DNA of 64,000 nt from the NCBI GenBank assembly GCA_958295525.1, contig OY282355.1:2165931-2229930 (forward strand), read 5' to 3'. This document shows, one piece after another, positions 1 to 64,000 of this stretch. Origin of the DNA: an uncultured Dehalococcoidia bacterium. GTDB taxonomy: Bacteria > Chloroflexota > Dehalococcoidia > Lucifugimonadales > Australimonadaceae. The notes under the pieces are model-generated. The model was given only the letters and a program-made list of their open reading frames with translations, was not told the origin of the DNA and searched no databases. The translations under genes and the position numbers were made by a program. The stretch's first letter is position 1, and each line of letters opens with the position of its first letter.

Positions 1-123
1 CGCGCATTGATCAGAGGATGGCGTTGCGCTTCGTTTGTGAATCCGGCGAACCTCGCCCCCAGGTGGGCGCGCAGAACGCGCCGGTAGGCCTGGCTGCGCG
101 GCGGGGGAGGGGGCGAGGGGGGG

Positions 124-2706
124 TCAGGAAAGGGCGAAGGTGGAGCCGCGCGGGCCGCGGGAGACCTCGATGCGGACGGGGAACGCCTCTTTGATGTCGT
201 CCATATGCGTGATGACGAGGATGCGCTCGAATCGGTCCTCGATGGCCTGGATGACCTCTAGGATGCGGTCGCGCCCCTCGGCGTCTTGCGTGCCGAAGCC
301 TTCGTCTATGAAGAGCGTAGGGAGCGTCGCGCCGGTGCGCCACGCGAGCAGGCGACTGAGGGCGATGCGAAGGGCGAAGTCCACGCGGAAGCGTTCGCCG
401 CCGCTGAACATTTCGTAGGCGCGGGTTCCCAACTCGTCGCCGATCACGATGTCCAGCGTTTCGACGGCCTGCCCTGCGGCGGCGCCGCGCTTCTCGCGCT
501 GCGTTTCGAGGCGGAGCGCCATTCGCCCGTCGGTCATACGCCGCAGGAGGTCGTTCGCTTCGTCCTCGATGCGGGGGAGCGCGGCCTCCATCAGCAGCGC
601 CTGCACGCCGCCCTTGCCGAACGCGGCCTGCAGTTCGCCGTAGGCGCCGGCCTCTTCGGCGAGGGCGGCGCGCCGCGCCTCCGCCTGCTCGAGTTCGGCG
701 GCGGCCTCCGCAATTCGCCGAACCTCGTTCTCGAGGCCGCCCTTGCGCGACTGGAGGACGCCGCGGGCGGCGGACGCCTCTCTCCATTCGCGCTCCACGG
801 CGTCGCGCTGGGCGGCGTAGGAGGGCAGTTCGCTCAACTCCCGCGCGGCGGCGGCGCTCGCCTGCTCGGCGCGGGCGGCGTCGTTCGCGGCTTCGGCGGC
901 GCGGGCGCGGGCGCGCTCCAGCGAAGCCGCGTCGTCGTCCATCCGCTCGCGGGCGGCGTCGAGGCTCCGGCGCTCCTCTTCCCAATGCGCCAGTTCGCGC
1001 GCGCGCCCTTCCGCCTCCGCGAGCGCTTCCGGATCGAACGCGAGTTCGGCGAGGCGCTCGCGGATACGGCCGGCCGCGGCTTGCTCGTCCCGCGCATAGG
1101 AACCGTTCGCAAGAGCGGCCTCGCCGTCGCGGATCAGGGCGAACGCGTCGGGCAACTGCGCCGCCGCCTGCTGCGCCTCCTCGCGGCGCCGCGACAGATG
1201 TCCGCGCTCCTCCTGAATGCGCTTCCGCTCCCCGTCCAACTCGCTCAGGGCGCGGCGGGACGCGGCGTCCGCTTGCGCGGCCTCTTGGTCGAGCCGGTCG
1301 GCTTCTTGCTTCTGCGCCATGTAGCGCGCGCGCTGCCCGGCGATTGCGCTCTCGTAGCCGGAGCGGATCCGCGCCGCGCCGTCCTCTCCCAGCGGAGAGG
1401 CGCACAGGGGGCAGGCGGCGCCGTAGGGGTGGCCGTGGTCGAGAACGTCGAGTTTCGCCCGCGTCTCCTTGCCCTCTTCCGTAAGCCGCTCGTTGTCCTG
1501 CCGGAGCGCCTGCGCCTGCGACGCGAGCGCTCTTCCGCGCTCTCCGGCTTGCTCCGCCTCTTCCCGGCGGGAGGCGGCGGCTTGCTCCTTCGCGGTCAGT
1601 TCGTCCTCTTGCAATTGGATGGAGGGCAGGGACTCCGCCTGCGGAACGAGTTGCGCTTCCAGATGCCGGCGCCGCGCCGCGACTTCGCTCTCGAGGCGCG
1701 CGCGGGATTCCGCGACCGCCCGCTCCAGCGGGGCGAGTTCCGATTGCAAGGCGAGGGCGCTGCGGGCGGCCTCTTGCAGGGCGGCGGCGCGCTCGCGCGC
1801 CTCCCGCAAGGCGCCGAAGCCGCGCTCGATTTCGCCGGCGCGGGCGATGGCGGCGCTCCATCCGGCAATGCGCTTCTCCAATTGCGCGGCTTCCCGCTCC
1901 TCGCCGACTTGCCGCTCCCGGGCGCGCCGCGCCTGGGCGTCCTGGTCGGCCTGCTCGCCGCGGCGCCGCTCGAGATGGGCGACGCGGTCGCGCAGCAGCC
2001 GCAGGCGCTCCTCCAGACCGGCGACCGCCGCATCGGACTGGGCGAGGCCGCGCTCCGCTTCCTCCAACTCGGCCCGCGCTTCCGGGCCGCGGGATGCGCG
2101 CTCCCGCAGACGGTCGGCGGCGACGGCGTTCGCCTGCGCCCGCCCTTCCGCGTCGCGCTTGCGGAGGCGCGCTCGATCCTCGAGGCCGTCGTACAGGCCA
2201 AGCCCCAGCATTTTCGCGAGAGCCTCCTTGCGCTTGCCGGGGGAACTTGTCGTGAACGCATCGGCGCGCCCTTGCACGAGGAACGCGCTGTTGACGAACG
2301 TGTCGTAGTCCATACTGATCAGCCGCTCGATCTCCGCGGCGGTCGCGGGGATGGTGTCGGCGGTCACGGGGCGGAAGTCGCCGGCGGCGGTCTGGGCGGC
2401 CAGTTCCAGGGAACTCTGGGGCGAACTGCGCGCTTGCGAATAGCGGCGGGTCACGCGGTAGCGGACGCCCTCCGCATCGAAGACGAGTTCGACGCGCATC
2501 TCAACCTGACCGTGGTGCAGCAGTTGCTCGTTGCGCTGGCCGCGCGCCTTGCCCCAGAGCGCCCACGTCATTGCGTCGAGCAAGGCGGACTTGCCGTTGC
2601 CGTTCGGCCCGCAGAGGCAGGCGAGGCGGACGCCGTCCAAGTGGAGCGTGGGAGCGTCGTCTCTATAGGAGAGGAAGTTGGAGAGGGAGAGGCTGATGGG
2701 AAGCAT
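124..2706 (-). CDS. sbcC: SbcC/Rad50-like SMC-family ATPase
   Basis: An 860-residue ATPase of the SbcC/Rad50 family, which with the SbcD/Mre11 nuclease processes DNA ends and hairpins. The Walker A motif GPNGNGKS lies at about residues 33-40. Long Glu/Arg/Ala-rich coiled-coil arms flank a zinc-hook CPLC (Cys432, Cys435). The ABC signature FSGGERF is near 767-773 and Walker B LFIDEG has Asp801-Glu802. I chose the ATG at 2706 because the ATPase N-terminus (MLPISLSLSNFLSY) starts there; upstream in-frame residues are low-complexity leader. A TACAAT -10-like hexamer sits at 2739-2744 on this strand. No SbcD partner is visible, so it is elsewhere or absent. Family assignment is secure; the exact role is inferred. 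Confidence 0.93.
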   Translation of the reverse strand: MLPISLSLSNFLSYRDDAPTLHLDGVRLACLCGPNGNGKSALLDAMTWALWGKARGQRNEQLLHHGQVEMRVELVFDAEGVRYRVTRRYSQARSSPQSSLELAAQTAAGDFRPVTADTIPATAAEIERLISMDYDTFVNSAFLVQGRADAFTTSSPGKRKEALAKMLGLGLYDGLEDRARLRKRDAEGRAQANAVAADRLRERASRGPEARAELEEAERGLAQSDAAVAGLEERLRLLRDRVAHLERRRGEQADQDAQARRARERQVGEEREAAQLEKRIAGWSAAIARAGEIERGFGALREARERAAALQEAARSALALQSELAPLERAVAESRARLESEVAARRRHLEAQLVPQAESLPSIQLQEDELTAKEQAAASRREEAEQAGERGRALASQAQALRQDNERLTEEGKETRAKLDVLDHGHPYGAACPLCASPLGEDGAARIRSGYESAIAGQRARYMAQKQEADRLDQEAAQADAASRRALSELDGERKRIQEERGHLSRRREEAQQAAAQLPDAFALIRDGEAALANGSYARDEQAAAGRIRERLAELAFDPEALAEAEGRARELAHWEEERRSLDAARERMDDDAASLERARARAAEAANDAARAEQASAAAARELSELPSYAAQRDAVEREWREASAARGVLQSRKGGLENEVRRIAEAAAELEQAEARRAALAEEAGAYGELQAAFGKGGVQALLMEAALPRIEDEANDLLRRMTDGRMALRLETQREKRGAAAGQAVETLDIVIGDELGTRAYEMFSGGERFRVDFALRIALSRLLAWRTGATLPTLFIDEGFGTQDAEGRDRILEVIQAIEDRFERILVITHMDDIKEAFPVRIEVSRGPRGSTFALS

Positions 2707-2900
2707 AGGGCCTCGCGGGGCGGAGCGCCGGAACGCGAATTGTAGCAGAGGAGCGGCGCCGCGCGGACAGGCATGCGGAGCGCGCGAGTTCGTCGTTCCC
2801 GCGCGGGCGGCGCGCGGCGCCGAGGAGCGTCTGCTACTATGCGGAGAGCCCTTGCGTAACTCGCCGCCGTTCCCGCGCAGGCGGGAGTTGAGGAGCATCC

Positions 2901-4250
2901 TTGGAACCTTCGCCGCCCGCCGAACCTTCGCCCCGCGTCTCGGGCGCGAAACGTCCGGGGCGCGTTTTCTTCGGCTGGTGGATCGTCGCGGGCAGCGTCT
3001 TCACGAACGCCGTTCTCTCCGCCGCGTATTTCCAGGGTCTCAGCGCGTTCATCCTGCCGATCGAGGCGCATTTTCACTGGTCGCGCTCCGTCATCAGCGG
3101 GGCGATGTCTATGCGTCAGTTGGAGTCGGGAATCTTCAGCCCGCTGGTGGGCGTGCTGTTGGACCGAATGAGTCCCCGCGCGCTGATCTTCTGGAGCGCG
3201 GTGATCGCGGGAGGCGGGCTGATCGGGCTGGGACTCGTCAACGGCGTCGTCACGTTCTACGCCGCCATCTTTCTCATCTCCATCGGAACGTCCGGAATGA
3301 GCCACGCGGTCACCTGGCCGGTGGTCATCGCGCGCTGGTTCCGCCGCAAGCGGGGGCTGGCCACGGGGCTCGCGGTGATGGGGCCGATCTTCGGCTCGCC
3401 GTTCGTCATTCTGAACACGAGGCTCGAGGAGACCTACGGCTGGCGGGCGATTCTCATCGCCTACGGCGTCATCGTCCTGGCGCTGCTGACGCTGATCAGC
3501 GCGGTGGCGAGGGGCCGCCCCGAGGACTACGGCATGCACCCGGACGGCGACCCTCCGAAGGAGGGCGAGGCGCACGACGCGGCGGGGAGGCTGCGCCGTC
3601 CGGCGGAGCGCGGGATGAGCGTCCGCCAAGCCGCGCGGACAAAGGAGTTTTGGCTGTTTATGGGCTATCTCTCCGGGATGTTTATGGTGAACTCCGCGTT
3701 TCAAGTGCATCAGATTCCGTATTTCGTGCAGGACGCGGGGCTGTCGCCGGAGGGGGCAGCGCTGACGTTCATGCTCGTCTTCCTGCTGAGCGGAATTGGG
3801 CGCATCGGGGCGGGGGCGATGCTCGACCGCGCGGACTACCGGGTGGCGCTCGCGGCGGTCGCGGCGATGCTGGCGTTTTCAATGCTCTATCTGCAATTCG
3901 TTCAGGCGACGACGATCTGGCGCTCGATGCCGTTCGTCGCGTTGTTCGGGATCGGATTCGGGAGCGTGATTCCGATGCGGGGAACCCTAGGCAGCATGAT
4001 GTTCGGGACGCGCTCGCTGGGCTCCATCGTGGGGATTCTGCAGGGAGGGTCGGTTGCGGCGGGAGTGGTCGGCCCTTTGTTTCTGGGTTTGATCTTCGAC
4101 GCGAACGGCAACTACAGCGTGGGGGTTTGGGCGCTTGCGGCGGTGGGCGCGCTGATGGCGCCGATGGCGTTCGCAATGGGGTCGCCGCGCAGGCTGGAGG
4201 CGCGGATCCGCCTGGATGAGCGCAGGCGGGCGGGCATGAGGGGCGGGTAG
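2901..4250 (+). CDS. MFS transporter
   Basis: A 449-residue major facilitator superfamily permease of the plasma membrane. The N-terminus carries the FFGWWIVAGS segment common in oxalate/monocarboxylate-type MFS proteins, followed by about twelve hydrophobic helices split by a charged central loop around residues 205-235. The start is TTG, preceded by an AGGAG ribosome site about six bases upstream. The substrate cannot be told from sequence; small organic anions are the usual cargo of similar proteins. It is divergent from the SbcC gene and followed closely by a nicotinate phosphoribosyltransferase, but no functional link is evident. Confidence 0.88.
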   Translation: MEPSPPAEPSPRVSGAKRPGRVFFGWWIVAGSVFTNAVLSAAYFQGLSAFILPIEAHFHWSRSVISGAMSMRQLESGIFSPLVGVLLDRMSPRALIFWSAVIAGGGLIGLGLVNGVVTFYAAIFLISIGTSGMSHAVTWPVVIARWFRRKRGLATGLAVMGPIFGSPFVILNTRLEETYGWRAILIAYGVIVLALLTLISAVARGRPEDYGMHPDGDPPKEGEAHDAAGRLRRPAERGMSVRQAARTKEFWLFMGYLSGMFMVNSAFQVHQIPYFVQDAGLSPEGAALTFMLVFLLSGIGRIGAGAMLDRADYRVALAAVAAMLAFSMLYLQFVQATTIWRSMPFVALFGIGFGSVIPMRGTLGSMMFGTRSLGSIVGILQGGSVAAGVVGPLFLGLIFDANGNYSVGVWALAAVGALMAPMAFAMGSPRRLEARIRLDERRRAGMRGG

Positions 4251-4340
4251 AGGGAGTTGGCGCGTTGTTACTCGTTATTGAGACTTTTGATGTAGTGGAT
4301 TGCGCGCCAGTTGCCGTGGACGGAGATGGGAGCGGGAACG

Positions 4341-5435
4341 ATGGAAGCGCAACGAGGAAGAATTCGGCAAGCGGGCGTATTGAACCGCCGCGCCGCGCCG
4401 CATAGCATACGGGCGCTTAACCCAACGGCGCAGGCAATGCAGGGCCGCAACCCAACATTCGAAGTCCGCCCCTCCGTCATCACCGGAGACACCGCCGACG
4501 TCTACCTCCACCGGACGCAGCGGATCATCCGGAGCGAGGGGCTCAACCCCACGGTGGCGATGCAGTTCACCGCCACCCGCGGGGCCGTGCTGTCCGGGTC
4601 GCTGGAGGTCAAGGCGATCCTCGGCAAGGTCACCTCCGAAGGCAACCGCGAGTTGTGGGCGGTCGAAGAGGGAGGCCGGATCGCGGAGAACGAGGTTTGC
4701 CTGGAGATCAAAGCCCCGTACTCCTCGTTCGGCCTCTACGAAACCGCCGTCTGCGGAACGCTCGCCCACCAGAGCGGCTGGGCGACCGCCGCCCGCGAAC
4801 TCGTGGACTGCGCCGGAAGCGTCCCGGTCGTCTCCGTCGGCGCGCACAACGTCCATCCCTCCGTCGCCGCCGTAATGGACTACGCCGCCACCGTCGGCGG
4901 CTGCGCGTCCGGCTCCACCGTGCTCGGAGCGCGCCTCGCGGGAACGCCTCCCGTCGCGACCGTCTCCGGCGCGCTCGTGCAACTGATGGGCGACGCGGTG
5001 CGGGCGGCCCGCGCCTTCGACCGCGCCGTCGCGCCCGACGTCCAGCGCATCGCCTACGTTGACCCGCGCAAGGACGTCGTCGCGCAAGTCGAGGCGGTCG
5101 TCCGCGCGCCGGGCAACCACGTCGACGGCGTCCGCATCGCCCGCACCCCGGGCGGCAAGCCCGTCTCCACGGCGGACGTGCGCCAAGTGCGGACGCGGCT
5201 CGACGAGTTGGGCGCGAGGAACGTGACCATCGTGCTCAGCGGGCGGCTCACCCCGGAGCGCATCAGCCTGATGCTCGACGAGGGCGCGCCGGTCGACGTC
5301 TTCCACGACGTGGGCTACATCGCGTCCGCATCGCCCATCGCGTTTATGCCCAACATCCGCAGCATCAGCGACCGCGAAGTCCCGCAGGAAACCGAGCCTC
5401 TTCCCCCCAATCCCCGCCTCCGCCGTCTTCTGTGA
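4341..5435 (+). CDS. nicotinate phosphoribosyltransferase (short form)
   Basis: This enzyme family converts nicotinate and PRPP to nicotinate mononucleotide in NAD salvage. The core shows the typical GDTADVYLHRT segment, the central SVGAHNVHPSV substrate loop and the late FHDVGYIAS region. From the ATG at 4341 the protein has 364 residues; a later ATG at 4437 would give 332 and places the conserved region at the very N-terminus, so the true start is uncertain. GGAG at 4329-4332 supports 4341. It converges on a NUDIX hydrolase and NAD kinase pair, which makes a small NAD-metabolism neighbourhood. Confidence 0.82.
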   Translation: MEAQRGRIRQAGVLNRRAAPHSIRALNPTAQAMQGRNPTFEVRPSVITGDTADVYLHRTQRIIRSEGLNPTVAMQFTATRGAVLSGSLEVKAILGKVTSEGNRELWAVEEGGRIAENEVCLEIKAPYSSFGLYETAVCGTLAHQSGWATAARELVDCAGSVPVVSVGAHNVHPSVAAVMDYAATVGGCASGSTVLGARLAGTPPVATVSGALVQLMGDAVRAARAFDRAVAPDVQRIAYVDPRKDVVAQVEAVVRAPGNHVDGVRIARTPGGKPVSTADVRQVRTRLDELGARNVTIVLSGRLTPERISLMLDEGAPVDVFHDVGYIASASPIAFMPNIRSISDREVPQETEPLPPNPRLRRLL

Positions 5436-5496
5436 GGCGCAAATCGGAGAGCGGACGTTGGGCGGCTGGGGCAGCCATTGACGAGAACTTACGCGG

Positions 5497-6048
5497 TTAC
5501 GCGCCCGCTCCGCCGGGGATATGCGGCGCCGCGAGGAGGAGCGTGGCGAGCGTCTTCGCGTCGTTCAACTCCCCCGCCCGCGCCATGCGAACCGCCTCCG
5601 CGAACGGGACGCGCTCGACCGTGATGCGCTCGTCCTCGTCCGCCGGCAGCGGATTCGGGAAAAGCCCCGTGGCGAGGAAGGCGTAGAGGCGCTCCGTCAT
5701 CGCGCCCGGCGCCGCGAAGAAGTTGCCGATCTCCGTGAACTCCTCCGCGTCCAGCCCTGTCTCCTCGCGCAACTCGCGCCGCGCGGCGTCCATCGGCGAC
5801 GCGTCTCCTTCGATGACGCCCGCAGGCAACTCCAGCAGTTCGCGGCCCGCCGCGTTCCGATACTGGAGCGCCATCGCCAAGTTCCCTTCCGCGTCCACCG
5901 GCGCGATGACGACGGAGTTCGGATGCCGCACGACGTCCCGCAGCGTCTCCGTTCCGTCCGCCAGCCGCACGCGCTCGACGCGCAGCGTGACGCGCCGCCC
6001 TGCAAACTCGCCCTCCACCGCTATCGTCCGCTCGGCCTCATCCGCCAT
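5497..6048 (-). CDS. NUDIX hydrolase, ADP-ribose pyrophosphatase type
   Basis: A 183-residue NUDIX enzyme resembling ADP-ribose pyrophosphatases, which cleave nucleoside diphosphate sugars to AMP and sugar phosphate. The NUDIX box spans residues 77-99: Gly77 and the catalytic RELREETG (91-98) are present, but the first conserved Glu of the GX5E pattern is Ala83. That residue is not one of the main metal ligands, so activity is still likely. The gene overlaps the end of the NAD kinase gene by 11 bases, so the two are probably co-translated, which suits a role in NAD or ADP-ribose turnover. Confidence 0.88.
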   Translation of the reverse strand: MADEAERTIAVEGEFAGRRVTLRVERVRLADGTETLRDVVRHPNSVVIAPVDAEGNLAMALQYRNAAGRELLELPAGVIEGDASPMDAARRELREETGLDAEEFTEIGNFFAAPGAMTERLYAFLATGLFPNPLPADEDERITVERVPFAEAVRMARAGELNDAKTLATLLLAAPHIPGGAGA

Positions 6049-6952
6049 CCGACGCCTCCTCCGCGCGATGCAGCGCGGCCCCTTCGGCCGCGAGCCGCCG
6101 CGCGATGCTCACCGATTGCTCCGACCCGCGCCGCAGCCGGTAGACCAGCGTCTCATAGAAGCGGTCGGGCGACCCGGCGCGCAGAAATCGGGCGCGGCGC
6201 GGGCTCGCCGACACCGTGACGGCGTCGCCTTGCGTCAGCGGAACGTCCACGAATCCGTCCGCCGTCATAATCGCGTCGTGGGCGCTCTTCACCACCAACT
6301 CGACTGACGACTCCGCAGGCACGACCACCGGCGCGTCCAGATCGCCGTGCGTGGCGACGGGAACGATCACGAGGTCGCCCGACGCCGGATAGAGAATCGG
6401 GCCGCCCGCCGCCAGCGCGTAGGCCGTGCTGCCCGTCGCCGTGGCGACGATCACGGCGTCCGCCTGGTAGGTTGTCAGTTCGACGCCGTTGACGGAGACG
6501 CCGACCCGCGTGAGATGGGCGATGCGCCCACGGCCCACGACGGCGTCGTTCAGAATGGCGACCGGGCTGCGCGGGGCGCCTCCGGCCCGGGCTTCCGCCT
6601 GCGCCATCCGGCGCTCGTCCATCCACGTGTAGCCCCCCGCGAGGTACTCCGGCGCGAGCCGCACCGCGTCCGCCGCCTCGATCTCCGTGAGAAAGCCCAA
6701 GCGTCCGAGGTTCACCCCCAGCAGGGGAACGTCCGCCTCCGCGGCCATGCGCGCCGCGCGCAGCAGCGTGCCGTCGCCCCCCACCGTGATCAGGACCGAC
6801 GGGCTGAGCGCCGCGAGGTCGGACTCGCCGTCGGCCGTGGACAGCAACGGGCGCCGGGCGCCCAGCGCCTTCGCCAGCGCCTCCGCCAGCGGCCGCGCCC
6901 GCTCGGACGCCGCATTGCACAGAATCGCCGCGTTGGTGGGGTCTATCGCCAA
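6038..6952 (-). CDS. nadK: NAD kinase
   Basis: A 304-residue ATP-NAD kinase that makes NADP in the cytoplasm. It has the diagnostic GGDGT at residues 58-62, the LNDAVV segment (family NE/D motif) and the glycine-rich TATGSTAYALAAGGPI nucleotide-binding segment. Length is normal for the family. The start is TTG (reading MAIDPTNAA) with an AGG ribosome site upstream. It is the first gene of a two-gene minus-strand operon with the overlapping NUDIX hydrolase. Confidence 0.93.
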   Translation of the reverse strand: MAIDPTNAAILCNAASERARPLAEALAKALGARRPLLSTADGESDLAALSPSVLITVGGDGTLLRAARMAAEADVPLLGVNLGRLGFLTEIEAADAVRLAPEYLAGGYTWMDERRMAQAEARAGGAPRSPVAILNDAVVGRGRIAHLTRVGVSVNGVELTTYQADAVIVATATGSTAYALAAGGPILYPASGDLVIVPVATHGDLDAPVVVPAESSVELVVKSAHDAIMTADGFVDVPLTQGDAVTVSASPRRARFLRAGSPDRFYETLVYRLRRGSEQSVSIARRLAAEGAALHRAEEASDGG

Positions 6953-7100
6953 AACACGCCTGCCAGCCGTCGTTCGGCTATTCTACACGGCTTCCCGATG
7001 GATTCCGTTATACCGAAACCCGCAAATGAAACCATCTGGGGGGCTGGCGCGTAGTCTCTTGCAACGGCGCGCCGGAAGGCGCGGAACAAGGAGGAGCCTG

Positions 7101-7679
7101 ATGCAGAAGCAGTGGATTGCGGTCTTGTCCCTGGCGGCCTTGCTGTTGGTCGGGTCGGTCGCCGGCTCGGCGTTCGCCCAGACGGCGACGCCCGCAGATT
7201 CGGACGGCGGCGCGGCGAGCCAAGAGGAAGGCCGCGACTCGGACGGCGACGGCGGGGCGGGCGAGGGAAGCGGCCACGACTCGGACGGCGACGAGGGAAC
7301 GGGCGACTCGGACGGCAAGGCGCGGTTCGCGCAGTTGCTGGCGGCGAACCTCGGGATCAGCGAAGACGCTGCGCGAACTGCGCTGGATGCAACCCGCGAG
7401 CAGTTGAAGGCGGAGCGGCGCGCGGCTTGGGAGCAGTCCCTGCGCGACAAGTTGGCGGAGGCGGTCGAGGCCGGCAAGATCACGCAAGCGGAGGCGGACG
7501 CGAAATTGGCGGCGTTCATCGCCCGCGCCGACGATTCGGACTCCATGCGCGGGTTCGCCAAGGGCAAGGCGAAAGGCAAGTGGGGCTGCGGCGACAAGGA
7601 CTCCGGGGACTCCGACGGGGACGACTCGGATTCGTCGAGCGAGCACGGCTCCGGGGACTCGGATTCCGCGTCGGCGTAG
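7101..7679 (+). CDS. secreted Ser/Asp/Gly-rich protein with DUF2680-like core
   Basis: A 192-residue exported protein. Residues 1-26 form a signal peptide ending AFA before Gln27. Two acidic stretches with repeated DSDGD/DGD motifs (about 32-73 and 158-192) flank a helical core of about 75 residues containing LAEAVEAGKITQAEADAKLAAF, which resembles DUF2680-type repeats. DxDGD spacing recalls calcium-binding loops, so cation binding outside the cell is a reasonable inference, not shown. AAGGAGGAG upstream of the ATG is an excellent ribosome site. A hairpin follows at 7708-7736. Confidence 0.75.
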   Translation: MQKQWIAVLSLAALLLVGSVAGSAFAQTATPADSDGGAASQEEGRDSDGDGGAGEGSGHDSDGDEGTGDSDGKARFAQLLAANLGISEDAARTALDATREQLKAERRAAWEQSLRDKLAEAVEAGKITQAEADAKLAAFIARADDSDSMRGFAKGKAKGKWGCGDKDSGDSDGDDSDSSSEHGSGDSDSASA

Positions 7680-7707
7680 CCGCTCATAGGCAACGCGCGA
7701 TCAGAGG

Positions 7708-7736
7708 AGGGGCTGCCCTGAGGGGCGGCCCCTCTT
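7708..7736 (+). terminator. GC-rich hairpin between convergent genes
   Basis: An 11-bp stem with one G-T pair (AGGGGCTGCCC at 7708-7718, GGGCGGCCCCT at 7723-7733) and a TGAG loop, followed by a short CTT. It lies just after the Ser/Asp-rich protein and just before the end of the opposing DUF4160 gene, as expected for a terminator. The T tract is weak. Confidence 0.5.
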
Positions 7737-7744
7737 GCGGTTGG

Positions 7745-8006
7745 CTAGGGCAACGGGGCTATGGAGGGAGTTGGCTCGTGGCGTTCGCTGCGGTTCCACG
7801 CATCGAGCAGTTCTTGCTCGCGAAGCGCCGCCCACTCCATTACCAGGCCGAGCGCGCGGGCTGGGAGCCGCCCACGCAGTATTGCAAGGCTTCCTATCTC
7901 AATTGCCGCCCTCGCTCCTTGATAAGCGGCGTGGAAAATGAGGCGGGGGGTGGTCGTTCGGGTACATGCGGATGACGATGCCGTAGAACCGGGAGAGTTC
8001 AGGCAT
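7745..8006 (-). pseudogene. DUF4160 gene with +1 frameshift
   Basis: Frame one from the ATG at 8006 reads MPELSRFYGIVIRMYPNDH then PPPHF, the conserved start of DUF4160 proteins, and then fails. The rest of the domain (HAAYQGARAAIEIGSLAI through HEPTPSIAPLP, with the typical GRLPARALGLV and WAALREQELLDAW) continues in another frame to a TAG at 7745. Removing one base from the AAAA run at 7935-7938 restores an 86-residue family-length protein; the 262-base span is 3n+1. The ATG overlaps the end of the DUF2442 gene by 8 bases. Either a recent mutation or a sequencing error; the domain assignment itself is confident. Confidence 0.8.
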
Positions 8007-8286
8007 TGACCGTCAGCCTTCGCGCGCTCGGCATCGCTTCCTCCACCGTTTTGCCGGTAAGTTGCAGGTAGAGGGCGTCCGTGCAAAGTTCGATCTCCTC
8101 GTCGTCGCCCCAAGCGACGGAGCCGTGCGGCGTGAGGCGCGCAGACTGGAAGAACGAGGGGTCGTTCCATGCGGCGAACACGCCTCTTCCTACGAGATGG
8201 GAGAGGTCGACTTCACCGCATACGCCGTCATCGTAGCGCAGCAGGAGGCGGTAACCTTCCCGGGCAGCCGCTTCAACAGGTTCCAT
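7999..8286 (-). CDS. DUF2442 domain protein
   Basis: A 95-residue protein matching DUF2442: N-terminal DYxLxxxFxDG-like strand pair (YRLLLRYDDGVCGEVDLSHLV), then WNDPSFFQSARLTPHGSVAW and the closing IELCTDALYLQLTG. The start at 8286 has GGGAGG about ten bases upstream. It overlaps and precedes a DUF4160 gene; such pairs are common in bacterial genomes and often suspected to be toxin-antitoxin-like, without firm proof known to me. Its partner here is frameshifted, so this gene may be an orphan. A TACAAT hexamer at 8364-8369 on this strand could be its -10. Confidence 0.8.
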   Translation of the reverse strand: MEPVEAAAREGYRLLLRYDDGVCGEVDLSHLVGRGVFAAWNDPSFFQSARLTPHGSVAWGDDEEIELCTDALYLQLTGKTVEEAMPSARRLTVNA

Positions 8287-8398
8287 AACAGGGCATCCTC
8301 CCAGGGGATCGCCGATACGGCGCCTCCCATCCTGCGGGCGCGGAACGTCAATTGGTTCGGAGCAAATTGTAGCACGGAGGAGACGCGGCGGCGGCGCG

Positions 8399-9328
8399 CT
8401 AGATTGCGTAGAGAGGAGTGCCGCGGGTGATGACGCGGGTTTCGGCGGCGACGGCTTCACGGACGTACTTGGGCATTCCGAACATGCCGCGGTGGGCTTC
8501 GCCGTCGTAGAAGCGCAGGGAGGAGACGCCCCGCTCGCGCAGGCGGGCGTCCACGTCGGCCTCTGTCATCGCGGCGACGTTCGGCGCGTCCGCTCCGCCG
8601 CATGCGATGAATCCCCACATCATTCCGAAACTCGGCACGTTCACCTGGCTTGGGGATGCGTGATCGAACACTTTGGCCATCGTGCGGGCGATGGCGGTGA
8701 ACACCTCATCGACGTTCGTCGGCCCGGTGGGGCCGGATTGCGCGACCATCAGGCCGCCCGGGGCGAGCCGCGCCCGCACGAGTTCGTAGAATTCCACGGT
8801 GTAGAGCAGGTAGGCGGGCCCGCCTTCCAGGGGGTCGGGCACGTCTATGATGATCACGTCGAACGGCGTTTCGCGCTTTTCCAAGTAGGCGAGCGCGTCT
8901 TCGTGGAGCAGCGTGACGCGGGGGTCGTCGAACGCGCCCTGATGATGATTCGGCAGGTGCGCTTTGCAGAGGTCGACGACGGCGGCGTCGAGGTCCACCA
9001 TCACGACTTCTTCGACCGCGCCGTGGCGGAGGGCCTCTCTGATCGTGGCGCCCTCGCCGCCGCCGGCCACCATGACGCGGCGAGGGTTGGGGTGCGCGGT
9101 CATCACGGGCTGGACGAGGGCTTCGTGGTACGCCCATTCGTCGGCTTCCGACGATTGGGTTTTGTCGTCGAGGACGAGCATTTTGCCGAAGGGGTCGGTT
9201 TCGATGACCTGGGCATGCTGATAGGGGGTGTCGCCTTCGTAAATGACTTGGCGCACGCCGGACGCCTGCACGAGGGTCGGCGTAATGCGCTCCATGTACC
9301 AGATCGTTCGGGGGGAGAGGCCGTTCAT
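8399..9328 (-). CDS. speE: spermidine synthase
   Basis: A 309-residue aminopropyltransferase that transfers the aminopropyl group of decarboxylated AdoMet to putrescine. The AdoMet pocket GGGEGATIREALRH, the following VDLDAAVVDLCK acidic strand, and the catalytic-region segments IIIDVPDP and YTVEFY are visible. The start ATG (8 bases of NGLSPRTIW leader) is one base after the stop of the AdoMet decarboxylase gene, so translation is coupled. Together the two genes make the complete spermidine branch, lacking only putrescine supply. Confidence 0.93.
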   Translation of the reverse strand: MNGLSPRTIWYMERITPTLVQASGVRQVIYEGDTPYQHAQVIETDPFGKMLVLDDKTQSSEADEWAYHEALVQPVMTAHPNPRRVMVAGGGEGATIREALRHGAVEEVVMVDLDAAVVDLCKAHLPNHHQGAFDDPRVTLLHEDALAYLEKRETPFDVIIIDVPDPLEGGPAYLLYTVEFYELVRARLAPGGLMVAQSGPTGPTNVDEVFTAIARTMAKVFDHASPSQVNVPSFGMMWGFIACGGADAPNVAAMTEADVDARLRERGVSSLRFYDGEAHRGMFGMPKYVREAVAAETRVITRGTPLYAI

Positions 9329-9329
9329 A

Positions 9330-9698
9330 TCAGGCGTAGGCGGGAACGAGAGGGGCGGCGCCGCGCTCGATCTCGGTGGTTTGGGGGTCGCGGGAGTCGA
9401 GCCCTTCGATGATGAGGCGAGCGGCCTCGATGGGGTCGAAGTTTTCGCCGCAGGTGAAGATGTCGACGGCGGCGTAGGCGAACTCCGGCCACGTGTGGAT
9501 GCACAGGTGGGACTCGGCGATGGCGACGACGCCGGTTACGCCTTGGGGGCTGAACTGGTGGAAGATTTTGCCGACGACGGTTGCGCCCGTCTCTTCGGCG
9601 GCGCGCAGCATCAGCCCTTCGAGGAAGGGAAGGTCGTCGAGCGACGCGGCGTTACAGGAGCGGAGCTCCAGCAGTACGTGGCGACCAAGAGCTTCCAA
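9330..9698 (-). CDS. speD: S-adenosylmethionine decarboxylase proenzyme
   Basis: A 122-residue class 1B AdoMet decarboxylase proenzyme. The self-cleavage site is Glu62-Ser63-His64 inside AESHLCIHTWPE, which leaves a pyruvoyl group on the new N-terminal serine; His68 and Cys83 (FTCG) are the other conserved processing/catalytic residues of the family. The start is TTG, with a G-rich ribosome site upstream. It is the first gene of the speD-speE operon, and a good promoter lies at 9775-9804. Confidence 0.94.
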   Translation of the reverse strand: MEALGRHVLLELRSCNAASLDDLPFLEGLMLRAAEETGATVVGKIFHQFSPQGVTGVVAIAESHLCIHTWPEFAYAAVDIFTCGENFDPIEAARLIIEGLDSRDPQTTEIERGAAPLVPAYA

Positions 9699-9774
9699 TC
9701 AAGCAGCCCCCCTTTGCAGGCAAGCGCCGCTTGCGGGAGTTGGGCAAGAGAGCAAGCGGAGACACTAGTTGAGC

Positions 9775-9804
9775 ATATTAGCATAGCGCAACCGGGCAAT
9801 GCAA
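9775..9804 (-). promoter_or_regulatory. candidate promoter of speD-speE
   Basis: On the minus strand TTGCAT (complement of 9799-9804) is followed after 18 bases by TAATAT (complement of 9775-9780). This would give a leader of about 70 bases before the TTG start of speD. The stretch is distinctly less GC-rich than its surroundings. Confidence 0.45.
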
Positions 9805-9932
9805 GGGGGGGCGGCCCCATCCGAGGGGCGAGATTCCCGCCTACGCGGGAGGACGGCTAAGGACGCCGGCAGGCGAGTTGCGTGGACAGGCGATAGGTTC
9901 GCAGAGGCGGCTAACGCCTTTCGCCGTGCTCG

Positions 9933-11069
9933 TCACGCATCCAGCCGGTAGAGCCAGGCGCAGTTGTCCCAAAGCGTCTTGCGGCGGGATTCGTCAGGAA
10001 GGTCAAGGGCGAAGAATTCGTCCATCGCATGCGGGAAGGCGCTGTCGGGGTGGGGGTAGTCGGTGGATATGACCGTCAGGCCGTCGCCGTAGCGCGCCAT
10101 CACGTCTTTCGCCAACTCCTCGTCGGCCTCCATCGATATGACGCACTGGCGGAGGAAGTAGGCGCTGGGAGGCAATGGCAGCGGGCTGTCGCCGTACTTC
10201 TCCTGCTGGTCGTCCAGCCGGTAAAGGAACCAGGGGAGCCATGAGCAGTTGGCCTCGAGGAAGGCGACGCGCAGCGCGGGATGGCGCTCCAGCGTTCCGC
10301 TGAGGATGAGGCCGGCCATCGCGCCCATCATCTGCATCGGGAAACTGACGGCGTGGGTGAGGGTGCGCCCCGCCGGATGGCGCAAGTGCTTGCGGCTTAC
10401 GTCCTCGCGTCCGGGGGCGGTGGAAGTGCCGTGCAGGCAGACTGCGGCGCCGAGCCGCTCAACCTCCGTCCACAGGGGCTCGACGGCCTCGTCGTAGAGG
10501 ATGCGTCCGTTGACGGGCTCGGCGTGAACGGTTACGCCGACGAAGCCCAGTTCGGCCACGGCGCGGCGCGCCTCTTCGATGGCGAGGTCAACGGCTTGCA
10601 GGGGGAGGAGGGCGACGCCTTTGAGCCGCGCGGGGTCGGCGGCGCAGTAGTCGCGCATCCAGTTGTTGTAGGCGCGGCAGAGGGCGGCGGCGTAGTCGGG
10701 CTCGAGATCGTCCAGCCCGATGATCCATGTTCCGCCGTTGGTGCGGAAGAGAGCGGCGACGTCCACGCCTTCCAAGTCCATCGCATCGAGGGTCGTGGCG
10801 GCGTCGAAGCCGCGCTCGTAGGCGCGGGCTTGGAAGGGCGTCCGCTCCTTTTTGGCGCGGAGCCGCGCGTTGGCCTGCGCGAACTCGGGCCACTCGTTCC
10901 ATAGGGGGAAGGGCTTGCCGTCGATGACCCACGTGTCGACGCCGGTGACGTCGCTGCGCCGCATCACGGGCATTCGGTCGCGGAAGGGCTCTTCCAGGTA
11001 GTCCTGAAAGAGGCTTGCGGGTTCGATGACGTGCAGGTCGCTGTCGAGGATGCGGAAGCCGTTTTTCAT
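9933..11069 (-). CDS. amidohydrolase-2 family protein
   Basis: A 378-residue TIM-barrel metal-dependent hydrolase of the amidohydrolase-2 (ACMSD-like) family. The first strand ends DSDLHV (a D-x-H variant of the usual HxH metal site), CLHGTS is the mid-barrel His strand, FLEANCSWLPWF is the next conserved block, and STDYPHPDS carries the late Asp ligand. Such enzymes decarboxylate or hydrolyse aromatic or related acids; the substrate is unknown. A second member lies at 43395-44507. It stands alone between the polyamine operon and a broken Uma2 gene. Confidence 0.85.
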   Translation of the reverse strand: MKNGFRILDSDLHVIEPASLFQDYLEEPFRDRMPVMRRSDVTGVDTWVIDGKPFPLWNEWPEFAQANARLRAKKERTPFQARAYERGFDAATTLDAMDLEGVDVAALFRTNGGTWIIGLDDLEPDYAAALCRAYNNWMRDYCAADPARLKGVALLPLQAVDLAIEEARRAVAELGFVGVTVHAEPVNGRILYDEAVEPLWTEVERLGAAVCLHGTSTAPGREDVSRKHLRHPAGRTLTHAVSFPMQMMGAMAGLILSGTLERHPALRVAFLEANCSWLPWFLYRLDDQQEKYGDSPLPLPPSAYFLRQCVISMEADEELAKDVMARYGDGLTVISTDYPHPDSAFPHAMDEFFALDLPDESRRKTLWDNCAWLYRLDA

Positions 11070-11163
11070 AGCCGAGAGAGGGTATCACGCCGGGCGTTGG
11101 GGGGAGGAGACATTCGCGTTGCTCGCCAACGGAGCGCCCGCCGTAATTCCGCAGGGCGGGGGA

Positions 11164-11749
11164 TTACGCGCCGAAAATCTCGCGGACGGGACAGGAGAAA
11201 CCGGGGAGAATGTCCAAGCCGTCGAGCGCGCCGCTCTCATCGAGCGTTACGGCAGGATGGCCGTCGCGGTGAACATCGACGAGGCGCTCGTCGGGGCGGA
11301 CGACCCACACGAGGCGAACGCCGTAGCGCAGCCACATCAACGCTTTGTCGTTGACGGCGGTGAGGCGGTCGGAGGGCGAGACGATCTCGACCACCAGGTC
11401 GGGGGCGACTTCCGCATAGCCGGTTACGCGCTCGTCCGGCGGGCTCGTCTCCGCCGAGAAGAAGGCGACGTCGGGCTCGCGGACGGTGTCAGGGTCGCGC
11501 TCCAGCCAAAACGCCGGAGTCGGAGGCGGTAAGGATGCCCAGTTTCCGAGGCTCAACGAAGTTGCCCAGCCGCAACACCAACTTCACTACGATTTGGCCG
11601 TGTTCGCGTCCGGTAGGCATCGTTTCGCTCAACGCTCCCCGAATCAACTCGCCGCGCACGCCATCGGCGGAGAGACGCAGCAAGTCGTCCGCCGTGAGGA
11701 GTTCGCGTGCCGTCTCGTAGGCGGTTTGGATTGCCGTTGCGGTGGTCAT
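11164..11749 (-). pseudogene. Uma2-family (DUF820) gene with +1 frameshift
   Basis: The N-terminal half, from the ATG at 11749 (LLTADDLLRL, then RGELIRGALSETMPTGREHG and LGNFVEPRKLGILTASDSG), and the C-terminal half (FWLERDPDTVREPDVAFFS, YAEVAPDLVVEIVSPSD, LVWVVRPDERLVDVH) are in different frames. The switch falls at about 11508-11516, where deleting a single base gives SGFWLERD and a 194-residue protein of normal family length. Total span is 3n+1 bases. Uma2 proteins have a PD-(D/E)xK-like nuclease fold of unclear function. Real decay or a sequence error; the split is clear. Confidence 0.82.
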
Positions 11750-11785
11750 ATTCGCGCCTTCGCCGTGGACGCTCGGCCTATCGCG

Positions 11786-13159
11786 CTAGGAGGCCGCCGT
11801 TTGGACGGCCTCCTCCATGCGGCGATGGAGTTCGCCGACGAGGGGGATGGCGGGGCCGTAGCGGTCGGACTCCCAGACGGCGCCGCCCTTGTGGTACTGG
11901 GTGCGCGTGTTGCGAACGAGTTCGGGGCGCGTCTTGGCCCAGTCGGGGTCGAGCCAAGCCTCGGCGGGGACGCCGCCTCCGTAGAGGATGTCGCCCATCT
12001 CTCCGGGGTCGCGGAAGACGTTCATCGGGTCGCCGCCGTCCTCGACGACGCGGATCTGCTCGTCCAACTGGCGGCGGAGGAAGACGACGGGGATGTCGGT
12101 GCGACCGAGGTTCTCCGCAGTGCGGTCGGTGAGCGGGCCTTGCGACCACCAGCCGATGAAGTCCTGGTTGAGGATGCAGTCGAGGATCGGCTTGCGGATG
12201 GGCTTGCCTTCCTCGTCGAGCCTGCCGGTCTCCTCGAAGAGGGGCACCTCGTAGTAGGGCACCTTTTCCTGCGTGGGCGCCTCGACGCCGGGGGGCGCGG
12301 CGTAGCAGTTGTAGGAGATGTGGTAGGTGTGCTCGTCGTCGATGGGGACGCGGATCTGGAACTCGCTCCAGGGGGCGCCCGCCGCGTTCTGCTCGGTGTA
12401 GAAGGGGAAGATGACGGTGGAGTGGCGGGACTTCTTGTCTTCGGGCGCGCCGAGTTCCTTTGAGAAGATCACGCCCTTCTCCATGCCGTACTCGGTGGCG
12501 TGGACGTACAGGTCTTTGATGCCGACGCCCTGCTGCATAAAGGTTTTGGTCATGCGGGCGAGGCGGTCCTGGTCGCCCATCTTCTCCAAGACGTACTTGA
12601 AGAGGAAGCCGTGGAGCCAGACGCCGTGCGTGGGGTCGCCGGTGTTCTCTTGGCACTGGAGCCAGTTGGCGTTGAGTTTGACGACGCCCATCTGCCGGAC
12701 GGCGTTCGGCCAGACGAACAGGTCCCAGGGAGGGAGGAGCGGGGCGGGCTGCGGCCCCATATAGGCGAAGAGAAGGCCGCCCATCTCCTCGACGGGGTAG
12801 GCGGGGAGTTTGAGCCTGTCCTTGTGCATATCGGGGCGCGCCTCCATGGGCGCCTCGACGCAGGTTCCCGTCTCATTGTAGAGCCAGCCGTGGTAGGGGC
12901 AGCGGAGGCCGTTCTCGTCGGGGATGCCCCAGCGGAGGTCGACGGCGCGGTGGAGGCAGTGGCGGCCGATGAGGCCGACGCCGCCGGACTTGTCGCGGTA
13001 GCAGGTGAGGTCTTCTCCGAGAAGGCGCACGGGCTGGACGGGGTCTTCGTCCAGTTTGGCGCTGGGCAGGAAGGGAACCCAGTAGCGGCGCAGCAACTCG
13101 CCGCCCGGCGTGCCGGGGCCGACGCGGGCCAGCCGGTCGTTTTGCTCCTTGGTCAGCAT
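11786..13159 (-). CDS. Rieske non-heme iron oxygenase, alpha subunit (copy 1)
   Basis: A 457-residue ring-hydroxylating oxygenase subunit. The Rieske [2Fe-2S] ligands are Cys68/His70 (CLHRAVDL) and Cys87/His90 (CPYHGW). The mononuclear iron site appears as DPTHGVWLH after NWLQCQEN. These proteins oxygenate aromatic or related substrates in the cytoplasm using electrons from a reductase, which is not encoded nearby. GGGAGGTGAGCG precedes the ATG and a TATGCT with upstream TG at 13190-13195 may be its -10. It is divergent from and clearly related to the next gene, identically spaced in its motifs. Confidence 0.92.
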   Translation of the reverse strand: MLTKEQNDRLARVGPGTPGGELLRRYWVPFLPSAKLDEDPVQPVRLLGEDLTCYRDKSGGVGLIGRHCLHRAVDLRWGIPDENGLRCPYHGWLYNETGTCVEAPMEARPDMHKDRLKLPAYPVEEMGGLLFAYMGPQPAPLLPPWDLFVWPNAVRQMGVVKLNANWLQCQENTGDPTHGVWLHGFLFKYVLEKMGDQDRLARMTKTFMQQGVGIKDLYVHATEYGMEKGVIFSKELGAPEDKKSRHSTVIFPFYTEQNAAGAPWSEFQIRVPIDDEHTYHISYNCYAAPPGVEAPTQEKVPYYEVPLFEETGRLDEEGKPIRKPILDCILNQDFIGWWSQGPLTDRTAENLGRTDIPVVFLRRQLDEQIRVVEDGGDPMNVFRDPGEMGDILYGGGVPAEAWLDPDWAKTRPELVRNTRTQYHKGGAVWESDRYGPAIPLVGELHRRMEEAVQTAAS

Positions 13160-13362
13160 CGCTCACCTCCCAATGAACTGCTCAGCGCAAGCATACCACC
13201 TCCGCGCGCGGGGGCGCGTCAAGTTAAGGCGGCGCCCGCGGCGGCGAAATCGGCTGACGTTCCATCCGCCTATTCGCTAAACGCTGCTGCGCCCTCCGCC
13301 CATGCTTTTTTCTCATATCTTTGCCGACTCACGGATTGAGGACGTCCGCCCGCCGCTTGCGC

Positions 13363-13368
13363 TACAAT
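13363..13368 (+). promoter_or_regulatory. -10-like hexamer of Rieske copy 2
   Basis: TACAAT lies about 40 bases upstream of the start codon and 22 bases before the AAAGGAGG ribosome site. No well-placed -35 is visible (TTGAGG at 13336 is 21 bases away). The same hexamer recurs upstream of several other genes in the window. Confidence 0.4.
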
Positions 13369-13407
13369 CCCGCTTGAGCCGTCAGGAACGCCCAAAGGAG
13401 GTTCGCA

Positions 13408-14718
13408 ATGCTCACCGCGCAGGAGAACAAGGAACTCACTAGCGTGATGCCCGGCACGCCGATGGGCGAACTCTTCCGTCGCTACTGGCATCCCATCGCC
13501 GCCGCCGCCGAACTCGACGACCGCCCAACCAAAGCCGTGCGGCTGCTCGGCGAGGATCTCGTCCTCTACAAGGACAAGTCCGGAACGATCGGCCTCATCG
13601 AGCGCTTCTGCCCCCACCGCCGCGTCGATCTCTCCTACGGCATCCCCGAGGAGAACGGCCTGCGCTGTATGTACCACGGCTGGATGATGGACGAAACCGG
13701 CCAGTGCATCGAGCAGCCCTTCGAGGAGACGGTGCACCCGGACGGGCGCTTCAAGGAGAAAGTGAAGATCGCCGGCTACCCCGTCCAATCCTACGGCGGC
13801 CTCATCTTCGCCTACCTCGGCCCCGCGCCCGTCCCGCTCCTCCCCCACTGGGAAACCTTCGAGTGGGAGGGCGGCTGGAGCGACGTCGGCATCGTCGAGT
13901 TGCCCTGCAACTGGCTCCAATGCATGGAGAACTCCATGGATCCCGTGCATCTGGAATGGCTGCACGGCTACTGGGGCGTCCGCCAGCAGCAAGACAAAGC
14001 CGTCCGGCTGGGCCTCGCCGAGGCCGACTCCTTCCCCACCGTCCCCCGCAAGCACCAGAAGATCGGCTTCGACCTCTTCGACTACGGCCTCGTCAAGCGC
14101 CGCGTCGTGGAAGGCACCACCGAGGAAGACCACGACTGGGCCGTCGGCCACCCCGTCCTCTTCCCCAACGTCCTCTTCGTCGGCAGCGTCGTCAACTGCA
14201 ACCTCCAGTACCGCGTCCCCGTGGACGACACGCACACGATGCACATCACCTGGTTCTTCTACCGGGGCGCCGAAGGCTCCGAGCCGCCGAAGCAAGAGCG
14301 CGTCCCCTACTGGTACGTCAACCTCTACGACGAGGACGGAAGCCTCATCCCCGACCTCGTGAACCACCAGGACTTCGTCGCCTGGATCACCCAGGGCCCC
14401 AACGCCGAGCGCGAGCGCGAGAAGTTGGGCGAGTCCGACCGCGGCGTCATCCTCTACCGCAAAGTCCTCCGCGAGCAGGCCCGCGTCGTCGAGGACGGCG
14501 GCGAGCCGATGGGCGTCGTCCGCGACCCCGCCGTCAACGAGCGCATAGACCTCCCCCTTGAAAAGTGGCAAGCCCTCTCCGACGTGACCTGGATGACCCG
14601 CTATATGCCTCTCCAGCAGGGCGAGCCCCCCGAACTCGTCTCGACCATCGAGCGCGTCCTCAGCACCTGGTCCGGCGAAAAACCCTGGGCTGAAGCCCAA
14701 GCCACCCTCAACAAATAG
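13408..14718 (+). CDS. Rieske non-heme iron oxygenase, alpha subunit (copy 2)
   Basis: A 436-residue paralogue of the divergent neighbour. Rieske ligands are Cys68/His70 (CPHRRVDL) and Cys87/His90 (CMYHGW), and the catalytic iron site is DPVHLEWLH after NWLQCMEN. AAAGGAGG sits eight bases before the ATG. The coding strand uses C in third positions much more than its partner, so the two copies have diverged in nucleotide composition while keeping motif spacing. The substrate and redox partners are unknown. The arrangement suggests either related substrates or two halves of one pathway. Confidence 0.92.
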   Translation: MLTAQENKELTSVMPGTPMGELFRRYWHPIAAAAELDDRPTKAVRLLGEDLVLYKDKSGTIGLIERFCPHRRVDLSYGIPEENGLRCMYHGWMMDETGQCIEQPFEETVHPDGRFKEKVKIAGYPVQSYGGLIFAYLGPAPVPLLPHWETFEWEGGWSDVGIVELPCNWLQCMENSMDPVHLEWLHGYWGVRQQQDKAVRLGLAEADSFPTVPRKHQKIGFDLFDYGLVKRRVVEGTTEEDHDWAVGHPVLFPNVLFVGSVVNCNLQYRVPVDDTHTMHITWFFYRGAEGSEPPKQERVPYWYVNLYDEDGSLIPDLVNHQDFVAWITQGPNAEREREKLGESDRGVILYRKVLREQARVVEDGGEPMGVVRDPAVNERIDLPLEKWQALSDVTWMTRYMPLQQGEPPELVSTIERVLSTWSGEKPWAEAQATLNK

Positions 14719-14729
14719 CGCATGCGCCC

Positions 14730-14769
14730 CGCCCGCCCGCCGGAGGCGTCAGCCTCCGGCGGGCGGGCG
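14730..14769 (+). terminator. perfect 18-bp hairpin after Rieske gene
   Basis: Left arm 14730-14747 and right arm 14752-14769 are perfectly complementary around a GTCA loop. It begins 12 bases after the Rieske stop codon. No T tract follows, so it may act as an RNA-stabilising hairpin or a factor-dependent terminator. Confidence 0.5.
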
Positions 14770-14911
14770 AGGTTGCGCAGCGTAGGGGTGGGGAATGTAT
14801 CCCTGCCCGGCCCCCCCTACAGGCTAGGCGCGCGCGGACGCTTGCCGTCCCGGCGTAGCGAGGCCGCCTGCATTCCCCAGTCCCATTTATGCCTTAGTCT
14901 CATTATGCGCT

Positions 14912-14957
14912 GTTATTGATACAAAGTATTGACAACCATCGCCGGCGCCCTCATTCT
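14912..14957 (+). promoter_or_regulatory. zinc-regulon operator/promoter (candidate Zur box)
   Basis: A 25-bp imperfect palindrome with half sites GTTATTGATAC (14912-14922) and GTATTGACAAC (14926-14936) around AAA lies in an AT-rich island. It overlaps TTGACA (14929-14934), a perfect -35, followed after 17 bases by CATTCT (14952-14957). The predicted start point is at the GTG of the Fur-family gene, so the message would be leaderless. A Fur-family protein bound here would block polymerase, giving autorepression of the whole zinc locus. The palindrome is seen; the function is inferred. Confidence 0.55.
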
Positions 14958-14964
14958 AGACGTC

Positions 14965-15465
14965 GTGATTCCCGCAACGCCCACCGAAGACGACCTCATC
15001 GCCGCGCTGGAGGACCGCGGCTGCCGCATCACGCAGCCCCGCCGCGACCTCGCCGCGTCCCTCACGCGGCGGCGCGACGCCTTCAGCGCCGAGGACGTCG
15101 CCGCCGAACTGGACGGCGTAGGCCGCGCCACCGTCTACCGCACGCTGCGGCTGCTCGTGGACGCGGGCGCGCTCTGCAAAACGACGATGCCGGACGGCTC
15201 GCCCCGCTACTCGCTCGACAACGCCCGCCACCACCATCACCTCGTTTGCGTGGGTTGCGGACGGATCGACGAGTTCCGCCATCCGGCGGTCGAGCGGATG
15301 CTGCGCGCGATGAGCGCGGACGTCGAAGGCGAATTGGTCGGCCACCGCTTGGAACTCTACCGCCGCTGCGGGGCCTGCTCCGTCGGCGAAGAAGGGGCAA
15401 AGCGAGATTCTCGCCTGCACGGGCAGGGCGAGCGATCAGGACGCAGTCCGCCCCTTGCCCGGTAG
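14965..15465 (+). CDS. zur: Fur-family metalloregulator, probable Zur
   Basis: A 166-residue Fur-family repressor. The winged helix includes RITQPRRDLAASL and the recognition region GRATVYRTLRLLVDAG; the dimer domain has the HHHHLVCVGCG metal/structural-zinc segment and a second CGAC pair near the C-terminus. The GTG at 14965 is preferred because a TTG at 14929 lies inside the -35 and operator. Because the next three genes are a zinc ABC transporter, zinc sensing is the likely role. The last 25 residues are a low-complexity tail running towards znuA. Confidence 0.85.
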   Translation: MIPATPTEDDLIAALEDRGCRITQPRRDLAASLTRRRDAFSAEDVAAELDGVGRATVYRTLRLLVDAGALCKTTMPDGSPRYSLDNARHHHHLVCVGCGRIDEFRHPAVERMLRAMSADVEGELVGHRLELYRRCGACSVGEEGAKRDSRLHGQGERSGRSPPLAR

Positions 15466-15521
15466 ACGGAACCTGCCGGAGCCCCCCGCGTAGGCGGGAG
15501 AGAGAAGGAGAGCATCGTAAA

Positions 15522-16814
15522 ATGAGACAGCGTATCATAAATAGCATAGGGCTTGCGCTGCTGAGCGTCGCGGCGCTCGCCGCTTGCACGTCGGCGGACC
15601 CCACCGCGACGCCGGTCCCCGCGCAGCCGACCAACACGCCGGAGCCCGGAGCGACGGCGGCCTCGCCCGCGCCTTCGGCGGAGCCGCTGCTCGTCGTGAC
15701 CAGCATCTACCCGATGCAGCGCTTCGCGGAGCGCATAGGCGGCGAGCGCGTGCGGGTGGTCAATCTCGTGTCGCCCGGCGTCGAGCCGCACGCATTCGAG
15801 CCCGCGCCTAGCGACCTTCGCCGTCTCGCCGACGCCGCAGTCATCGCTGCGAACGGCCTAGCGATGGAGCCATGGCTGGACCGCGCAATCGAAGCGCTCG
15901 GCGACGACGTCACGGCGGTCGTCGTCAAGACTGCGGACGAGGAAGCGGACTTGCTCTTCGCGGAGGACGACCACGCCCACGATCACGGGGATGAGGATGA
16001 GGACGACCACGGGGATGAGGACGGGGACGACCACGGCGACGAGGACGAAGACGACCACGGCGACGAGGACGAAGACGACCACGGCGACGAGGGCGACCAC
16101 GGGGATGAGGATGAGGATGACCACGGCGACGAGGACGGGGACGACCACGGCGACGAGGACGGGGACGACCACGGCGACGAGGACGGGGACGACCACGGGG
16201 ACGAAGATGAGGATGACCACGGCGACGAGGATGAAGACGACCACGGCGACGAGGATGGCCACGGAGACGAAGGGAACGGGCAGGGCGAGATCGACCCGCA
16301 CGTTTGGAACGACCCGCTGCGGGCGGCGCGCCAGGCGGAGCGCCTCGCGGACGCGCTGATCGAGGCGGACCCGGAGGGCGCGGACTTCTACCGCGCGAAC
16401 CTCGCGGCGCTGACCGCCGACCTCCGCGTCCTGCACGCCGATTTCGAGGCGGGGCTCGCCTCGTGCCGCCACCGGCAATTCATTACGTCGCACGCCGCTT
16501 ACGGCTACCTCGCGGCGCGCTACGGCCTGGAGCAGACCTCCCTCGCAGGGCTCTCCCCCGACGCGGAGCCGACGGCGGGGCGCCTCGCGGAGATAACGGA
16601 CTTGATCAGGGAGACGGGCATCGGAGCCGTGCTAGTCGAGCCCCTTCTCTCCGGCGCGAGCGAAAGCGCGCTTGCGCAGGAGGCGGGCGTCCGCCAGTTG
16701 CCGATTCACCCGCTTGGCTCGGTCACCCCCGCCGAACTCGCGGAGCACGGCGGCTTCATCGGACTGATGCGCGACACGCTCAACAGCCTTCGCATCGCGC
16801 TCGAGTGCGCGTAG
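15522..16814 (+). CDS. znuA: zinc ABC transporter substrate-binding lipoprotein
   Basis: A 430-residue ZnuA-type lipoprotein that delivers zinc to the ABC permease at the outer face of the membrane. The signal peptide ends LAAC with lipid-anchored Cys22, followed by a Pro/Thr-rich linker. The fold starts at VVTSIYPMQRFAERIGG; VEPHAFEP supplies the first zinc His, DPHVWNDP the second, and ITSHAAYGYLAARY the third. Between the first two is an extreme His/Asp loop (about residues 154-252) of some twelve DHGDED-type units, far longer than usual. GAAGGAG precedes the ATG. Operon with zur upstream and znuC, znuB downstream. Confidence 0.93.
   Translation: MRQRIINSIGLALLSVAALAACTSADPTATPVPAQPTNTPEPGATAASPAPSAEPLLVVTSIYPMQRFAERIGGERVRVVNLVSPGVEPHAFEPAPSDLRRLADAAVIAANGLAMEPWLDRAIEALGDDVTAVVVKTADEEADLLFAEDDHAHDHGDEDEDDHGDEDGDDHGDEDEDDHGDEDEDDHGDEGDHGDEDEDDHGDEDGDDHGDEDGDDHGDEDGDDHGDEDEDDHGDEDEDDHGDEDGHGDEGNGQGEIDPHVWNDPLRAARQAERLADALIEADPEGADFYRANLAALTADLRVLHADFEAGLASCRHRQFITSHAAYGYLAARYGLEQTSLAGLSPDAEPTAGRLAEITDLIRETGIGAVLVEPLLSGASESALAQEAGVRQLPIHPLGSVTPAELAEHGGFIGLMRDTLNSLRIALECA
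15981..16270 (+). repeat. 24-bp in-frame tandem repeat (DHGDEDxD)
   Basis: About twelve imperfect copies of a 24-base unit encoding DHGDEDED or DHGDEDGD, with one short 18-base unit near 16090. Variation is mostly synonymous or Glu/Gly exchange, which suggests expansion by slippage with selection for His and Asp content. It forms the metal-buffering loop of ZnuA. Confidence 0.9.
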
Positions 16815-16830
16815 CGGCGGGAGTCCCCGT

Positions 16831-16900
16831 CATTCCCGCGTAGGGACGGCGCCGCCTGCCTCGTCCTCCCGGCAGGCGGCGCCGTCCCTACGCGGGAATG
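16831..16900. repeat. perfect 30-bp inverted repeat between znuA and znuC
   Basis: Left arm 16831-16860 and right arm 16871-16900 are perfectly complementary with a 10-base loop. The outer ends read CATTCCCGCGTAGG and its complement, so the element is related to the dispersed TTCCCGC/GCGGGAA repeats of this window, here fused with an inner GCCGCCTGCC segment. It starts 16 bases after the znuA stop and could reduce read-through so that more binding protein than ATPase is made. Confidence 0.8.
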
Positions 16901-16928
16901 CGGCATAATAGGGAATGACGGTCAGTTA

Positions 16929-17756
16929 ATGCAAAAGCATCAGGGATGGACTACGGATGCGCCCGCCGAAATCGCGCCGCCGGAGCGCGGCATGAGCGCC
17001 GCGCCCTTCGCCGTCGAGATGGACGGCGTGTCGTTCGCCTACGGCGGCGACACCGTCGTCGAGGACGTCACGCTGCGGATCGAGCGCTGCGACTTCGCGG
17101 TCATCCTCGGGCCGAACGGCAGCGGCAAGAGCACGCTGCTGAAACTCGCGCTCGGCCTGCTCAAGCCACGGAGCGGGAGCGTCCGGCTGTTCGGCGTTGA
17201 CCCGGCGCGCTTCAAGGATTGGCGCAGAGTGGGCTACGTTCCGCAGGTAGCGAACGGCGCGCAGGCGGCGTTTCCCGCCACCGTTGGCGAGATCGTCGCG
17301 CACGGACGCTACGCGGGATTCTCCCCGCTCGCGTTTTGGCGAGGCGAGAAGGGCCCGGACGTCGACCGCGCGCTGGAGGCCGCGGGCGTCTCGCATCTGC
17401 GCGGGCGGCGCATCGGCGACCTCTCCGCCGGGCAGCAGCAGCGCGCCCTCATCGCCCGCGCGCTCGTCCGCAGTCCCGACCTGCTCGTGCTCGACGAGCC
17501 CATCGCAGGCCTGGACGCGCACGGCGAGGAGCAGGTGTACGCCGTGCTCCGCGACATGAACGCGCAGGGCATCACGACCTTGATGGTGTCGCACGACATC
17601 GGCGCGGTGATGCGCGAGGCGAAGACCGTCGCGTGCGTCAACTGCTCGCTGGCCTTTCACGGCCCGCCGCACGACCTCACGCGCGCGGAACTGGCGCGCC
17701 TCTACGGATTCCCCGTCGATGCGCTGCTGCACGACGCTTTCCACGAGCATCGCTAA
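16929..17756 (+). CDS. znuC: zinc ABC transporter ATP-binding protein
   Basis: A 275-residue ABC ATPase that powers zinc uptake through ZnuB. Walker A GPNGSGKST is at 61-69, the Q-loop segment is GYVPQVAN, the signature is LSAGQQQR, Walker B is LLVLDEPIAG and the switch His follows in MVSHDI. An internal ATG at 16992 (MSAAPFAVEM) would also give a full ATPase and may be the true start, because residues 1-21 are not part of the fold. Znu-type context (regulator and binding protein upstream, permease 28 bases downstream) supports a zinc rather than manganese role. Confidence 0.92.
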   Translation: MQKHQGWTTDAPAEIAPPERGMSAAPFAVEMDGVSFAYGGDTVVEDVTLRIERCDFAVILGPNGSGKSTLLKLALGLLKPRSGSVRLFGVDPARFKDWRRVGYVPQVANGAQAAFPATVGEIVAHGRYAGFSPLAFWRGEKGPDVDRALEAAGVSHLRGRRIGDLSAGQQQRALIARALVRSPDLLVLDEPIAGLDAHGEEQVYAVLRDMNAQGITTLMVSHDIGAVMREAKTVACVNCSLAFHGPPHDLTRAELARLYGFPVDALLHDAFHEHR

Positions 17757-17784
17757 GGAGCGCCGCTAAGGAGAGCCGAGAGAA

Positions 17785-18591
17785 ATGCCCGCCTTCCTGC
17801 AATACGACTTTATGATTCGCGCGCTGATCAGCGGCGTTCTCGTCGGCGGGCTCGCGCCCGTGCTCGGCGTGTTTCTCGTGCTGCGCCGGTTCTCGCTCAT
17901 TGCGGACTCGCTGTCGCACGTCGCGCTGCTGGGCGTCGCCGTCGGCCTCGCGGTCAACGTCGCGCCGCAGGCGATCACGTTCGCCATCGTCGGGGCGGGC
18001 GCGCTGGCGATAGAGACGCTCCGGGCGAAAGGCAAACTCCCGGGCGACGTCGCGCTGGCCGTCATTCTCTACGCCTCGCTCGCCGGCGCCGTCTGCGTCG
18101 TCAGCGCCGTTCGCGGCTTCAACGTCGACCTCCTCGCCTTCCTGTTCGGCTCCATTCTCACCGTGACCCCCGGCGACCTCTGGCTGCTCGCGGGCCTTGC
18201 GGCGGCGGTTTTCCTCGCGGTCACCGCCTTCTTCGGGGAACTGGCGCAAACCTCGTTCGACGAAGAACTCGCGAGCGTCTCCGGCGTGCCCGTCCGCTGG
18301 GTCAACCTGGGCGTCGCGCTGCTCGCCGCCGCCGCGATCACGCTTGCGATGCGCGTGATGGGGGCGCTGCTCGTCGGCGCGCTCATCGTTATGCCCGCGC
18401 TCGCCGCCCAGGCGCTGGCCGGCAGCATGCGGGGAACCGTCGTCGCCGCCGCCGCGCTGGGCGCGTGCAGCGCCGTCGCCGGCCTCGTCATCGCCTTCTA
18501 CGCCGACCTCCCCGGCGGCGGGGCCATCGTGCTCGTCGCGTTCGCCGTCCTCCTCGCGGCGGCGGCATGGCGGCGAGCGCGCCCGCGCTGA
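17785..18591 (+). CDS. znuB: zinc ABC transporter permease
   Basis: A 268-residue ABC-3 family membrane permease with seven or more hydrophobic helices. The family segments LRRFSLIADSLSHVALLGVAVGL near the N-terminus and GALLVGALIVMPALAAQ near the C-terminus are recognisable. AAGGAG lies just upstream of the ATG. It is the last gene of the zur-znuA-znuC-znuB set. The protein forms the translocation pore for zinc in the cytoplasmic membrane. Confidence 0.92.
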   Translation: MPAFLQYDFMIRALISGVLVGGLAPVLGVFLVLRRFSLIADSLSHVALLGVAVGLAVNVAPQAITFAIVGAGALAIETLRAKGKLPGDVALAVILYASLAGAVCVVSAVRGFNVDLLAFLFGSILTVTPGDLWLLAGLAAAVFLAVTAFFGELAQTSFDEELASVSGVPVRWVNLGVALLAAAAITLAMRVMGALLVGALIVMPALAAQALAGSMRGTVVAAAALGACSAVAGLVIAFYADLPGGGAIVLVAFAVLLAAAAWRRARPR

Positions 18592-18642
18592 GGGTGTTGC
18601 CTATGGGCCCTACGGAAGATAGCGAGCGCGTAGGAGGGACAG

Positions 18643-19524
18643 ATGCCCGTGGCATACGGCGCCGCGTATGACAGCGCAGGAGCGCGGATTGAGGCTGAGT
18701 CCACCTTCGGCGCAATCCCTCCGTATGCCTGCATAGGTTGCGGACGTCCTATGGCGGCCAAGACCATTGACCGACCCGGCAGGCTGGTCGCCAAGCACTT
18801 CGCACACAAGGCGGAAAACCCAGCCTGCACGTATGAGAGCATCCTGCACGCCGACGCTAAGAAGATCATCACGGAGTCCATCGCCGCTGCGCCTGAGTAT
18901 TGGCTAGGCATAACTTGCGCGGCTTGTGGGCATTCCCTTCACCGGAGGAACATCGCTGGGTCGAAAGCAACAAGTGAACAGCGCATAGCGGGCAACAAGG
19001 CAGACGTGCTCGTGCGCACCCCCGAAGGAAAGCCTGTGGCCATAGAGGTGGTTGTCTCTCACGATTTGGAGGAGGAAACTCGCCGCCGCTATGAAGCGCT
19101 AGGAATTCCTGTGTTGCGCGCGCGGATTGCTTCGCAAGACGACCTGCGCGCTTTGAGGCGCAAGGTCATTGTCGCCGAAACAGACTACATTGGCCGACCT
19201 TTGCCCTGCGCCAGTTGCCAAAAAAGGAAGGCGCTGGCGGAAGCGGAGGAGGCGCGGACGCGGCAGGAATGGGAGGACTGGGAATCGTTTAAAAAGTCGC
19301 AACGCGCAATGCTGGGCAAAATGAAGCGTCCCACCGTCACCTGCGCAGATTGTGGCGTCCTGTTCTCTAGACCCGTCAATGACAGGTGTCCAAAAGGTTT
19401 TGACATCATATCCGCAAGCGATTGTCTCTACGGAGAAAAAGCCAAAACGCAGTGGGTGCAGGATATGAAAATGCTAGGGATCCCTAGGAGGCCCCAATCG
19501 CCATGGGAATGGGCGGGGGGTTGA
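18643..19524 (+). CDS. CoiA-like protein (zinc finger plus nuclease-like domain)
   Basis: A 293-residue protein with the CoiA N-terminal pattern: CIGCGRPM, then the HFAH motif (VAKHFAHKAE), then a second CAACG finger. The middle holds NKADVLVR...VAIEVVVSHDLEEETRRRYEALGIPVL, matching the PD-(D/E)xK-like core of CoiA competence proteins with Asp and Glu in place. Two further Cys pairs follow (CASC, CADCG). CoiA supports recombination after DNA uptake in Firmicutes; the role here is unknown. Codon use is visibly less GC-biased than in the neighbours, which suggests acquisition. GTAGGAGGG precedes the ATG. Confidence 0.75.
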   Translation: MPVAYGAAYDSAGARIEAESTFGAIPPYACIGCGRPMAAKTIDRPGRLVAKHFAHKAENPACTYESILHADAKKIITESIAAAPEYWLGITCAACGHSLHRRNIAGSKATSEQRIAGNKADVLVRTPEGKPVAIEVVVSHDLEEETRRRYEALGIPVLRARIASQDDLRALRRKVIVAETDYIGRPLPCASCQKRKALAEAEEARTRQEWEDWESFKKSQRAMLGKMKRPTVTCADCGVLFSRPVNDRCPKGFDIISASDCLYGEKAKTQWVQDMKMLGIPRRPQSPWEWAGG

Positions 19525-19584
19525 GGCTTGGCCTCAGGTACACTACGCCCCCGTAGAAGATAACGCGGAAGGAGCAAGGGGCGT

Positions 19585-20544
19585 ATGAGCGAACAGACGA
19601 TTGGGTTGGCGGTGATGGGCGGCGACAGCAACGCCGTGCTCGCGCGGATAGAGGATTGCGAGGAGCGCGGCGTCCACGCCGCATGGCTCACCGTGGGGAG
19701 CGCGAATCTGGACGGCGTCACGCTGATGGCCGCCGCCGCCGCCCGCACGGAGCGCATCCTCCTCGGCACGTGCATCGTGCCCATCTGGGGGCGGCATCCC
19801 GTCGCGGCGGCCCAGCAGACGCAAGTCGCGGCGCAACTCTCCGGCAACCGCTTCCGCTTCGGCGTCGGCCCCAGCCACGTCCGCGCGATGGGAACCGTGT
19901 TCGGCGCCGACTACCGGACGCCGCTCACCGCGCTGCGCGAGTACGTGACCATCGTCAAGACGCTGCTGGAGACGGGCGCGATCGAGTTCGAGGGCAGCGT
20001 CTACAGGGCGAACGCGGCGCTCCCCGCCCCCGTGCCGGGCGTTCCCGTGATGGCCTCCGCGCTGCGCCCGAAGTCCTACGAACTTTGCGGCGAGGTCGCC
20101 GACGGCGCGATCAGTTGGGTGTCGCCTGGGACGTATCTGCGCGACGCCGCGCTGCCCGCGATGCAACGCGGGGCGGCGAAGGCGGGGCGCCCCTGCCCGC
20201 CGCTCGTCGCGCACGCGCCGGTCTGCGTTCACGACGACCCGGAAGAGGCGCGCGCGGCCGCCCGCGAGCAACTCGCCCACTATCCGAGAATGCCGTTCTA
20301 TCAGGCGATGTTCGCCGAGGCGGGCTTCCCCGAAGCCGCCCAAACCGAAGGCTGGAGCGACCGCATGCTCGACGCCGTCGTCCTCTCCGGCGACGAGGCC
20401 GCGGTCGCGGAGCGGATGGCGCAACTCTTCGCGTTCGGCGCGGGCGAGGTCATCGCGCACGTCGTTCCTGCCGGGCCCGACCCCGCCGCGTCCCGCGAGC
20501 GGTCGGTCGCGCTGCTGAGCGCATTGGCTCGCGGCGAAGGATGA
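19585..20544 (+). CDS. LLM-class (luciferase-like) oxidoreductase
   Basis: A 319-residue TIM-barrel flavin or F420-dependent oxidoreductase of the luciferase-like family. Visible family features are the early AAWLTVGS strand, LLGTCIVPIWGRHP, the RFRFGVGPSH segment, and VPVMASALRPKSYELCGEVADGAISW. The cofactor (FMN or F420) cannot be decided from sequence by eye. GGAAGGAGC precedes the ATG. The neighbouring genes do not reveal the substrate. Confidence 0.87.
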   Translation: MSEQTIGLAVMGGDSNAVLARIEDCEERGVHAAWLTVGSANLDGVTLMAAAAARTERILLGTCIVPIWGRHPVAAAQQTQVAAQLSGNRFRFGVGPSHVRAMGTVFGADYRTPLTALREYVTIVKTLLETGAIEFEGSVYRANAALPAPVPGVPVMASALRPKSYELCGEVADGAISWVSPGTYLRDAALPAMQRGAAKAGRPCPPLVAHAPVCVHDDPEEARAAAREQLAHYPRMPFYQAMFAEAGFPEAAQTEGWSDRMLDAVVLSGDEAAVAERMAQLFAFGAGEVIAHVVPAGPDPAASRERSVALLSALARGEG

Positions 20545-20674
20545 CGCTCGCCCGCTGAGCAGGCCGACGCGCGGCGAAGGGCGCCGTTGGCCTGCTGCGC
20601 CGGAGGGCGTTAGAATAGCGTGGCCGAGCGTTCCAATCGCGCGGAGCGCCGCGCCTACGCCTGCGGGAGGCCCG

Positions 20675-21085
20675 ATGAAGTTCTACGTCGCGGGGAAGTA
20701 CGAGGATAAGGAGCGCGTCCGGCGGGCGCAGCGGTGCGTCTTGGCCGCCGGGCACGAGGTGACCCACGACTGGACGACCGCGCCTGCCGAGGGCGGACCT
20801 CGGGAGGCGGAGGATGATATGCGGGGCGTCGTCGCGGCGGACGCGCTCCTTTTCGTCAATGTCGACCCCGACCTCCGCTACGCCGGCTCGCTCGTCGAAA
20901 TCGGCATGGCCGTCGCGCTGGAGAAGAAGGTCTACTTTCTGAACCGCGCCCATATGGAGCGGAACGTGTTTTATCACCTGCCTTGCGTCGAGAGCGCGGA
21001 GTCCGCTCCCCCTGCCCTCGCCGAAGCGCTCGCCCAGGAATTCGGCGCGGCGCTGAACGGCGCGGCGGCGAAGGAGCGAGCGTAG
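20675..21085 (+). CDS. nucleoside 2-deoxyribosyltransferase-like protein
   Basis: A 136-residue protein resembling the nucleoside 2-deoxyribosyltransferase fold: MKFYVAGKYEDKERVR at the N-terminus, TTAPAE, ADALLFVNVDPD and GSLVEIGMAVALEKKVYFLN, where the Glu in the VEIGMA segment matches the usual catalytic position. Such proteins move or hydrolyse N-glycosidic bonds of deoxynucleosides. A TAGAAT hexamer lies about 60 bases upstream (20611-20616). Ten bases separate it from the next membrane protein gene. Confidence 0.72.
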   Translation: MKFYVAGKYEDKERVRRAQRCVLAAGHEVTHDWTTAPAEGGPREAEDDMRGVVAADALLFVNVDPDLRYAGSLVEIGMAVALEKKVYFLNRAHMERNVFYHLPCVESAESAPPALAEALAQEFGAALNGAAAKERA

Positions 21086-21095
21086 GCGCGCCCCG

Positions 21096-22766
21096 ATGAG
21101 CCCTGCGCCGGGGACGCTCCCGAACGCCGCGCGGCGGCTCGCCCGCATGCGCCCCGCCCCGTTCACGCTCTTCGTCGTCGCAGTCGCCGTTTTGGGAGCG
21201 GCGCTCGCCCTTGGGCGCATGGCGACGTACGGCGCGGGATTGGGGGGCGACTCCGCCAGTTACATCTACGTCGCCAATAACCTGCTGAACGGGATCAGGT
21301 TCGAGGCGGTGACCGTTGACGGAGTAACCGAACCGAGGCCGTTCACGCTGTGGCCTCCGCTCTACCCGGTGGCGCTTGCGGCGGCGAGCATCGGCGTTTT
21401 CGATCCGTTCGCAGCGGCGGGGCCGCTCAGTGCCGCGGCCTTCGGCGCGACCATTCTCGCCGCCGGGCTGTGGATGCGCCGCCATCTGCAATCACGCTTC
21501 CTCGCCGCGTGGGGCTGCCTCGCCCTGGCGTTGTCGCTGCCGTTGGGGTGGGCGGCGCATCTCGCCGCGCCCGAGCCGTTGTTCACCCTCTTTATGACGC
21601 TCGCGCTCATCCAAACGCACAACGCCTTGCGGAACGGGCGGTGGACATCGTTGTTCTGGGCGGCGGCGTTCGCCGCCGTCGCGTGGGACCTCAAGTATAT
21701 GGGGCTCGCCTTGCCGGTCGCGGCGGCGCCTCTTCTTGTCTTTCAACGAGGAGTTGGGCTGCGGAAGAAAGCGTTGCGCGCCGCCGCCTACGTTCTGATC
21801 GCCGCCGCCCCGGTGGGCGCGTGGTTCGCGCGCAACGCTCTGCTCGATAGACCAGTGGCGACGGCGCCGGAAACCGCGTATTACTTCCCTGATCTGCTGA
21901 GGGATATGATCGGGCTTTTCGGCGGATGGCTGTTTGTCGCCCCGGGGCGCTCCGACCTCCAGTCCGCTTCGGCGCTTGCGTGGGCTCTGCTGCTGGCGCT
22001 GGCGGCGGGGGTCGCGTGGACGTTCTTGCGCGCGCATTTAGGAAGAGACAAGCGCGATGATTGGGTTCCGCTCTCTGTGTTCGGCGGATTCGCGCTCGTG
22101 TTCGTTGCGCTGCAGTTGTCCGCCTTGATGTTGGGATACACCGCCCACGGAGTTGACGAAAGGCACTTGACGCATCTGTACGTCCCGTTCCTGCTCGCGG
22201 GCGTATTCGCCGTGGACAGGATCGCGGCCTACGCGCGAAAAAGCGCCGAGAGCGGACGCGCCCCGTTGCCGCTAGCGGCGGTTGGCTGGCGCGGCGTAAC
22301 CATTGCGTGGGCGCTGTTCGCGGCCGGCCTGCTCATTTGGCTTGGGATCGTGGCGAAAGCGAATGCCCGCGAGATACTGCAAGCGAACGAAGGAGGGCTT
22401 CGCGGCACGGAGAACACGGTGTTCGTGAATTCCGACGTCGTGCGTTACGTTCGGGAAAACCCTTTGCCCGGCCGAGCGTTCACCAACTGGAGAACGCTGC
22501 TGATCCTCCGAACCGACCCCTCTGCGCGGTTGCATCGCTGGGGCAATGGAGCCACTTTAGACGGCGTTCGGCGTTGGATTTCGCAGGCCGGGGAGGACGA
22601 GCATATCGTCTGGTTCTACGAAAGTTCCTGGGACACTTTGCGGAATTTTGACGCGAGCGACCTCCGCGGACTCCCCGGGTTGGAGACGGTCGCCGAACTG
22701 CGCGGCGGCGTCATCTTCCGCGTGAACCGCAGCGCCGCAGGCTCGTTCGACTCAGCGAAGGGCTGA
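21096..22766 (+). CDS. GT-C-like multi-pass membrane glycosyltransferase
   Basis: A 556-residue polytopic protein with about ten hydrophobic helices and a soluble C-terminal tail. After the first helix comes GAGLGGDSASYIYVANNLLNG, the acidic outer-loop motif typical of dolichyl/undecaprenyl-phosphate-sugar dependent GT-C (ArnT/PMT-like) enzymes. It probably transfers sugars at the outer membrane face; the acceptor is unknown. It follows the deoxyribosyltransferase-like gene closely but no functional tie is evident. A related open gene lies at 62235. Confidence 0.7.
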   Translation: MSPAPGTLPNAARRLARMRPAPFTLFVVAVAVLGAALALGRMATYGAGLGGDSASYIYVANNLLNGIRFEAVTVDGVTEPRPFTLWPPLYPVALAAASIGVFDPFAAAGPLSAAAFGATILAAGLWMRRHLQSRFLAAWGCLALALSLPLGWAAHLAAPEPLFTLFMTLALIQTHNALRNGRWTSLFWAAAFAAVAWDLKYMGLALPVAAAPLLVFQRGVGLRKKALRAAAYVLIAAAPVGAWFARNALLDRPVATAPETAYYFPDLLRDMIGLFGGWLFVAPGRSDLQSASALAWALLLALAAGVAWTFLRAHLGRDKRDDWVPLSVFGGFALVFVALQLSALMLGYTAHGVDERHLTHLYVPFLLAGVFAVDRIAAYARKSAESGRAPLPLAAVGWRGVTIAWALFAAGLLIWLGIVAKANAREILQANEGGLRGTENTVFVNSDVVRYVRENPLPGRAFTNWRTLLILRTDPSARLHRWGNGATLDGVRRWISQAGEDEHIVWFYESSWDTLRNFDASDLRGLPGLETVAELRGGVIFRVNRSAAGSFDSAKG

Positions 22767-22776
22767 TCAGGCGAGT

Positions 22777-23634
22777 CTATGCCAAGCCGAGAACTTGCTC
22801 GAGCGCGCGGCGCGTGAAGACGACCGACATATCGCGTTTGTACCAGGCGGAGCCGCGCGGGTCGTCAGTGGGGTCAACGATTTCGGACACGGCTTGCGAC
22901 GCCTCGCGCAGCGCGTCGGAGGTCGCGGGCTGGCCGACGAGCGCGTCCTCAACGACGGAGGCGCGAATCGCCGTCGGCGCGACGGCTCCGAGCGCGACGC
23001 GGACGTCGGCGACGCTCCCGCCCTCCGCCCTGCCTATCGCGGCGACCGAGACCGTCGCGTAGTCGTCTTCCGTGCGCGGGAGGTATTTGATGTACGTCCA
23101 CGCCGCGCCGGACGGCTGCGCGGGAACGCGCAACTCGGTGACGATTTCGTCAGGCTCCAGCGTCGTCTCGTAGTAGTCGGCGTAGACCTCGCCGATGGGG
23201 ATGACGCGCTCGCCGCGCGCGGATTTGGCGACGACGCTCGCGCCCAGGATGAGGAGAGAGGGCGGCGGGTCCATCGCGGGGTCGGCCTGGGCGACGCCGC
23301 CGCCGACCGTGGCGACGTTGCGGATGCGGACGGTGGCCACGCGGCGGTACGCCTCCGCGAGCAGGGGCGCGCGCTCCTTGACGACGGGCGACAACTCGAC
23401 GTCGCGCTGGGTGGCCAGCCCGCCGATCCGGATGACGCCGTCCGACGCTTCGATGGCGGCGCATTCGCGCACGCGGTGGAGGCTCACGATGTGGCCGGGC
23501 GCGATGAGCGACTGCTTCAGGAGCGTCGTGAGCGAGGTGCCGCCCGCCATAACCTTGGCGTCGGCGCCGTGCTGAGCGAGCAGTCCGAGGGCTTCGTCGA
23601 GCGTTTCGGGCGCATGGAATGCGAAGTCGTTCAT
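22777..23634 (-). CDS. molybdenum hydroxylase FAD-binding (medium) subunit
   Basis: A 285-residue FAD subunit of the xanthine dehydrogenase/CO dehydrogenase family. The FAD-binding AGGTSL segment (VMAGGTSLTTLLK) and the second conserved block RIRNVATVGGGVAQADPAMD are present. It accepts electrons from the iron-sulfur subunit encoded two bases upstream. No molybdopterin large subunit gene occurs in the window, so the enzyme must be completed from elsewhere. The ATG at 23634 is two bases after the stop of the small subunit, so the pair is co-translated. Confidence 0.9.
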   Translation of the reverse strand: MNDFAFHAPETLDEALGLLAQHGADAKVMAGGTSLTTLLKQSLIAPGHIVSLHRVRECAAIEASDGVIRIGGLATQRDVELSPVVKERAPLLAEAYRRVATVRIRNVATVGGGVAQADPAMDPPPSLLILGASVVAKSARGERVIPIGEVYADYYETTLEPDEIVTELRVPAQPSGAAWTYIKYLPRTEDDYATVSVAAIGRAEGGSVADVRVALGAVAPTAIRASVVEDALVGQPATSDALREASQAVSEIVDPTDDPRGSAWYKRDMSVVFTRRALEQVLGLA

Positions 23635-23636
23635 TG

Positions 23637-24116
23637 CTACTTCGCCTCCGCCGCGGCCTGGATGGACTCGATGATCTGGTAGTAGCCGGTGCAGCGGCAG
23701 AGGTTGCCCATCATCCACTCCTTGATCTCCGGCTCGGTGGGGCTGGGATTCGTCTCCAGCAGGGCTTTGGCGGCCATAATCTGGCCGGGCGTGCAGGCGC
23801 CGCACTGGAAGCCGCCGTGGTTGATGAACGCCTCCTGCACGGGATGGAGGTTGTCGCCGTCGGCCACGCCCTCGATCGTGGTGATGGTCGCTCCGTCGGC
23901 GCGGGCGGCGAGCGTGATGCACGAGGCCGCGATGCGTCCGTCGAGTTCGATGGTGCAGGCGCCGCAGACGCCGACGCTGCACGCCTCTTTCGTTCCGGTG
24001 AGGCCGAGGTCGTAGCGGATGAAGTCGACGAGGGTGCGGTAGGTCGGAACCTCGCGGACATACTCCTGCCCGTTGACGGTGACGGTGACGGATTGTCTGA
24101 CTGGCGTGGTGGTCAT
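23637..24116 (-). CDS. molybdenum hydroxylase [2Fe-2S] (small) subunit
   Basis: A 159-residue iron-sulfur subunit with both clusters: the plant ferredoxin-type site CSVGVCGAC plus a later Cys, and the C-terminal CGACTPG / LCRCTGY four-Cys site. It shuttles electrons from a molybdenum centre to the FAD subunit. The start ATG gives MTTTPVRQS; a longer reading upstream is low-complexity. It is the first gene of a two-gene operon with the FAD subunit. The large subunit is missing nearby. Confidence 0.92.
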   Translation of the reverse strand: MTTTPVRQSVTVTVNGQEYVREVPTYRTLVDFIRYDLGLTGTKEACSVGVCGACTIELDGRIAASCITLAARADGATITTIEGVADGDNLHPVQEAFINHGGFQCGACTPGQIMAAKALLETNPSPTEPEIKEWMMGNLCRCTGYYQIIESIQAAAEAK

Positions 24117-24268
24117 TGAGCCTCCCTGCGGCGCGCGCCAAGCCGCCCTGCTGGCGGGAATGCTACCGCAAACGCGGCGCGTTCGCAAACCCCTAGCCCG
24201 GGAAGTGACGGCATGGCGCTGTGGGAGGGTCTGTAGCCTGTCCGCTTTCGAGCCGGATGCCGCCGCCG

Positions 24269-25033
24269 TTAGCCTTCCGCGCGGCCGACGAGCGCGGCGT
24301 AGTGCTTCCAAACGCCGCTCGGCTTGCGGGGCGTCGGCGCGACTTCCGGCTTCAGGTGGACGGCCTCGCCCATCGAGCGCATATTCGCGGCGAACTCCGC
24401 GCACTGCTCCGGCGTGAGGGATGCGTGTCCGCTCCCCGCCGCGCAGAATGCGAGGTAGTTCATCTGCGCTTGCTCCTCCAAGTGCAGCATATTGAGGATG
24501 GCGTCCTCCATATCGCCGCCGACGGTCGCCGCGCCGTGCCCCTGCAGCAGAACGGCGCTATGGCCGCCGAGCAGCCGCGCCACCTCCGCGCCGTCTTTCT
24601 CGTGAATGATGAGGCGAGGGCTGGGGAACAGCGGGATAGGCTCCGCGAACATTTGCAGACCTTCGATCCGCATCGGCGCGATGCGCTCCTGCAGCACGCT
24701 CATCAGCACGGCGTAGCGCGGATGGACGTGCACGACGGAGTTGACGTCGGGCCGCTCGCGCAGCAGGCACGAGTGCATTTTCACCTCGTTCGGGAGGTTC
24801 AGCTCCGGCGGCCCTCCGGCCTTGCTCCCGTCCACGTCCACGATCACGACGTGCTCCGCGTAGGTTTGCGAAAGCGCGGGGCCGAGCGCTTTGACCGCGA
24901 ACCGCCGCGGGTCGTCCGGCAGGCGGAGGCTGACGTGGCCGCGCTCGATGGTCGAGGCGTCGGCGAGCCCCGTTTCGTACAGCATCCGGCTCGCCATTGC
25001 GACCTCTTCGCTCAACTCGCGCAGATCGGCCAT
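24269..25033 (-). CDS. class II aldolase/adducin domain protein
   Basis: A 254-residue zinc-dependent aldolase-fold protein. Metal ligands appear as VVHVHPRYA (HxH) and GHGAAT; the N-terminal region contains the STIERGHVSLRLP substrate-loop equivalent. Such proteins act on sugar phosphates (L-fuculose or ribulose phosphates) or decarboxylate related acids. GGAGGAACGCG precedes the ATG at 25033; the longer reading has an Arg-rich unlikely leader. It lies upstream of the molybdenum hydroxylase pair on the same strand with a 152-base gap. Confidence 0.86.
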   Translation of the reverse strand: MADLRELSEEVAMASRMLYETGLADASTIERGHVSLRLPDDPRRFAVKALGPALSQTYAEHVVIVDVDGSKAGGPPELNLPNEVKMHSCLLRERPDVNSVVHVHPRYAVLMSVLQERIAPMRIEGLQMFAEPIPLFPSPRLIIHEKDGAEVARLLGGHSAVLLQGHGAATVGGDMEDAILNMLHLEEQAQMNYLAFCAAGSGHASLTPEQCAEFAANMRSMGEAVHLKPEVAPTPRKPSGVWKHYAALVGRAEG

Positions 25034-25074
25034 CGCGTTCCTCCTTCGGTTCCGGTTCCGGGGCATTCAGGCGG

Positions 25075-25127
25075 GATTCCCGCCTTCGCGGGAATGACGT
25101 CGCCCGGCGCCCGCGAAGGCGGGAATC
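25075..25127. repeat. paired inverted TTCCCGC/GCGGGAA repeats
   Basis: Left arm GATTCCCGCCTTCGCGGG (25075-25092) and its exact complement (25110-25127) are separated by 17 bases, and each arm is itself a small palindrome. This is a paired copy of the dispersed intergenic repeat. It lies upstream of the aldolase gene and downstream of the amidase. Confidence 0.85.
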
Positions 25128-25184
25128 CAGTCCGCGGACGAGGCGCAGGGCGGACATCGCCCAGTCAGGGCGGCGGCGCCCAGT

Positions 25185-26594
25185 TTAGCCGAGCGGCGCC
25201 TGCCGCGTATGCCAGTCCGTCGCCGTCTGATAGGCGTGGGCGGCGCGGAGAACGAGGGCGTCGTTCAGGCGCGCTCCGCTCAGCATTAGGCCAAGCGGCA
25301 GGCCGTCCTGCGAGAAGCCGCAAGGCACGGACACGCTCGGCGCCCGGCTGAGGTTGAATATGCGCGTGATCCGCAGCAGCGCCTCGCGGGACGAAACCTC
25401 GCTGCCCGCTATCGTCATCGTCTCCTGATCGCGCAGCGGCGCAGGGGCGGCGACCGTCGGCGTCGCGAGCAAGTCCACGCGCTCGAATGCGGCGGCGACG
25501 GCGCGGGCGTAGGCGACGCGGGCGCGCTGCGCTTTCGCGTAGGCCGACGCTGAAATAAACAAGCCGGACTCGAAGCGGCGGCGCACCGCTGGGTCCATCC
25601 GGTCGCCGTGAGCGGTCACGCGCTCGCCGTGCGCCATCGCCGCCTCCGCCGTCGTGATGCAAACGGCCAGCGCGGACGTCCATTCCAATTCCGGCAGCGA
25701 CACCTCCGTGACGCGCGCGCCGAGCGTCTCCAGCGTTTTCATCGCAGTCTCGAACGCGAGCGCGACCTCCGTGTCCAGGGGCTCCCAGACGTATTGCACG
25801 GGCACGCCGATTACGAAGCCGCTCACGCCGCCCTCCAAGTTCGCAGCGTAGTCCACGCCGGGCGCGGAGACGGAAACCGGGTCGCCCGGGTCGTGGGCGG
25901 CGAGGGCGTTCATCATCAGCGCGAGGTCTTCCGCCGTCCGCGCCATTGGGCCGACCGTGTCGAACGAGTGGGAAAGCGGCGTCACGCCCCGCTGGCTGAC
26001 CAGCCCGAACGTCGGCTTGAGGCCAGAGACGCCGCACAGCGCGGAGGGAATGCGAACGGAGCCGCCGGTGTCGGAGCCGAGCCCCATCGGGAAAAATCCC
26101 GCCGCGACGCCCGCGCCCGTTCCGCTGGACGATCCGCCGGGCATGCGGTCGCGCCCCCACGGGTTGAGCGGCATGCCGTAGGCGGCGTTCCGCCCCGTCG
26201 GATCGAACGCGAACTCGACCGTGTTCGTCTTGCCGACGGGAATCGCGCCCGCCTGCCGGAGCAGGCCCACGGCGGCGGCGTCCTCGTCCGGCTCGTAATC
26301 CGCGTCGAGCAGAGAGCCGTTCGTGGTGCGGACGCCTGCGGCGTGGAAGATGTCTTTGACGCCGAACGGCGCGCCGTGGAGCGGGCCGCGGGGGGCGCCC
26401 GCGGCGAGTTCGGCGTCCGCCCGTTTTGCGTCGGCGAGCGCCTGCTCCGCCGTCCGCGTGATGAACGCCCCCACCTCCGGCTCGAGCGCGTCCGTCCGTT
26501 CGACGAACGCCTGCATCGCCTCGGACGCGGAGACCTCCCGCGCGGCGATCATCCTCGCCAGCGCCGACGCGGAGAGCGTGGTCAGTTCCGTCAT
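25185..26594 (-). CDS. amidase signature enzyme (AtzE-like)
   Basis: A 469-residue amidase. The Ser-cisSer-Lys triad is visible as GVKD (Lys), GGSSSGTGAG (cis-Ser) and GSDTGGSVRIPSALCG (nucleophile Ser in the GGS block). It hydrolyses an amide to acid and ammonia. A 61-residue protein resembling AtzG/GatC-type small subunits overlaps its start by four bases, which points to the AtzE-AtzG type of two-subunit amidohydrolase rather than GatA, since no GatB is present. The substrate is unknown. Confidence 0.87.
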   Translation of the reverse strand: MTELTTLSASALARMIAAREVSASEAMQAFVERTDALEPEVGAFITRTAEQALADAKRADAELAAGAPRGPLHGAPFGVKDIFHAAGVRTTNGSLLDADYEPDEDAAAVGLLRQAGAIPVGKTNTVEFAFDPTGRNAAYGMPLNPWGRDRMPGGSSSGTGAGVAAGFFPMGLGSDTGGSVRIPSALCGVSGLKPTFGLVSQRGVTPLSHSFDTVGPMARTAEDLALMMNALAAHDPGDPVSVSAPGVDYAANLEGGVSGFVIGVPVQYVWEPLDTEVALAFETAMKTLETLGARVTEVSLPELEWTSALAVCITTAEAAMAHGERVTAHGDRMDPAVRRRFESGLFISASAYAKAQRARVAYARAVAAAFERVDLLATPTVAAPAPLRDQETMTIAGSEVSSREALLRITRIFNLSRAPSVSVPCGFSQDGLPLGLMLSGARLNDALVLRAAHAYQTATDWHTRQAPLG

Positions 26595-26776
26595 TCCGCG
26601 CCTCCGACTGCCCGCTCGACCGGAACGCCGTCAACGGGTATCGCGTCGAGCGGCGCGACGCGCCCGAGCATCGCCTGCACTTCAGGGCGCAGCGTCTCCA
26701 AGTGGGCGGCGTCCGCCGTCAGCCCGACGGCGCGGGCCCATGACGCGAAAGCGTCAGGGGTCAACTCGACCGGCAT
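26591..26776 (-). CDS. small amidase partner (AtzG/DUF4089-like)
   Basis: A 61-residue protein beginning MPVELTPDAFASWARAVG and containing LRPEVQAMLGRVAPLDAIPV, the helix-turn pattern of small AtzG/GatC-like subunits that clasp an amidase. It ends at 26591, sharing four bases with the amidase start, so translation is coupled. CGGAGGAGGG precedes the ATG. Function as a structural partner is inferred from position and size. Confidence 0.72.
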   Translation of the reverse strand: MPVELTPDAFASWARAVGLTADAAHLETLRPEVQAMLGRVAPLDAIPVDGVPVERAVGGAE

Positions 26777-26879
26777 CGCAACCCTCCTCCGCTCATGGCT
26801 GCGCGCAGGGTATCAGACGGCGCAGGTTCCCGCCTGCGCAGGCGGGGCAGGGCATGGGCGCCCGGGGTCGGGGACGAGA

Positions 26880-26930
26880 GCGCTGCGCGCCCGACTGGGT
26901 TCCCGCCTACGCGGGAATGACGGGACATGG
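26880..26930. repeat. dispersed palindromic repeat copy
   Basis: Contains TTCCCGCCTACGCGGGAA followed by TGACGGGACATGG, 5 bases before the TATAAT of the downstream gene. A related half copy occurs at about 26826-26845. Part of the repeat family reported in the findings. Confidence 0.75.
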
Positions 26931-26934
26931 AGGG

Positions 26935-26940
26935 TATAAT
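26935..26940 (+). promoter_or_regulatory. consensus -10 of leaderless HAD gene
   Basis: A perfect TATAAT ends six bases before the GTG start codon, which places the transcription start at or next to the GTG. No -35 consensus is seen at the right distance. No ribosome site lies upstream of the start, supporting leaderless translation. Confidence 0.6.
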
Positions 26941-26946
26941 TGCGGC

Positions 26947-27618
26947 GTGGACTATCCGTTTCGCGCAATCGTTTTCGATTTCGACGGGCTGATCGTGGAC
27001 ACGGAGCAGCCGATCTACGACGCTTATCGAGTCGTATTTCAGGGGTTCGGCGTTCCCCTCACGCTCGACACGTGGGCCGGCGTCATCGGCGGGACGGGGC
27101 ACCGCGACGCGCTGTTCGACTACCTCGAGGCGCAACTTGGGCGCGGCGTCGAGCGCGAGGCCGTCCGCAGGCAAGCCAGAGAGCAGTCGCGCCGCGTAAC
27201 CGACGCCGCCCCCGCGCAGCCGGGCGCGCCGGAACTCATCGCAGAGGCGAAAGAAGCCGGGCTCGCGCTCGCCGTCGCGTCCAGTTCCAGCCGCGCCTGG
27301 GTGAGCGGCCACCTCGACCGGCTGGGGCTGCTGTCCGCGTTCGACACGCTCTGCGCTCGGGACGACGTGGAGCGCGAGAAGCCCTATCCCGACCTCTACC
27401 TCCTCGCGCTGCTGCGGCTGGGCGTCGAGGCGCGGGATGCGTTCGCCATAGAAGACTCGCCGAACGGCGTGACGGCGGCGCAAGCGGCGGGGCTGCGATG
27501 CGTCGTCGTCCCGAACGCGCTCACGGCGGAGATGCCGCTCGCCCACGCCGACCTGCGCCTGCCGTCGCTCGCGGGCGTCTCGCTCGCGGAGATTGCGTCG
27601 GCGTTGGAGGAGCGCTGA
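26947..27618 (+). CDS. HAD-family hydrolase (beta-phosphoglucomutase/phosphatase like)
   Basis: A 223-residue HAD phosphatase. Motif I is FDFDGLIVDTEQP, motif II is the AVASSSSRAWV Ser block, motif III Lys is in EREKPYPDLY and motif IV is AIEDSPNGVTAAQAAG. The cap between motifs I and II is helical (subfamily I). These enzymes dephosphorylate sugar phosphates or act as phosphoglucomutases. I start at GTG 26947 because it is at the predicted transcript start and just before the conserved strand; an open frame continues upstream but through repeat DNA. Confidence 0.85.
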   Translation: MDYPFRAIVFDFDGLIVDTEQPIYDAYRVVFQGFGVPLTLDTWAGVIGGTGHRDALFDYLEAQLGRGVEREAVRRQAREQSRRVTDAAPAQPGAPELIAEAKEAGLALAVASSSSRAWVSGHLDRLGLLSAFDTLCARDDVEREKPYPDLYLLALLRLGVEARDAFAIEDSPNGVTAAQAAGLRCVVVPNALTAEMPLAHADLRLPSLAGVSLAEIASALEER

Positions 27619-27679
27619 ACGGCGCGGCGTTTCGGCGCCGGCGCTGCCCAACGTCCACAGGAATGACGGGGCATTGGGC

Positions 27680-27760
27680 GAGGTTCCTGCCTGCGCGGGA
27701 ATGACGTGGCGCGTGGGGCTGGATTCCCGCCTACGCGGGAACCCAGCGCGAACGCGGCGC
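27680..27760. repeat. dispersed palindromic repeat, double copy
   Basis: Two related copies, one with TTCCTGCCTGCGCGGGAATGACG and one reading ATTCCCGCCTACGCGGGAA, separated by about 15 bases, fill the gap between the HAD gene and pyruvate kinase. Together they can form a long hairpin. Confidence 0.75.
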
Positions 27761-27818
27761 GCGCGGGCGGCGCAGACGCTTCCCCGACGGCGGCTCAGGC
27801 GGCTATCATCAGGGGCGT

Positions 27819-29249
27819 ATGGCAGCATTCCCTCGCCACACCAAGATCGTCGCCACGCTGGGGCCCGCGCTCGCGTCCGAGGAGCGTTTGCGGGAGGCCA
27901 TCCTCGCGGGCGTGGACGTGTTCCGCCTGAACTTCTCGCACGCGAGGCGCGAAGAGTTGGCGAAGTCCGTTCCGCGCATCCGGGCGATCAGCGCCGAGTT
28001 GCGCCGCCCCGTCGCGCTCCTGCAGGACATCCAGGGCCCGCGCCTGCGCGTCGGAGAAGTGGAGGGCGGAGGGGAGGCGCGCCTCGTCACAGGGTCGGAG
28101 GTTGGCGTCACGCCGGAGGACGAGTTCACGACCGGCGAGCGCGTCGCAATTCCCTATCCGCGCCTCACGGAGGACGTGCGCGAGGGCGACCGCATTCTCA
28201 TCGCGGAGGGCCGCGTCGTGCTGCGCGTCACCAACGCGGACGGCGGCGCGATGCGCGCGGCGGTCGTGACCGGCGGAGCGGTCACCGCCCACAAAGGCGT
28301 CAACCTGCCGGACTCCAACGTCACGGCGGAGTCGCTGACGGAGAAAGACCGGAGCGATCTGGCGTTCGGGGCGTCCATCGGGGTGGACTACGTGGCGATG
28401 AGTTTCGTGCGGAGCGGCGAAGACGTCCGCTCGTGCCGCGCGCTGCTGCAAACGATGGGCTCGGCGCCGCCGATCATCGCCAAGATCGAGACGCCGATGG
28501 CGATAGCGGGGCTTTCGGGCATTCTGCAGGAGTCCGACGGGATTATGGTGGCGCGGGGCGACTTGGGCGTCGAGGTGTCGCCGGAGCGCGTGCCGCTGCT
28601 GCAGAAGCACATCATCGCCAAGTCGAACGAGGCGGGCATTCCGGTGATCACGGCGACGCAGATGCTGGAGTCTATGGTGGAGCGTCCGGCGCCGACCCGC
28701 GCCGAGGCGAGCGACATCGCCAACGCGATTTTGGACGGGACGGACGCAGTGATGCTGTCGGAGGAAACGGCCATCGGGCAGTATCCGGTGGAGGCGGTGG
28801 CGACGATGGCGAACATCGCGCTGCAGGCGGAGACCGCTGAGACGCCGTTTCACGTGCGGCATCCGTCGAGCGAGCCGCACGCGATGGCGCAGGCGGCGCG
28901 GTTCGTCGCGCAGAGCCTGCGCGTCCGCGCGCTGGTGGTTTTCACGCAGTCCGGCCTGACGGCCAAGACGCTCTCCCACCTGCGCCCGAAGGCGCCGATC
29001 TATGCTTTCGCGCCCGACGCGGCGGTCTGCACGGGGCTGTCGCTGTGGTACGGCGTGCGCCCAATTCACGCCGACCTCCCCGACCGCACGGAGACGCGCG
29101 TGGTGCGCGCGCTGGCGGAACTCAAGCGGCGCGGCGCCGTGAGCGACGGCGACCGCGTGGTGGTGTTCGGAGCGACGCGCATCGGCGCGGGCGGGATTCC
29201 GAACGACATCAACGTCCGCACCGTCGAGGGGCTGGACGAAGAGGAGTAG
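27819..29249 (+). CDS. pyk: pyruvate kinase
   Basis: A 476-residue glycolytic enzyme converting PEP and ADP to pyruvate and ATP. Recognisable blocks are TKIVATLGPA, RLNFSHA, the catalytic-site IIAKIETPMAI, MVARGDLGVE and the TQMLESM / ATRAEASDIANAILDG region (here PAPTRAEASDIAN). The C-terminal allosteric domain is complete. TATCAT at 27804-27809 is a possible -10 nine bases before the ATG, so the leader is very short or absent and no ribosome site is seen. A LON-domain gene follows after ten bases. Confidence 0.95.
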   Translation: MAAFPRHTKIVATLGPALASEERLREAILAGVDVFRLNFSHARREELAKSVPRIRAISAELRRPVALLQDIQGPRLRVGEVEGGGEARLVTGSEVGVTPEDEFTTGERVAIPYPRLTEDVREGDRILIAEGRVVLRVTNADGGAMRAAVVTGGAVTAHKGVNLPDSNVTAESLTEKDRSDLAFGASIGVDYVAMSFVRSGEDVRSCRALLQTMGSAPPIIAKIETPMAIAGLSGILQESDGIMVARGDLGVEVSPERVPLLQKHIIAKSNEAGIPVITATQMLESMVERPAPTRAEASDIANAILDGTDAVMLSEETAIGQYPVEAVATMANIALQAETAETPFHVRHPSSEPHAMAQAARFVAQSLRVRALVVFTQSGLTAKTLSHLRPKAPIYAFAPDAAVCTGLSLWYGVRPIHADLPDRTETRVVRALAELKRRGAVSDGDRVVVFGATRIGAGGIPNDINVRTVEGLDEEE

Positions 29250-29258
29250 ACTACGCTT

Positions 29259-29918
29259 ATGGAAACGTCCGGCGACGTTCAGTATCTGCGCTTGTTCCCT
29301 TTGCAGGCGGTCGTCCTCTTTCCGGGGATGGAGTTGCCGCTCGTCGTTTTCGAGCCGCGCTACCTGCAGTTGACGGACGAATGCCTCGAGAGCGACGAGC
29401 CGTTCGGCGTGGCGCTCCTCCGGGAAGGCGCCGAAGTCGGGCAGAACCGCAGCGACCCGTTCGAGGTCGGCACTACGGCGCACATTCTGAGCGCGACGGA
29501 CGCGGGCGGCGGGCGGCTCAGCGTCGTCGCCGTCGGCGGCCGGCGGTTCCGCGTGCGCTCCTTCCTCCGCGACAGCCCCTACCTCGCCGCCGAGGTGGAG
29601 TACCTGGAGGACGACAGCCACGAAATGGCCGACCCGTCGCTGGTGGAGAACGTGCGCTGGGACGCGGCCACGTTCGTGCGCCGCCTCGTCGCCTCCCGCG
29701 GAGGATACGTGCGGCAGGTCAACTTCCCGAACGACCCGGTCGTGCTCTCCTATCAAGTGGCGCAGATATTTCAAGGCAACCCCTACGCGCAGCAAAAGTT
29801 GCTGGAGCAGCCGACGTTCGACCGCTTGTGGGAGGAGTTGGATATGCTGCGAATCGCGCGCAACCAACTCGACGAGCAGGGCTCGAGCGGGCGCAAGCGC
29901 GAATTTTCCGACAACTAG
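29259..29918 (+). CDS. LON substrate-binding domain protein
   Basis: A 219-residue stand-alone Lon N-terminal domain protein: LRLFPLQAVVLFPGMELPLVVFEPRYLQLTDECL is the signature start, followed by FGVALLREG and later the helical bundle QVNFPNDPVVLSYQVAQ. It lacks ATPase and protease domains. Such proteins are thought to help proteolysis or RNA-related regulation, with no clear function. It is ten bases after pyruvate kinase and probably in the same transcript. Confidence 0.87.
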   Translation: METSGDVQYLRLFPLQAVVLFPGMELPLVVFEPRYLQLTDECLESDEPFGVALLREGAEVGQNRSDPFEVGTTAHILSATDAGGGRLSVVAVGGRRFRVRSFLRDSPYLAAEVEYLEDDSHEMADPSLVENVRWDAATFVRRLVASRGGYVRQVNFPNDPVVLSYQVAQIFQGNPYAQQKLLEQPTFDRLWEELDMLRIARNQLDEQGSSGRKREFSDN

Positions 29919-29948
29919 GCGCGGCGCCCCGCCGATCACGCAGTCCGC

Positions 29949-31655
29949 TTACAACTCGTCTTTCGCCAGGGCGTCGGCGACGGCGGACGTTACGGCGCCG
30001 GCGGGCGCGAGGGTCGCGTCGGATTCGCGGCGGCGCTTGATCTCGACGACGCCTTGCTTGAGATTGCGCGGGCTGACGACGATCCGCACGGGAAGGCCAA
30101 GCAGGTCGGCGTCGTTGAATTTCACGCCGGCCGATTCGCCGCGGTCGTCGTAGAGCGTTTCGTAGCCCGCCGACTCCAACTCCTCATGGAGGGCGTCCGC
30201 CGCCTCGCGCACTTGCGGGTCGGATGCGTTCAGCGCGATCAGGTGCACGGGGAACGGGGCGATGGGCGCGGGGAAGATGACGCCTTTCTCGTCGTGGTTC
30301 TGCTCAATGGCGGCGGCGAGCACACGGGTCACGCCGATGCCGTAGCAGCCCATGACGACGGGGCGGCGTTCGCCGTGTTCGTCCAGGTATTGCACGCCCA
30401 GCGTCTCCGTGAAGAAGGTTCCGAGTTTGAAGACGTGCCCCACCTCGATGCCGCGCGCGGCCTTGAGGACGCCTTTTCCGTCCGGGCTGCCGTCTCCCTC
30501 GCGCGCCGTCGCGACGTCCGCGGTCTCGTCGACTTGAAAGTCGCGCGGGTAGTTGACGTTGACGTAGTGCTTGCCGGGCTGGTTCGCGCCCGCCGCGAAG
30601 TTCGCGCCTTGCAGGATGGAGTTGTCGGCGATGCGGCGGACGCCGTCCAACCCGACGGGGGAGGTCGAGCCGGGCGTGAGCCCCGCTGCTGCGGCCTCTT
30701 CGGCGTTGGCGAGGCGCAGATCGGAGCAGCCCAGGTAGTTCTTCAGTTTGATCTCGTTGACTTCGACGTCGCCGCGTATGGTCACGAGCGCGGTCTCGCC
30801 GTCGGCCTGATAGAAGACGGCTTTGAGGGTTTGCGATTGGGGAACGCCGAGGAAATCGGCGAGGCCGGCGATGGTCGTCACGCCGGGCGTGTCGGCCAGC
30901 GTCATCGGCAGCGGGTCGCCTTCCGGTGCAGGGGGGATGATGGACGCCGCTCGCTCCACGTTCGCCGCGTAGCCGGACTCTTCGCACAGGAGGATGACGT
31001 CTTCGCCGCTCTGCGCCGGCATAATGAATTCGTGGGAGTCCTTGCCGCCGATGGCGCCGCTGTCCGCCTCGACTTCGATGGTCGGCAGCCCGCATCGGCG
31101 GAAGATGTTGCGGTAGGCGGTCCGCATACGCTGATAGGTCGCGTCCAGCCCCTCCGGCCCTGCGTCGAAGGAGTAGGCGTCCTTCATCGAGAATTCGCGG
31201 CCCCGCAGCAGTCCGGCGCGCGGGCGCGGCTCGTCGCGGAACTTGGTTTGGATCTGGTACAGCGTGAGGGGCAAGTCGCGGTAGGACTCCACGTGCGCGC
31301 CTGCGATAGCGGTCACGACCTCCTCGTGGGTTGGGGCGAGCGCCATGCCCCGGTCGCGCCTGTCGGTCAGCCTGAAGAGGTTGGCGCCGAACGCGGCGTC
31401 GCGCCCGGTTTGGCGCCACGCTTCGATGGGCTGCAGCGCGGGCATCAGCAACTCCTGCCCGCCGGCCGCGTTCATTTCCTCGCGGATGATGCGCTCGATC
31501 TTGCGAATGGAGCGCAGGGCGAGCGGCAGGTAGGAGTAGACGCCCGCCGCGACCTGCGTCATCATGCCGGCGCGGAGCATCAGGCGGTGGCTGGCCGTCT
31601 CCGCCTCCGATGGCTCGTCTCTTATCGTGCGTAAGAGCAACTGCGTCGCGCGCAC
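29949..31655 (-). CDS. proS: prolyl-tRNA synthetase
   Basis: A 568-residue class II synthetase, bacterial type with the YbaK-like editing insertion (about 220-385, containing TLKAVFYQADGET). Motif 2 is TKFRDEPRPRAGLLRGREFSMKDAYSF, motif 3 is GCYGIGVTRVLAA. It charges tRNA-Pro and clears Ala-tRNA-Pro. The start is GTG with GGGAGG upstream. A DEAD-box helicase gene ends 20 bases upstream on the same strand, so both may share a transcript. Converges with the LON-domain gene. Confidence 0.95.
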   Translation of the reverse strand: MRATQLLLRTIRDEPSEAETASHRLMLRAGMMTQVAAGVYSYLPLALRSIRKIERIIREEMNAAGGQELLMPALQPIEAWRQTGRDAAFGANLFRLTDRRDRGMALAPTHEEVVTAIAGAHVESYRDLPLTLYQIQTKFRDEPRPRAGLLRGREFSMKDAYSFDAGPEGLDATYQRMRTAYRNIFRRCGLPTIEVEADSGAIGGKDSHEFIMPAQSGEDVILLCEESGYAANVERAASIIPPAPEGDPLPMTLADTPGVTTIAGLADFLGVPQSQTLKAVFYQADGETALVTIRGDVEVNEIKLKNYLGCSDLRLANAEEAAAAGLTPGSTSPVGLDGVRRIADNSILQGANFAAGANQPGKHYVNVNYPRDFQVDETADVATAREGDGSPDGKGVLKAARGIEVGHVFKLGTFFTETLGVQYLDEHGERRPVVMGCYGIGVTRVLAAAIEQNHDEKGVIFPAPIAPFPVHLIALNASDPQVREAADALHEELESAGYETLYDDRGESAGVKFNDADLLGLPVRIVVSPRNLKQGVVEIKRRRESDATLAPAGAVTSAVADALAKDEL

Positions 31656-31674
31656 GGCCCGCCTCCCTTGCGTT

Positions 31675-33474
31675 TTACGCTTCCGCCGCCGCTTTCGCTT
31701 CCCGCGCCTGGTACAACGCCAACTCCAGCGGCTGCAGGTCGTCGCCCACGTGCGCCTTGATCGCGTCGAAGAACTCCAAGTCCCACTCGCTTACGAACGT
31801 AAGGGCGGCGCCTTCGCGCCCCATCCTCGCGGTGCGTCCGATGCGGTGGACGTACTCTTCGACGCTCTCCGGTATGTCGTAGTTGATGACGTTGGCGACG
31901 GACGGCACGTCTATGCCGCGCGAGGTGAGGTTCGTGGACACGAGGAGTTTGATGGCGCCGTCGCGGAACTGCTGCATCACGGCGTTGCGCTCGCCTTGCG
32001 GAAGTCCGCCGTGAATCGCTGCGGCGCGCACTCGGCGGCGGCCCAGCGTGTTCACGAGCCAGTCCACGTCGCCCTGCGTGCGACGGAAGACGAGCGTCTG
32101 CTCGTCCTCTTCCAGCAGGCTCATTAGGGCGGCGAGTTTGTCGCGGCTGGCCACCTCGCAATAGCGCTGCGTGACCTGCTCGACGGGCTCGGATTCCTCG
32201 CCGACGCGGAACCATTGCGGCTCGCGCAGGTAGGAGTAGATCAGGCGGCGGATCATTGTTGGGACGGTGGCGGTGAAGAGGGCGGTTTGGCGCGAGCGCG
32301 GGGTGGCGCGCAGGATGCGCCGCACGTCCGGCAGGAAGCCGATGTCCAGCATTTGGTCGGCCTCGTCGAGCACGACGATGCGCGCTCTGTCGAGGCGGAG
32401 CGAGCCCCGGTCGAGGAGGTCGATCACGCGGCCCGGGGTGCCGACGACGATCTGCGCGCCGCTCTCCAGCGCCCTGGTTTGCGGGCCGATGCGCGCGCCG
32501 CCGTAGACGGTCGCCACGCGGGCGCCGGTGCGCTTGCAGAGCGCGGCGAGTTCGTCGGCCACTTGGCGGGCGAGTTCCCGCGTTGGGGTCAGCACGATCG
32601 CCTGCGCGAACCGTTCGCGGGCGTCGACCATTTCCGTGATGGGAATGCCGAATCCGGCGGTCTTGCCGGTGCCGGTTTGCGCTTGGCCTACGATGTCCGC
32701 GCCGCTCATCAGGGGCTCGATCACGAGTTCTTGGATGGGCGTGGGCGCGGCGTAGCCCATTTCCTCGAGCGCGAGGGCGACGGGCTCCGAGACGCGCGCC
32801 GGTCCGAAGGCCCGGTCTCGTGGCGCCGGCCCGCGCGCCTGCGTCCGGCGCGCGCCGCTCCGGGGCGACTCATCGCGCGCTTCGCCGTTGACGTCCCGCT
32901 CTCTGCGGTCAAAGGCTCGCTCCCTGCCGTTGACGTCCCGCTCTCTGCCGTTGGCGGAGGGCTCGGGTCGGCTCCAGTCTTCACGCGATAAGCCGCGCCG
33001 GTTCCGGGTTTCACGGGGCGGGTCGCTTTGCTCGCGCGGGGCGCGCGGGCGGGAGTCCGGCCGGTCTCTTTCTTCCGAGGGCGCGACCGGGCGGGGAGCG
33101 GAGGCGCGGGCGCGCTGCGCCTCGGGGGCGGCGTTTCCATTGAGCGAGGGCCCGCCGCTGCGGACGGGGCGCGTTTGGGCGGCGGCGGCGTCTTGCGGCG
33201 TTCCGTCGCGCTCTGAGGCGCCTCCGCGTCCTCGGCCCCCGCGTCGTCGGCGCGGACGCTCGCCCTGCGCTTCGTTCGGCTCGGCGGGGGGCGTGAGCGG
33301 CGCGGCGCGTCCGCTTTCGGGCGGGCGGGACGAGCGGTCGGCCGGCCGGCGGGGCGGCCTGCGCCCGCCGCCACGCGCATTGTCCTGCGTGGACGGGGGC
33401 GCGGACGGCGCGGACGCGCTTGCCGCAGGAGCGGCAGGCTTCTTTAGGAATCGGGATACGAGACCGCGGAACAT
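31675..33474 (-). CDS. DEAD-box RNA helicase with long disordered N-terminal arm
   Basis: A 599-residue helicase that unwinds RNA. About 230 N-terminal residues are Arg/Ser/Pro/Ala-rich and disordered with repeated RERDVNG units. The core follows: Q motif PTPIQELV, AQTGTGKT, PTRELARQV, DEAD, TAT in motif III, then HRIGRTARMG. Normal bacterial DEAD proteins carry their basic tail at the C-terminus, so an arm in front is less common. A TATACT -10 with TG upstream leaves almost no leader before the ATG. Downstream is proS. Confidence 0.93.
   Translation of the reverse strand: MFRGLVSRFLKKPAAPAASASAPSAPPSTQDNARGGGRRPPRRPADRSSRPPESGRAAPLTPPAEPNEAQGERPRRRRGGRGRGGASERDGTPQDAAAAQTRPVRSGGPSLNGNAAPEAQRARASAPRPVAPSEERDRPDSRPRAPREQSDPPRETRNRRGLSREDWSRPEPSANGRERDVNGRERAFDRRERDVNGEARDESPRSGARRTQARGPAPRDRAFGPARVSEPVALALEEMGYAAPTPIQELVIEPLMSGADIVGQAQTGTGKTAGFGIPITEMVDARERFAQAIVLTPTRELARQVADELAALCKRTGARVATVYGGARIGPQTRALESGAQIVVGTPGRVIDLLDRGSLRLDRARIVVLDEADQMLDIGFLPDVRRILRATPRSRQTALFTATVPTMIRRLIYSYLREPQWFRVGEESEPVEQVTQRYCEVASRDKLAALMSLLEEDEQTLVFRRTQGDVDWLVNTLGRRRVRAAAIHGGLPQGERNAVMQQFRDGAIKLLVSTNLTSRGIDVPSVANVINYDIPESVEEYVHRIGRTARMGREGAALTFVSEWDLEFFDAIKAHVGDDLQPLELALYQAREAKAAAEA
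32884..32948 (-). repeat. 23-bp direct repeat in helicase arm
   Basis: Identical 23-base stretches at 32884-32906 and 32926-32948, offset by 42 bases, encode the repeated RERDVNG unit of the disordered arm. Confidence 0.75.
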
Positions 33475-33483
33475 CTGCGAGTT

Positions 33484-33489
33484 AGTATA
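33484..33489 (-). promoter_or_regulatory. extended -10 of helicase-proS
   Basis: On the minus strand TGTTATACT (TG then TATACT) ends nine bases before the helicase ATG, so transcripts would start about three bases before the codon. There is no ribosome site, which fits leaderless translation. Confidence 0.5.
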
Positions 33490-33555
33490 ACAGAACGCGG
33501 CGGCGGGCGCTTTTGGAGGCGTTGGAACGCAATAGCCGCCGGACGAGCCGCCCCG

Positions 33556-34557
33556 TCACGTCCCCAAGACGCCGGGGGAAAAGACCTCGCCGAAGGCGTA
33601 GCGCTTGGCCATAATCCCTTGCTCATGGCTGATGTCTATGTACCAGTCCAGCATCCGGCGGTTGGCGGCGACGCCGTAGACGAACGGGTCGCCCCACTTC
33701 TTGAACTGCTCCTCGACGTACTCGCGGAGGTAGATCACGGAGAAACTGCCCCGGTCGCGCAGTAGGTCATAGTACGCCTGCGCTTTGGAGCGCTCGAATG
33801 CGTCGTAGACGCGCATCGCAAGGTCAGGATGCTCGCGGTCGAGTTTCCCGCTCATCACCATCATGTGGACGGGCGTGAAAATGCTCTCGTCGCGCCAGAG
33901 GCGGAGGTCTTCCTCTATGTAGTCGGGGAAGAGGCGGCGGATGCGCGAGTCGCTGGCGACCCAGCCGAACAGTTCGGGGTCGGAGATGTCGCCGAGGAAG
34001 GCGTCCACCTCGCCGTCGAGCAGCCGCTGGAGGTGGTCCTTCACGCTCACCTTGCCGTCTTGCACGGTCTCGACGCTCGCGGACTTGTCGTAGATGGGGA
34101 AGTAGTCCTCGGCGTCGGTCACGAGCCAGCGGAAGGTGGACGTGTCCACGCCGTGGCGATGCTTCAGGAGTCCCCGGCACCAGGTTACGATGGCGGAGCG
34201 GAAGGAGCGGGTGGCGACGCGCTTGCCCTCGAGGTCTTTCGGGCCGCCGATGCCGCGGTCGTTGCGGACGACCATATACCAGTGGGCGCTCTTGCGCTTG
34301 ACGAAGATGGGCAGGCCAACGATGTCCCAACCCTGGTCTATGGCGGCGAGCCAATAGCCCATATTGAGGTCGCAGAGGCCGAAGTCGCCCGTCTTCATCC
34401 GCGAGTCGCCTGTGGGCGTGGGGCCGAGTTCCTCGACGGGGTCGAGTTCGACGCCCTCGACCTTGACGCGCCCCTCCATCAGCGGCCTGACGATTTCGTA
34501 GGTCATCGAGGCGTACCCCACGGAGACTTCCAGCCGCATCGGTTCCGCGTTGGCCAT
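33556..34557 (-). CDS. periplasmic-binding-fold protein, 4,5-dihydroxyphthalate decarboxylase-like
   Basis: A 333-residue protein resembling 4,5-dihydroxyphthalate decarboxylase and related substrate-binding-fold proteins: it has the early MTYEIVRPLMEGRVKVEGVEL segment, GLPIFVKRKSAHW, the DLEGKRVATRSF hinge and a C-terminal helical end. No signal peptide is visible, so it is cytoplasmic. Family members decarboxylate aromatic acids or bind small molecules. GGAAGGAGG precedes the ATG at 34557. It is divergent from a bicupin, a plausible partner in aromatic acid breakdown together with the Rieske enzymes. Confidence 0.75.
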   Translation of the reverse strand: MANAEPMRLEVSVGYASMTYEIVRPLMEGRVKVEGVELDPVEELGPTPTGDSRMKTGDFGLCDLNMGYWLAAIDQGWDIVGLPIFVKRKSAHWYMVVRNDRGIGGPKDLEGKRVATRSFRSAIVTWCRGLLKHRHGVDTSTFRWLVTDAEDYFPIYDKSASVETVQDGKVSVKDHLQRLLDGEVDAFLGDISDPELFGWVASDSRIRRLFPDYIEEDLRLWRDESIFTPVHMMVMSGKLDREHPDLAMRVYDAFERSKAQAYYDLLRDRGSFSVIYLREYVEEQFKKWGDPFVYGVAANRRMLDWYIDISHEQGIMAKRYAFGEVFSPGVLGT

Positions 34558-34733
34558 AGCGCGTCCTCCTTCCGGGCGGCGTCCGCCGCGCAAGGGGCAA
34601 AGGTAAGCCCGCGCGGGCGGAAGGTCAAGGGGGCGCTTCGGCGGCGCTGGCCTGCGGACGCCGCCCCGATATATCCCGCGTCGGCCGGCCGTTCAACCGA
34701 TTGCGTTGTCAATCGCGCAAGCCGCGTTCGGCG

Positions 34734-34739
34734 TACAAT
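34734..34739 (+). promoter_or_regulatory. -10-like hexamer of bicupin gene
   Basis: TACAAT sits 40 bases before the ATG of the bicupin gene. The best -35-like hexamer (TTGTCA, 34706) is 22 bases away, so the assignment is tentative. Confidence 0.3.
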
Positions 34740-34778
34740 CGCCCCGCGCCGGAGCGTCCGGCGGAGAGGAGGCGCGAG

Positions 34779-35906
34779 ATGGTCTCTATCACGGAGCGGT
34801 ACGAACCCTGGCGGCTGACGCCTTACGAGAAGTGGGTCGCCGACGAGGGGATCAAGGTGCATACGCGGCAGTTGGTGGAGGACGTCCGCTCCATAGAGGT
34901 CGCGCCCTGGGAGCGCGCGGGCGTGAACGCCGCGCTGCTCGACCTGTCGGGCGACCCGCTGGACGGCGCGATGATCAACAACCAGGGGACGATCCGCTTC
35001 GTGTGCGAGATTCCGCCGGGCGGCGTGTTCAAGGCGGAGCGCCACCTGTACGAGGAGATCTTCTTCGTGGTGAAGGGGCGCGGCGCGACCGCCGTCTGGA
35101 ACGAAGGGCAGCCGAGGCATACGTTCGAGTGGCAAGAGGGCAGCGTGTTCTCGATTCCGCTCAACGCCTGGCACGAACTCTACAACGCGAGCGGCGACGA
35201 GACGGTGCGGCTCTACGGGGCGACCAACGCGCCGACGGCGTTCAACCTGTACGGCAGCCCGGAACTGATCTTTGATTGCCCGATGACGTTCCCCGACAGG
35301 TTCGACCCCACGGACGAGTTGTACTTCAGCGGCAAGGCGTCCAAACTCGAGAGCCGCTTTATGGAGACGAACTTCATTCCGAACGTCCACAACGTGGATC
35401 TGGACAGGTGGACGGCGCGCGGGCCCGGGGCGAATATGATGATCAATATGGCGAACGGCCACTTCATCTGCCACCTCTCGGAATTCCCCGCCGGAACCTA
35501 CAAGAAGGCGCACACCGGCGAGGCGAACCGCAAGCGCGCAGGGCTCGTTTCCGACGTCGCTTACCTCTTCCTGAGCGGCGAGGGCTACGATCTGCAGTGG
35601 CCGGAGGGCGTCCAACCGACGCCGGGCGCGGAGTGGGAGCAGTTGGACTACCAAGCGTGGACGTTGATGTCGCCGGGGACGGGGTATCACCAGCACTTCA
35701 ACTGCAGCGCGGAGCCGATCCGCTACCTCGTGCTGCGCTACGGCAACCCGCGGTTCGCGGGCTACGTAGGGTCGCGCTACAAGGAGACGGGCGGGCCGCA
35801 AGTGCAGTTCAAGGACGAAGACCCGGCGATCCGCGCCCACTTCGAGGCGGAACTGGCGAAGCGCGGGGCCGCCTCGCGCATGGAAGGCTACACGGACGAG
35901 CCGTAG
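34779..35906 (+). CDS. double-cupin (bicupin) protein
   Basis: A 375-residue cytoplasmic protein with two cupin barrels. The first contains ERHLYEEIFFVVKGRG and ends WHELYNASG; the second has GTYKKAHTGEANR and GYHQHFN as its metal-His region. Bicupins include dioxygenases and isomerases acting on small acids. It starts at the ATG with GGAGAGGAGG upstream. The divergent neighbour is decarboxylase-like, so both may act on the same aromatic or dicarboxylic substrate; this is inference. Confidence 0.8.
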   Translation: MVSITERYEPWRLTPYEKWVADEGIKVHTRQLVEDVRSIEVAPWERAGVNAALLDLSGDPLDGAMINNQGTIRFVCEIPPGGVFKAERHLYEEIFFVVKGRGATAVWNEGQPRHTFEWQEGSVFSIPLNAWHELYNASGDETVRLYGATNAPTAFNLYGSPELIFDCPMTFPDRFDPTDELYFSGKASKLESRFMETNFIPNVHNVDLDRWTARGPGANMMINMANGHFICHLSEFPAGTYKKAHTGEANRKRAGLVSDVAYLFLSGEGYDLQWPEGVQPTPGAEWEQLDYQAWTLMSPGTGYHQHFNCSAEPIRYLVLRYGNPRFAGYVGSRYKETGGPQVQFKDEDPAIRAHFEAELAKRGAASRMEGYTDEP

Positions 35907-36032
35907 CGGATTCGGGGGATTCGGCGGGCCGGGTCTTCCGATGAAAGAGCGGCGGGGGCGTCTGGAAGCGGCGCAGCAGTAGGCCGTCCGCCGCAGGTTC
36001 CGGCGCCCCTTCCTTGACGGCGCGTTTCGTGG

Positions 36033-36038
36033 TATACT
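36033..36038 (+). promoter_or_regulatory. promoter of rpsP-khpA-rimM
   Basis: TATACT preceded by TG (extended -10, TGGTATACT) lies 50 bases before rpsP. TTGACG at 36014-36019 is only 13 bases away, so the promoter probably relies on the extended -10. Confidence 0.5.
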
Positions 36039-36087
36039 CCATTCCGATTGCGCGTTGCGCAAAAAGAAATGGAGGCGACCGTCACCT

Positions 36088-36339
36088 ATGCTCCGAATCC
36101 GGCTGCGCCGCACAGGGAAGAAAAAGCAACCCAGTTACCGCATCGTCGTGGCGGACGCGAACGCGCCCCGCGACGGGAGAATCGTTGACCAGGTGGGGTT
36201 CTACAATCCCCTGACCTCCCCTTCGACCATCGTGGTCAACGAAGAGAAGACGAAACGCTGGCTTGGCGCAGGGGCCAAGCCGAGCGACGCCGTTCAGCGC
36301 ATCCTCCAGACGCAGGGAGTCGTCGAGAAAGCAGGCTAA
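36088..36339 (+). CDS. rpsP: 30S ribosomal protein S16
   Basis: An 83-residue small-subunit protein with the standard MLRIRLRRTGKKKQPSYRIVVAD start and the VGFYNPLTSP block. GGAGG lies 13 bases before the ATG. First gene of the classic rpsP-khpA-rimM order; trmD and rplS, which usually follow, are not present. Confidence 0.97.
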   Translation: MLRIRLRRTGKKKQPSYRIVVADANAPRDGRIVDQVGFYNPLTSPSTIVVNEEKTKRWLGAGAKPSDAVQRILQTQGVVEKAG

Positions 36340-36342
36340 CCT

Positions 36343-36570
36343 ATGAAGGAGCTGGTTGAGCACATCGCCAGGGCCATCGCCACCCATCCCGACGACGTGA
36401 AGGTCACCGAAGAGGAAGAGGACGGCGAGATCGTCATCAAACTCGAAGTCCACGCCGACGACAAGGGCAAAGTGATCGGACGGCAGGGGCGCGTCGCGCA
36501 GGCGATGCGGGTGCTGATCCGCGTCGCGGCGGTGAAGGAAGAGACGCGCGCGAGCCTGGAGATCGTCTGA
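36343..36570 (+). CDS. khpA: KH-domain RNA-binding protein KhpA
   Basis: A 75-residue KH protein with the RNA-binding loop GKVIGRQGR and flanking helices. It starts three bases after rpsP and lies before rimM, the standard position of YlqC/KhpA. It binds RNA with KhpB and affects ribosome biogenesis and division in other bacteria. Confidence 0.92.
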   Translation: MKELVEHIARAIATHPDDVKVTEEEEDGEIVIKLEVHADDKGKVIGRQGRVAQAMRVLIRVAAVKEETRASLEIV

Positions 36571-36595
36571 TCCGCGCCCGCGCCTCCCGCCCCGA

Positions 36596-37192
36596 ATGGT
36601 GAGCGAACCGCCCGAGGCCTATGTCGTCGTCGGCGTCGTCCTCGGCGCGCACGGAAGCGACGGGCGCGTCCGCGTGCAGCCGGAAACCGACAACCCCGAG
36701 CGGTTCCGCCGGGGCGGGCGCGTCGTCGCGCAAGAGCGGCCCCTCGTCATCGAGCGAACCCAACGCGCCCCCGACGGCGCGCTGCTCGTCAAATTCGAGG
36801 GCGTGACGGGGCGCGACGCGGCGGCCGCCCTGCGAGGCGCCGAACTCTGCGTTCCGGCGGAAGAGACGCCGCAAACTCCTCCCGGCGCGTACTACCACTA
36901 CCAACTCATCGGGCTCGGCGTCGTGAGCGCGGCGGACGGCGAGCCTCTGGGAACCCTCACGGAAATCCTCTCGACGGGCGCGAACGACGTGTACGTCGTG
37001 ACCTGCGGCGACGCGGAACTGCTGCTGCCCGCGCTCGCCGACGTGATCATTGAGGTGAACGCCGCCGCAGGGCGTATGACCGCCGCCGTGCCGGAGGGTT
37101 TGGAGTGGCGGACGCTGCGCCCTCGCAAGAGCGCGCCGCGAAAGCGCCCCGCTCGCCGGAAGGGCTCGGCGACTCCTCGCTCTTCTCAATGA
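36596..37192 (+). CDS. rimM: 16S rRNA processing protein RimM
   Basis: A 198-residue ribosome maturation factor. The N-terminal RimM domain has VGVVLGAHGSDGRVRV and the PRC-barrel-like C-terminal half has YYHYQLIGLGVVSADGEPLG-type and TGANDVYVV segments. It binds S19 during 30S assembly. The last 25 residues are a basic tail rich in Arg/Lys/Pro. It ends the translation operon. Confidence 0.93.
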   Translation: MVSEPPEAYVVVGVVLGAHGSDGRVRVQPETDNPERFRRGGRVVAQERPLVIERTQRAPDGALLVKFEGVTGRDAAAALRGAELCVPAEETPQTPPGAYYHYQLIGLGVVSAADGEPLGTLTEILSTGANDVYVVTCGDAELLLPALADVIIEVNAAAGRMTAAVPEGLEWRTLRPRKSAPRKRPARRKGSATPRSSQ

Positions 37193-37249
37193 GAGGCTTT
37201 TGGCGCAGCCAACCCTGTTACGACAGCGGGGCCGCCCAGATGCACTGAG

Positions 37250-37300
37250 CCGAATTGCCCGCCTACGCGGGAACGACGGGACAGGGGGCAAGATTCCTCG
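37250..37300. repeat. dispersed palindromic repeat copy
   Basis: CCCGCCTACGCGGGAA followed by CGACGGGACAGGGGGCAAGATTCC lies in the convergent gap between rimM and ctaB. The 3' extension resembles that of the copy near 57710. Confidence 0.75.
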
Positions 37301-37304
37301 CGGC

Positions 37305-38177
37305 CTACGGATACCAGGGCAGCGATGGCTCGGCGGCGAGCGCGACGAACGCCAGCGCGAGGTGGAGCAGCGAGAATTTGTAGGCGGCCCGCGTTTGCTT
37401 CGCGCCCGCTCCGCGCAGCAGCGGCCACGCCAAGCGCAGCCAGTTCGCGCCCAGCAGCGTAGCGGCTACGGCGAACGTCCATCCGCCGTAGCCCGCCGCG
37501 AGCGGCAGCCACGCCATCGCCGTCAGCAGCGCGACGTACAGCAGAATTTGCGCCGCCGTGTCGCGCTGGCTCGCCACCGCGCCGAGCATCGGCGTTTTGG
37601 CGGCGGCGTAGTCCTCGCGCAGCAGCAGCGAGAGCGCCCAGAAGTGGGGCGGCGTCCAGAAGAAGACGAACGCGAACATATAGAGCCCCGCCGGCGTGAT
37701 TTCCCCGGAAACCGCCGCGGCGCCGATGAGCGGGGGGAACGCTCCCGCCGCTCCGCCGATCACGATGTTGTTCCATGAGCGCCGCTTCAGCAGCATCGTG
37801 TAGACGAGCACGTAGACGGCGGCGGCGGCGAGCGTGAGCGCGGCGGCCAAAGCGTTCGCCCCGGCGAGCATCAGCGCGCAGGCCAGCGCGACGAGCGCGA
37901 GGCCGATGATCACGGCGCCGCGCGCGCTCATCTGCTCCGACGGCACGGGCCGCGTCCGCGTCCGCCGCATCACCGCGTCTATGTCCGCGTCCAGCCCTTG
38001 ATTGATCGCGTTCGCTCCCGCCGCCGCCAGCGCGCCCGCGGCGACGACCGTCAGCAAGACGATTCCGTCGGGGACGCCCTCCGCGGCCTTCCACGCGCCC
38101 GCCGCTCCGGTTAGGACGAGCAGGGATATGACGCGCAACTTGGCGAGCGCCGCGACCCGCCGGAGAAAGGCCGTCAT
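37305..38177 (-). CDS. ctaB: protoheme IX farnesyltransferase (heme O synthase)
   Basis: A 290-residue UbiA-type membrane enzyme that attaches farnesyl to heme B. The first prenyl site is ANAINQGLDADIDAVMRRT (N/DxxxD pattern) followed by RTRTRPVP; the second loop is LLREDYAAAKTPML. About nine helices. It overlaps the ctaA stop by four bases, so heme O and heme A are made from one transcript, supporting an aa3-type oxidase elsewhere. Confidence 0.93.
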   Translation of the reverse strand: MTAFLRRVAALAKLRVISLLVLTGAAGAWKAAEGVPDGIVLLTVVAAGALAAAGANAINQGLDADIDAVMRRTRTRPVPSEQMSARGAVIIGLALVALACALMLAGANALAAALTLAAAAVYVLVYTMLLKRRSWNNIVIGGAAGAFPPLIGAAAVSGEITPAGLYMFAFVFFWTPPHFWALSLLLREDYAAAKTPMLGAVASQRDTAAQILLYVALLTAMAWLPLAAGYGGWTFAVAATLLGANWLRLAWPLLRGAGAKQTRAAYKFSLLHLALAFVALAAEPSLPWYP

Positions 38178-39073
38178 CGCGGCTTCCGGCCGATTAGCGC
38201 GAAACTCCATTGCGCGGCGACTCCCCACCAAGTCGCCGCCGCAAGCGCCAGATGCAGAACGCGCAGCGCATCCGGCAGCCGCAGCCACACCGCGATCACG
38301 CCAACGGCGAACTGCGCGAGCGCAATCAACGCGATTGCGGCGCTCATTCCGAACGCGGCGCCTCCCGTCCTGCGCGCCTGCCAGGCCGTCCAAATGAACG
38401 CAACGACGAGCGCGGTGGCCGCGACGCGGTGAACGTTGTGAATGCCGGCGGCCTCCGCGCTGCTCCGCGCGTCGCACAACGGCAGCCCGGGGCATCCCGC
38501 GCTTTGTCCCGTTCCCACGATCGCGCCGCCGACGAGCACGACGAAGGCCGTGGCGACGGCGAGCGCCCGCCACCGCTTCACGCTTGGGGGCGGCGCGAGC
38601 CGGACGTCCAGCGCTTTCGCGGCGCCGCCCGTGAGCAGCGCGAGCGTCAGCAAGGAGAACGTCAGGTGCGCGAGCCGCACCATTCCGTGCAATTCCGTGA
38701 GCACCGTGACGCCGCCCAGCACGGCTTGCGCGAGAATCGCGGCCAGCGCGCCCGCGAGCAGTTTCGCCGCAGTTGGGTCGCTCCGGCGGGCGCGGAACGC
38801 GAAGAAAGCGGCGGCGGCGGTCGCCAGCATTGTGACGCCCGCGTAGACGCGGTGGCCGAATTCGATGCCGGTCGCGCCTTCGATCTCCGGAACGAGCGCG
38901 CCATCGCACAGCGGCCACTCCAGCAGGCCGCCGCTGTCGCCGCATCCCAAGCCGGAGCCGGACACGCGCACCCACGCCCCATAGGCGATGAGCCCCAGCG
39001 TCAGCGCCGCCGCGATGAGCGCGAGCCATCCCGCCCGGCGGGCGTCCGCGCGATGCGTTTCGATCTCCTCCAT
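38174..39073 (-). CDS. ctaA: heme A synthase
   Basis: A 299-residue COX15/CtaA membrane protein with eight helices. Both Cys pairs of bacterial CtaA are present: GLGCGD with PLCDG near the N-terminus and AGCPGLPLCDA near the middle; heme-binding His residues lie in FGHRVYAG, ELHGMVRLAHL, HNVHRVAA and VLHLALA. It oxidises heme O to heme A. Overlaps ctaB by four bases. Confidence 0.93.
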   Translation of the reverse strand: MEEIETHRADARRAGWLALIAAALTLGLIAYGAWVRVSGSGLGCGDSGGLLEWPLCDGALVPEIEGATGIEFGHRVYAGVTMLATAAAAFFAFRARRSDPTAAKLLAGALAAILAQAVLGGVTVLTELHGMVRLAHLTFSLLTLALLTGGAAKALDVRLAPPPSVKRWRALAVATAFVVLVGGAIVGTGQSAGCPGLPLCDARSSAEAAGIHNVHRVAATALVVAFIWTAWQARRTGGAAFGMSAAIALIALAQFAVGVIAVWLRLPDALRVLHLALAAATWWGVAAQWSFALIGRKPR

Positions 39074-39108
39074 CCTTTACGCCTCTCTCCGCGGCGGGGC
39101 GGCGCGCC

Positions 39109-39315
39109 TCATTGCAGCGCTCTCCAAGAGACGACGGCGAGCAGCGCGATGAGCCCGGCGGGCAGAATTGTCCAGACGACCTCCGCAGCGCGCGACCCGG
39201 CGACGCTCCGCGCGTAGTCCGTCCGCACGCGCATACGCAAGGCGGCGGCGATGATCGCCGCTTCCGCGAGCGCCATTAGGGAGACGACTATCCAAAATCC
39301 TGCGGGTGATGCCAT
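39109..39315 (-). CDS. two-helix membrane protein resembling the CoxB membrane anchor
   Basis: A 68-residue membrane protein. Helix one is at about 6-25; then a short basic loop; then SRAAEVVWTILPAGLIALLAVVSWRAL, which closely resembles the second transmembrane helix of cytochrome c oxidase subunit II (pattern ...E-WT-IPA). There is no CuA domain. It ends 36 bases before ctaA. I prefer the ATG at 39315 (MASPAGFW). It may be a chaperone or assembly subunit of oxidase, or a relic of CoxB. Confidence 0.6.
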   Translation of the reverse strand: MASPAGFWIVVSLMALAEAAIIAAALRMRVRTDYARSVAGSRAAEVVWTILPAGLIALLAVVSWRALQ

Positions 39316-39491
39316 TCGCGTAAGCGCCAAGCCGCCCTCCGCGCCGGAGGCGGGGCGGCCGCGCGTCCCCGCTATTCTACCTCATCGCGCAGCGCGGACG
39401 CCACTTGCGCGTCGGCGCAGACCGCCGCCCCTTGCCCCGCGCGCGCCGCGCCCGTAGACTCCCGCCTAACGTTTGCCGAAGGGAGCGCGAC

Positions 39492-40436
39492 GTGCGCCTA
39501 TTCATCGTCCGGCGGCTGCTGCTCGCGGCGCTCACGCTGTTCGTCGTCAGCGTGCTGACGTTCTTTATGCTGCGCCTCATCCCCGGCGACATCGTGGACT
39601 TGATGATCTCCGACTTCGGCTACGCAGCCGACAGGCAGGCCATCCTCGCGCAACTGGGCCTCGACCGCCCCATCTACGTTCAGTTCGCCGAGTGGTTCGG
39701 CGGGCTCTTCGTCGGCAACCTCGGCGACTCCCTTTGGACGGACCGCCCGGTAACCGCCGAACTCGCGCGCCGCTATCCCGTAACGCTCGAACTCGCCGTC
39801 GTCGCGCTCGTGGTCAGCACCGCGGTGTCCATCCCCATCGGCATCATCACCGCCGTCCGGCAGGACACGTGGCCCGACTACCTGCTGCGCTCCGTCTCCA
39901 TCGGCCTCGTCGCCGTGCCGATTCTCTGGATCGGCACCCTCGTGGTGACGCTGCCCGCGCTTTTCTTCGGGTGGGCGCCGCCGCTCAATTACGTCCCGTT
40001 CACCGAAGACCCGATCGGCAACCTGAGCGTGATGGCGCTGCCCTCGCTCATCGTCGGCATTCCGCTGATGGGCGGCACGATACGGATGACGCGGGCGATG
40101 ATGCTGGAGGTCGTGCGGCAGGACTACATCCGCACAGCGTGGGCGAAGGGGCTGCCGCCCCGCGCCGTCTGGTACCGCCACGCCGTCCGCAACGCCCTCA
40201 TTCCCGTGCTTTCGCTCATCGGCCTGCAGATTCCGTTTCTGCTGGGCGGCACCGTCATCATCGAGCAGATATTCAACCTACCGGGGATGGGCGTCTATAT
40301 GCTGCAATCGCTGCAGCAGCGGGACTACGTTCCGGCGCAGACGATCGTCCTCGTGTTCGCGGCGGGCACCGTGCTGATCAACCTCATCGTTGACCTGCTG
40401 TACGGCGTTCTCGACCCCCGGATCAGGTACGCCTAG
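39492..40436 (+). CDS. oligopeptide/dipeptide-type ABC transporter permease
   Basis: A 314-residue DppB/OppB-type permease. The N-terminus is VRRLLLAALTLFVVSVLTFFMLRLIPGD, and the EAA loop is visible as ARGLPPR-like (WAKGLPPRAVWYRHAVRNALIPV). Five to six helices. The start is GTG with GGGAGCG upstream. It sits two bases before the DppC-like gene. No binding protein or ATPase is nearby. Confidence 0.9.
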   Translation: MRLFIVRRLLLAALTLFVVSVLTFFMLRLIPGDIVDLMISDFGYAADRQAILAQLGLDRPIYVQFAEWFGGLFVGNLGDSLWTDRPVTAELARRYPVTLELAVVALVVSTAVSIPIGIITAVRQDTWPDYLLRSVSIGLVAVPILWIGTLVVTLPALFFGWAPPLNYVPFTEDPIGNLSVMALPSLIVGIPLMGGTIRMTRAMMLEVVRQDYIRTAWAKGLPPRAVWYRHAVRNALIPVLSLIGLQIPFLLGGTVIIEQIFNLPGMGVYMLQSLQQRDYVPAQTIVLVFAAGTVLINLIVDLLYGVLDPRIRYA

Positions 40437-40438
40437 TT

Positions 40439-41365
40439 ATGGCGGCGGCGCAAACGGCGGCGCAAAGCCCCTTCCCCCGCGAGGTCTCGCGGGCGCGTCC
40501 GCGCAACGGAGCGCTGGCGTTCACGGCGCGCCTCTTCAAGGAGAAGCCGCTCGGCGCGGTCGGCGCGGTCATCGTGCTCGTGATGCTCATTATGGCGGCT
40601 TTCGCCAACTGGATCGCGCCGTTCCCCTACGACGAGCCGCACTTCTCCGACGCGCTGCAGGGCTCCAGTTTCACGTATCTCTTGGGCACCGACTTCATCG
40701 GGCGCGACCTGTTCAGCCGCCTCGTGCACGGCGCGCGCATCTCCATCACCGTCGCGCTGGGGTCGGTCGCGCTCGGCAGTCTGCTCGCCGCGCTCATCGG
40801 CGTCACCAGCGGCTACCTCGGCGGGAAGTACGACACCATCACGCAGCGGCTCGTGGACGCATGGATGAGCATTCCGCCGCTGCTTCTGCTGCTGTTCGTT
40901 ATGTCCATTCTCGGCCCCAGCGCGCTCAATGTGACGCTTGTGCTGGGGCTCGTGGCCATCCGCGAAAGCCGCGTGCTGCGCGGCTCCGTCCTCGCGCTCA
41001 AGGAGCAGCCGTTCGTCGAGGCCGCGCGCGTCAACGGCGCGACCACGCTCCGCATTCTGGCGCGCCACATTCTGCCCAACGTGATGGTGCCGATCATCAT
41101 TCTCGCAAGCCTCCGGCTGGGGCAGGTCATTCTCATCGAGGCGTCGCTCAGTTTCTTGGGCTACGGCGTGCCGCCGCCGTTCCCCTCGTGGGGGCGGATG
41201 CTGAGTTCGGAGTCGCGCACCTATATGGAGATCGCCCCGTGGCTCGCCATCTGGCCCGGCGTCTTCCTCAGCATCACGGTCTTCGGATGGAATGTGCTCG
41301 GCGACGCCCTCCGCGACCTGCTCGACCCGCGCATGCGCGGAACGGGCCGGGGCTTCCGCTCGTAA
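40439..41365 (+). CDS. oligopeptide/dipeptide-type ABC transporter permease
   Basis: A 308-residue DppC/OppC-type permease. Conserved parts are LGTDFIGRDLFSRLVHGARIS, the EAA loop VEAARVNGATTLRILARHILPNV and SFLGYGVPPPFPSWG. It starts two bases after the DppB-like gene. Together the two genes are the membrane part of a peptide or other solute importer; the binding protein and two ATPases must lie elsewhere. Confidence 0.92.
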   Translation: MAAAQTAAQSPFPREVSRARPRNGALAFTARLFKEKPLGAVGAVIVLVMLIMAAFANWIAPFPYDEPHFSDALQGSSFTYLLGTDFIGRDLFSRLVHGARISITVALGSVALGSLLAALIGVTSGYLGGKYDTITQRLVDAWMSIPPLLLLLFVMSILGPSALNVTLVLGLVAIRESRVLRGSVLALKEQPFVEAARVNGATTLRILARHILPNVMVPIIILASLRLGQVILIEASLSFLGYGVPPPFPSWGRMLSSESRTYMEIAPWLAIWPGVFLSITVFGWNVLGDALRDLLDPRMRGTGRGFRS

Positions 41366-41385
41366 CGGCGGGGCGCGCCGACGCT

Positions 41386-42327
41386 ATGCCGGACATCGCC
41401 GTCATTGGACTCGGCGCGACGGGAACCGCGATGGGGCGCGCCCTCCGGGCGGCGGGCGGCGCAACGGTCGGCGGCTACGATCCGCATCCCCCGACGGCGA
41501 AGCGCGCCGCTCAGGCGGGGGCGGTGGACGCCGCCGCGCCGTCGCTGGCGAAGGCCGTCGCCGGAGCGCGGATCATCTTGCTCGCCGCGCCGCTCGCGGA
41601 TACGCGGGAAGCGCTCGCCGCGCTGGGGAGCCTCGCGCCGCAAGGCTGCGTCGTGACGGACACGTGCATCCTCATGGCGCCGGCGCTGGAGTGGGCGCGC
41701 GAGCGCCTTCCGCCGAGCGTTCCGTTCGTGGGCGGCCGTCCGATCATTCGCGGCGCAGACTCGGACGGCGCGTCATCTTCCTCCCTCGAGGGCGCGGCCT
41801 ACGCCATCACGGCGAGCGCGGACGCTCCGCCGGAAGCGGTGGACGCCGTCGCGGGACTCGCCCGCGCCGTCGGCGCGGAACCCTTCTTCGCGGACGCCGC
41901 CGAGCACGATAGTTTCGTCATCGCCACAGAGATTCTGCCGCGCATCGCGGCGGCGATGGCCGTTGACGCCGCGACCGGCGGCCCGGCCTGGCGGGACGCG
42001 CGCCGCGTGTCCGGCGCGGCGTTCGAGAACGCGGTTCGCGCCGCTGAACTCGATCCGGCGGAACTCGCCCTTGCAATGGAGTACGCCCCGGACGCGCTCC
42101 GCGCCCGGCTCGACGGACTCTCCGCCGCGCTGGACGCGATCAAAACGCTCTCCGCCGGCGGAGAAGGCTGGGAGCAAACGGCGCAACGCCTCGCGGAGCA
42201 AGCCGCCTCGCGCCGCGCCCAGCTCGACGCGCCGTCCGCGCCGCAGGGCCCGCCGCTGGAGCGCCCCGGCCTCTCGTCGCTCTTCCTCGGCGACTGGCTC
42301 GGCGGGGCGCGGCGGCGGGGAGGGTAG
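41386..42327 (+). CDS. TyrA-like NAD(P)-dependent dehydrogenase
   Basis: A 313-residue protein with the Rossmann motif GLGATGTAMGRAL and a C-terminal helical domain like prephenate/arogenate dehydrogenases. The family block HDRxxAxxSHLPH appears degenerate as AEHDSFVIATEILPRIAAAM, so catalysis of prephenate is not certain and another acid substrate is possible. It starts 20 bases after the DppC-like gene, likely read through but not functionally linked. A reductase of the 6-phosphogluconate dehydrogenase type is the alternative. Confidence 0.7.
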   Translation: MPDIAVIGLGATGTAMGRALRAAGGATVGGYDPHPPTAKRAAQAGAVDAAAPSLAKAVAGARIILLAAPLADTREALAALGSLAPQGCVVTDTCILMAPALEWARERLPPSVPFVGGRPIIRGADSDGASSSSLEGAAYAITASADAPPEAVDAVAGLARAVGAEPFFADAAEHDSFVIATEILPRIAAAMAVDAATGGPAWRDARRVSGAAFENAVRAAELDPAELALAMEYAPDALRARLDGLSAALDAIKTLSAGGEGWEQTAQRLAEQAASRRAQLDAPSAPQGPPLERPGLSSLFLGDWLGGARRRGG

Positions 42328-42408
42328 CGTAAGGCAGGGTTAGCAACCGGCGAGCGCGCCGATGGGGAGGTTGGAGCGTTCCGTCTTATTTCTATCGCCC
42401 CCGCCTCC

Positions 42409-43332
42409 CTAGCCGCCCGGCGCCGGAAGGCGCGTCTGCGCCAGTTGCGCCGCCGTCCATTCGAGAAGGGCGGAGTCCAGCCGCAGTTCGATCTCTTGCG
42501 CCTCGCGGACGCTGCGGAGCCACGCGTTGAACGCATCCTCTTGCAGCAATTGGCGCGACGCCGCGTCCAGCGGGCGCGCGTCGTCGCGCGCGCTGACGAC
42601 GTAGAGAATGACCGCCCCGTCCTCCCGTTGGAACGGAGGCGAGAATTCGCTGAGCGGCAGCAGGCGGATCGTATCGGCGGCCGCGGGCGGAAGCGCGCCG
42701 TAAGGCAGCCAGCCCAAGTCGGCGGCGGACGGATCGAGCGAGTAGCGGCGGACGAGCGTCTCGAACGAAACGCCCTCCTCCGCGTCGGCCCGAGCGAGTT
42801 CGGCGGCGGCGGCGTCCGGCAGGACGAGCGCGTGGACGCGCGCTTGCGGCTGCGGATCCGGGATTGCGCGCCCCAGCGCATCCGCCGCCTTGCGCCGCAG
42901 CAATTCGCCTTCGGCGAGCCGCTCGACGAGCGCGGCGCTGAGGCGGCGGGCGCCGGCGTACTGCCGCAGCGCCTCCGCCGCGCTCGCGGCGTCGAGCCCG
43001 GGCGCGAGTTGCGACGCGAGTTCGGCGGCGACCTCCTCTTCGCTGACCTCGACGCCAAGTTGCGGGGCCGTCCGGCGCAGCGTTTCGTCGTCCACGAGGC
43101 GGGCGGCGGCCTCGAACGTCTGCGCTTGCGCGTCGAACGGCGCTCCCGTCAGCGCCGCGTCTATCCGGTTCGCGCGCAGAACGTCCAGGAGAACCGCGCG
43201 GGAGATCGGAACGCCGTCGACCCGGGCGAACCACTGCCTCCCGGGGTCGGCGTAGGTCAGCGCGGCGACGACGCCAATCGCGGCCAGCAGCGCCGCCGCG
43301 CCGAGCAGCACGGCGAGCGCGCGGCCGCTCAT
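42409..43332 (-). CDS. membrane-anchored parvulin-type peptidyl-prolyl isomerase
   Basis: A 307-residue protein with an N-terminal membrane helix (about 5-28), a SurA-like N domain (RVDGVPISRAVLLDVLR...) and a parvulin domain (about 175-275: VHALVLPD, FETLVRRYS-DPSAADLGWLPYGALP, FSPPFQREDGAVILYVV). It folds exported proteins on the outer side of the membrane. The C-terminus is Pro/Gly-rich. It lies 62 bases upstream of an amidohydrolase on the same strand. Confidence 0.85.
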   Translation of the reverse strand: MSGRALAVLLGAAALLAAIGVVAALTYADPGRQWFARVDGVPISRAVLLDVLRANRIDAALTGAPFDAQAQTFEAAARLVDDETLRRTAPQLGVEVSEEEVAAELASQLAPGLDAASAAEALRQYAGARRLSAALVERLAEGELLRRKAADALGRAIPDPQPQARVHALVLPDAAAAELARADAEEGVSFETLVRRYSLDPSAADLGWLPYGALPPAAADTIRLLPLSEFSPPFQREDGAVILYVVSARDDARPLDAASRQLLQEDAFNAWLRSVREAQEIELRLDSALLEWTAAQLAQTRLPAPGG

Positions 43333-43394
43333 CCGTCCCCGCGGACGGGCGGCGTCCGCTCCGCTCCGCCTCCTCACGCCGGACGTTCCGGTGG

Positions 43395-44507
43395 TTAGAC
43401 GCCGTAGAGCGCGGTGGGGTTGTCGCGCAGGATCTTCTCGGCGGTGGCGGAGGAGACGTCGTCGCGGGAGCGCATCTGGTTGACCATATGCACCTGCGCC
43501 GAGGGGTCGGCGGAGAGGCGGTCGGTCGTGCCGGGCGTATGGTGCCCGTAGTCGGTGCCGACGACGAGGTGGTCTTCGCCGACGTAGTTCATCAGGTAGG
43601 GCAGGTCTTCCTCGACCTCGTAGGAGATCCACATATTGTAGCGGTCGAAGAGGCGCGGGCCCCAGAAATCGCCGTCGGCGCGGAGCGTTCCGCGCAACTG
43701 ATACATAGCGAACGGCACCCACGACGCGCCGGTCTCGATGAATCCCCACCGGAGGTTGGGGAACATCTCGGGAATCTTGTTGGAGACGAGGTTGCGGAAG
43801 GCGACGACGGGGGGAATCCGCCCGTGCGTGAACGTGTGGCTGCGGCTCACGTCGATCAGGTAGTTGAGCGCGGGCGCGCCCTGCCCCTGGTGAATGCAAA
43901 TCGGGAGCCCGAGGGACTCCGCCTCCTCGTAGACGGGGAAGAAGTAGGGGTCGTCGAGCGTCTTGTCGCCCTCGATGCCGCGGAAGAAGACGCCGCAAGC
44001 GCCGTGCTCCTTGCCGAAGCGCAACTCGCTGACGGCGGCGTCAATGCTCCGCAGAGGCGGAATGACGACGTAGCGGATCTTGTCCTCGCCCTTCTCCCAG
44101 ACATCGGCCATAAAGCGGTTGTACGCCTTGCACAACTCCGCCTCGTAGCGCGCGTCGTGCGTGAGGTAGGCGAGGAAGAGCGTGGGGTAGACGACGTGCA
44201 TATCCACGTTCGTGGCGAGCATATCCTCGAAGCGCATCGGCAAGTCGAGGAGTTCGCGGGACTTCCTGTCGACGCGGTCGCGCACGTTCTTCTGGATGGT
44301 GGGCGTGACGAGGAAGTTGCCGCCGCGTCCGGCGGGGCGCGGGTAGATCTGGCCGTCTATGAGCCACATATGGTCGACGCCGCCGTAGAGGGTGTCCTCG
44401 GGCACCTGCACGACGACGGGGCGGCGGGGCCGCCACTCGGGATCGAGGAAGTCCCACATCTCCGGGGGCTCGGCGATATGGGTGTCAGCGTCAACTACTC
44501 GCGCCAT
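43395..44507 (-). CDS. amidohydrolase-2 family protein
   Basis: A 370-residue TIM-barrel hydrolase or decarboxylase related to the gene at 9933. It starts VVDADTHIAEPPEMW (DxDxH variant), has CIHQGQG for the mid-barrel His, GFIETGASWVPFAMYQLR and the late DYGHHTPG Asp. GAGGAGGCCCGAA precedes the ATG. The substrate is unknown; these proteins commonly decarboxylate aromatic acids. Confidence 0.85.
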   Translation of the reverse strand: MARVVDADTHIAEPPEMWDFLDPEWRPRRPVVVQVPEDTLYGGVDHMWLIDGQIYPRPAGRGGNFLVTPTIQKNVRDRVDRKSRELLDLPMRFEDMLATNVDMHVVYPTLFLAYLTHDARYEAELCKAYNRFMADVWEKGEDKIRYVVIPPLRSIDAAVSELRFGKEHGACGVFFRGIEGDKTLDDPYFFPVYEEAESLGLPICIHQGQGAPALNYLIDVSRSHTFTHGRIPPVVAFRNLVSNKIPEMFPNLRWGFIETGASWVPFAMYQLRGTLRADGDFWGPRLFDRYNMWISYEVEEDLPYLMNYVGEDHLVVGTDYGHHTPGTTDRLSADPSAQVHMVNQMRSRDDVSSATAEKILRDNPTALYGV

Positions 44508-44704
44508 TTCGGGCCTCCTCGCCGCTGCGGGCTGAACGCTATGGAGTCGTCAATGGCAGTATGTTCCCGCGCGCGCCGCAGGTCAAGGGGAACAAGGGAA
44601 CGGTCCGCCTATTGCGCTTATTCTCGTCGAGCGCTTGCGGCGCCAGGGTAAGTAGCCTTGCGCGCGGGAGCGCTGCGGAGGGGCCGGCTAATCCGGCTAA
44701 ACCG

Positions 44705-45718
44705 TCACTCATTCCCCGCCGGGGGCTCGCCGAGCGAGAGGCGAGCGAGCGGGCCGGGGCCGACGGCGAAAGCGGCGCCCTTGCCGAGCGAGAGGCGGCC
44801 TCCGCGCGCGACGACGCGGGCGGACTGGGCGAGTTTTTCGTGGCCGAGCGTCGCGCCTTCTCCCCGCAGCGAGCGCCACGCCGCTTCCAAGACGCGCGCG
44901 AGGAGCGGCGCGGGCAGCGCGCGCAAGGCGCTCTTGGGCCAGCAAACGGCGGAAGGCGAACGCTCCTCGACGGCGCGCACGGCGTCTGCGGCGAGTTGGT
45001 CGAGGAGCGCGTCGTCATCGGCGGCGCGTTCGGCGAATCCCGCCAGCGCGCCGCGCGCGTTGGGGTTCACGGCGGCGAGTTCGGGGATGACGCGAAGGCG
45101 CACCCGGTTGCGGGCGTAGCGCAGCGAGCGGTTCGTCGCGTCGCGGGCGGGGCGCAGGCCGGCCTCCGCGCAGACGGCCTCCGCGTCGGCGCGGGACACG
45201 CGGAGCAACGGACGGAGCACGGCGAGCGGACGGCCTGCGACGTCGCGGACGGAGAATTCGCGGATCGCCCCCGCGCCGCGCAGCCCGCTTCCACGCGCGA
45301 GGCGCAGCAGCAGGGTCTCGGCCTGATCGTCCCGCGTGTGGGCGGTGAGAACGGCGACGGCGCCGCAATCGGAAGCGGCCTCGGCGAGGAAGCGGTAGCG
45401 GGCGTCGCGGGCGCCGGCCTCATCCGGGGGCGACTGCGCCGCGCCGGAGAGGAAGGGAACGCCCAGCGATGCGGCGGCGCGGCGGACGGCGGCGCGCTCG
45501 CGCCGGTCGGCGGCGGGGCGCAGTCCGTGCGAGAAGCGCGCCGCGATCATACGATTTCGCAGGCGGGCGCCAGTTTCGGCGCAGGCGAGGAGCATCGCCA
45601 AAGAGTCCGCGCCGCCGGACACGGCGAGCAGCAGCGCGCCGCCGCCTAGCCGGTCTTCGTGGCGGGCGACGGCGCGGCGCATCGCCATCGCGACGCGGCG
45701 GGATGCGGGCGGCGTCAT
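44705..45718 (-). CDS. tilS: tRNA(Ile)-lysidine synthase
   Basis: A 337-residue PP-loop ATPase that modifies C34 of tRNA-Ile so that it reads AUA. The PP-loop is LAVSGGADSLAM (34-39), followed by HGLRP, HTRDDQAETLLLRL and the YARNRVRLRVIPEL block. It overlaps the CBS-domain gene by four bases. Usually essential. Confidence 0.93.
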   Translation of the reverse strand: MTPPASRRVAMAMRRAVARHEDRLGGGALLLAVSGGADSLAMLLACAETGARLRNRMIAARFSHGLRPAADRRERAAVRRAAASLGVPFLSGAAQSPPDEAGARDARYRFLAEAASDCGAVAVLTAHTRDDQAETLLLRLARGSGLRGAGAIREFSVRDVAGRPLAVLRPLLRVSRADAEAVCAEAGLRPARDATNRSLRYARNRVRLRVIPELAAVNPNARGALAGFAERAADDDALLDQLAADAVRAVEERSPSAVCWPKSALRALPAPLLARVLEAAWRSLRGEGATLGHEKLAQSARVVARGGRLSLGKGAAFAVGPGPLARLSLGEPPAGNE

Positions 45719-46995
45719 TTCCCGCCGGCGCCGGGGGGTCGCGTCACCCGCACGCGCGCAATGCGGACGCCCCGCATCTCCAGCGCCGTGAAATGGAGGC
45801 CGCCGTAGGAGATTTCCGCGCCCTCCTCGGGAATGCGGCCCAGTTGGTCGAGCAGGAACCCCGCGACCGTTTCGTACTCGCCGGAGGGCAGGCCGAGCGC
45901 CAGTTGCTCGTTGGCCTCGGAGACTGAGAGGCCGCCGCCGATCTCGAACGTGCGCTCGTCCACGATCTCGACTTCCTGCGCGCCGCCCTGGTCGGCGCTC
46001 TCTTCCTCGACCTTGCCGACGATGCCCTCCACGAGGCGTTTGAACGTAACGAGGCCGGCGACGCCGCCGTATTCGTCCACGACCAATGCGATCTGATCGC
46101 CGCTCAGGCGCATTTCGTTGAAGAGTTCGTCCATTCGCTTGGTTTCGGGCGCGAACCGCAGGGGCTTGGCCTCCGGGAGCGCGGCCTCGTCCGGGTCGGC
46201 GCCGCCCGCCAACTGGCGCATCACGCCCTTGACGCCGATCATTCCGACGACGTTGTCCAGTTCGCCGCGAACGAGGGGGAAGTGCGTGTGCGAGTTCGCG
46301 CCGTACAGCGCGAGGAATTCGCGTATGGTCGCGCCGTGGCCGACGGCGACGATCTCAGGGCGGGGGGTCATCACCTCGCTGACGCGGCGGTCGCCGAACT
46401 CGAGGACGCGGCGGATCATATCGGCTTCCCCTTGCTCGACCGCGCCTGACTCGCTGCCGACCTCCACCATCGTCTTGATCTCCTCCTCGGTCACGAGGCT
46501 GATGGAGGGGCTGCCGCCGAACATTCGCGCAATGACCATGCTGATTGCTTGGAGCGCGATGGACACGGGCTTGAGCGCCCAACTGACGCCCTGAATGACC
46601 GGGGCGACGAGGATGGCGGCGCGTTCGGCGTGGCGGGCGGCCACCGTCTTGGGGATCGTCTCTCCGAAAACGAGGAGCAGCGCCGTGACGGCGGCGGTGG
46701 CGGCCGCGAGCGCGAGGTTCTCGTCCATAATGAGCGTGATGGCGATGCCCGCTCCAACCGTCGCCGCGCCCGTGTTGACGAGGTTGTTGCCGAGCAAGAT
46801 CGGGGGGAGCAACCGCTCGGGCGCTTCGATCAGACGCTCGACGCGCGCCGCGCCCGCCGACCCTTGGTTGACGAGGCGTCTCAACCGCACCCGCTGAACC
46901 GAGAGCAGGGCGGCTTCCGATCCCGAGAAGAACGCCGACAGCAATAGAAGGAGCGCCAGCAGCGCGACGCTGGCGCCGTTAACGTCGCTCCACAT
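45715..46995 (-). CDS. CNNM/CorC-type CBS-domain membrane protein
   Basis: A 426-residue protein: DUF21 membrane domain with four helices (SAFFSGSEAALLSVQRVRLRRLV at the start), two CBS domains (MTPRPEIVAV, DEYGGVAGLVTFKRLVEGIVGKV) and a C-terminal transporter-associated CorC_HlyC domain. It is proposed to move magnesium or related ions. AGAGGAGGTT precedes the ATG at 46995; a longer reading upstream is not conserved. tilS follows with a four-base overlap. Confidence 0.9.
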   Translation of the reverse strand: MWSDVNGASVALLALLLLLSAFFSGSEAALLSVQRVRLRRLVNQGSAGAARVERLIEAPERLLPPILLGNNLVNTGAATVGAGIAITLIMDENLALAAATAAVTALLLVFGETIPKTVAARHAERAAILVAPVIQGVSWALKPVSIALQAISMVIARMFGGSPSISLVTEEEIKTMVEVGSESGAVEQGEADMIRRVLEFGDRRVSEVMTPRPEIVAVGHGATIREFLALYGANSHTHFPLVRGELDNVVGMIGVKGVMRQLAGGADPDEAALPEAKPLRFAPETKRMDELFNEMRLSGDQIALVVDEYGGVAGLVTFKRLVEGIVGKVEEESADQGGAQEVEIVDERTFEIGGGLSVSEANEQLALGLPSGEYETVAGFLLDQLGRIPEEGAEISYGGLHFTALEMRGVRIARVRVTRPPGAGGK

Positions 46996-47105
46996 CGGGG
47001 CAACCTCCTCTCTCTCTCCGAACGCCTCAGCAAAGGGGAATGAGCCGCAGGGGAATGGTAGCATAAGAGAGAGCCGGGCCGTTCCCTGACCGTTCCCTCG
47101 CCGTT

Positions 47106-48125
47106 ATGCTGATACTTGGCATCGAAACCTCCTGCGACGAGACCGCCGCCGCCGTCGTCGAAGACGGGCGGCGCATCCTCTCGGACACGGTGGCGTCGCA
47201 GGTTGCGCTGCACGCCCGCTACGGCGGCGTCGTGCCGGAGGTCGCCTCCCGCCAGCACCTTCTGCAAATTGTTCCCGTCGTGCAGGGCGCGCTCAGCGAG
47301 GCGGAGGTTGCGATGGACGACCTCGACGCCGTCGCCGTCACCTACGGCCCCGGGCTCGCGGGGGCGCTGATGGTCGGCGTGAACGCGGGGAAGGCGATCG
47401 CGTTCGCGCGCGGGCTTCCTTTCGTGGGCGTGCATCACTTGGAAGGGCACACCTACGCGGCCTGGCTGGAGTTCGACGACCCGGCCGCCGACCCGGGATT
47501 TCCCCTCATCGTGCTGATCGCGTCGGGCGCGCACACCGACCTCATTCTGATGCGCGGACACGGCGACTACGAACTGCTGGGGCGGACGCGCGACGACGCT
47601 TCCGGCGAGGCGTTCGACAAGGCGGCGCGCCTGCTGGGGCTCGGCTTCCCGGGCGGGCCCGCCGTGCAGCGAGCGGCGGAGGGAGCGGCGGCGCCGTTCC
47701 GCCTGCCCCGCGCATGGCTCAAGGGATCGCTGGACTTCAGTTTCTCCGGCCTCAAGACGGCGCTGCTGCGGAAAGCGCAGGAGATGGGCGTTCATCCCGC
47801 GCCGGAGGGCGGAGCGGACGGCGAGGCGGTCGCCGAACTCGCGGCGGCGTTTCAGGAGTCCGTCGTGGACGTGATCTCGGCGAAAGCGGCGGAGGCCGTT
47901 CGTCTACACGGCGCACGGGGGCTCGTACTGGGCGGCGGCGTCTCGGCGAACGGCCCGCTGCGGCAGGCGTGCCGGGAGCGCGCGCCCGTTCCCGTTCTCA
48001 TTCCCGCGCCGCGCCTCTGCACCGACAACGGCGCGATGATCGCGGCGGCGGGCTACCACCGGCGCGTCCGGGGCGCGGCGCACGGCCTCGACCTGGACGT
48101 CGCGCCGAGCCTCGCGCTCGCGTGA
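47106..48125 (+). CDS. tsaD: tRNA threonylcarbamoyladenosine synthase TsaD
   Basis: A 339-residue Kae1/Gcp ASKHA protein that completes t6A37 on tRNA. The start MLILGIETSCDETAAAVVEDG is diagnostic, VGVHHLEGHTYAAW holds the metal His pair, and GGGVSANGPLR and CTDNGAMIAAAG are the late motifs. It is divergent from the CBS-domain gene. Start ATG is standard; no strong ribosome site lies directly upstream. Confidence 0.95.
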   Translation: MLILGIETSCDETAAAVVEDGRRILSDTVASQVALHARYGGVVPEVASRQHLLQIVPVVQGALSEAEVAMDDLDAVAVTYGPGLAGALMVGVNAGKAIAFARGLPFVGVHHLEGHTYAAWLEFDDPAADPGFPLIVLIASGAHTDLILMRGHGDYELLGRTRDDASGEAFDKAARLLGLGFPGGPAVQRAAEGAAAPFRLPRAWLKGSLDFSFSGLKTALLRKAQEMGVHPAPEGGADGEAVAELAAAFQESVVDVISAKAAEAVRLHGARGLVLGGGVSANGPLRQACRERAPVPVLIPAPRLCTDNGAMIAAAGYHRRVRGAAHGLDLDVAPSLALA

Positions 48126-48129
48126 GGGA

Positions 48130-48180
48130 TTCGCACGCCGCTGCGGGAATGACGATGAGAATACGCGGGAATGACGGCAG
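48130..48180. repeat. dispersed palindromic repeat (half copies)
   Basis: Two GCGGGAATGACG half copies lie in the convergent gap between tsaD and the FAD oxidoreductase. Confidence 0.6.
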
Positions 48181-48192
48181 AGCGCCGCCCCG

Positions 48193-49524
48193 CTACCCGT
48201 GCGCGTCCTCCATCATCATCGCGGCGACGCGCCGGCCCATTCGCACCGAGTAGTTGGTGCCGCGGTCTTCCGGGTAGATCTGGGTCGTGTTGGCGAGGTA
48301 GAGGCCGGGCACGGGCGCGCGGTGATCGGGAATGCTCGCCGAGTAGCCGCGCGTGACGATGGGCTGAGCCGCGTCCACCTTGTGATGATGGTAGTTCTCG
48401 ACCCACGATTCGTCGAACGAAGGGTTGATCTTCCGCAAGTGCGGAAGGTACTCGCGGTACAACTCCTCGCCCGACATCTCGTAGAAGCGGTCGCCGCGCT
48501 CCAGGTAGTTCGTGAGGTAGACGAGGTGCGCGCCGCCGTAATGCTCGGCGGGAATGAAATTCGTGTGCTCGATGATGCCGAGGAACGGAAGCGAGCGGTC
48601 GCCGACGTACGTCCAGTAGTGCGGGCTGAGCGCGCGCTTGAGTTGGAGGATGACGAGAACGGCGGAGAGGTAGACCTTGTCGGTCAGTTTCGCTAGGTAC
48701 GAGTCGGGGAGGTTGGCGACGAGGCGCGGGAGAATGAACGACGGCACGGTGGCGAGAACCTGGTCGTAATCGCGGCGCTCCGGCTCGCCGCCCTCCACTG
48801 AGACCTCCAGCCCCCGGACGCGCCCGTCCTCCACGATGATTTGGCGGACGGCGGACGAGATTCGGACGTCGCCGCCGAGGGAGCGGATGCGGTCGGCGAG
48901 GACGTCGAATATCTCGCCGAAAGACCCCATCGGGTAGGCGAGACGCTCCCGGAACTTGCCGATGAGGCCGTCCCCGCGCGAGGCGGTTCGCAGCGCGAAC
49001 TTGTTCCATATCCAGGCCATCGTGATTTGGTCGTGGTGGCGCCCGAACTTGCCGCGCAGCATCGGCTCGAAGATCGTCTCGCAGGCGTTGCGTCCGGCGT
49101 GCTCGCGGAGCCACTCCATTGCGGTCGCGCCCTCGAGGGACGCCCATTCCTTGCGGCGCTGCAGGCGGAGCGTGAAGAGCCCCAAGCGGATGCGGTCGGC
49201 GAAAGGCAGCGGACGGAAGCGGAGCAGGTCGGCGGGCGAGGTGAACGGCCAAAGGCGCCCGTTCGCGTAGTAGCCCACGTTGGAATTGATCCACCTGAGG
49301 CGGTCGCCGAGCCCCAATTCCTCGATGAGGCTGATTATCGCGGCGTCGCTGCGGAAGAGGTGGTGATACCCGCGCTCGAGGGGGACTCCGTTGACGGGGA
49401 AGGTGGAGGCCTGGCCTCCCAGGAAAGGCGCGCTCTCGAAGACGTCGACTTTGTGGCCTTGTCCGGCGAAGTCGAGGGCGGCGGCCAGCCCTGCGGCGCC
49501 CGCCCCGATGATGCCGATGTTCAC
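48193..49524 (-). CDS. FAD-dependent amine oxidase-like oxidoreductase
   Basis: A 443-residue flavoprotein with the dinucleotide motif IGIIGAGAAGLAAALDFAGQGHKVDVFE at the N-terminus and the carotenoid/protoporphyrinogen oxidase-like fold (GYYANGRLWPF, RGYHHLFRSDAAI). C-terminal FAD contact PGLYLANTTQIYPEDRGTNYSVRMG. The start is GTG with GGAGGAATC upstream. It overlaps the flippase-like gene by four bases and ends the ftsY operon. Oxidation of a lipid or sugar-lipid intermediate is likely but unproven. Confidence 0.85.
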   Translation of the reverse strand: MNIGIIGAGAAGLAAALDFAGQGHKVDVFESAPFLGGQASTFPVNGVPLERGYHHLFRSDAAIISLIEELGLGDRLRWINSNVGYYANGRLWPFTSPADLLRFRPLPFADRIRLGLFTLRLQRRKEWASLEGATAMEWLREHAGRNACETIFEPMLRGKFGRHHDQITMAWIWNKFALRTASRGDGLIGKFRERLAYPMGSFGEIFDVLADRIRSLGGDVRISSAVRQIIVEDGRVRGLEVSVEGGEPERRDYDQVLATVPSFILPRLVANLPDSYLAKLTDKVYLSAVLVILQLKRALSPHYWTYVGDRSLPFLGIIEHTNFIPAEHYGGAHLVYLTNYLERGDRFYEMSGEELYREYLPHLRKINPSFDESWVENYHHHKVDAAQPIVTRGYSASIPDHRAPVPGLYLANTTQIYPEDRGTNYSVRMGRRVAAMMMEDAHG

Positions 49525-50585
49525 GATGATTCCTCCGCTGTTGTTTGCGCGCGGCCTCGCAGCAGTTCGCTGAAAGGCACGCCCTTGAAGGCGAGGTAGG
49601 CCAGCCCGGCGGCGATGACCGGCAGGATTTGCACGGCGTGCAGGACGACGGCGTAAGCGGACGCCGAACCGTTGTCCACTCCAACGAGAGCGAGCGTGAG
49701 CGCGGTGAAAAGTTCGAAGGGGCCGACGCCGCCCTGCGACGTAGGGATGGAGAGCGCGAGGTTGGAGAGGGCCACGACGAGAATTATAGCGCCCGCGAGC
49801 AGCCAGAGGCTGCCGAGTTGCGCGTGCAGGTCGAAGGCGGCGGCGATGATGAAGTAGACGACGCCTTCCGCGATCCACACGGGGAAGGAGAGGGCGAAGA
49901 GCGCCGCGAGGCGTCCGGGGCGGTGCAGCCCCTCGAAGCCTCTGATGAAGCGCGCCGCGAACACGCGGACGAAGGCGCGGTAGCGTCCGGGGAGCGGCCT
50001 CGCGGCGAACGCGGCGAGATGGAGAAACGGGCGGGGCCGGAGCGCGGCCATCACGATGAGGCCGAACACGATGACGAACGGGGTTACGACGATGGGGGCG
50101 ATGGCCCACAGCGGAAGGTTCACGGCGGCGCTCACCCGGTCGGGGAGGCCGGAGAGCGGAATGAAAAGCGCGCCTAGCAGAAGTAGAAAGAGCATTACGA
50201 GGCCGTCGGTGACGCGCTCGACGACGATCGTGGCGAGTCCGGTGGCGCTTCGGACGGGCTCGCGGGTCGAGAGGTAGTAACTGCGGACGAGTTCTCCGGC
50301 GCGAAGGGGCAGAAGGTTGTTGGCCGTGTAGCCCAAAAGCACCACCGGATAGAGGCGGAAGGCCGTCACTGACGCGAACGGACGCAGCAGGAACCGCCAG
50401 CGGATGGCGCGGAGATAGAGCGAGAAGAAGTAGACGGCGGCGGCGGGCGCGGCCCAGAAGTAGTTGGCTCCGGAGAGCGCGTCCACCCACGCGGCGAAGT
50501 CCGTCCGCACGAAGAAGAGGGCGAGGAGCGCGAGGAAGGCGGCGGTCGTCGCAAGCCCGAACCAAAAACGGGGATTCCTCACCAT
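49521..50585 (-). CDS. lysylphosphatidylglycerol-synthase-like/flippase-like membrane protein
   Basis: A 354-residue polytopic protein of the UPF0104/LPG-synthase membrane family with about eight helices. Recognisable are YFFSLYLRAIRWRFLLRP and LGYTANNLLPLRAGELVRSYYLS, followed by VVERVTDGLVML, and the late SIPTSQGGVGPFE. Such proteins are proposed to flip lipid-linked precursors. It overlaps the FAD gene by four bases, so both act in the same pathway. Confidence 0.87.
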   Translation of the reverse strand: MVRNPRFWFGLATTAAFLALLALFFVRTDFAAWVDALSGANYFWAAPAAAVYFFSLYLRAIRWRFLLRPFASVTAFRLYPVVLLGYTANNLLPLRAGELVRSYYLSTREPVRSATGLATIVVERVTDGLVMLFLLLLGALFIPLSGLPDRVSAAVNLPLWAIAPIVVTPFVIVFGLIVMAALRPRPFLHLAAFAARPLPGRYRAFVRVFAARFIRGFEGLHRPGRLAALFALSFPVWIAEGVVYFIIAAAFDLHAQLGSLWLLAGAIILVVALSNLALSIPTSQGGVGPFELFTALTLALVGVDNGSASAYAVVLHAVQILPVIAAGLAYLAFKGVPFSELLRGRAQTTAEESS

Positions 50586-50630
50586 CGCGCGCCTGCGCCG
50601 GACGGAAGGGCTAGGGGGGAGCGCGCCGGC

Positions 50631-53024
50631 CTACGCATCGCTCTCTTGGAAGTAGCGCAGGTCGGTGCAGCCATCGGCGAATTCCGCGAGGTCGTTCCGA
50701 ACGTAAATGGCGCTGCGGGCGTACTGCATCTCGGTTCCGACGCGGCGGCTCATCAGATAATCCGCCGCTGAGCGCCAGCCCTCGCGGGAGGCCGCGCCGG
50801 AGAGAATCTTGCCCGGCGTGAGTCCGGCGTAGGTCGCGTTGTTGAACCACCACAGCGTATGCATCTCGCCCGCCCGCGCGTAATTCTCCATCTGCGCGGC
50901 GTTGTCCTCTTCCGACCACTGGCTCATTAGGACGAATTCGGCGTCGGGCGGCGACTCCAACGGCGTGTTCTTGACGTCGCGCGTCGAGAATCCGGGGCGG
51001 CCCCGCAGATACCAGCGCCACTGCCACTGCAGATTGTCGTATTCGTCAACGAGAACGCGCGCGCCCTCGCGCCCCAGTCCGGCGGCCTCGGCGGCGCGCT
51101 CGATGCATTGCAGGGCGTAGCGCGCTTCCTGCCCGGTCTGCGAATAGACCAGCAGTTCCCGCGGGCGCTCGTAGGATGCATGCGAGTAGGCGGCGCGCGC
51201 GGAGAAGAAAACGGTCATTCCCGCCGCCGCAGTGAGAACGCCAAGCGTCAAGAGCGCGGCGCCGGGCGAGGCGCGCGGAATGCGCCCAGCGACTGCGCGG
51301 AACGGCGTTGCGGCGAGCGCGAGCCCCCGCCCGGCGCGGCGGAGAGGAGCGCCGGAGCGGAGGGAGCGGGCGGCCCCGGGCTGCTGCCGAACCGCGCCGC
51401 CCGCGCGCCGCGCCGCCCGACCGCCAACCGGCGCGGCAGGCGCGGCGGACGTCTCGCGCTCCGCTCTCCGTCGGGCGCGGAAGGCGCGTATCCGCATCTC
51501 CGCGAAGGCGGCGAGAACGACGGCGATCAGGGCGCAAGCGACCCAAAAGCCGGGCTCGCCCGCCGGGTCGTCCGCCGTCATCCAGCGAATCGCCGCGTAG
51601 GGGACGGCTGCGCCGAGCGCGATCCCGGCGCCGTAGGCGAGCGCGGGGCGCGCCGCCTCGACCGCGCGCTCGGCCATCAGCCCGGCGGCGCGTCCGGCGA
51701 CGAACGCGATGGGCAGCGCGATGCCCGTGAGCAGCCAGGGCATTCGCTCCCCGGCCGCAGAGTAGATAGCGAACGACAAGGCCGCCCAAGCGACGATGAC
51801 GACGTCGAAGAGGCTGCGACGCCGCCGCGCCAGCAGACAGGCGCCTCCGGCGACGGCGGGAGCGGCGATGAGAAATTCGTAGACGGAGAGGCCGATGACG
51901 TAGTAGTACCACGGCTGGTTGGCGCGCTCCACGCCTTGCTGCGCTATCCAGTAGCCCAGCGAGCCCCACATTCCCGTCAGGAAGCCTTGCCAGTTGGTGA
52001 AGACGCTGGTGAAGAGCAGAAGCCATACGGCGGCGAACGTTGCGAATAGGAAAGGCCACCGACGACGGTTCCACGCCATTCCGACGACGATGGAGACGGC
52101 TAGCAGAAAGATGACCAGGAAGCCCGCGATGTAGATGGCGCCGCCGATGGGCTGGCCGGTCACCCCCTCGGCGCGAAAGAGGTCGCCGCTCTGGACGCGG
52201 GGGTCGTTCAGGTCGGGGTTCACGAGAATCACGCCCGCGAACCGCTGAAAGAGTCCGGCGGCGGGCGCCCACATCGGCAGGATGAGCGTTCCCATCACAA
52301 TGAGCAGGTCGCTTGCGGGGCCCGTCCGCGAGAGCGGGCGGGCGTTCCGCACCCATTCCCAAAGCGGGCGCGCCGCGAGGAGGAACAGCAGCAGGCCGAA
52401 CATTCCGGCGAGGAAGAACGCGCTCTCTTTCGTTGCGAACGCCAGCGCCCAAACCGCCGCCCAGGCGAACAGCATCCAGACTCGCGGGCGCTCAAGGTAG
52501 CGAAGCGCGAGCGCGAGCAGGACGACGGCCCAAACGGCCATATACACGTCGTTCCGCATAAAGCGCGAGAAGTAGAGGATGGTGGGGGAGATGAGCAGGA
52601 AGAGCGAGACCGCGAGCGCGCCGAAGCGCCCCAATTCGCGGCGGAAGAGCCACGGCGTCGCGACGAGCGCCGCGCCGAAAAGGGCGGGAAGCAGCCTCGC
52701 GGCGAAATCGCTCGCCCCAATGATCTTGTAGGTGGCCGCGCCCGCGTGAAACAGGAACGGGCCGTGCGTGAGCGGATTGTGCTGATAGCCCCCGCCCGTC
52801 GAGTAAGTCCACGAGTAGAGCGCGTGCAAGACCTCGTCGTAGTGCAGGACGCGCCCCCCGAGGTCCCAAAGGCGCGTGCCCAGCGCCAGCGCGATCAGAA
52901 CGAGGACGGCCCAGCCCTCCCACGTCCGGGGCGGGCGGACGGCGGCTATGCGGGCGGGCGCGAGCCGCATAGCGAACGCCGCGCTCCGCCAAGCCTCGGC
53001 GAGGGCTGTCCGCAGCGTTCGCAC
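50631..53024 (-). CDS. Agl23-like GT-C membrane protein
   Basis: A 797-residue polytopic membrane protein of the 'flippase activity-associated Agl23' type. The first outer loop has LHYDEVLHALYSWTYSTGGGYQHNPLTHGP, and the helical region follows for about 450 residues, then an Arg/Ala-rich low-complexity segment (about 500-580) and a soluble C-terminal domain. These proteins act with lipid-linked sugar handling. The start is GTG, one base after the DUF2298 stop codon, so coupling is tight. Confidence 0.83.
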   Translation of the reverse strand: MRTLRTALAEAWRSAAFAMRLAPARIAAVRPPRTWEGWAVLVLIALALGTRLWDLGGRVLHYDEVLHALYSWTYSTGGGYQHNPLTHGPFLFHAGAATYKIIGASDFAARLLPALFGAALVATPWLFRRELGRFGALAVSLFLLISPTILYFSRFMRNDVYMAVWAVVLLALALRYLERPRVWMLFAWAAVWALAFATKESAFFLAGMFGLLLFLLAARPLWEWVRNARPLSRTGPASDLLIVMGTLILPMWAPAAGLFQRFAGVILVNPDLNDPRVQSGDLFRAEGVTGQPIGGAIYIAGFLVIFLLAVSIVVGMAWNRRRWPFLFATFAAVWLLLFTSVFTNWQGFLTGMWGSLGYWIAQQGVERANQPWYYYVIGLSVYEFLIAAPAVAGGACLLARRRRSLFDVVIVAWAALSFAIYSAAGERMPWLLTGIALPIAFVAGRAAGLMAERAVEAARPALAYGAGIALGAAVPYAAIRWMTADDPAGEPGFWVACALIAVVLAAFAEMRIRAFRARRRAERETSAAPAAPVGGRAARRAGGAVRQQPGAARSLRSGAPLRRAGRGLALAATPFRAVAGRIPRASPGAALLTLGVLTAAAGMTVFFSARAAYSHASYERPRELLVYSQTGQEARYALQCIERAAEAAGLGREGARVLVDEYDNLQWQWRWYLRGRPGFSTRDVKNTPLESPPDAEFVLMSQWSEEDNAAQMENYARAGEMHTLWWFNNATYAGLTPGKILSGAASREGWRSAADYLMSRRVGTEMQYARSAIYVRNDLAEFADGCTDLRYFQESDA

Positions 53025-53025
53025 G

Positions 53026-56000
53026 TCAGGAAGTCCTCTCTGCGTTGACGCGGTGGATCGCGATGCCTCCGTTTTCGAAGACGACGGGGCCGAGCGCGGC
53101 GAACTTGCGCTCGCCCTCGCCCCCGTACACGGCGCGCTCGCGCGGGCCGACGACCACGTAGTCTACGCCGTGCTCGTCCAACAGCGCGGCGGCTACGGCG
53201 GGGTCTTCCGTTTCGTAGATGCGGCGCACGTCGTCTTGCAACCCTCCGAAGTCAACGCTGCCCGCGCTTCGCCACTGCCGCTCGTGCCCCTCCCACCCGA
53301 GGATCGTCGGGCGTCCGGTGGCGGAGGCGATCCGCGCCAGATCGGGGCTCCAGTCGTTGCAGACGCTCTCGCCGCAGGGAACGATGGCCGCCTCGAGTAT
53401 CACGGCGTCGCGCGCGGTGTTGCCCTGCGCCCAGCGCACGGCTTCGTAGTCGGCGGGCGACTGCTCCCGGAGATAGGCGAGGCCGTCCAGCGTGAAGCGC
53501 GGCTGCTCTCCGGCGCGCGACGCTATCCCCGCCGCCGGATAGTAGAGGGCGGCGCCGAAGAGCAGAGCGAGCGCGACGCCCCAAGCGGTCAATCCGACGC
53601 GCCCCGAGCCCTTGCTTCTGTCCCACCGGACGGTGACGAACCACAGCGCGAATCCGCCGACGACCGCGAGCAGCAGCCAAGCCTGATAGTAGAGTTTGAA
53701 GACGGTGTTCATCCGGCGCAGCGCGCCGCCGAATATGTCCACGACGTGAAACAGTTCCGAACCCATCACGAGCGCCGCCGCCGCGCCGAACAACAGCAGA
53801 GCGGGCGCGGCGCCGTTCCATTGCGGCGCTCGCTCGCGGTCAACGGCGAGCCGCATCGCCTCGCTGTCGCGGTGCGCGAGCGTCCACGCTCCGTAGAGCG
53901 CGAGCCCGGCGGCGACGGCCAGCGGAATGACGGGAATGAGCCGGTCGAGCGCCAGCAGTTCGCCGGTGTCGCCCCGCTCTCCGTTGACAATCCCGTGCCA
54001 TACGGCTCCGCCGACGATGAAGACGCTTCCGACGATCAAGGTGAGGCGGGGGTTGAACGTGAAGAGCGCCTCGTCGGCCCGTGGCTGATAGAACCCCATT
54101 TGATGAAAGGCGAAAAGCGCCGCCGCCGCCGCAAGGAGCGGAACGCCGTAGACGGGCTGCAGCCACAGCAGAACTGGCGCGAACGCCGCGAGGACGACGA
54201 CGCTGAACCGCAGAAGGCTCCAGTTGCCGCGCCGGAGCGTTTGCCGCATAGCGACTATGAAGAACGGCGCCGCCAGGCAGCCCAGAACGCCCCAAACGAG
54301 AACGAAGTGAACGGGGCGCGTCCGCTCCTCTTGCAACGGCTGAATCCCTTGCGCCAGGCTATCGAATCCCAGCAGGAACGGCGCGGCGGCGAGAACGCAG
54401 CCGGCGGTCAGGAGAAGCGCGGCGGCGGCGGCGCGGCTCAGGCGCCAGCGTCCGGTTATCTTGGCGTCGCGTGTCCAAGTCTCCAGCGCGCGGCTGAAGG
54501 AGTAGACGCCGCCTTGCCCGCCTCCGGGCGCGCCGAGCGCGAGCGTGTCGCCTCGGATGGCCGCCGCGCTGCCGAGCGCGGTGTCTATGCTCGTGTCCTC
54601 GGCGGTGAGTTCCGCTTGGAACTCCCAGCCGCGCGCCGTTTCGGCGAACACGAACGCCGCCCCCGCGTTCGGCGCGGGCCCGTTGCTCCCCGGCGCTCCC
54701 GCGACCAAGTAGTACCCGTCGAAATCTATCGCCGAGCCGAAAGAGGGAAAGGCCGACGGATTCGGGCTCTCCAGCCTCGCGCGCTGCGTCCAGCCTGATC
54801 CTCTTTCGTGAAAGATCGTGACGGCTCCGTCGCCGCTCATTGCGAGGCGCCCGCTGTCTAGGGCGACGCTTCTCCCGTACGCGCGCGGATCAGGAGACGG
54901 CGGGCGCAAGGTGGCTGCGCGCCCCCACTCCCCGGAGACGCGCCGGTAGACGTCCACCGCCCACCCGTCCGCGCTCAGCACGCCCGCAGCGAGCGTGTTC
55001 CCCTCAATGGCCACCTGCGTGATCAGACCGTCGTCCGCCGATGGGTAGAGCGTCGCGCGCCGCGTCCAGTCCTTCCCGTCTATGCGGAAGACGTGCACGG
55101 CTTCGAGCGAGGCGACGGCGACCGCCTCCCCGCTCATCGCCACGGAGTGCCCGAACCCGGAGACGGGATGGCCGGACGGCGGCCTGATGGTCGTGAGCAG
55201 CCCCCACGTATCCCCCGCCGGGCCGTAGAGGAGCGCGGCGCCGTTGACGCTCGCCCGCGGCGCTCCGATGACGGCCATCTCCCCCTGCGCCGCGATGGAC
55301 GCGCCGAAGTCGGACTCCGGGCCGAGCCCTCCGGCCTCGATCTTGCGGGCGCGCCGCCACTTCCCGCCGTCCCTTGCGTAGACCCATGCGGTCGGCGCGT
55401 CGGTCTCCGTGTGCTCTCCCACGGATTCGCCCGCTATGAGGAACTGAGAGGTGAAGGCGAGCGAGCGCCCGAACTGCATTCGCCGCTCGTTCCGCGCCGC
55501 GTTGAGCAGCGCCGCGCCGCCGACGAGCGCGAGCCCCAGCGGCAAGTCCCACAGATTCACCGCCGCCGCGCCGCCGACCGCGATGAGCGTCACGAAGATG
55601 AGCGGGGCGTGCCGCCGCGCCGCGTTCGGCTGCGCGAGCCGCGGCTGAAGATACAACTGGACGGCGACTCCGACGATGAGCAAGACGAAGCCGATGGACA
55701 TCACGTGCGGGTGCATATCCCCTAGCAGGAAACTAAAGGCGGGAAACTCGGTGATGACGTTCGGCGCTGCGCGGGACGCCCGCCACCACCACCAAACGTC
55801 GTCCGGGCGCCAAAGGGCGGACGCCCCCGCCTCCGCGTACCACTCCTCGTTCGGCGTGATCCATTCCCAGAACCCGGGCCCGCCCGCGCCCGACGCCCAC
55901 GCCAACTCCAATACGCCAAGCGCGTTTCCGGCGAGCAGCAGGAGAAACACGGAGCCCATCCCCGCAAGCGCGCCCGCCGCCGCCGTTCCCCTCGACAGAC

Positions 56001-56610
56001 GGACGAGATTGAAAGTCACGCCGAAAGCGGCGATCGCCGCAATCGCCGCGTAAGAGGCGAGCCCCAGATTGTAGGCGACGGATGAGCCGACTCCGGTGAG
56101 CATCGCCAGCGCGCCGGCGAGGAGATAGCCGAGGTAGTAGTAGGAGACGCTCTCGCCCGCGAGCCACGGGTCGTTCGGCGGATAGGAAGGGCTGGCGATG
56201 ACGGAATTGAGGAACATTAGGTCCATTGACTGTTCGGTGTGAACGATGTCCGGAATCGTTGCGCGGAGAAGCGCGGCGCCCGCGAACACTGCGGCGAACA
56301 CCGCCTCCACGCCGATCAGGAGGCGGAGGTTGCCGCGAACGAACTGCGTTATCTCGCCGCGGCGGCGGCGAACGGCGAACAGCGATATGGCCGCGACCAC
56401 GGCGAGCGCGATCAGGACGGACCAGCGGGAGTTGGGAATGATCTGCGCGAGGCCGATCAGCCAGACGAAGAACCCCGTCGCCAGCAACCCAAGCGGCTTG
56501 GCGAAGGCGTAGCCCCGATCGGGCATTCGGGAGAACGCGCGCCAAGAGAGGGGAAACGCCGCGAAAGCGAAGACCTGCAGCGCAACGAACCAGAGCGCGG
56601 CGTCGAGCAT
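53026..56610 (-). CDS. DUF2298 (YYY-type) membrane protein with inserted FG-GAP propeller
   Basis: A 1194-residue polytopic protein. Residues 1-375 are the start of DUF2298 (RATIPDIVHTEQSMDLMFL, then ESVSYYYLGYLL, the YYY motif). Residues about 378-720 are soluble, made of FG-GAP-like units (FGRSLAF..LIAGES, FGASIAAQGEMAVIGAP, FGHSVAMSGEAVAVA, YGRSVALDSGRLAMS, FGSAIDFDGYYLVAGAP). After 720 the helices resume to residue 1194 with HVVDIFGGALRRMNTVFKLYYQ. The propeller would stand outside the membrane. The ATG shares one base with the ftsY stop. Confidence 0.85.
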   Translation of the reverse strand: MLDAALWFVALQVFAFAAFPLSWRAFSRMPDRGYAFAKPLGLLATGFFVWLIGLAQIIPNSRWSVLIALAVVAAISLFAVRRRRGEITQFVRGNLRLLIGVEAVFAAVFAGAALLRATIPDIVHTEQSMDLMFLNSVIASPSYPPNDPWLAGESVSYYYLGYLLAGALAMLTGVGSSVAYNLGLASYAAIAAIAAFGVTFNLVRLSRGTAAAGALAGMGSVFLLLLAGNALGVLELAWASGAGGPGFWEWITPNEEWYAEAGASALWRPDDVWWWWRASRAAPNVITEFPAFSFLLGDMHPHVMSIGFVLLIVGVAVQLYLQPRLAQPNAARRHAPLIFVTLIAVGGAAAVNLWDLPLGLALVGGAALLNAARNERRMQFGRSLAFTSQFLIAGESVGEHTETDAPTAWVYARDGGKWRRARKIEAGGLGPESDFGASIAAQGEMAVIGAPRASVNGAALLYGPAGDTWGLLTTIRPPSGHPVSGFGHSVAMSGEAVAVASLEAVHVFRIDGKDWTRRATLYPSADDGLITQVAIEGNTLAAGVLSADGWAVDVYRRVSGEWGRAATLRPPSPDPRAYGRSVALDSGRLAMSGDGAVTIFHERGSGWTQRARLESPNPSAFPSFGSAIDFDGYYLVAGAPGSNGPAPNAGAAFVFAETARGWEFQAELTAEDTSIDTALGSAAAIRGDTLALGAPGGGQGGVYSFSRALETWTRDAKITGRWRLSRAAAAALLLTAGCVLAAAPFLLGFDSLAQGIQPLQEERTRPVHFVLVWGVLGCLAAPFFIVAMRQTLRRGNWSLLRFSVVVLAAFAPVLLWLQPVYGVPLLAAAAALFAFHQMGFYQPRADEALFTFNPRLTLIVGSVFIVGGAVWHGIVNGERGDTGELLALDRLIPVIPLAVAAGLALYGAWTLAHRDSEAMRLAVDRERAPQWNGAAPALLLFGAAAALVMGSELFHVVDIFGGALRRMNTVFKLYYQAWLLLAVVGGFALWFVTVRWDRSKGSGRVGLTAWGVALALLFGAALYYPAAGIASRAGEQPRFTLDGLAYLREQSPADYEAVRWAQGNTARDAVILEAAIVPCGESVCNDWSPDLARIASATGRPTILGWEGHERQWRSAGSVDFGGLQDDVRRIYETEDPAVAAALLDEHGVDYVVVGPRERAVYGGEGERKFAALGPVVFENGGIAIHRVNAERTS

Positions 56611-57581
56611 CAGCGTCCGCCGTCCCGCTGGGGTTCGGGCGCAAACAAAGCGTCAACGAAATCGTCCGTGTCGAACAATGCGAGGTCTTCCTCTCCCTCG
56701 CCCGTTCCGATAAAGACGACGGGCAATTGCAACTCCTGCGCGACCGCGACGGTCACGCCTCCCTTCGCCGTTCCGTCCAGTTTGGCGAGGAACGCTCCGG
56801 TGACGCCGACGGCCTCTTTGAAGACGCGCGCCTGCTCCACTCCGTTGTGGCCTGTGCCGGCGTCCACCACGAGGAGGGTTTGCTGAGGCGCGCCCGGTGC
56901 GCGGCTCTCGAAGACGCGCCGGACTTTCCGCAATTCGTCCATCAAGGGCGTTTTCGTATGGAGCCTTCCGGCGGTGTCGAAGATGAGGACGTCGGCGCCG
57001 CGCGCGGCCGCGGCCTCGTAGGAGTCGAACGCGACCGCCCCGGGGTCGGCGCCGTGCTGATGGGCGACGACGTCCGCGCCGATCCGCTCGCCCCAGACCT
57101 TGATCTGCTCTATCGCGGCGGCCCGGAAGGTGTCGCCCGCCCCGATGAGAACGGACTTGCCCATCCGCCGGTAGTGGGCGGCGAGTTTGGCGATGCTGGT
57201 GGTCTTGCCTGCGCCGTTGACGCCAACGACCATCAGAACGAACGGCTTGGCCGGCAAGTCCGGGCGGTCGTACCAATCCCAGAAGGTTTTGTCTTCCGGC
57301 TCGAGGAGGAAGGCCAGTTCCTCCTTGAAGAGTTCGACGACCTCGGCGGGGTCGGTTGTCTCTTCCTCGCGGACGCGGCGGCGGACGGCGTTCACCGTGG
57401 CGAGCGACGTCTCGACGCCTACGTCGGCGGAGATGAGCGCCTCCTCCAAGCCTTCCCAGAGGCGCTCGTCGGAGAGGGAAGCGTTCTGAAAGAGCGCGGC
57501 GAGTCCGCCTCCCCAGCCGCTTCGCGTGCGGGCTAGAGCGTCGGTCGTCTTGTCTTTGCGGCGGAGGAAGTTGAAAACCAT
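56610..57581 (-). CDS. ftsY: signal recognition particle receptor FtsY
   Basis: A 323-residue SRP receptor GTPase. The NG domain shows GVNGAGKTTSI (120-130), FDTAGR, the LAKLDGTAKGG specificity motif and GTGEGEEDL. The acidic A domain of larger FtsY proteins is absent, giving a short form. It heads a five-gene minus-strand operon with membrane proteins that depend on SRP for insertion. Candidate promoter at 57648-57677. Starts VFNFLRRK. Confidence 0.95.
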   Translation of the reverse strand: MVFNFLRRKDKTTDALARTRSGWGGGLAALFQNASLSDERLWEGLEEALISADVGVETSLATVNAVRRRVREEETTDPAEVVELFKEELAFLLEPEDKTFWDWYDRPDLPAKPFVLMVVGVNGAGKTTSIAKLAAHYRRMGKSVLIGAGDTFRAAAIEQIKVWGERIGADVVAHQHGADPGAVAFDSYEAAAARGADVLIFDTAGRLHTKTPLMDELRKVRRVFESRAPGAPQQTLLVVDAGTGHNGVEQARVFKEAVGVTGAFLAKLDGTAKGGVTVAVAQELQLPVVFIGTGEGEEDLALFDTDDFVDALFAPEPQRDGGR

Positions 57582-57647
57582 CGGCGCGGTTGCGCTCGTC
57601 CCAAGCCTGCCGTCCGGCGAGCGGTCGGCTGCGCGGAGCGCGTCCGC

Positions 57648-57677
57648 ATAGTATCAACGCGGGAGCGCCGCATACAA
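57648..57677 (-). promoter_or_regulatory. candidate promoter of ftsY operon
   Basis: On the minus strand TTGTAT (complement of 57672-57677) and TACTAT (complement of 57648-57653) are 18 bases apart. The predicted leader to ftsY is about 60 bases. Confidence 0.4.
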
Positions 57678-57689
57678 GGGGCGGGGGCG

Positions 57690-57765
57690 GGGATCGAATT
57701 CCCCGTTCACGGGGCAGGGGGCGAGATTCCCGCCTGCGCGGGAATGACGGGGCAGGGGGCGGGAC
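57690..57765. repeat. dispersed palindromic repeat copy with flanks
   Basis: ATTCCCGCCTGCGCGGGAA and flanking GGGGCAGGGGGCG tracts on both sides, between ftsY and the protease-like gene. A related flank occurs near 37280. Confidence 0.7.
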
Positions 57766-57844
57766 GAGGTGAGGGAATAGGAACGACGATAGGGCGGGAA
57801 TGAGGGGCAAGGAGGGGGTGGGCGGGGGCGCGCCTAAGCGGGCG

Positions 57845-59176
57845 CTAGAACGCGAGGTCGAGGTTCGACGAGGAGCCGGGCGAGCCCGTTCGGTACATTC
57901 CGGTCGCCTCGGCGACGCGGCCCGCCGTCCAGAACTGGACGGTGGCGCGGGAGTAGCCGCGGTCGGGAACGGATATGGGGAAGTCGTACTGCCCGAGCAT
58001 CGTCGTCTGGCGGCTGAACCAAACGTCCGGCCTGCCCGGCGCCTGCACTCGCGCGTAGAGGCGCGTGCCCGCAGGGGCGAGCAGTCCGTCCACCCTCAGC
58101 GTTCCGTAGAAGATGAGCGGGATGGGCGGAATGATGTTCTGGTTCGGGGAGATCGCGGGCGGCTGGATCACGCTGAGCCCGCCCCGCAGGTAGGGAACCG
58201 CGTTGCTGCCCACGCCCGCCGACGCGACGGCGAACACTTCGCCCCGCCGCCCGATGTTGTTGGCGGCGATGAAAGACGCCGGCATCCGCAGGCCCTGTAT
58301 CTTGCCGTCGGCGTTCACGACCACCGCGCCGTTGGCGGTGGCGGCGTCGGCGATCCGGATCTGCAGGTAGTTGTAGCCCGTGAAAGACGGACGGAACCCC
58401 GTGACGATGGTGTTGCGCGTTTCCGGCGCGGACGAGATGCCTCCGTACTGGACGATGCCGACGCCCTGGTTCAGCAGCGGCTGATCGGCGGAGAAGGGGA
58501 TGTAGTCGTAGGAACGGGATTCGCCGATGGGCTGCAGAAGCGCGAGCCCGGCGTTGTCGTCCCGTCCGATCACCCACGCCTGGCCGCTCGCCCCGCCCTG
58601 TATGCGGAAGTCCGCGATGGGCGACGCCCCAAGCCCGTCGGAGGTCGTGATGATCTCTCCGTATTCGCTGAAAATGACGCCTGTCCAAACGTTGTCGCCC
58701 GCCGTGAGTTCAACGACGGCGCTCCGCGCCCGCTGCAAGGCTTCCGCGAAATTCGCCGGGGCGGGCGTCGGCGCGGGCGATGGGGTTGGCGTGAAGGGGA
58801 CGGGAGTCGGCGCGGCGGTCGGCGGAGGCGGGGGCGTTGGAGGGAAAGACGAGGGAGTCGCCGTTGGCGGGGCGGGAGTGGGCGCGGGCGTCGCCTGCGC
58901 GTTGAGCGCCGCCAGCACGACGCGCAGCGTCTCCTGCATCACGGCGAGCGTCCGCTGCATCTCGCGCACCAGTTGCAGCAGCGACTCCGTCGTGGGCGGA
59001 GGAAGCGGCGTTGGCGCGGGCGTCGGCGTGGACGATTGCGCTTGGACGACGTTCCCGACGCCGGACGCGCCGAAAGGGGCGCGCTCGACCGACGCGAGCG
59101 CGAGGGCGGCGATGATGAGCGCGCCCGCAATGAGGAGCGCGGCGCGCAAGGGTTTCTTTTTGTTGGAGCGCTGCAC
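57845..59176 (-). CDS. secreted or anchored degenerate trypsin-like protein
   Basis: A 443-residue exported protein. A membrane segment (about 11-31) is followed by a Pro/Thr-rich linker with a short helical stretch, then at about residue 150 a trypsin/HtrA-like domain: WTGVIFSEYGEIITTSDGLG, NAGLALLQ and TANGAVVVNADGKIQGLRMP. The His, Asp and Ser positions of the triad look replaced (no GNSGGP), so it is probably a pseudoprotease or binding protein. The C-terminus is a separate beta-rich domain. GTG start. Function unknown. Confidence 0.7.
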   Translation of the reverse strand: MQRSNKKKPLRAALLIAGALIIAALALASVERAPFGASGVGNVVQAQSSTPTPAPTPLPPPTTESLLQLVREMQRTLAVMQETLRVVLAALNAQATPAPTPAPPTATPSSFPPTPPPPPTAAPTPVPFTPTPSPAPTPAPANFAEALQRARSAVVELTAGDNVWTGVIFSEYGEIITTSDGLGASPIADFRIQGGASGQAWVIGRDDNAGLALLQPIGESRSYDYIPFSADQPLLNQGVGIVQYGGISSAPETRNTIVTGFRPSFTGYNYLQIRIADAATANGAVVVNADGKIQGLRMPASFIAANNIGRRGEVFAVASAGVGSNAVPYLRGGLSVIQPPAISPNQNIIPPIPLIFYGTLRVDGLLAPAGTRLYARVQAPGRPDVWFSRQTTMLGQYDFPISVPDRGYSRATVQFWTAGRVAEATGMYRTGSPGSSSNLDLAF

Positions 59177-59645
59177 GAATTTCCGTCCGCCCGCAACTTT
59201 CGCACAGAACGGCGCGGAGGTCTAGGCGTTTGGCGCGCAAAGCGCCGCGCATTGCGCTTGCCGCGAGGCGACGCCCGCCCCCTCCGCGCCGTCGCCCGCT
59301 GCTTCGGCGCCCGCGACAGATAACCCGCCGTTCGCCCCCGCCGCGCCGCCATCCCGCCCCCATCTCCGTCGTTCCCGCGCAGGCGCGCCCCCGCCCCGCC
59401 CCGCCGCGTTGCGACATACGCCCGTTGCGCGGCGCTGCGCGCCGTCTCCACAATGTCATAGAGAAGATACAACGCCTATTCGTCATTCACTCCGCTGGGC
59501 GGCGCCCGAGCGTTCCGACCCGGAACTCGACGGCTTTCGCAAATTATGACAGCGCCTCGTTGCAAACCTGATTCCATTGCGCTAATCTTATGACAAGATA
59601 GAGTCGCAGACGCGACGAAGACGGCTTTGGGAAGGAGGCGATGCA
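59177..59645. other. 469-base gap, mostly non-coding
   Basis: No gene is supported. The left part is C/G-rich (59220-59460) and has only low-complexity frames. A TTCCCGCGCAGGCG half repeat is at about 59373. The right part turns AT-richer and contains a candidate promoter at 59560-59588 and a GAAGGAGG ribosome site for the prohead protease. This composition step may mark one edge of an inserted element. Confidence 0.6.
59560..59588 (+). promoter_or_regulatory. candidate promoter of capsid island
   Basis: TTGCAA (59560-59565) and TAATCT (59583-59588) are 17 bases apart. It is the only AT-rich stretch in the gap and lies about 55 bases before the prohead protease start. Each hexamer is only a partial match. 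Confidence 0.35.
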
Positions 59646-60338
59646 ATGATGACGACGGCGGAGCGGGAGGCGCAAGCGGCGAATGACCGCGAGCGGTGGG
59701 AGCGCGAGCGGCTGCTGGAGTCGCTGGAGGCGTACCGGCGCGGGCTGGCGGACGCGCCGATGGTGCAGAAGTTCTCAGTGAGCCGCGGGGCGTCTCCCAA
59801 CGAAGACCGCCCGCTGACGGTGGTCGCGTCGGAGGAGTCGGAGGACCGGCTGGGCGACGTCGTGCGGGCGAACGGCTGGGACTTGCGCGCCTACCGGCGC
59901 AACCCGGTGTTCCTGTGGGCGCACGACTACACGCGGACGCCTATCGGCCGCAGTTCGTGGGTGGCCGTTGAAGAGCGGCGCTTGGTGGCCACGCTGGAGT
60001 TCGCGCCGACGGCGTTCGCCCGGGAAGTGGAGACGCTGTACCGGCGGCGCTTCCTGCGGGCGGTGAGCGTGGGCTTCCGCGCCAAGGCGTTCTCGTTCCG
60101 CAAGGGCAAGGACGGGACGGCGCAAGGCATCGAGTACAAGGAGCAGGAGTTGCTGGAATTGAGCGCGGTGCCGGTGCCGGCGAATCCGCACGCGCTTGCG
60201 AAGGCGTTGGACGGCGAGCTGAGCGCGCCGAGGCTCCGGCCGCTGTTCACGTTCGATATGCCGCCCGCTCGCGTGGAGCCGGAGGACGCGCAGCGAGTGA
60301 TGAGCGAATTGCGGCGCCTGCGCGGAATGGTGGCGTAA
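59646..60338 (+). CDS. HK97-type prohead protease
   Basis: A 230-residue phage maturation protease of the U35 family. The catalytic set is visible: His93 in FLWAHDYTRTPIG, Ser141 in RAVSVGFRAKAF and Glu171 in LLELSAVPVPANP. It trims capsid subunits inside a closing shell. GAAGGAGG precedes the ATG. It is the first of three genes; terminase, portal and tail genes are absent on both sides, and base composition matches the host. Confidence 0.93.
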   Translation: MMTTAEREAQAANDRERWERERLLESLEAYRRGLADAPMVQKFSVSRGASPNEDRPLTVVASEESEDRLGDVVRANGWDLRAYRRNPVFLWAHDYTRTPIGRSSWVAVEERRLVATLEFAPTAFAREVETLYRRRFLRAVSVGFRAKAFSFRKGKDGTAQGIEYKEQELLELSAVPVPANPHALAKALDGELSAPRLRPLFTFDMPPARVEPEDAQRVMSELRRLRGMVA

Positions 60339-60355
60339 GCGGCGCCGCCCGCAGC

Positions 60356-60381
60356 GGGAGTCCGCTGGGCGGCGGACTCCC
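60356..60381 (+). terminator. perfect hairpin after prohead protease
   Basis: A 10-bp perfect stem GGGAGTCCGC / GCGGACTCCC with a TGGGCG loop. A second weaker hairpin follows (GCGGGCGGGAACCCGC). No T tract, so it may limit read-through or stabilise RNA between the protease and the capsid genes. Confidence 0.45.
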
Positions 60382-60448
60382 ACGCGGGCGGGAACCCGCC
60401 GATGAACGAAATAACCCGGCGCGAGAGCCGGAAAAAGGAGGAGACGGT

Positions 60449-60697
60449 ATGAAGATCGTGCGGTTGGTTCGGAAGGCGGTGCAGGCGGCGCGGCTGGTGG
60501 ACGGCCTGTGCAAGGTCGCGCCGGAGGCCGGCGAGGCGCTGGAGAGCGGCGCGCGCCTGATGCAGGAGGCCGTCAGGTCGGCCCCGAACGGCCTGACGCA
60601 GGGGGAGCGCGCCGCGCTCGCGGAGGCGGCCCGCCGGTTCGGGGAGGAGTTGGCCCAGGCCGTCGAGGCCGCCCCGGTCGCCGGAGACGGGAAGTAG
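60449..60697 (+). CDS. small helical protein of the capsid island
   Basis: An 82-residue protein (MKIVRLVRKAVQAARLVDGL) predicted to be all helix, amphipathic, with two long helices and a loop at LTQGERAA. No family recognised. AAAGGAGGAGA precedes the ATG. Its place between protease and capsid is that of a scaffold, decoration or cargo protein in head modules; each is possible. Confidence 0.6.
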   Translation: MKIVRLVRKAVQAARLVDGLCKVAPEAGEALESGARLMQEAVRSAPNGLTQGERAALAEAARRFGEELAQAVEAAPVAGDGK

Positions 60698-60749
60698 ACG
60701 GCAGGAAGACGAACGGAGACAGGAAGAATTGCCCGAAGGAGGGACGGCG

Positions 60750-62078
60750 ATGGCGACGATGGACGAGATGCAGCGGGAGATCGTGGAGACCCAGGAGTTC
60801 GTGCGGGAGCGGCTCGGCCCCGTCACGAAGGAGTTGACGCTGTTGCGCGAGGAGCAGCAGCGGCTGGCCGGGGAGGTGCGCCGCGCCCTGGAGCGGGAGC
60901 GCGAGACGCGGCGCGAAGAGGTGCTGCGGAAGGGCGGCGCCGGCCGGCTGCGCGCCCGCGGCGGCAAGTTGGACGGCTTCGACCTGCTCGACCTCGCCGT
61001 GATGCGGAGCCTGCTCGCGGCGCAGCAGGCGCGCCCGCAAGACTACGACCCGCGCGCGCTCCGCGCCTGGGAAGAGAGCGTGGCGAAGGCGATGGACTCC
61101 GTCACCGCCGGAGCCGGCGACGAACTCGTGCCCCAGGAGGAGGCGCGCCAGTTGTGGGCGGACGTGAACGCGGAGACCGCCGTCGCCTCCCTCTTCGAGA
61201 CGGTGACGATGCCGACCAACCCGTTCGACGTGCCCCTGCAGTTGGGCGACGTCAACTGGTATCCCGGCGCGGCGAACACCGCCCCGGCGAGCACGGACCT
61301 CAAGACGGCCAAGCAGACCCTGACCGCCTACGAACTCGTCGGAATGGTGCCCTGGGCCTACGAACTCGACGAGGACGCCGTGATCGCAATGATGACGGAG
61401 GTCCGGAGCACGCTGATCCGCAACGCCGCCCAGGTGCTGGACGACGTGCTGATCAACGCCGACGCCTCGACCACCGGCAACGTCAACTACGACGGCGGCA
61501 CGCTCGCCGCGTCGACGGAAGGGTCGGCGCACTACTTGGTCGGATTCGACGGGCTCGTGCATCAGCCGCTGGTGGACAACACGGCGATGGCGAACAACTT
61601 CAACGCGGCGCCCTCGGCGGATATGTTCAACAAGTTGCGGCGGATGATGGGCAAGTACGGCCTGCGCCCGTCGGAACTCGCGTTCATCACCGACGTGGCC
61701 ACCTACATCGGGCTGCAGACGCTGGACGCCTTTCAGACGCTGGACAAGTTGGGGCCGCGCGCGACGCTGCTGACCGGCCAGTTGGGGGCGGTCGAGGGCG
61801 TGCCCGTGATCGTGTCGGAGCAGTTGCAGACGGCGGACGCGGACGGCAAAGTGACGTCGGGCGGCAACTCGGCGCCCGCAGGGCGGCTGCTCCTGGTCAA
61901 CCGGACGCAGTGGCGCAAGGGCTTCAAGCGCGAGTTGCTCATCGAAACCGACCGCGACGTTCGCAAGCGGCAGAACGTGATGGTCGTCAGCATGCGGGTC
62001 GCGTTCGCCGAGCGCACCGGCTCGCGCAGCGCGGCGAAGCACACCGCGCTGCACTACAACGTCAAGAGCCCGGCGTAG
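60750..62078 (+). CDS. HK97-fold major capsid protein
   Basis: A 442-residue capsid protein. Residues 1-75 form a helical Glu/Arg-rich delta (scaffold) domain. The shell domain begins near 80 and contains TNPFDVPLQLGDVNWYPGAANT, LTAYELVGMVPWAYEL, DVLINADAST, LRPSELAFITDVATY, VEGVPVIVSEQL and the late RQNVMVVSMRVAFAERTG. GAAGGAGGG precedes the ATG at 60750. Followed by a terminator. No other head or tail gene is present. Confidence 0.93.
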   Translation: MATMDEMQREIVETQEFVRERLGPVTKELTLLREEQQRLAGEVRRALERERETRREEVLRKGGAGRLRARGGKLDGFDLLDLAVMRSLLAAQQARPQDYDPRALRAWEESVAKAMDSVTAGAGDELVPQEEARQLWADVNAETAVASLFETVTMPTNPFDVPLQLGDVNWYPGAANTAPASTDLKTAKQTLTAYELVGMVPWAYELDEDAVIAMMTEVRSTLIRNAAQVLDDVLINADASTTGNVNYDGGTLAASTEGSAHYLVGFDGLVHQPLVDNTAMANNFNAAPSADMFNKLRRMMGKYGLRPSELAFITDVATYIGLQTLDAFQTLDKLGPRATLLTGQLGAVEGVPVIVSEQLQTADADGKVTSGGNSAPAGRLLLVNRTQWRKGFKRELLIETDRDVRKRQNVMVVSMRVAFAERTGSRSAAKHTALHYNVKSPA

Positions 62079-62106
62079 CGCGCCGGCTCCGCGCAGCCGG
62101 ACGGGG

Positions 62107-62136
62107 GGGAGGGCGCGGATGCGCCCTCCCCTCTTT
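62107..62136 (+). terminator. terminator after capsid gene
   Basis: Perfect 10-bp stem GGGAGGGCGC / GCGCCCTCCC with a GGAT loop, followed by CTCTTT. It begins 29 bases after the capsid stop and closes the island. Confidence 0.65.
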
Positions 62137-62234
62137 GCGTTGGGGCGGCGCGCTGCGCGCCGCTCCGTTGCTGGCGGAGCGCTACACTTGCGGCCCACGC
62201 CGATTTCCACTCCAAAAGGACGCTCCCTGGCTTT

Positions 62235-64000
62235 ATGATCGCATCTTCCGCTCCGAACCCGCCTCTGCGAAGAGTCGCAGCCGCACTCGGTCGGCATTGG
62301 GCCGTCTTCGCCGCGCTCGGGCTGTTCCTGCTGGCGGGACTAGCCGTCCTGGACGATTACGGAGTATCCCCTGACGAAAGCGCTCATCGAACTCACGGCT
62401 CCGCCGTCATTGATTACGTTCTGGGCAACGGCGACCTCCTGCTGAGGCATCGGGACAAACACCACGGAGTCGGGTCCGAAATGCCTCTTCAATTCCTCGA
62501 GCGCGCGCTGAGGCTCGAGGACAGCCGTGAAGTCTATCTAGCCCGCCACTTGTTGGTTCATTTCTTCTTTTTGACAGGGGGGCTGTTCATCTATCTGCTG
62601 GCGCAGAGGCTCTTCAAAAGCAGGCTGATCGCGCTGCTCGCTATGCTGCTGTTTCTCCTGCATCCGAGGTTGTACGCGCACTCGTTCGTGAACGACAAAG
62701 ACATCTCATTCCTCAGTATGTTTATGATCGTGTTGTTCTTGGCGAGTTGGGCATTTCGGAAAGACAGGCTGTGGGCGTTCGCGCTGCTGGGAGCAGGCGT
62801 AGGGATGCTGATGAACATTCGCATAATGGGCGCGATGCTCGTTCCGGCGGTCCTTACGATGCGGGGGCTCGAATTGCTGGGAGCCTCCGGCCCGGCCGAG
62901 CGGAAGCGCGTTTTGCTGAGTGCCGGCGTGTTCGCCATCGTTGGAGTATTGACGCTGTATGCAGCGTTGCCGTACCTCTGGAGCGATCCCCTCGGCCGCT
63001 TCATAGAATCTCTTGCCCGCGCAGCCAATCACTCCAATGAGACGTCGGAACTGTTCCGAGGCGCGATAATTTTCTCCAAAGACGTTCCTCCCGATTACAT
63101 CCCTACTTGGTTCTCGGTTACAACGCCCCCGGTTGCGCTGCTGTTTGGCGCGTTGGGAGCAAGCGCCTTGCTATGGCAATGGGCGCGCGGCAACCTCGGC
63201 GCTTTTGGCGACACGCGGCTGCGCTTCGGATTGTTCGTCCTTGGCTGCTTCATTACCCCTATCCTCACAGTTATTCTCCTCGGATCCACGCTGTTCAACG
63301 GCTGGCGGCACTTGTTTTTCCTATGGGCGCCGTTCTCGCTGCTCGCCGCGTTCGGTCTGCGCTGGCTGGTGAACCGCTTCGCGCAACCGGTTCCGCGCGC
63401 GCTGGTCTATGGAGCGGCGGGGGCCGGGGCGGCGGCGACGGCAATTTCGATGGCGCTCTTGCATCCGAACCAGCAAGTCTACTTCAACTTTTTCGAAGAC
63501 CGAGTCACACCGGATAACCTGAGCGCTCGGTACGTCCTCGACTACTGGAGCCTCGCGACTTTCGGCGCGCATGACCATTTCTTGGACGGCGAGCAACCCA
63601 GCGCAACCGTTCAATATAGAACGGACACAGCGTATAGATTCGGGACGCTCCCACAGAGGGATAGAGAGCGCATCCGCGTTGTGAATTCCGCGCTCCCCGC
63701 ATTCTCCGTCAGGACGAGCAGACCGGATCCGGGCGACGATACGCTCTACATAAAGGAGGTGTACAACAACGTGATCGCCGCTCTCGTGAGAGAGCAGCCG
63801 CAAGAGAACCCTTTCCCTGCGATGTATGAGGCGGCCCTCTCCGGCGAGCCAATTGTCCGCTCAGTCTTCGACCTGTACGCGCAGGGTCACGCGTTGATCT
63901 ACGTCAAAGAGCCGTGCGCGGCAGCCGACCTCAACGGAGGATTCGTCCTGCGCTTCTACCCGGTGGAGCCGGATGACCTGCCGGATGAGCATCGAAGGAT
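62235..64000 (+). CDS. GT-C-like multi-pass membrane protein (partial, runs off the end)
   Basis: An open frame from the ATG at 62235 continues for at least 588 residues without a stop and is cut by the window end. It begins with one helix, then VSPDESAHRTHG, an acidic outer-loop motif of GT-C glycosyltransferases, then FVNDKDISFLSMFM and many helices, then a soluble tail from about residue 420. It resembles the 21096 protein in layout. Codon use is slightly less GC-rich than its neighbours. A TACACT is at about 62183. Substrate unknown. Confidence 0.75.
   Translation, partial: MIASSAPNPPLRRVAAALGRHWAVFAALGLFLLAGLAVLDDYGVSPDESAHRTHGSAVIDYVLGNGDLLLRHRDKHHGVGSEMPLQFLERALRLEDSREVYLARHLLVHFFFLTGGLFIYLLAQRLFKSRLIALLAMLLFLLHPRLYAHSFVNDKDISFLSMFMIVLFLASWAFRKDRLWAFALLGAGVGMLMNIRIMGAMLVPAVLTMRGLELLGASGPAERKRVLLSAGVFAIVGVLTLYAALPYLWSDPLGRFIESLARAANHSNETSELFRGAIIFSKDVPPDYIPTWFSVTTPPVALLFGALGASALLWQWARGNLGAFGDTRLRFGLFVLGCFITPILTVILLGSTLFNGWRHLFFLWAPFSLLAAFGLRWLVNRFAQPVPRALVYGAAGAGAAATAISMALLHPNQQVYFNFFEDRVTPDNLSARYVLDYWSLATFGAHDHFLDGEQPSATVQYRTDTAYRFGTLPQRDRERIRVVNSALPAFSVRTSRPDPGDDTLYIKEVYNNVIAALVREQPQENPFPAMYEAALSGEPIVRSVFDLYAQGHALIYVKEPCAAADLNGGFVLRFYPVEPDDLPDEHRR

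Follow-up and report, generated by a model that had tools for sequence, protein, structure and literature searches.

The window, a 64-kb stretch of the genome of a SAR202 bacterium of the Dehalococcoidia (genome G000, C1:2165931-2229930; one contig, C1, of 2,512,416 bases, 96.5% complete), contains a trio of capsid genes on its forward strand. The first gene (59646..60338) encodes a 230-aa HK97-type prohead protease that matches Pfam PF04586 (Peptidase_S78, E 1e-9) and, in profile searches, phrog_617 (7e-25) and phrog_80. Its open reading frame and family were as a preliminary description of the window had given them, and the His93/Ser141/Glu171 triad, reported there as intact, is identical in all 18 aligned homologs. 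The protease is followed by an 82-aa helical protein (60449..60697) and by the 442-aa major capsid protein (MCP; 60750..62078, with its start ATG at 60750), both of which were also confirmed as open reading frames. The 82-aa protein has no family match in PHROGs or Pfam and is specific to the genus. It lies between protease and MCP in six of six genomes of the genus, at 66-73% identity to the window copy, but was not found between these two genes in the sister genus g2, so its constant presence applies to the genus and not to g2. Judged only by its position, it may be an assembly or scaffold partner.

MCP matches TIGR01554 (major_cap_HK97, 2e-16), Pfam PF05065 (Phage_capsid, 4e-9), and phrog_10, as well as profiles of solved phage capsids (PDB 8ho3, 8zvi, 5tjt), and its N-terminal region, approximately residues 1-115, is helical and resembles a delta domain. 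As judged by these similarities, MCP is of the HK97/T5 type. The HK97 fold with a delta domain that had been proposed for it rests on the profile matches, including those to solved capsids, and draws no support from an AlphaFold model built on an alignment of 13 sequences (pLDDT 39).

Each gene of the trio is preceded by a strong Shine-Dalgarno sequence (AAGGAGG, AAGGAGGAG, and GAAGGAGG, respectively), in agreement with the ribosome sites claimed earlier. The candidate promoter found no support, as a consensus scan returned zero sigma-70-type promoters. The proposed terminator fared somewhat better: RNA folding places a GC-rich hairpin directly after MCP, on the same strand (~62103..62134), with a strong stem but a weak T run. 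This hairpin may mark the end of the transcript, but a consensus scan of the forward strand did not call it and found no terminator of the usual kind. The host-like composition noted previously is roughly right, as the GC content of the trio is 0.70 and that of the window 0.69; the GC3 of MCP is 0.955, and host genes average 0.879 (SD 0.037). The 64-kb window contains no tRNA and no other match to terminase large subunit (TerL), portal, connector, or tail queries. Just past its end lies a second MCP copy that lacks residues 162-409 (C1:2230812-2231210; L004:8816-9211), part of a 3.2-kb tandem duplication that also includes the PMT_2 glycosyltransferase following the trio.

The trio had been described as standing without any other phage gene. 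This is true of the window but not of the genome, in which a single portal gene and eight TerL genes were found, along with further head genes. The portal (C1:462262-463437; PF04860, E 1e-65) stands alone among host genes. A second locus among host genes (~C1:134227-135800) encodes a cement-like protein, a head-tail connector matching the adaptor family phrog_442, and a 95-aa membrane protein. The cement-like protein (153 aa) has a predicted beta jelly-roll fold with weak resemblance to phage cement proteins (7dou, TM 0.49/0.58); the 95-aa protein has a predicted coiled coil and a hydrophobic C-terminus, and matches nothing in PHROGs or Pfam. A candidate for the small terminase subunit (TerS; C1:474792-475214) matches phrog_2538 and phrog_4044 weakly (E 3e-4) and is 35% identical to a TerS-like gene upstream of TerL-portal in another genome, G036. 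The TerL genes, identified with a homolog as query, lie among host genes at 136, 361, 715, 850, 1004, 1281, 1785, and 2276 kb of C1; a search with PF03354 was negative because that is the wrong family for these TerL proteins. Thus, the host chromosome carries structural and packaging genes of caudovirus origin, namely portal, protease, MCP, connector, TerL, and the weaker TerS candidate. No contiguous phage module is present in G000, and the portal, capsid, connector, and tail loci that we examined are embedded in host sequence, with no integrase or replication module beside the structural genes. Nor did we identify a lysis or regulatory gene. G000 therefore does not show the contiguous genome, integrase, and full complement of modules of an active prophage.

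The presence of portal and TerL in the same chromosome ruled out an isolated compartment as our first choice. HK97-type shells require little beyond capsid and protease, and the trio does stand alone locally in this genus; both points speak for an encapsulin-like protein shell built from the trio alone. Like an encapsulin, MCP is an HK97-type shell protein encoded by a bacterium. Encapsulins, however, pair a shell with a cargo gene and have no packaging machinery, whereas MCP is accompanied by a maturation protease, portal, connector, and terminase, and we saw no cargo protein. The trio's neighbors, proBA/UDG/ThpR on one side and methylase/HAD/ComF on the other, include no conserved cargo-like enzyme. 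Because portal, connector, and TerL also co-occur and co-diverge with MCP, as described below, and because cement, a TerS candidate, and catalytically complete TerL are encoded in the same chromosome, we regard the stand-alone compartment suggested by the preliminary description as most improbable.

The position of these loci is conserved across the genus. In G001-G005 the gene order is proB-proA-(2 genes)-UDG-ThpR-[protease-82aa-MCP]-methylase-HAD-ComF, with one extra small gene call in G005; G000 retains HAD-ComF on the right, after the glycosyltransferase, and is rearranged on the left. All six genomes keep portal, MCP, connector, and TerL, and in all six the portal adjoins the same nucleotidyltransferase. 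The connector locus is bordered by M16-peptidase/SerS/LysS/GreA in G002, G004, and G005; in G001 and G003 the contig ends at the gene and the other flank is shared, and in G000 the locus is rearranged. In sister genus g2, the same proB-proA...UDG stretch is followed by HTH-TerL, portal, and protease (G006), and the cluster continues with MCP, cement, and connector (G012 and G015), ending with a 99-100-aa protein before host cofE. The g2 TerL carries a fused N-terminal helix-turn-helix, repressor-like domain (L041:111-1763). One cluster, TerL-portal-protease-MCP-cement-connector, thus occupies in g2 the proBA/UDG locus that holds the trio in our genus. This orthology shows that an ancestral cluster was split and that the trio is what remained at the original site, and the conserved sites indicate that the split occurred in the ancestor of the genus, after which the pieces stayed put. 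The refuting observation named in the preliminary description, structural genes beside the trio in relatives, is literally made in g2, but since selection on all parts continues, we read the g2 cluster as ancestral and not as a sign of decay. A sister-genus genome, G014, carries a remnant (L340:6279-9129) with a truncated TerL, a split lectin-domain gene, and an intact connector, but no MCP or portal; apart from this remnant, a different contig of the genome (L344) encodes a podovirus-like cluster.

Selection on the head genes resembles that on host genes. Median pairwise Nei-Gojobori dN/dS across the six genomes of the genus was 0.085 for portal, 0.147 for protease, 0.15 for MCP, and 0.24 for the 82-aa protein; it was 0.126 for TerL copies (6 of the 7 similar copies), and host comparator genes ranged from 0.082 to 0.24. 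An apparent frameshift in the G002 MCP, which coincides with a poly-G tract and a local repeat, was treated as unreliable, and the N terminus of this MCP was left out of the calculation. Across 59 genomes, MCP and portal occurred together in 17, singly in 2 and 3, and not at all in 37 (Fisher 6e-10). MCP, portal, connector, and protease yield protein distances that are correlated among themselves (r 0.93-0.98) and with those of the host protein FtsY (0.92-0.99); individual values were 0.978 for MCP-portal, 0.952 for MCP-FtsY, and 0.988 for connector-FtsY (Mantel p 1e-4), and MCP-FtsY remained at 0.894 with one member of the genus. Synteny, dN/dS of 0.085-0.24, and the correlation with FtsY together indicate the vertical inheritance and purifying selection expected of a gene transfer agent (GTA).

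These data also bear on whether an old prophage was broken up and its remnants are slowly decaying, one of the origins considered in the preliminary description. Signs of decay do exist: TerL is truncated and genes are split in G014, which lacks MCP, G000 has the internally deleted second MCP copy, and 7 of the 66 SAR202 MCP loci away from contig edges are not intact. The head set, however, shows neither the relaxed selection nor the broken frames that a decaying prophage should display. Its dN/dS is host-like, its sites are orthologous, its catalytic residues are intact, and its separate loci are co-retained across genera and families. We therefore consider decay highly improbable. The domestication and maintenance inferred earlier are borne out by the orthologous position, the low dN/dS, and an intact MCP at the remaining 59 of those 66 loci.

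We found relatives of MCP at 73 loci in GTDB, all titled Chloroflexi, Dehalococcoidia, or SAR202. Among 41 well-flanked loci (6.5 kb or more of sequence to either side), MCP is always next to the protease and a connector is near in 36, and 33 have neither TerL nor portal within 6.5-8 kb. In G044, protease and MCP are fused as one 687-aa open frame (L045:9699-11762), and in G020 two tandem chimeric open reading frames, each joining a connector start to an MCP C-terminus, precede the full connector (L051:10510-11455). In three complete or near-complete genomes (G025, G047, and G054), head, TerL/portal, and tail genes are split into distinct loci, each surrounded by host genes. The head locus in these genomes reads protease-MCP-connector-tail terminator; the portal makes up a second locus, joined by TerL in G047 and G054; and the tail locus encodes a tail tube, a chaperone-like protein, a ~95-aa protein, a 660-aa tail protein, and a ~70-aa hydrophobic protein. 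Such a dispersed tail locus occurs in five or six sister families, every one MCP-positive. The PF10145 profile found no tape measure, our genus included. In the family of our genus, f1, the profiles used detected no tail tube or 660-aa protein, a search that might overlook a tail that is short or has diverged.

One reading of this difference is that the head set was domesticated and packages DNA but is tail-less in this genus, and serves a use other than transfer, such as DNA export on lysis, sequestration, or phage interference. All head parts are present, tail profiles are negative across f1, the intact g2 cluster also ends at the connector and the 99-100-aa protein, and a free circular relative of 14.8 kb, described below, likewise combines head genes with no recognized tail. 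Against this, the connector, a part that normally joins a tail, is under selection, and tail genes may be too divergent or belong to other families; PADLOC returned no defense-family match. On balance we think a tail-less use of this kind unlikely.

Seven of the eight TerL copies in G000 share ~90% nucleotide identity over ~1.7-2 kb and group tightly in a single clade; their flanks are unrelated. The copies retain Walker A, Walker B (EA), and three nuclease aspartates, which are conserved throughout the TerL tree. For the 850-kb copy, the search alignment showed an in-frame stop, but the main open frame there still spans 559 aa. The copies are bordered by REP-like palindromes (GTCATTCCCGCG..GCGGGAATC), whose density is 1.47 per kb in the 1.5 kb around TerL compared to 0.30-0.47 elsewhere; such palindromes also occur in frame within the TerL C-terminal linker. 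TerL is multi-copy in parallel in G002, G004, G005, G018, and G025, with separate clades in genus members and in G025. The repeated amplification of intact TerL beside a single-copy capsid is unusual and testable. One TerL gene occurs per 130-500 kb in G000. TerL may move together with the palindromes or be copied by recombination; that many copies are kept because packaging starts at every site is speculation.

SAR202 head genes also have phage-like relatives in IMG/VR, which branch among the chromosomal clades. Two such contigs, L213 and L203, share with the chromosomal set a homologous TerL or TerS, portal, protease, MCP, cement, and connector but are contiguous. L213 carries an unbroken TerL-to-tape-measure module with a full siphovirus-like set, including a 633-aa tape measure and complete tail. 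L203 (3300044762_000024) encodes TerS, TerL, portal, protease, MCP, cement, connector, and a recombinase-like gene, with no recognized tail gene; its starting sequence is repeated at 14.79 kb, and it is probably a circular, 14.8-kb phage-like element. Given the branching of these relatives among chromosomal clades, domestication may have happened more than once, or phages may have drawn their genes from a shared pool. The best MCP matches among 50,697 phage records are 25-27% identical over ~65% of the protein, compared to 45-82% for chromosomal SAR202 copies, although HK97/T5-type phage capsids (TIGR01554; PDB 5tjt, 8ho3, 8zvi) share with MCP the capsid profile, the N-terminal helical, delta-like domain, and an adjacent S78 protease.

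Another possibility is a satellite-helper relationship, in which mobile TerL units or related phages make use of a capsid supply fixed in the host and head genes have been captured repeatedly from phages of SAR202. The seven ~90% identical TerL copies with unrelated flanks and palindromic borders would fit this arrangement, as would the independent expansions of TerL in G025 and in other members of the genus and the existence of L213 and L203. The head genes, however, are single copy and co-diverge with FtsY, and we saw no transposase, integrase, or target-site duplication at the TerL copies, making this arrangement very unlikely.

We instead conclude that the trio is probably one of several dispersed loci encoding a domesticated, vertically inherited, phage-derived, GTA-like DNA-packaging particle of SAR202. 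In such a particle, MCP would build a procapsid on the portal via its delta domain, with the 82-aa protein as a possible helper; the protease would then cleave off the delta domain and itself, TerS and TerL would pump chromosomal DNA into the head, and cement and connector would seal it. In sister families, the separate tail locus (tail tube, tail-assembly-chaperone-like protein, and 660-aa tail protein) would yield a tailed particle. Release from the cell and delivery of the packaged DNA would have to follow. Several findings weigh against this reading: the negative tail searches in the genus, the amino-acid composition of MCP discussed below, the failure to identify a lysis or regulatory gene, the phage relatives branching among the chromosomal clades, the broken MCP copies in some genomes, and the remnants in one sister genus. 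A bolder version, that SAR202 has its own split-genome GTA lineage in which one capsid, inherited vertically and possibly tail-less, is fed by amplified TerL genes that act as mobile or distributed packaging-start units, strikes us as quite unlikely.

The closest known parallel is RcGTA of Rhodobacterales (Rhodogtaviriformidae), whose genes in R. capsulatus are spread over five loci (PMC9662315). Both systems have caudovirus-derived head genes distributed over several host loci and vertically inherited, and in both the examined loci are free of integrase and replication genes. They differ in that the SAR202 genus has capsid, portal, connector, and terminase on separate loci, multi-copy TerL, and no tail that we could find. 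As RcGTA is also split, the dispersed SAR202 set is a variation on a known type of GTA and not a wholly new type. RcGTA proteins are reportedly biased toward energetically cheap, low-carbon amino acids; we did not see this bias in MCP, where side-chain carbons averaged 2.757 in chromosomal copies and 2.72 in viral ones, a comparison confounded by GC. GTA-like packaging outside Alphaproteobacteria also has precedents in FpGTA of Faecalibacterium and PBSX of Bacillus, which are encoded as operons or prophage-like clusters and for which packaging has been observed (PMC12946183); the SAR202 genes, in contrast, are scattered.

SAR202 bacteria, most of them uncultured, occur widely in deep-sea waters and in sponges. 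The literature we searched, which comprised open-licence articles, describes no GTA in SAR202 or in Chloroflexota. If our reading is correct, it would represent a distinct case of GTA domestication, phylogenetically remote from Alphaproteobacteria, and, judging from that literature, the first GTA proposed in Chloroflexota. Scattering this extreme, with head, portal, connector, and terminase all apart, would be missed by cluster-based searches. For SAR202 bacteria themselves, such a particle would provide a concrete route for gene exchange.
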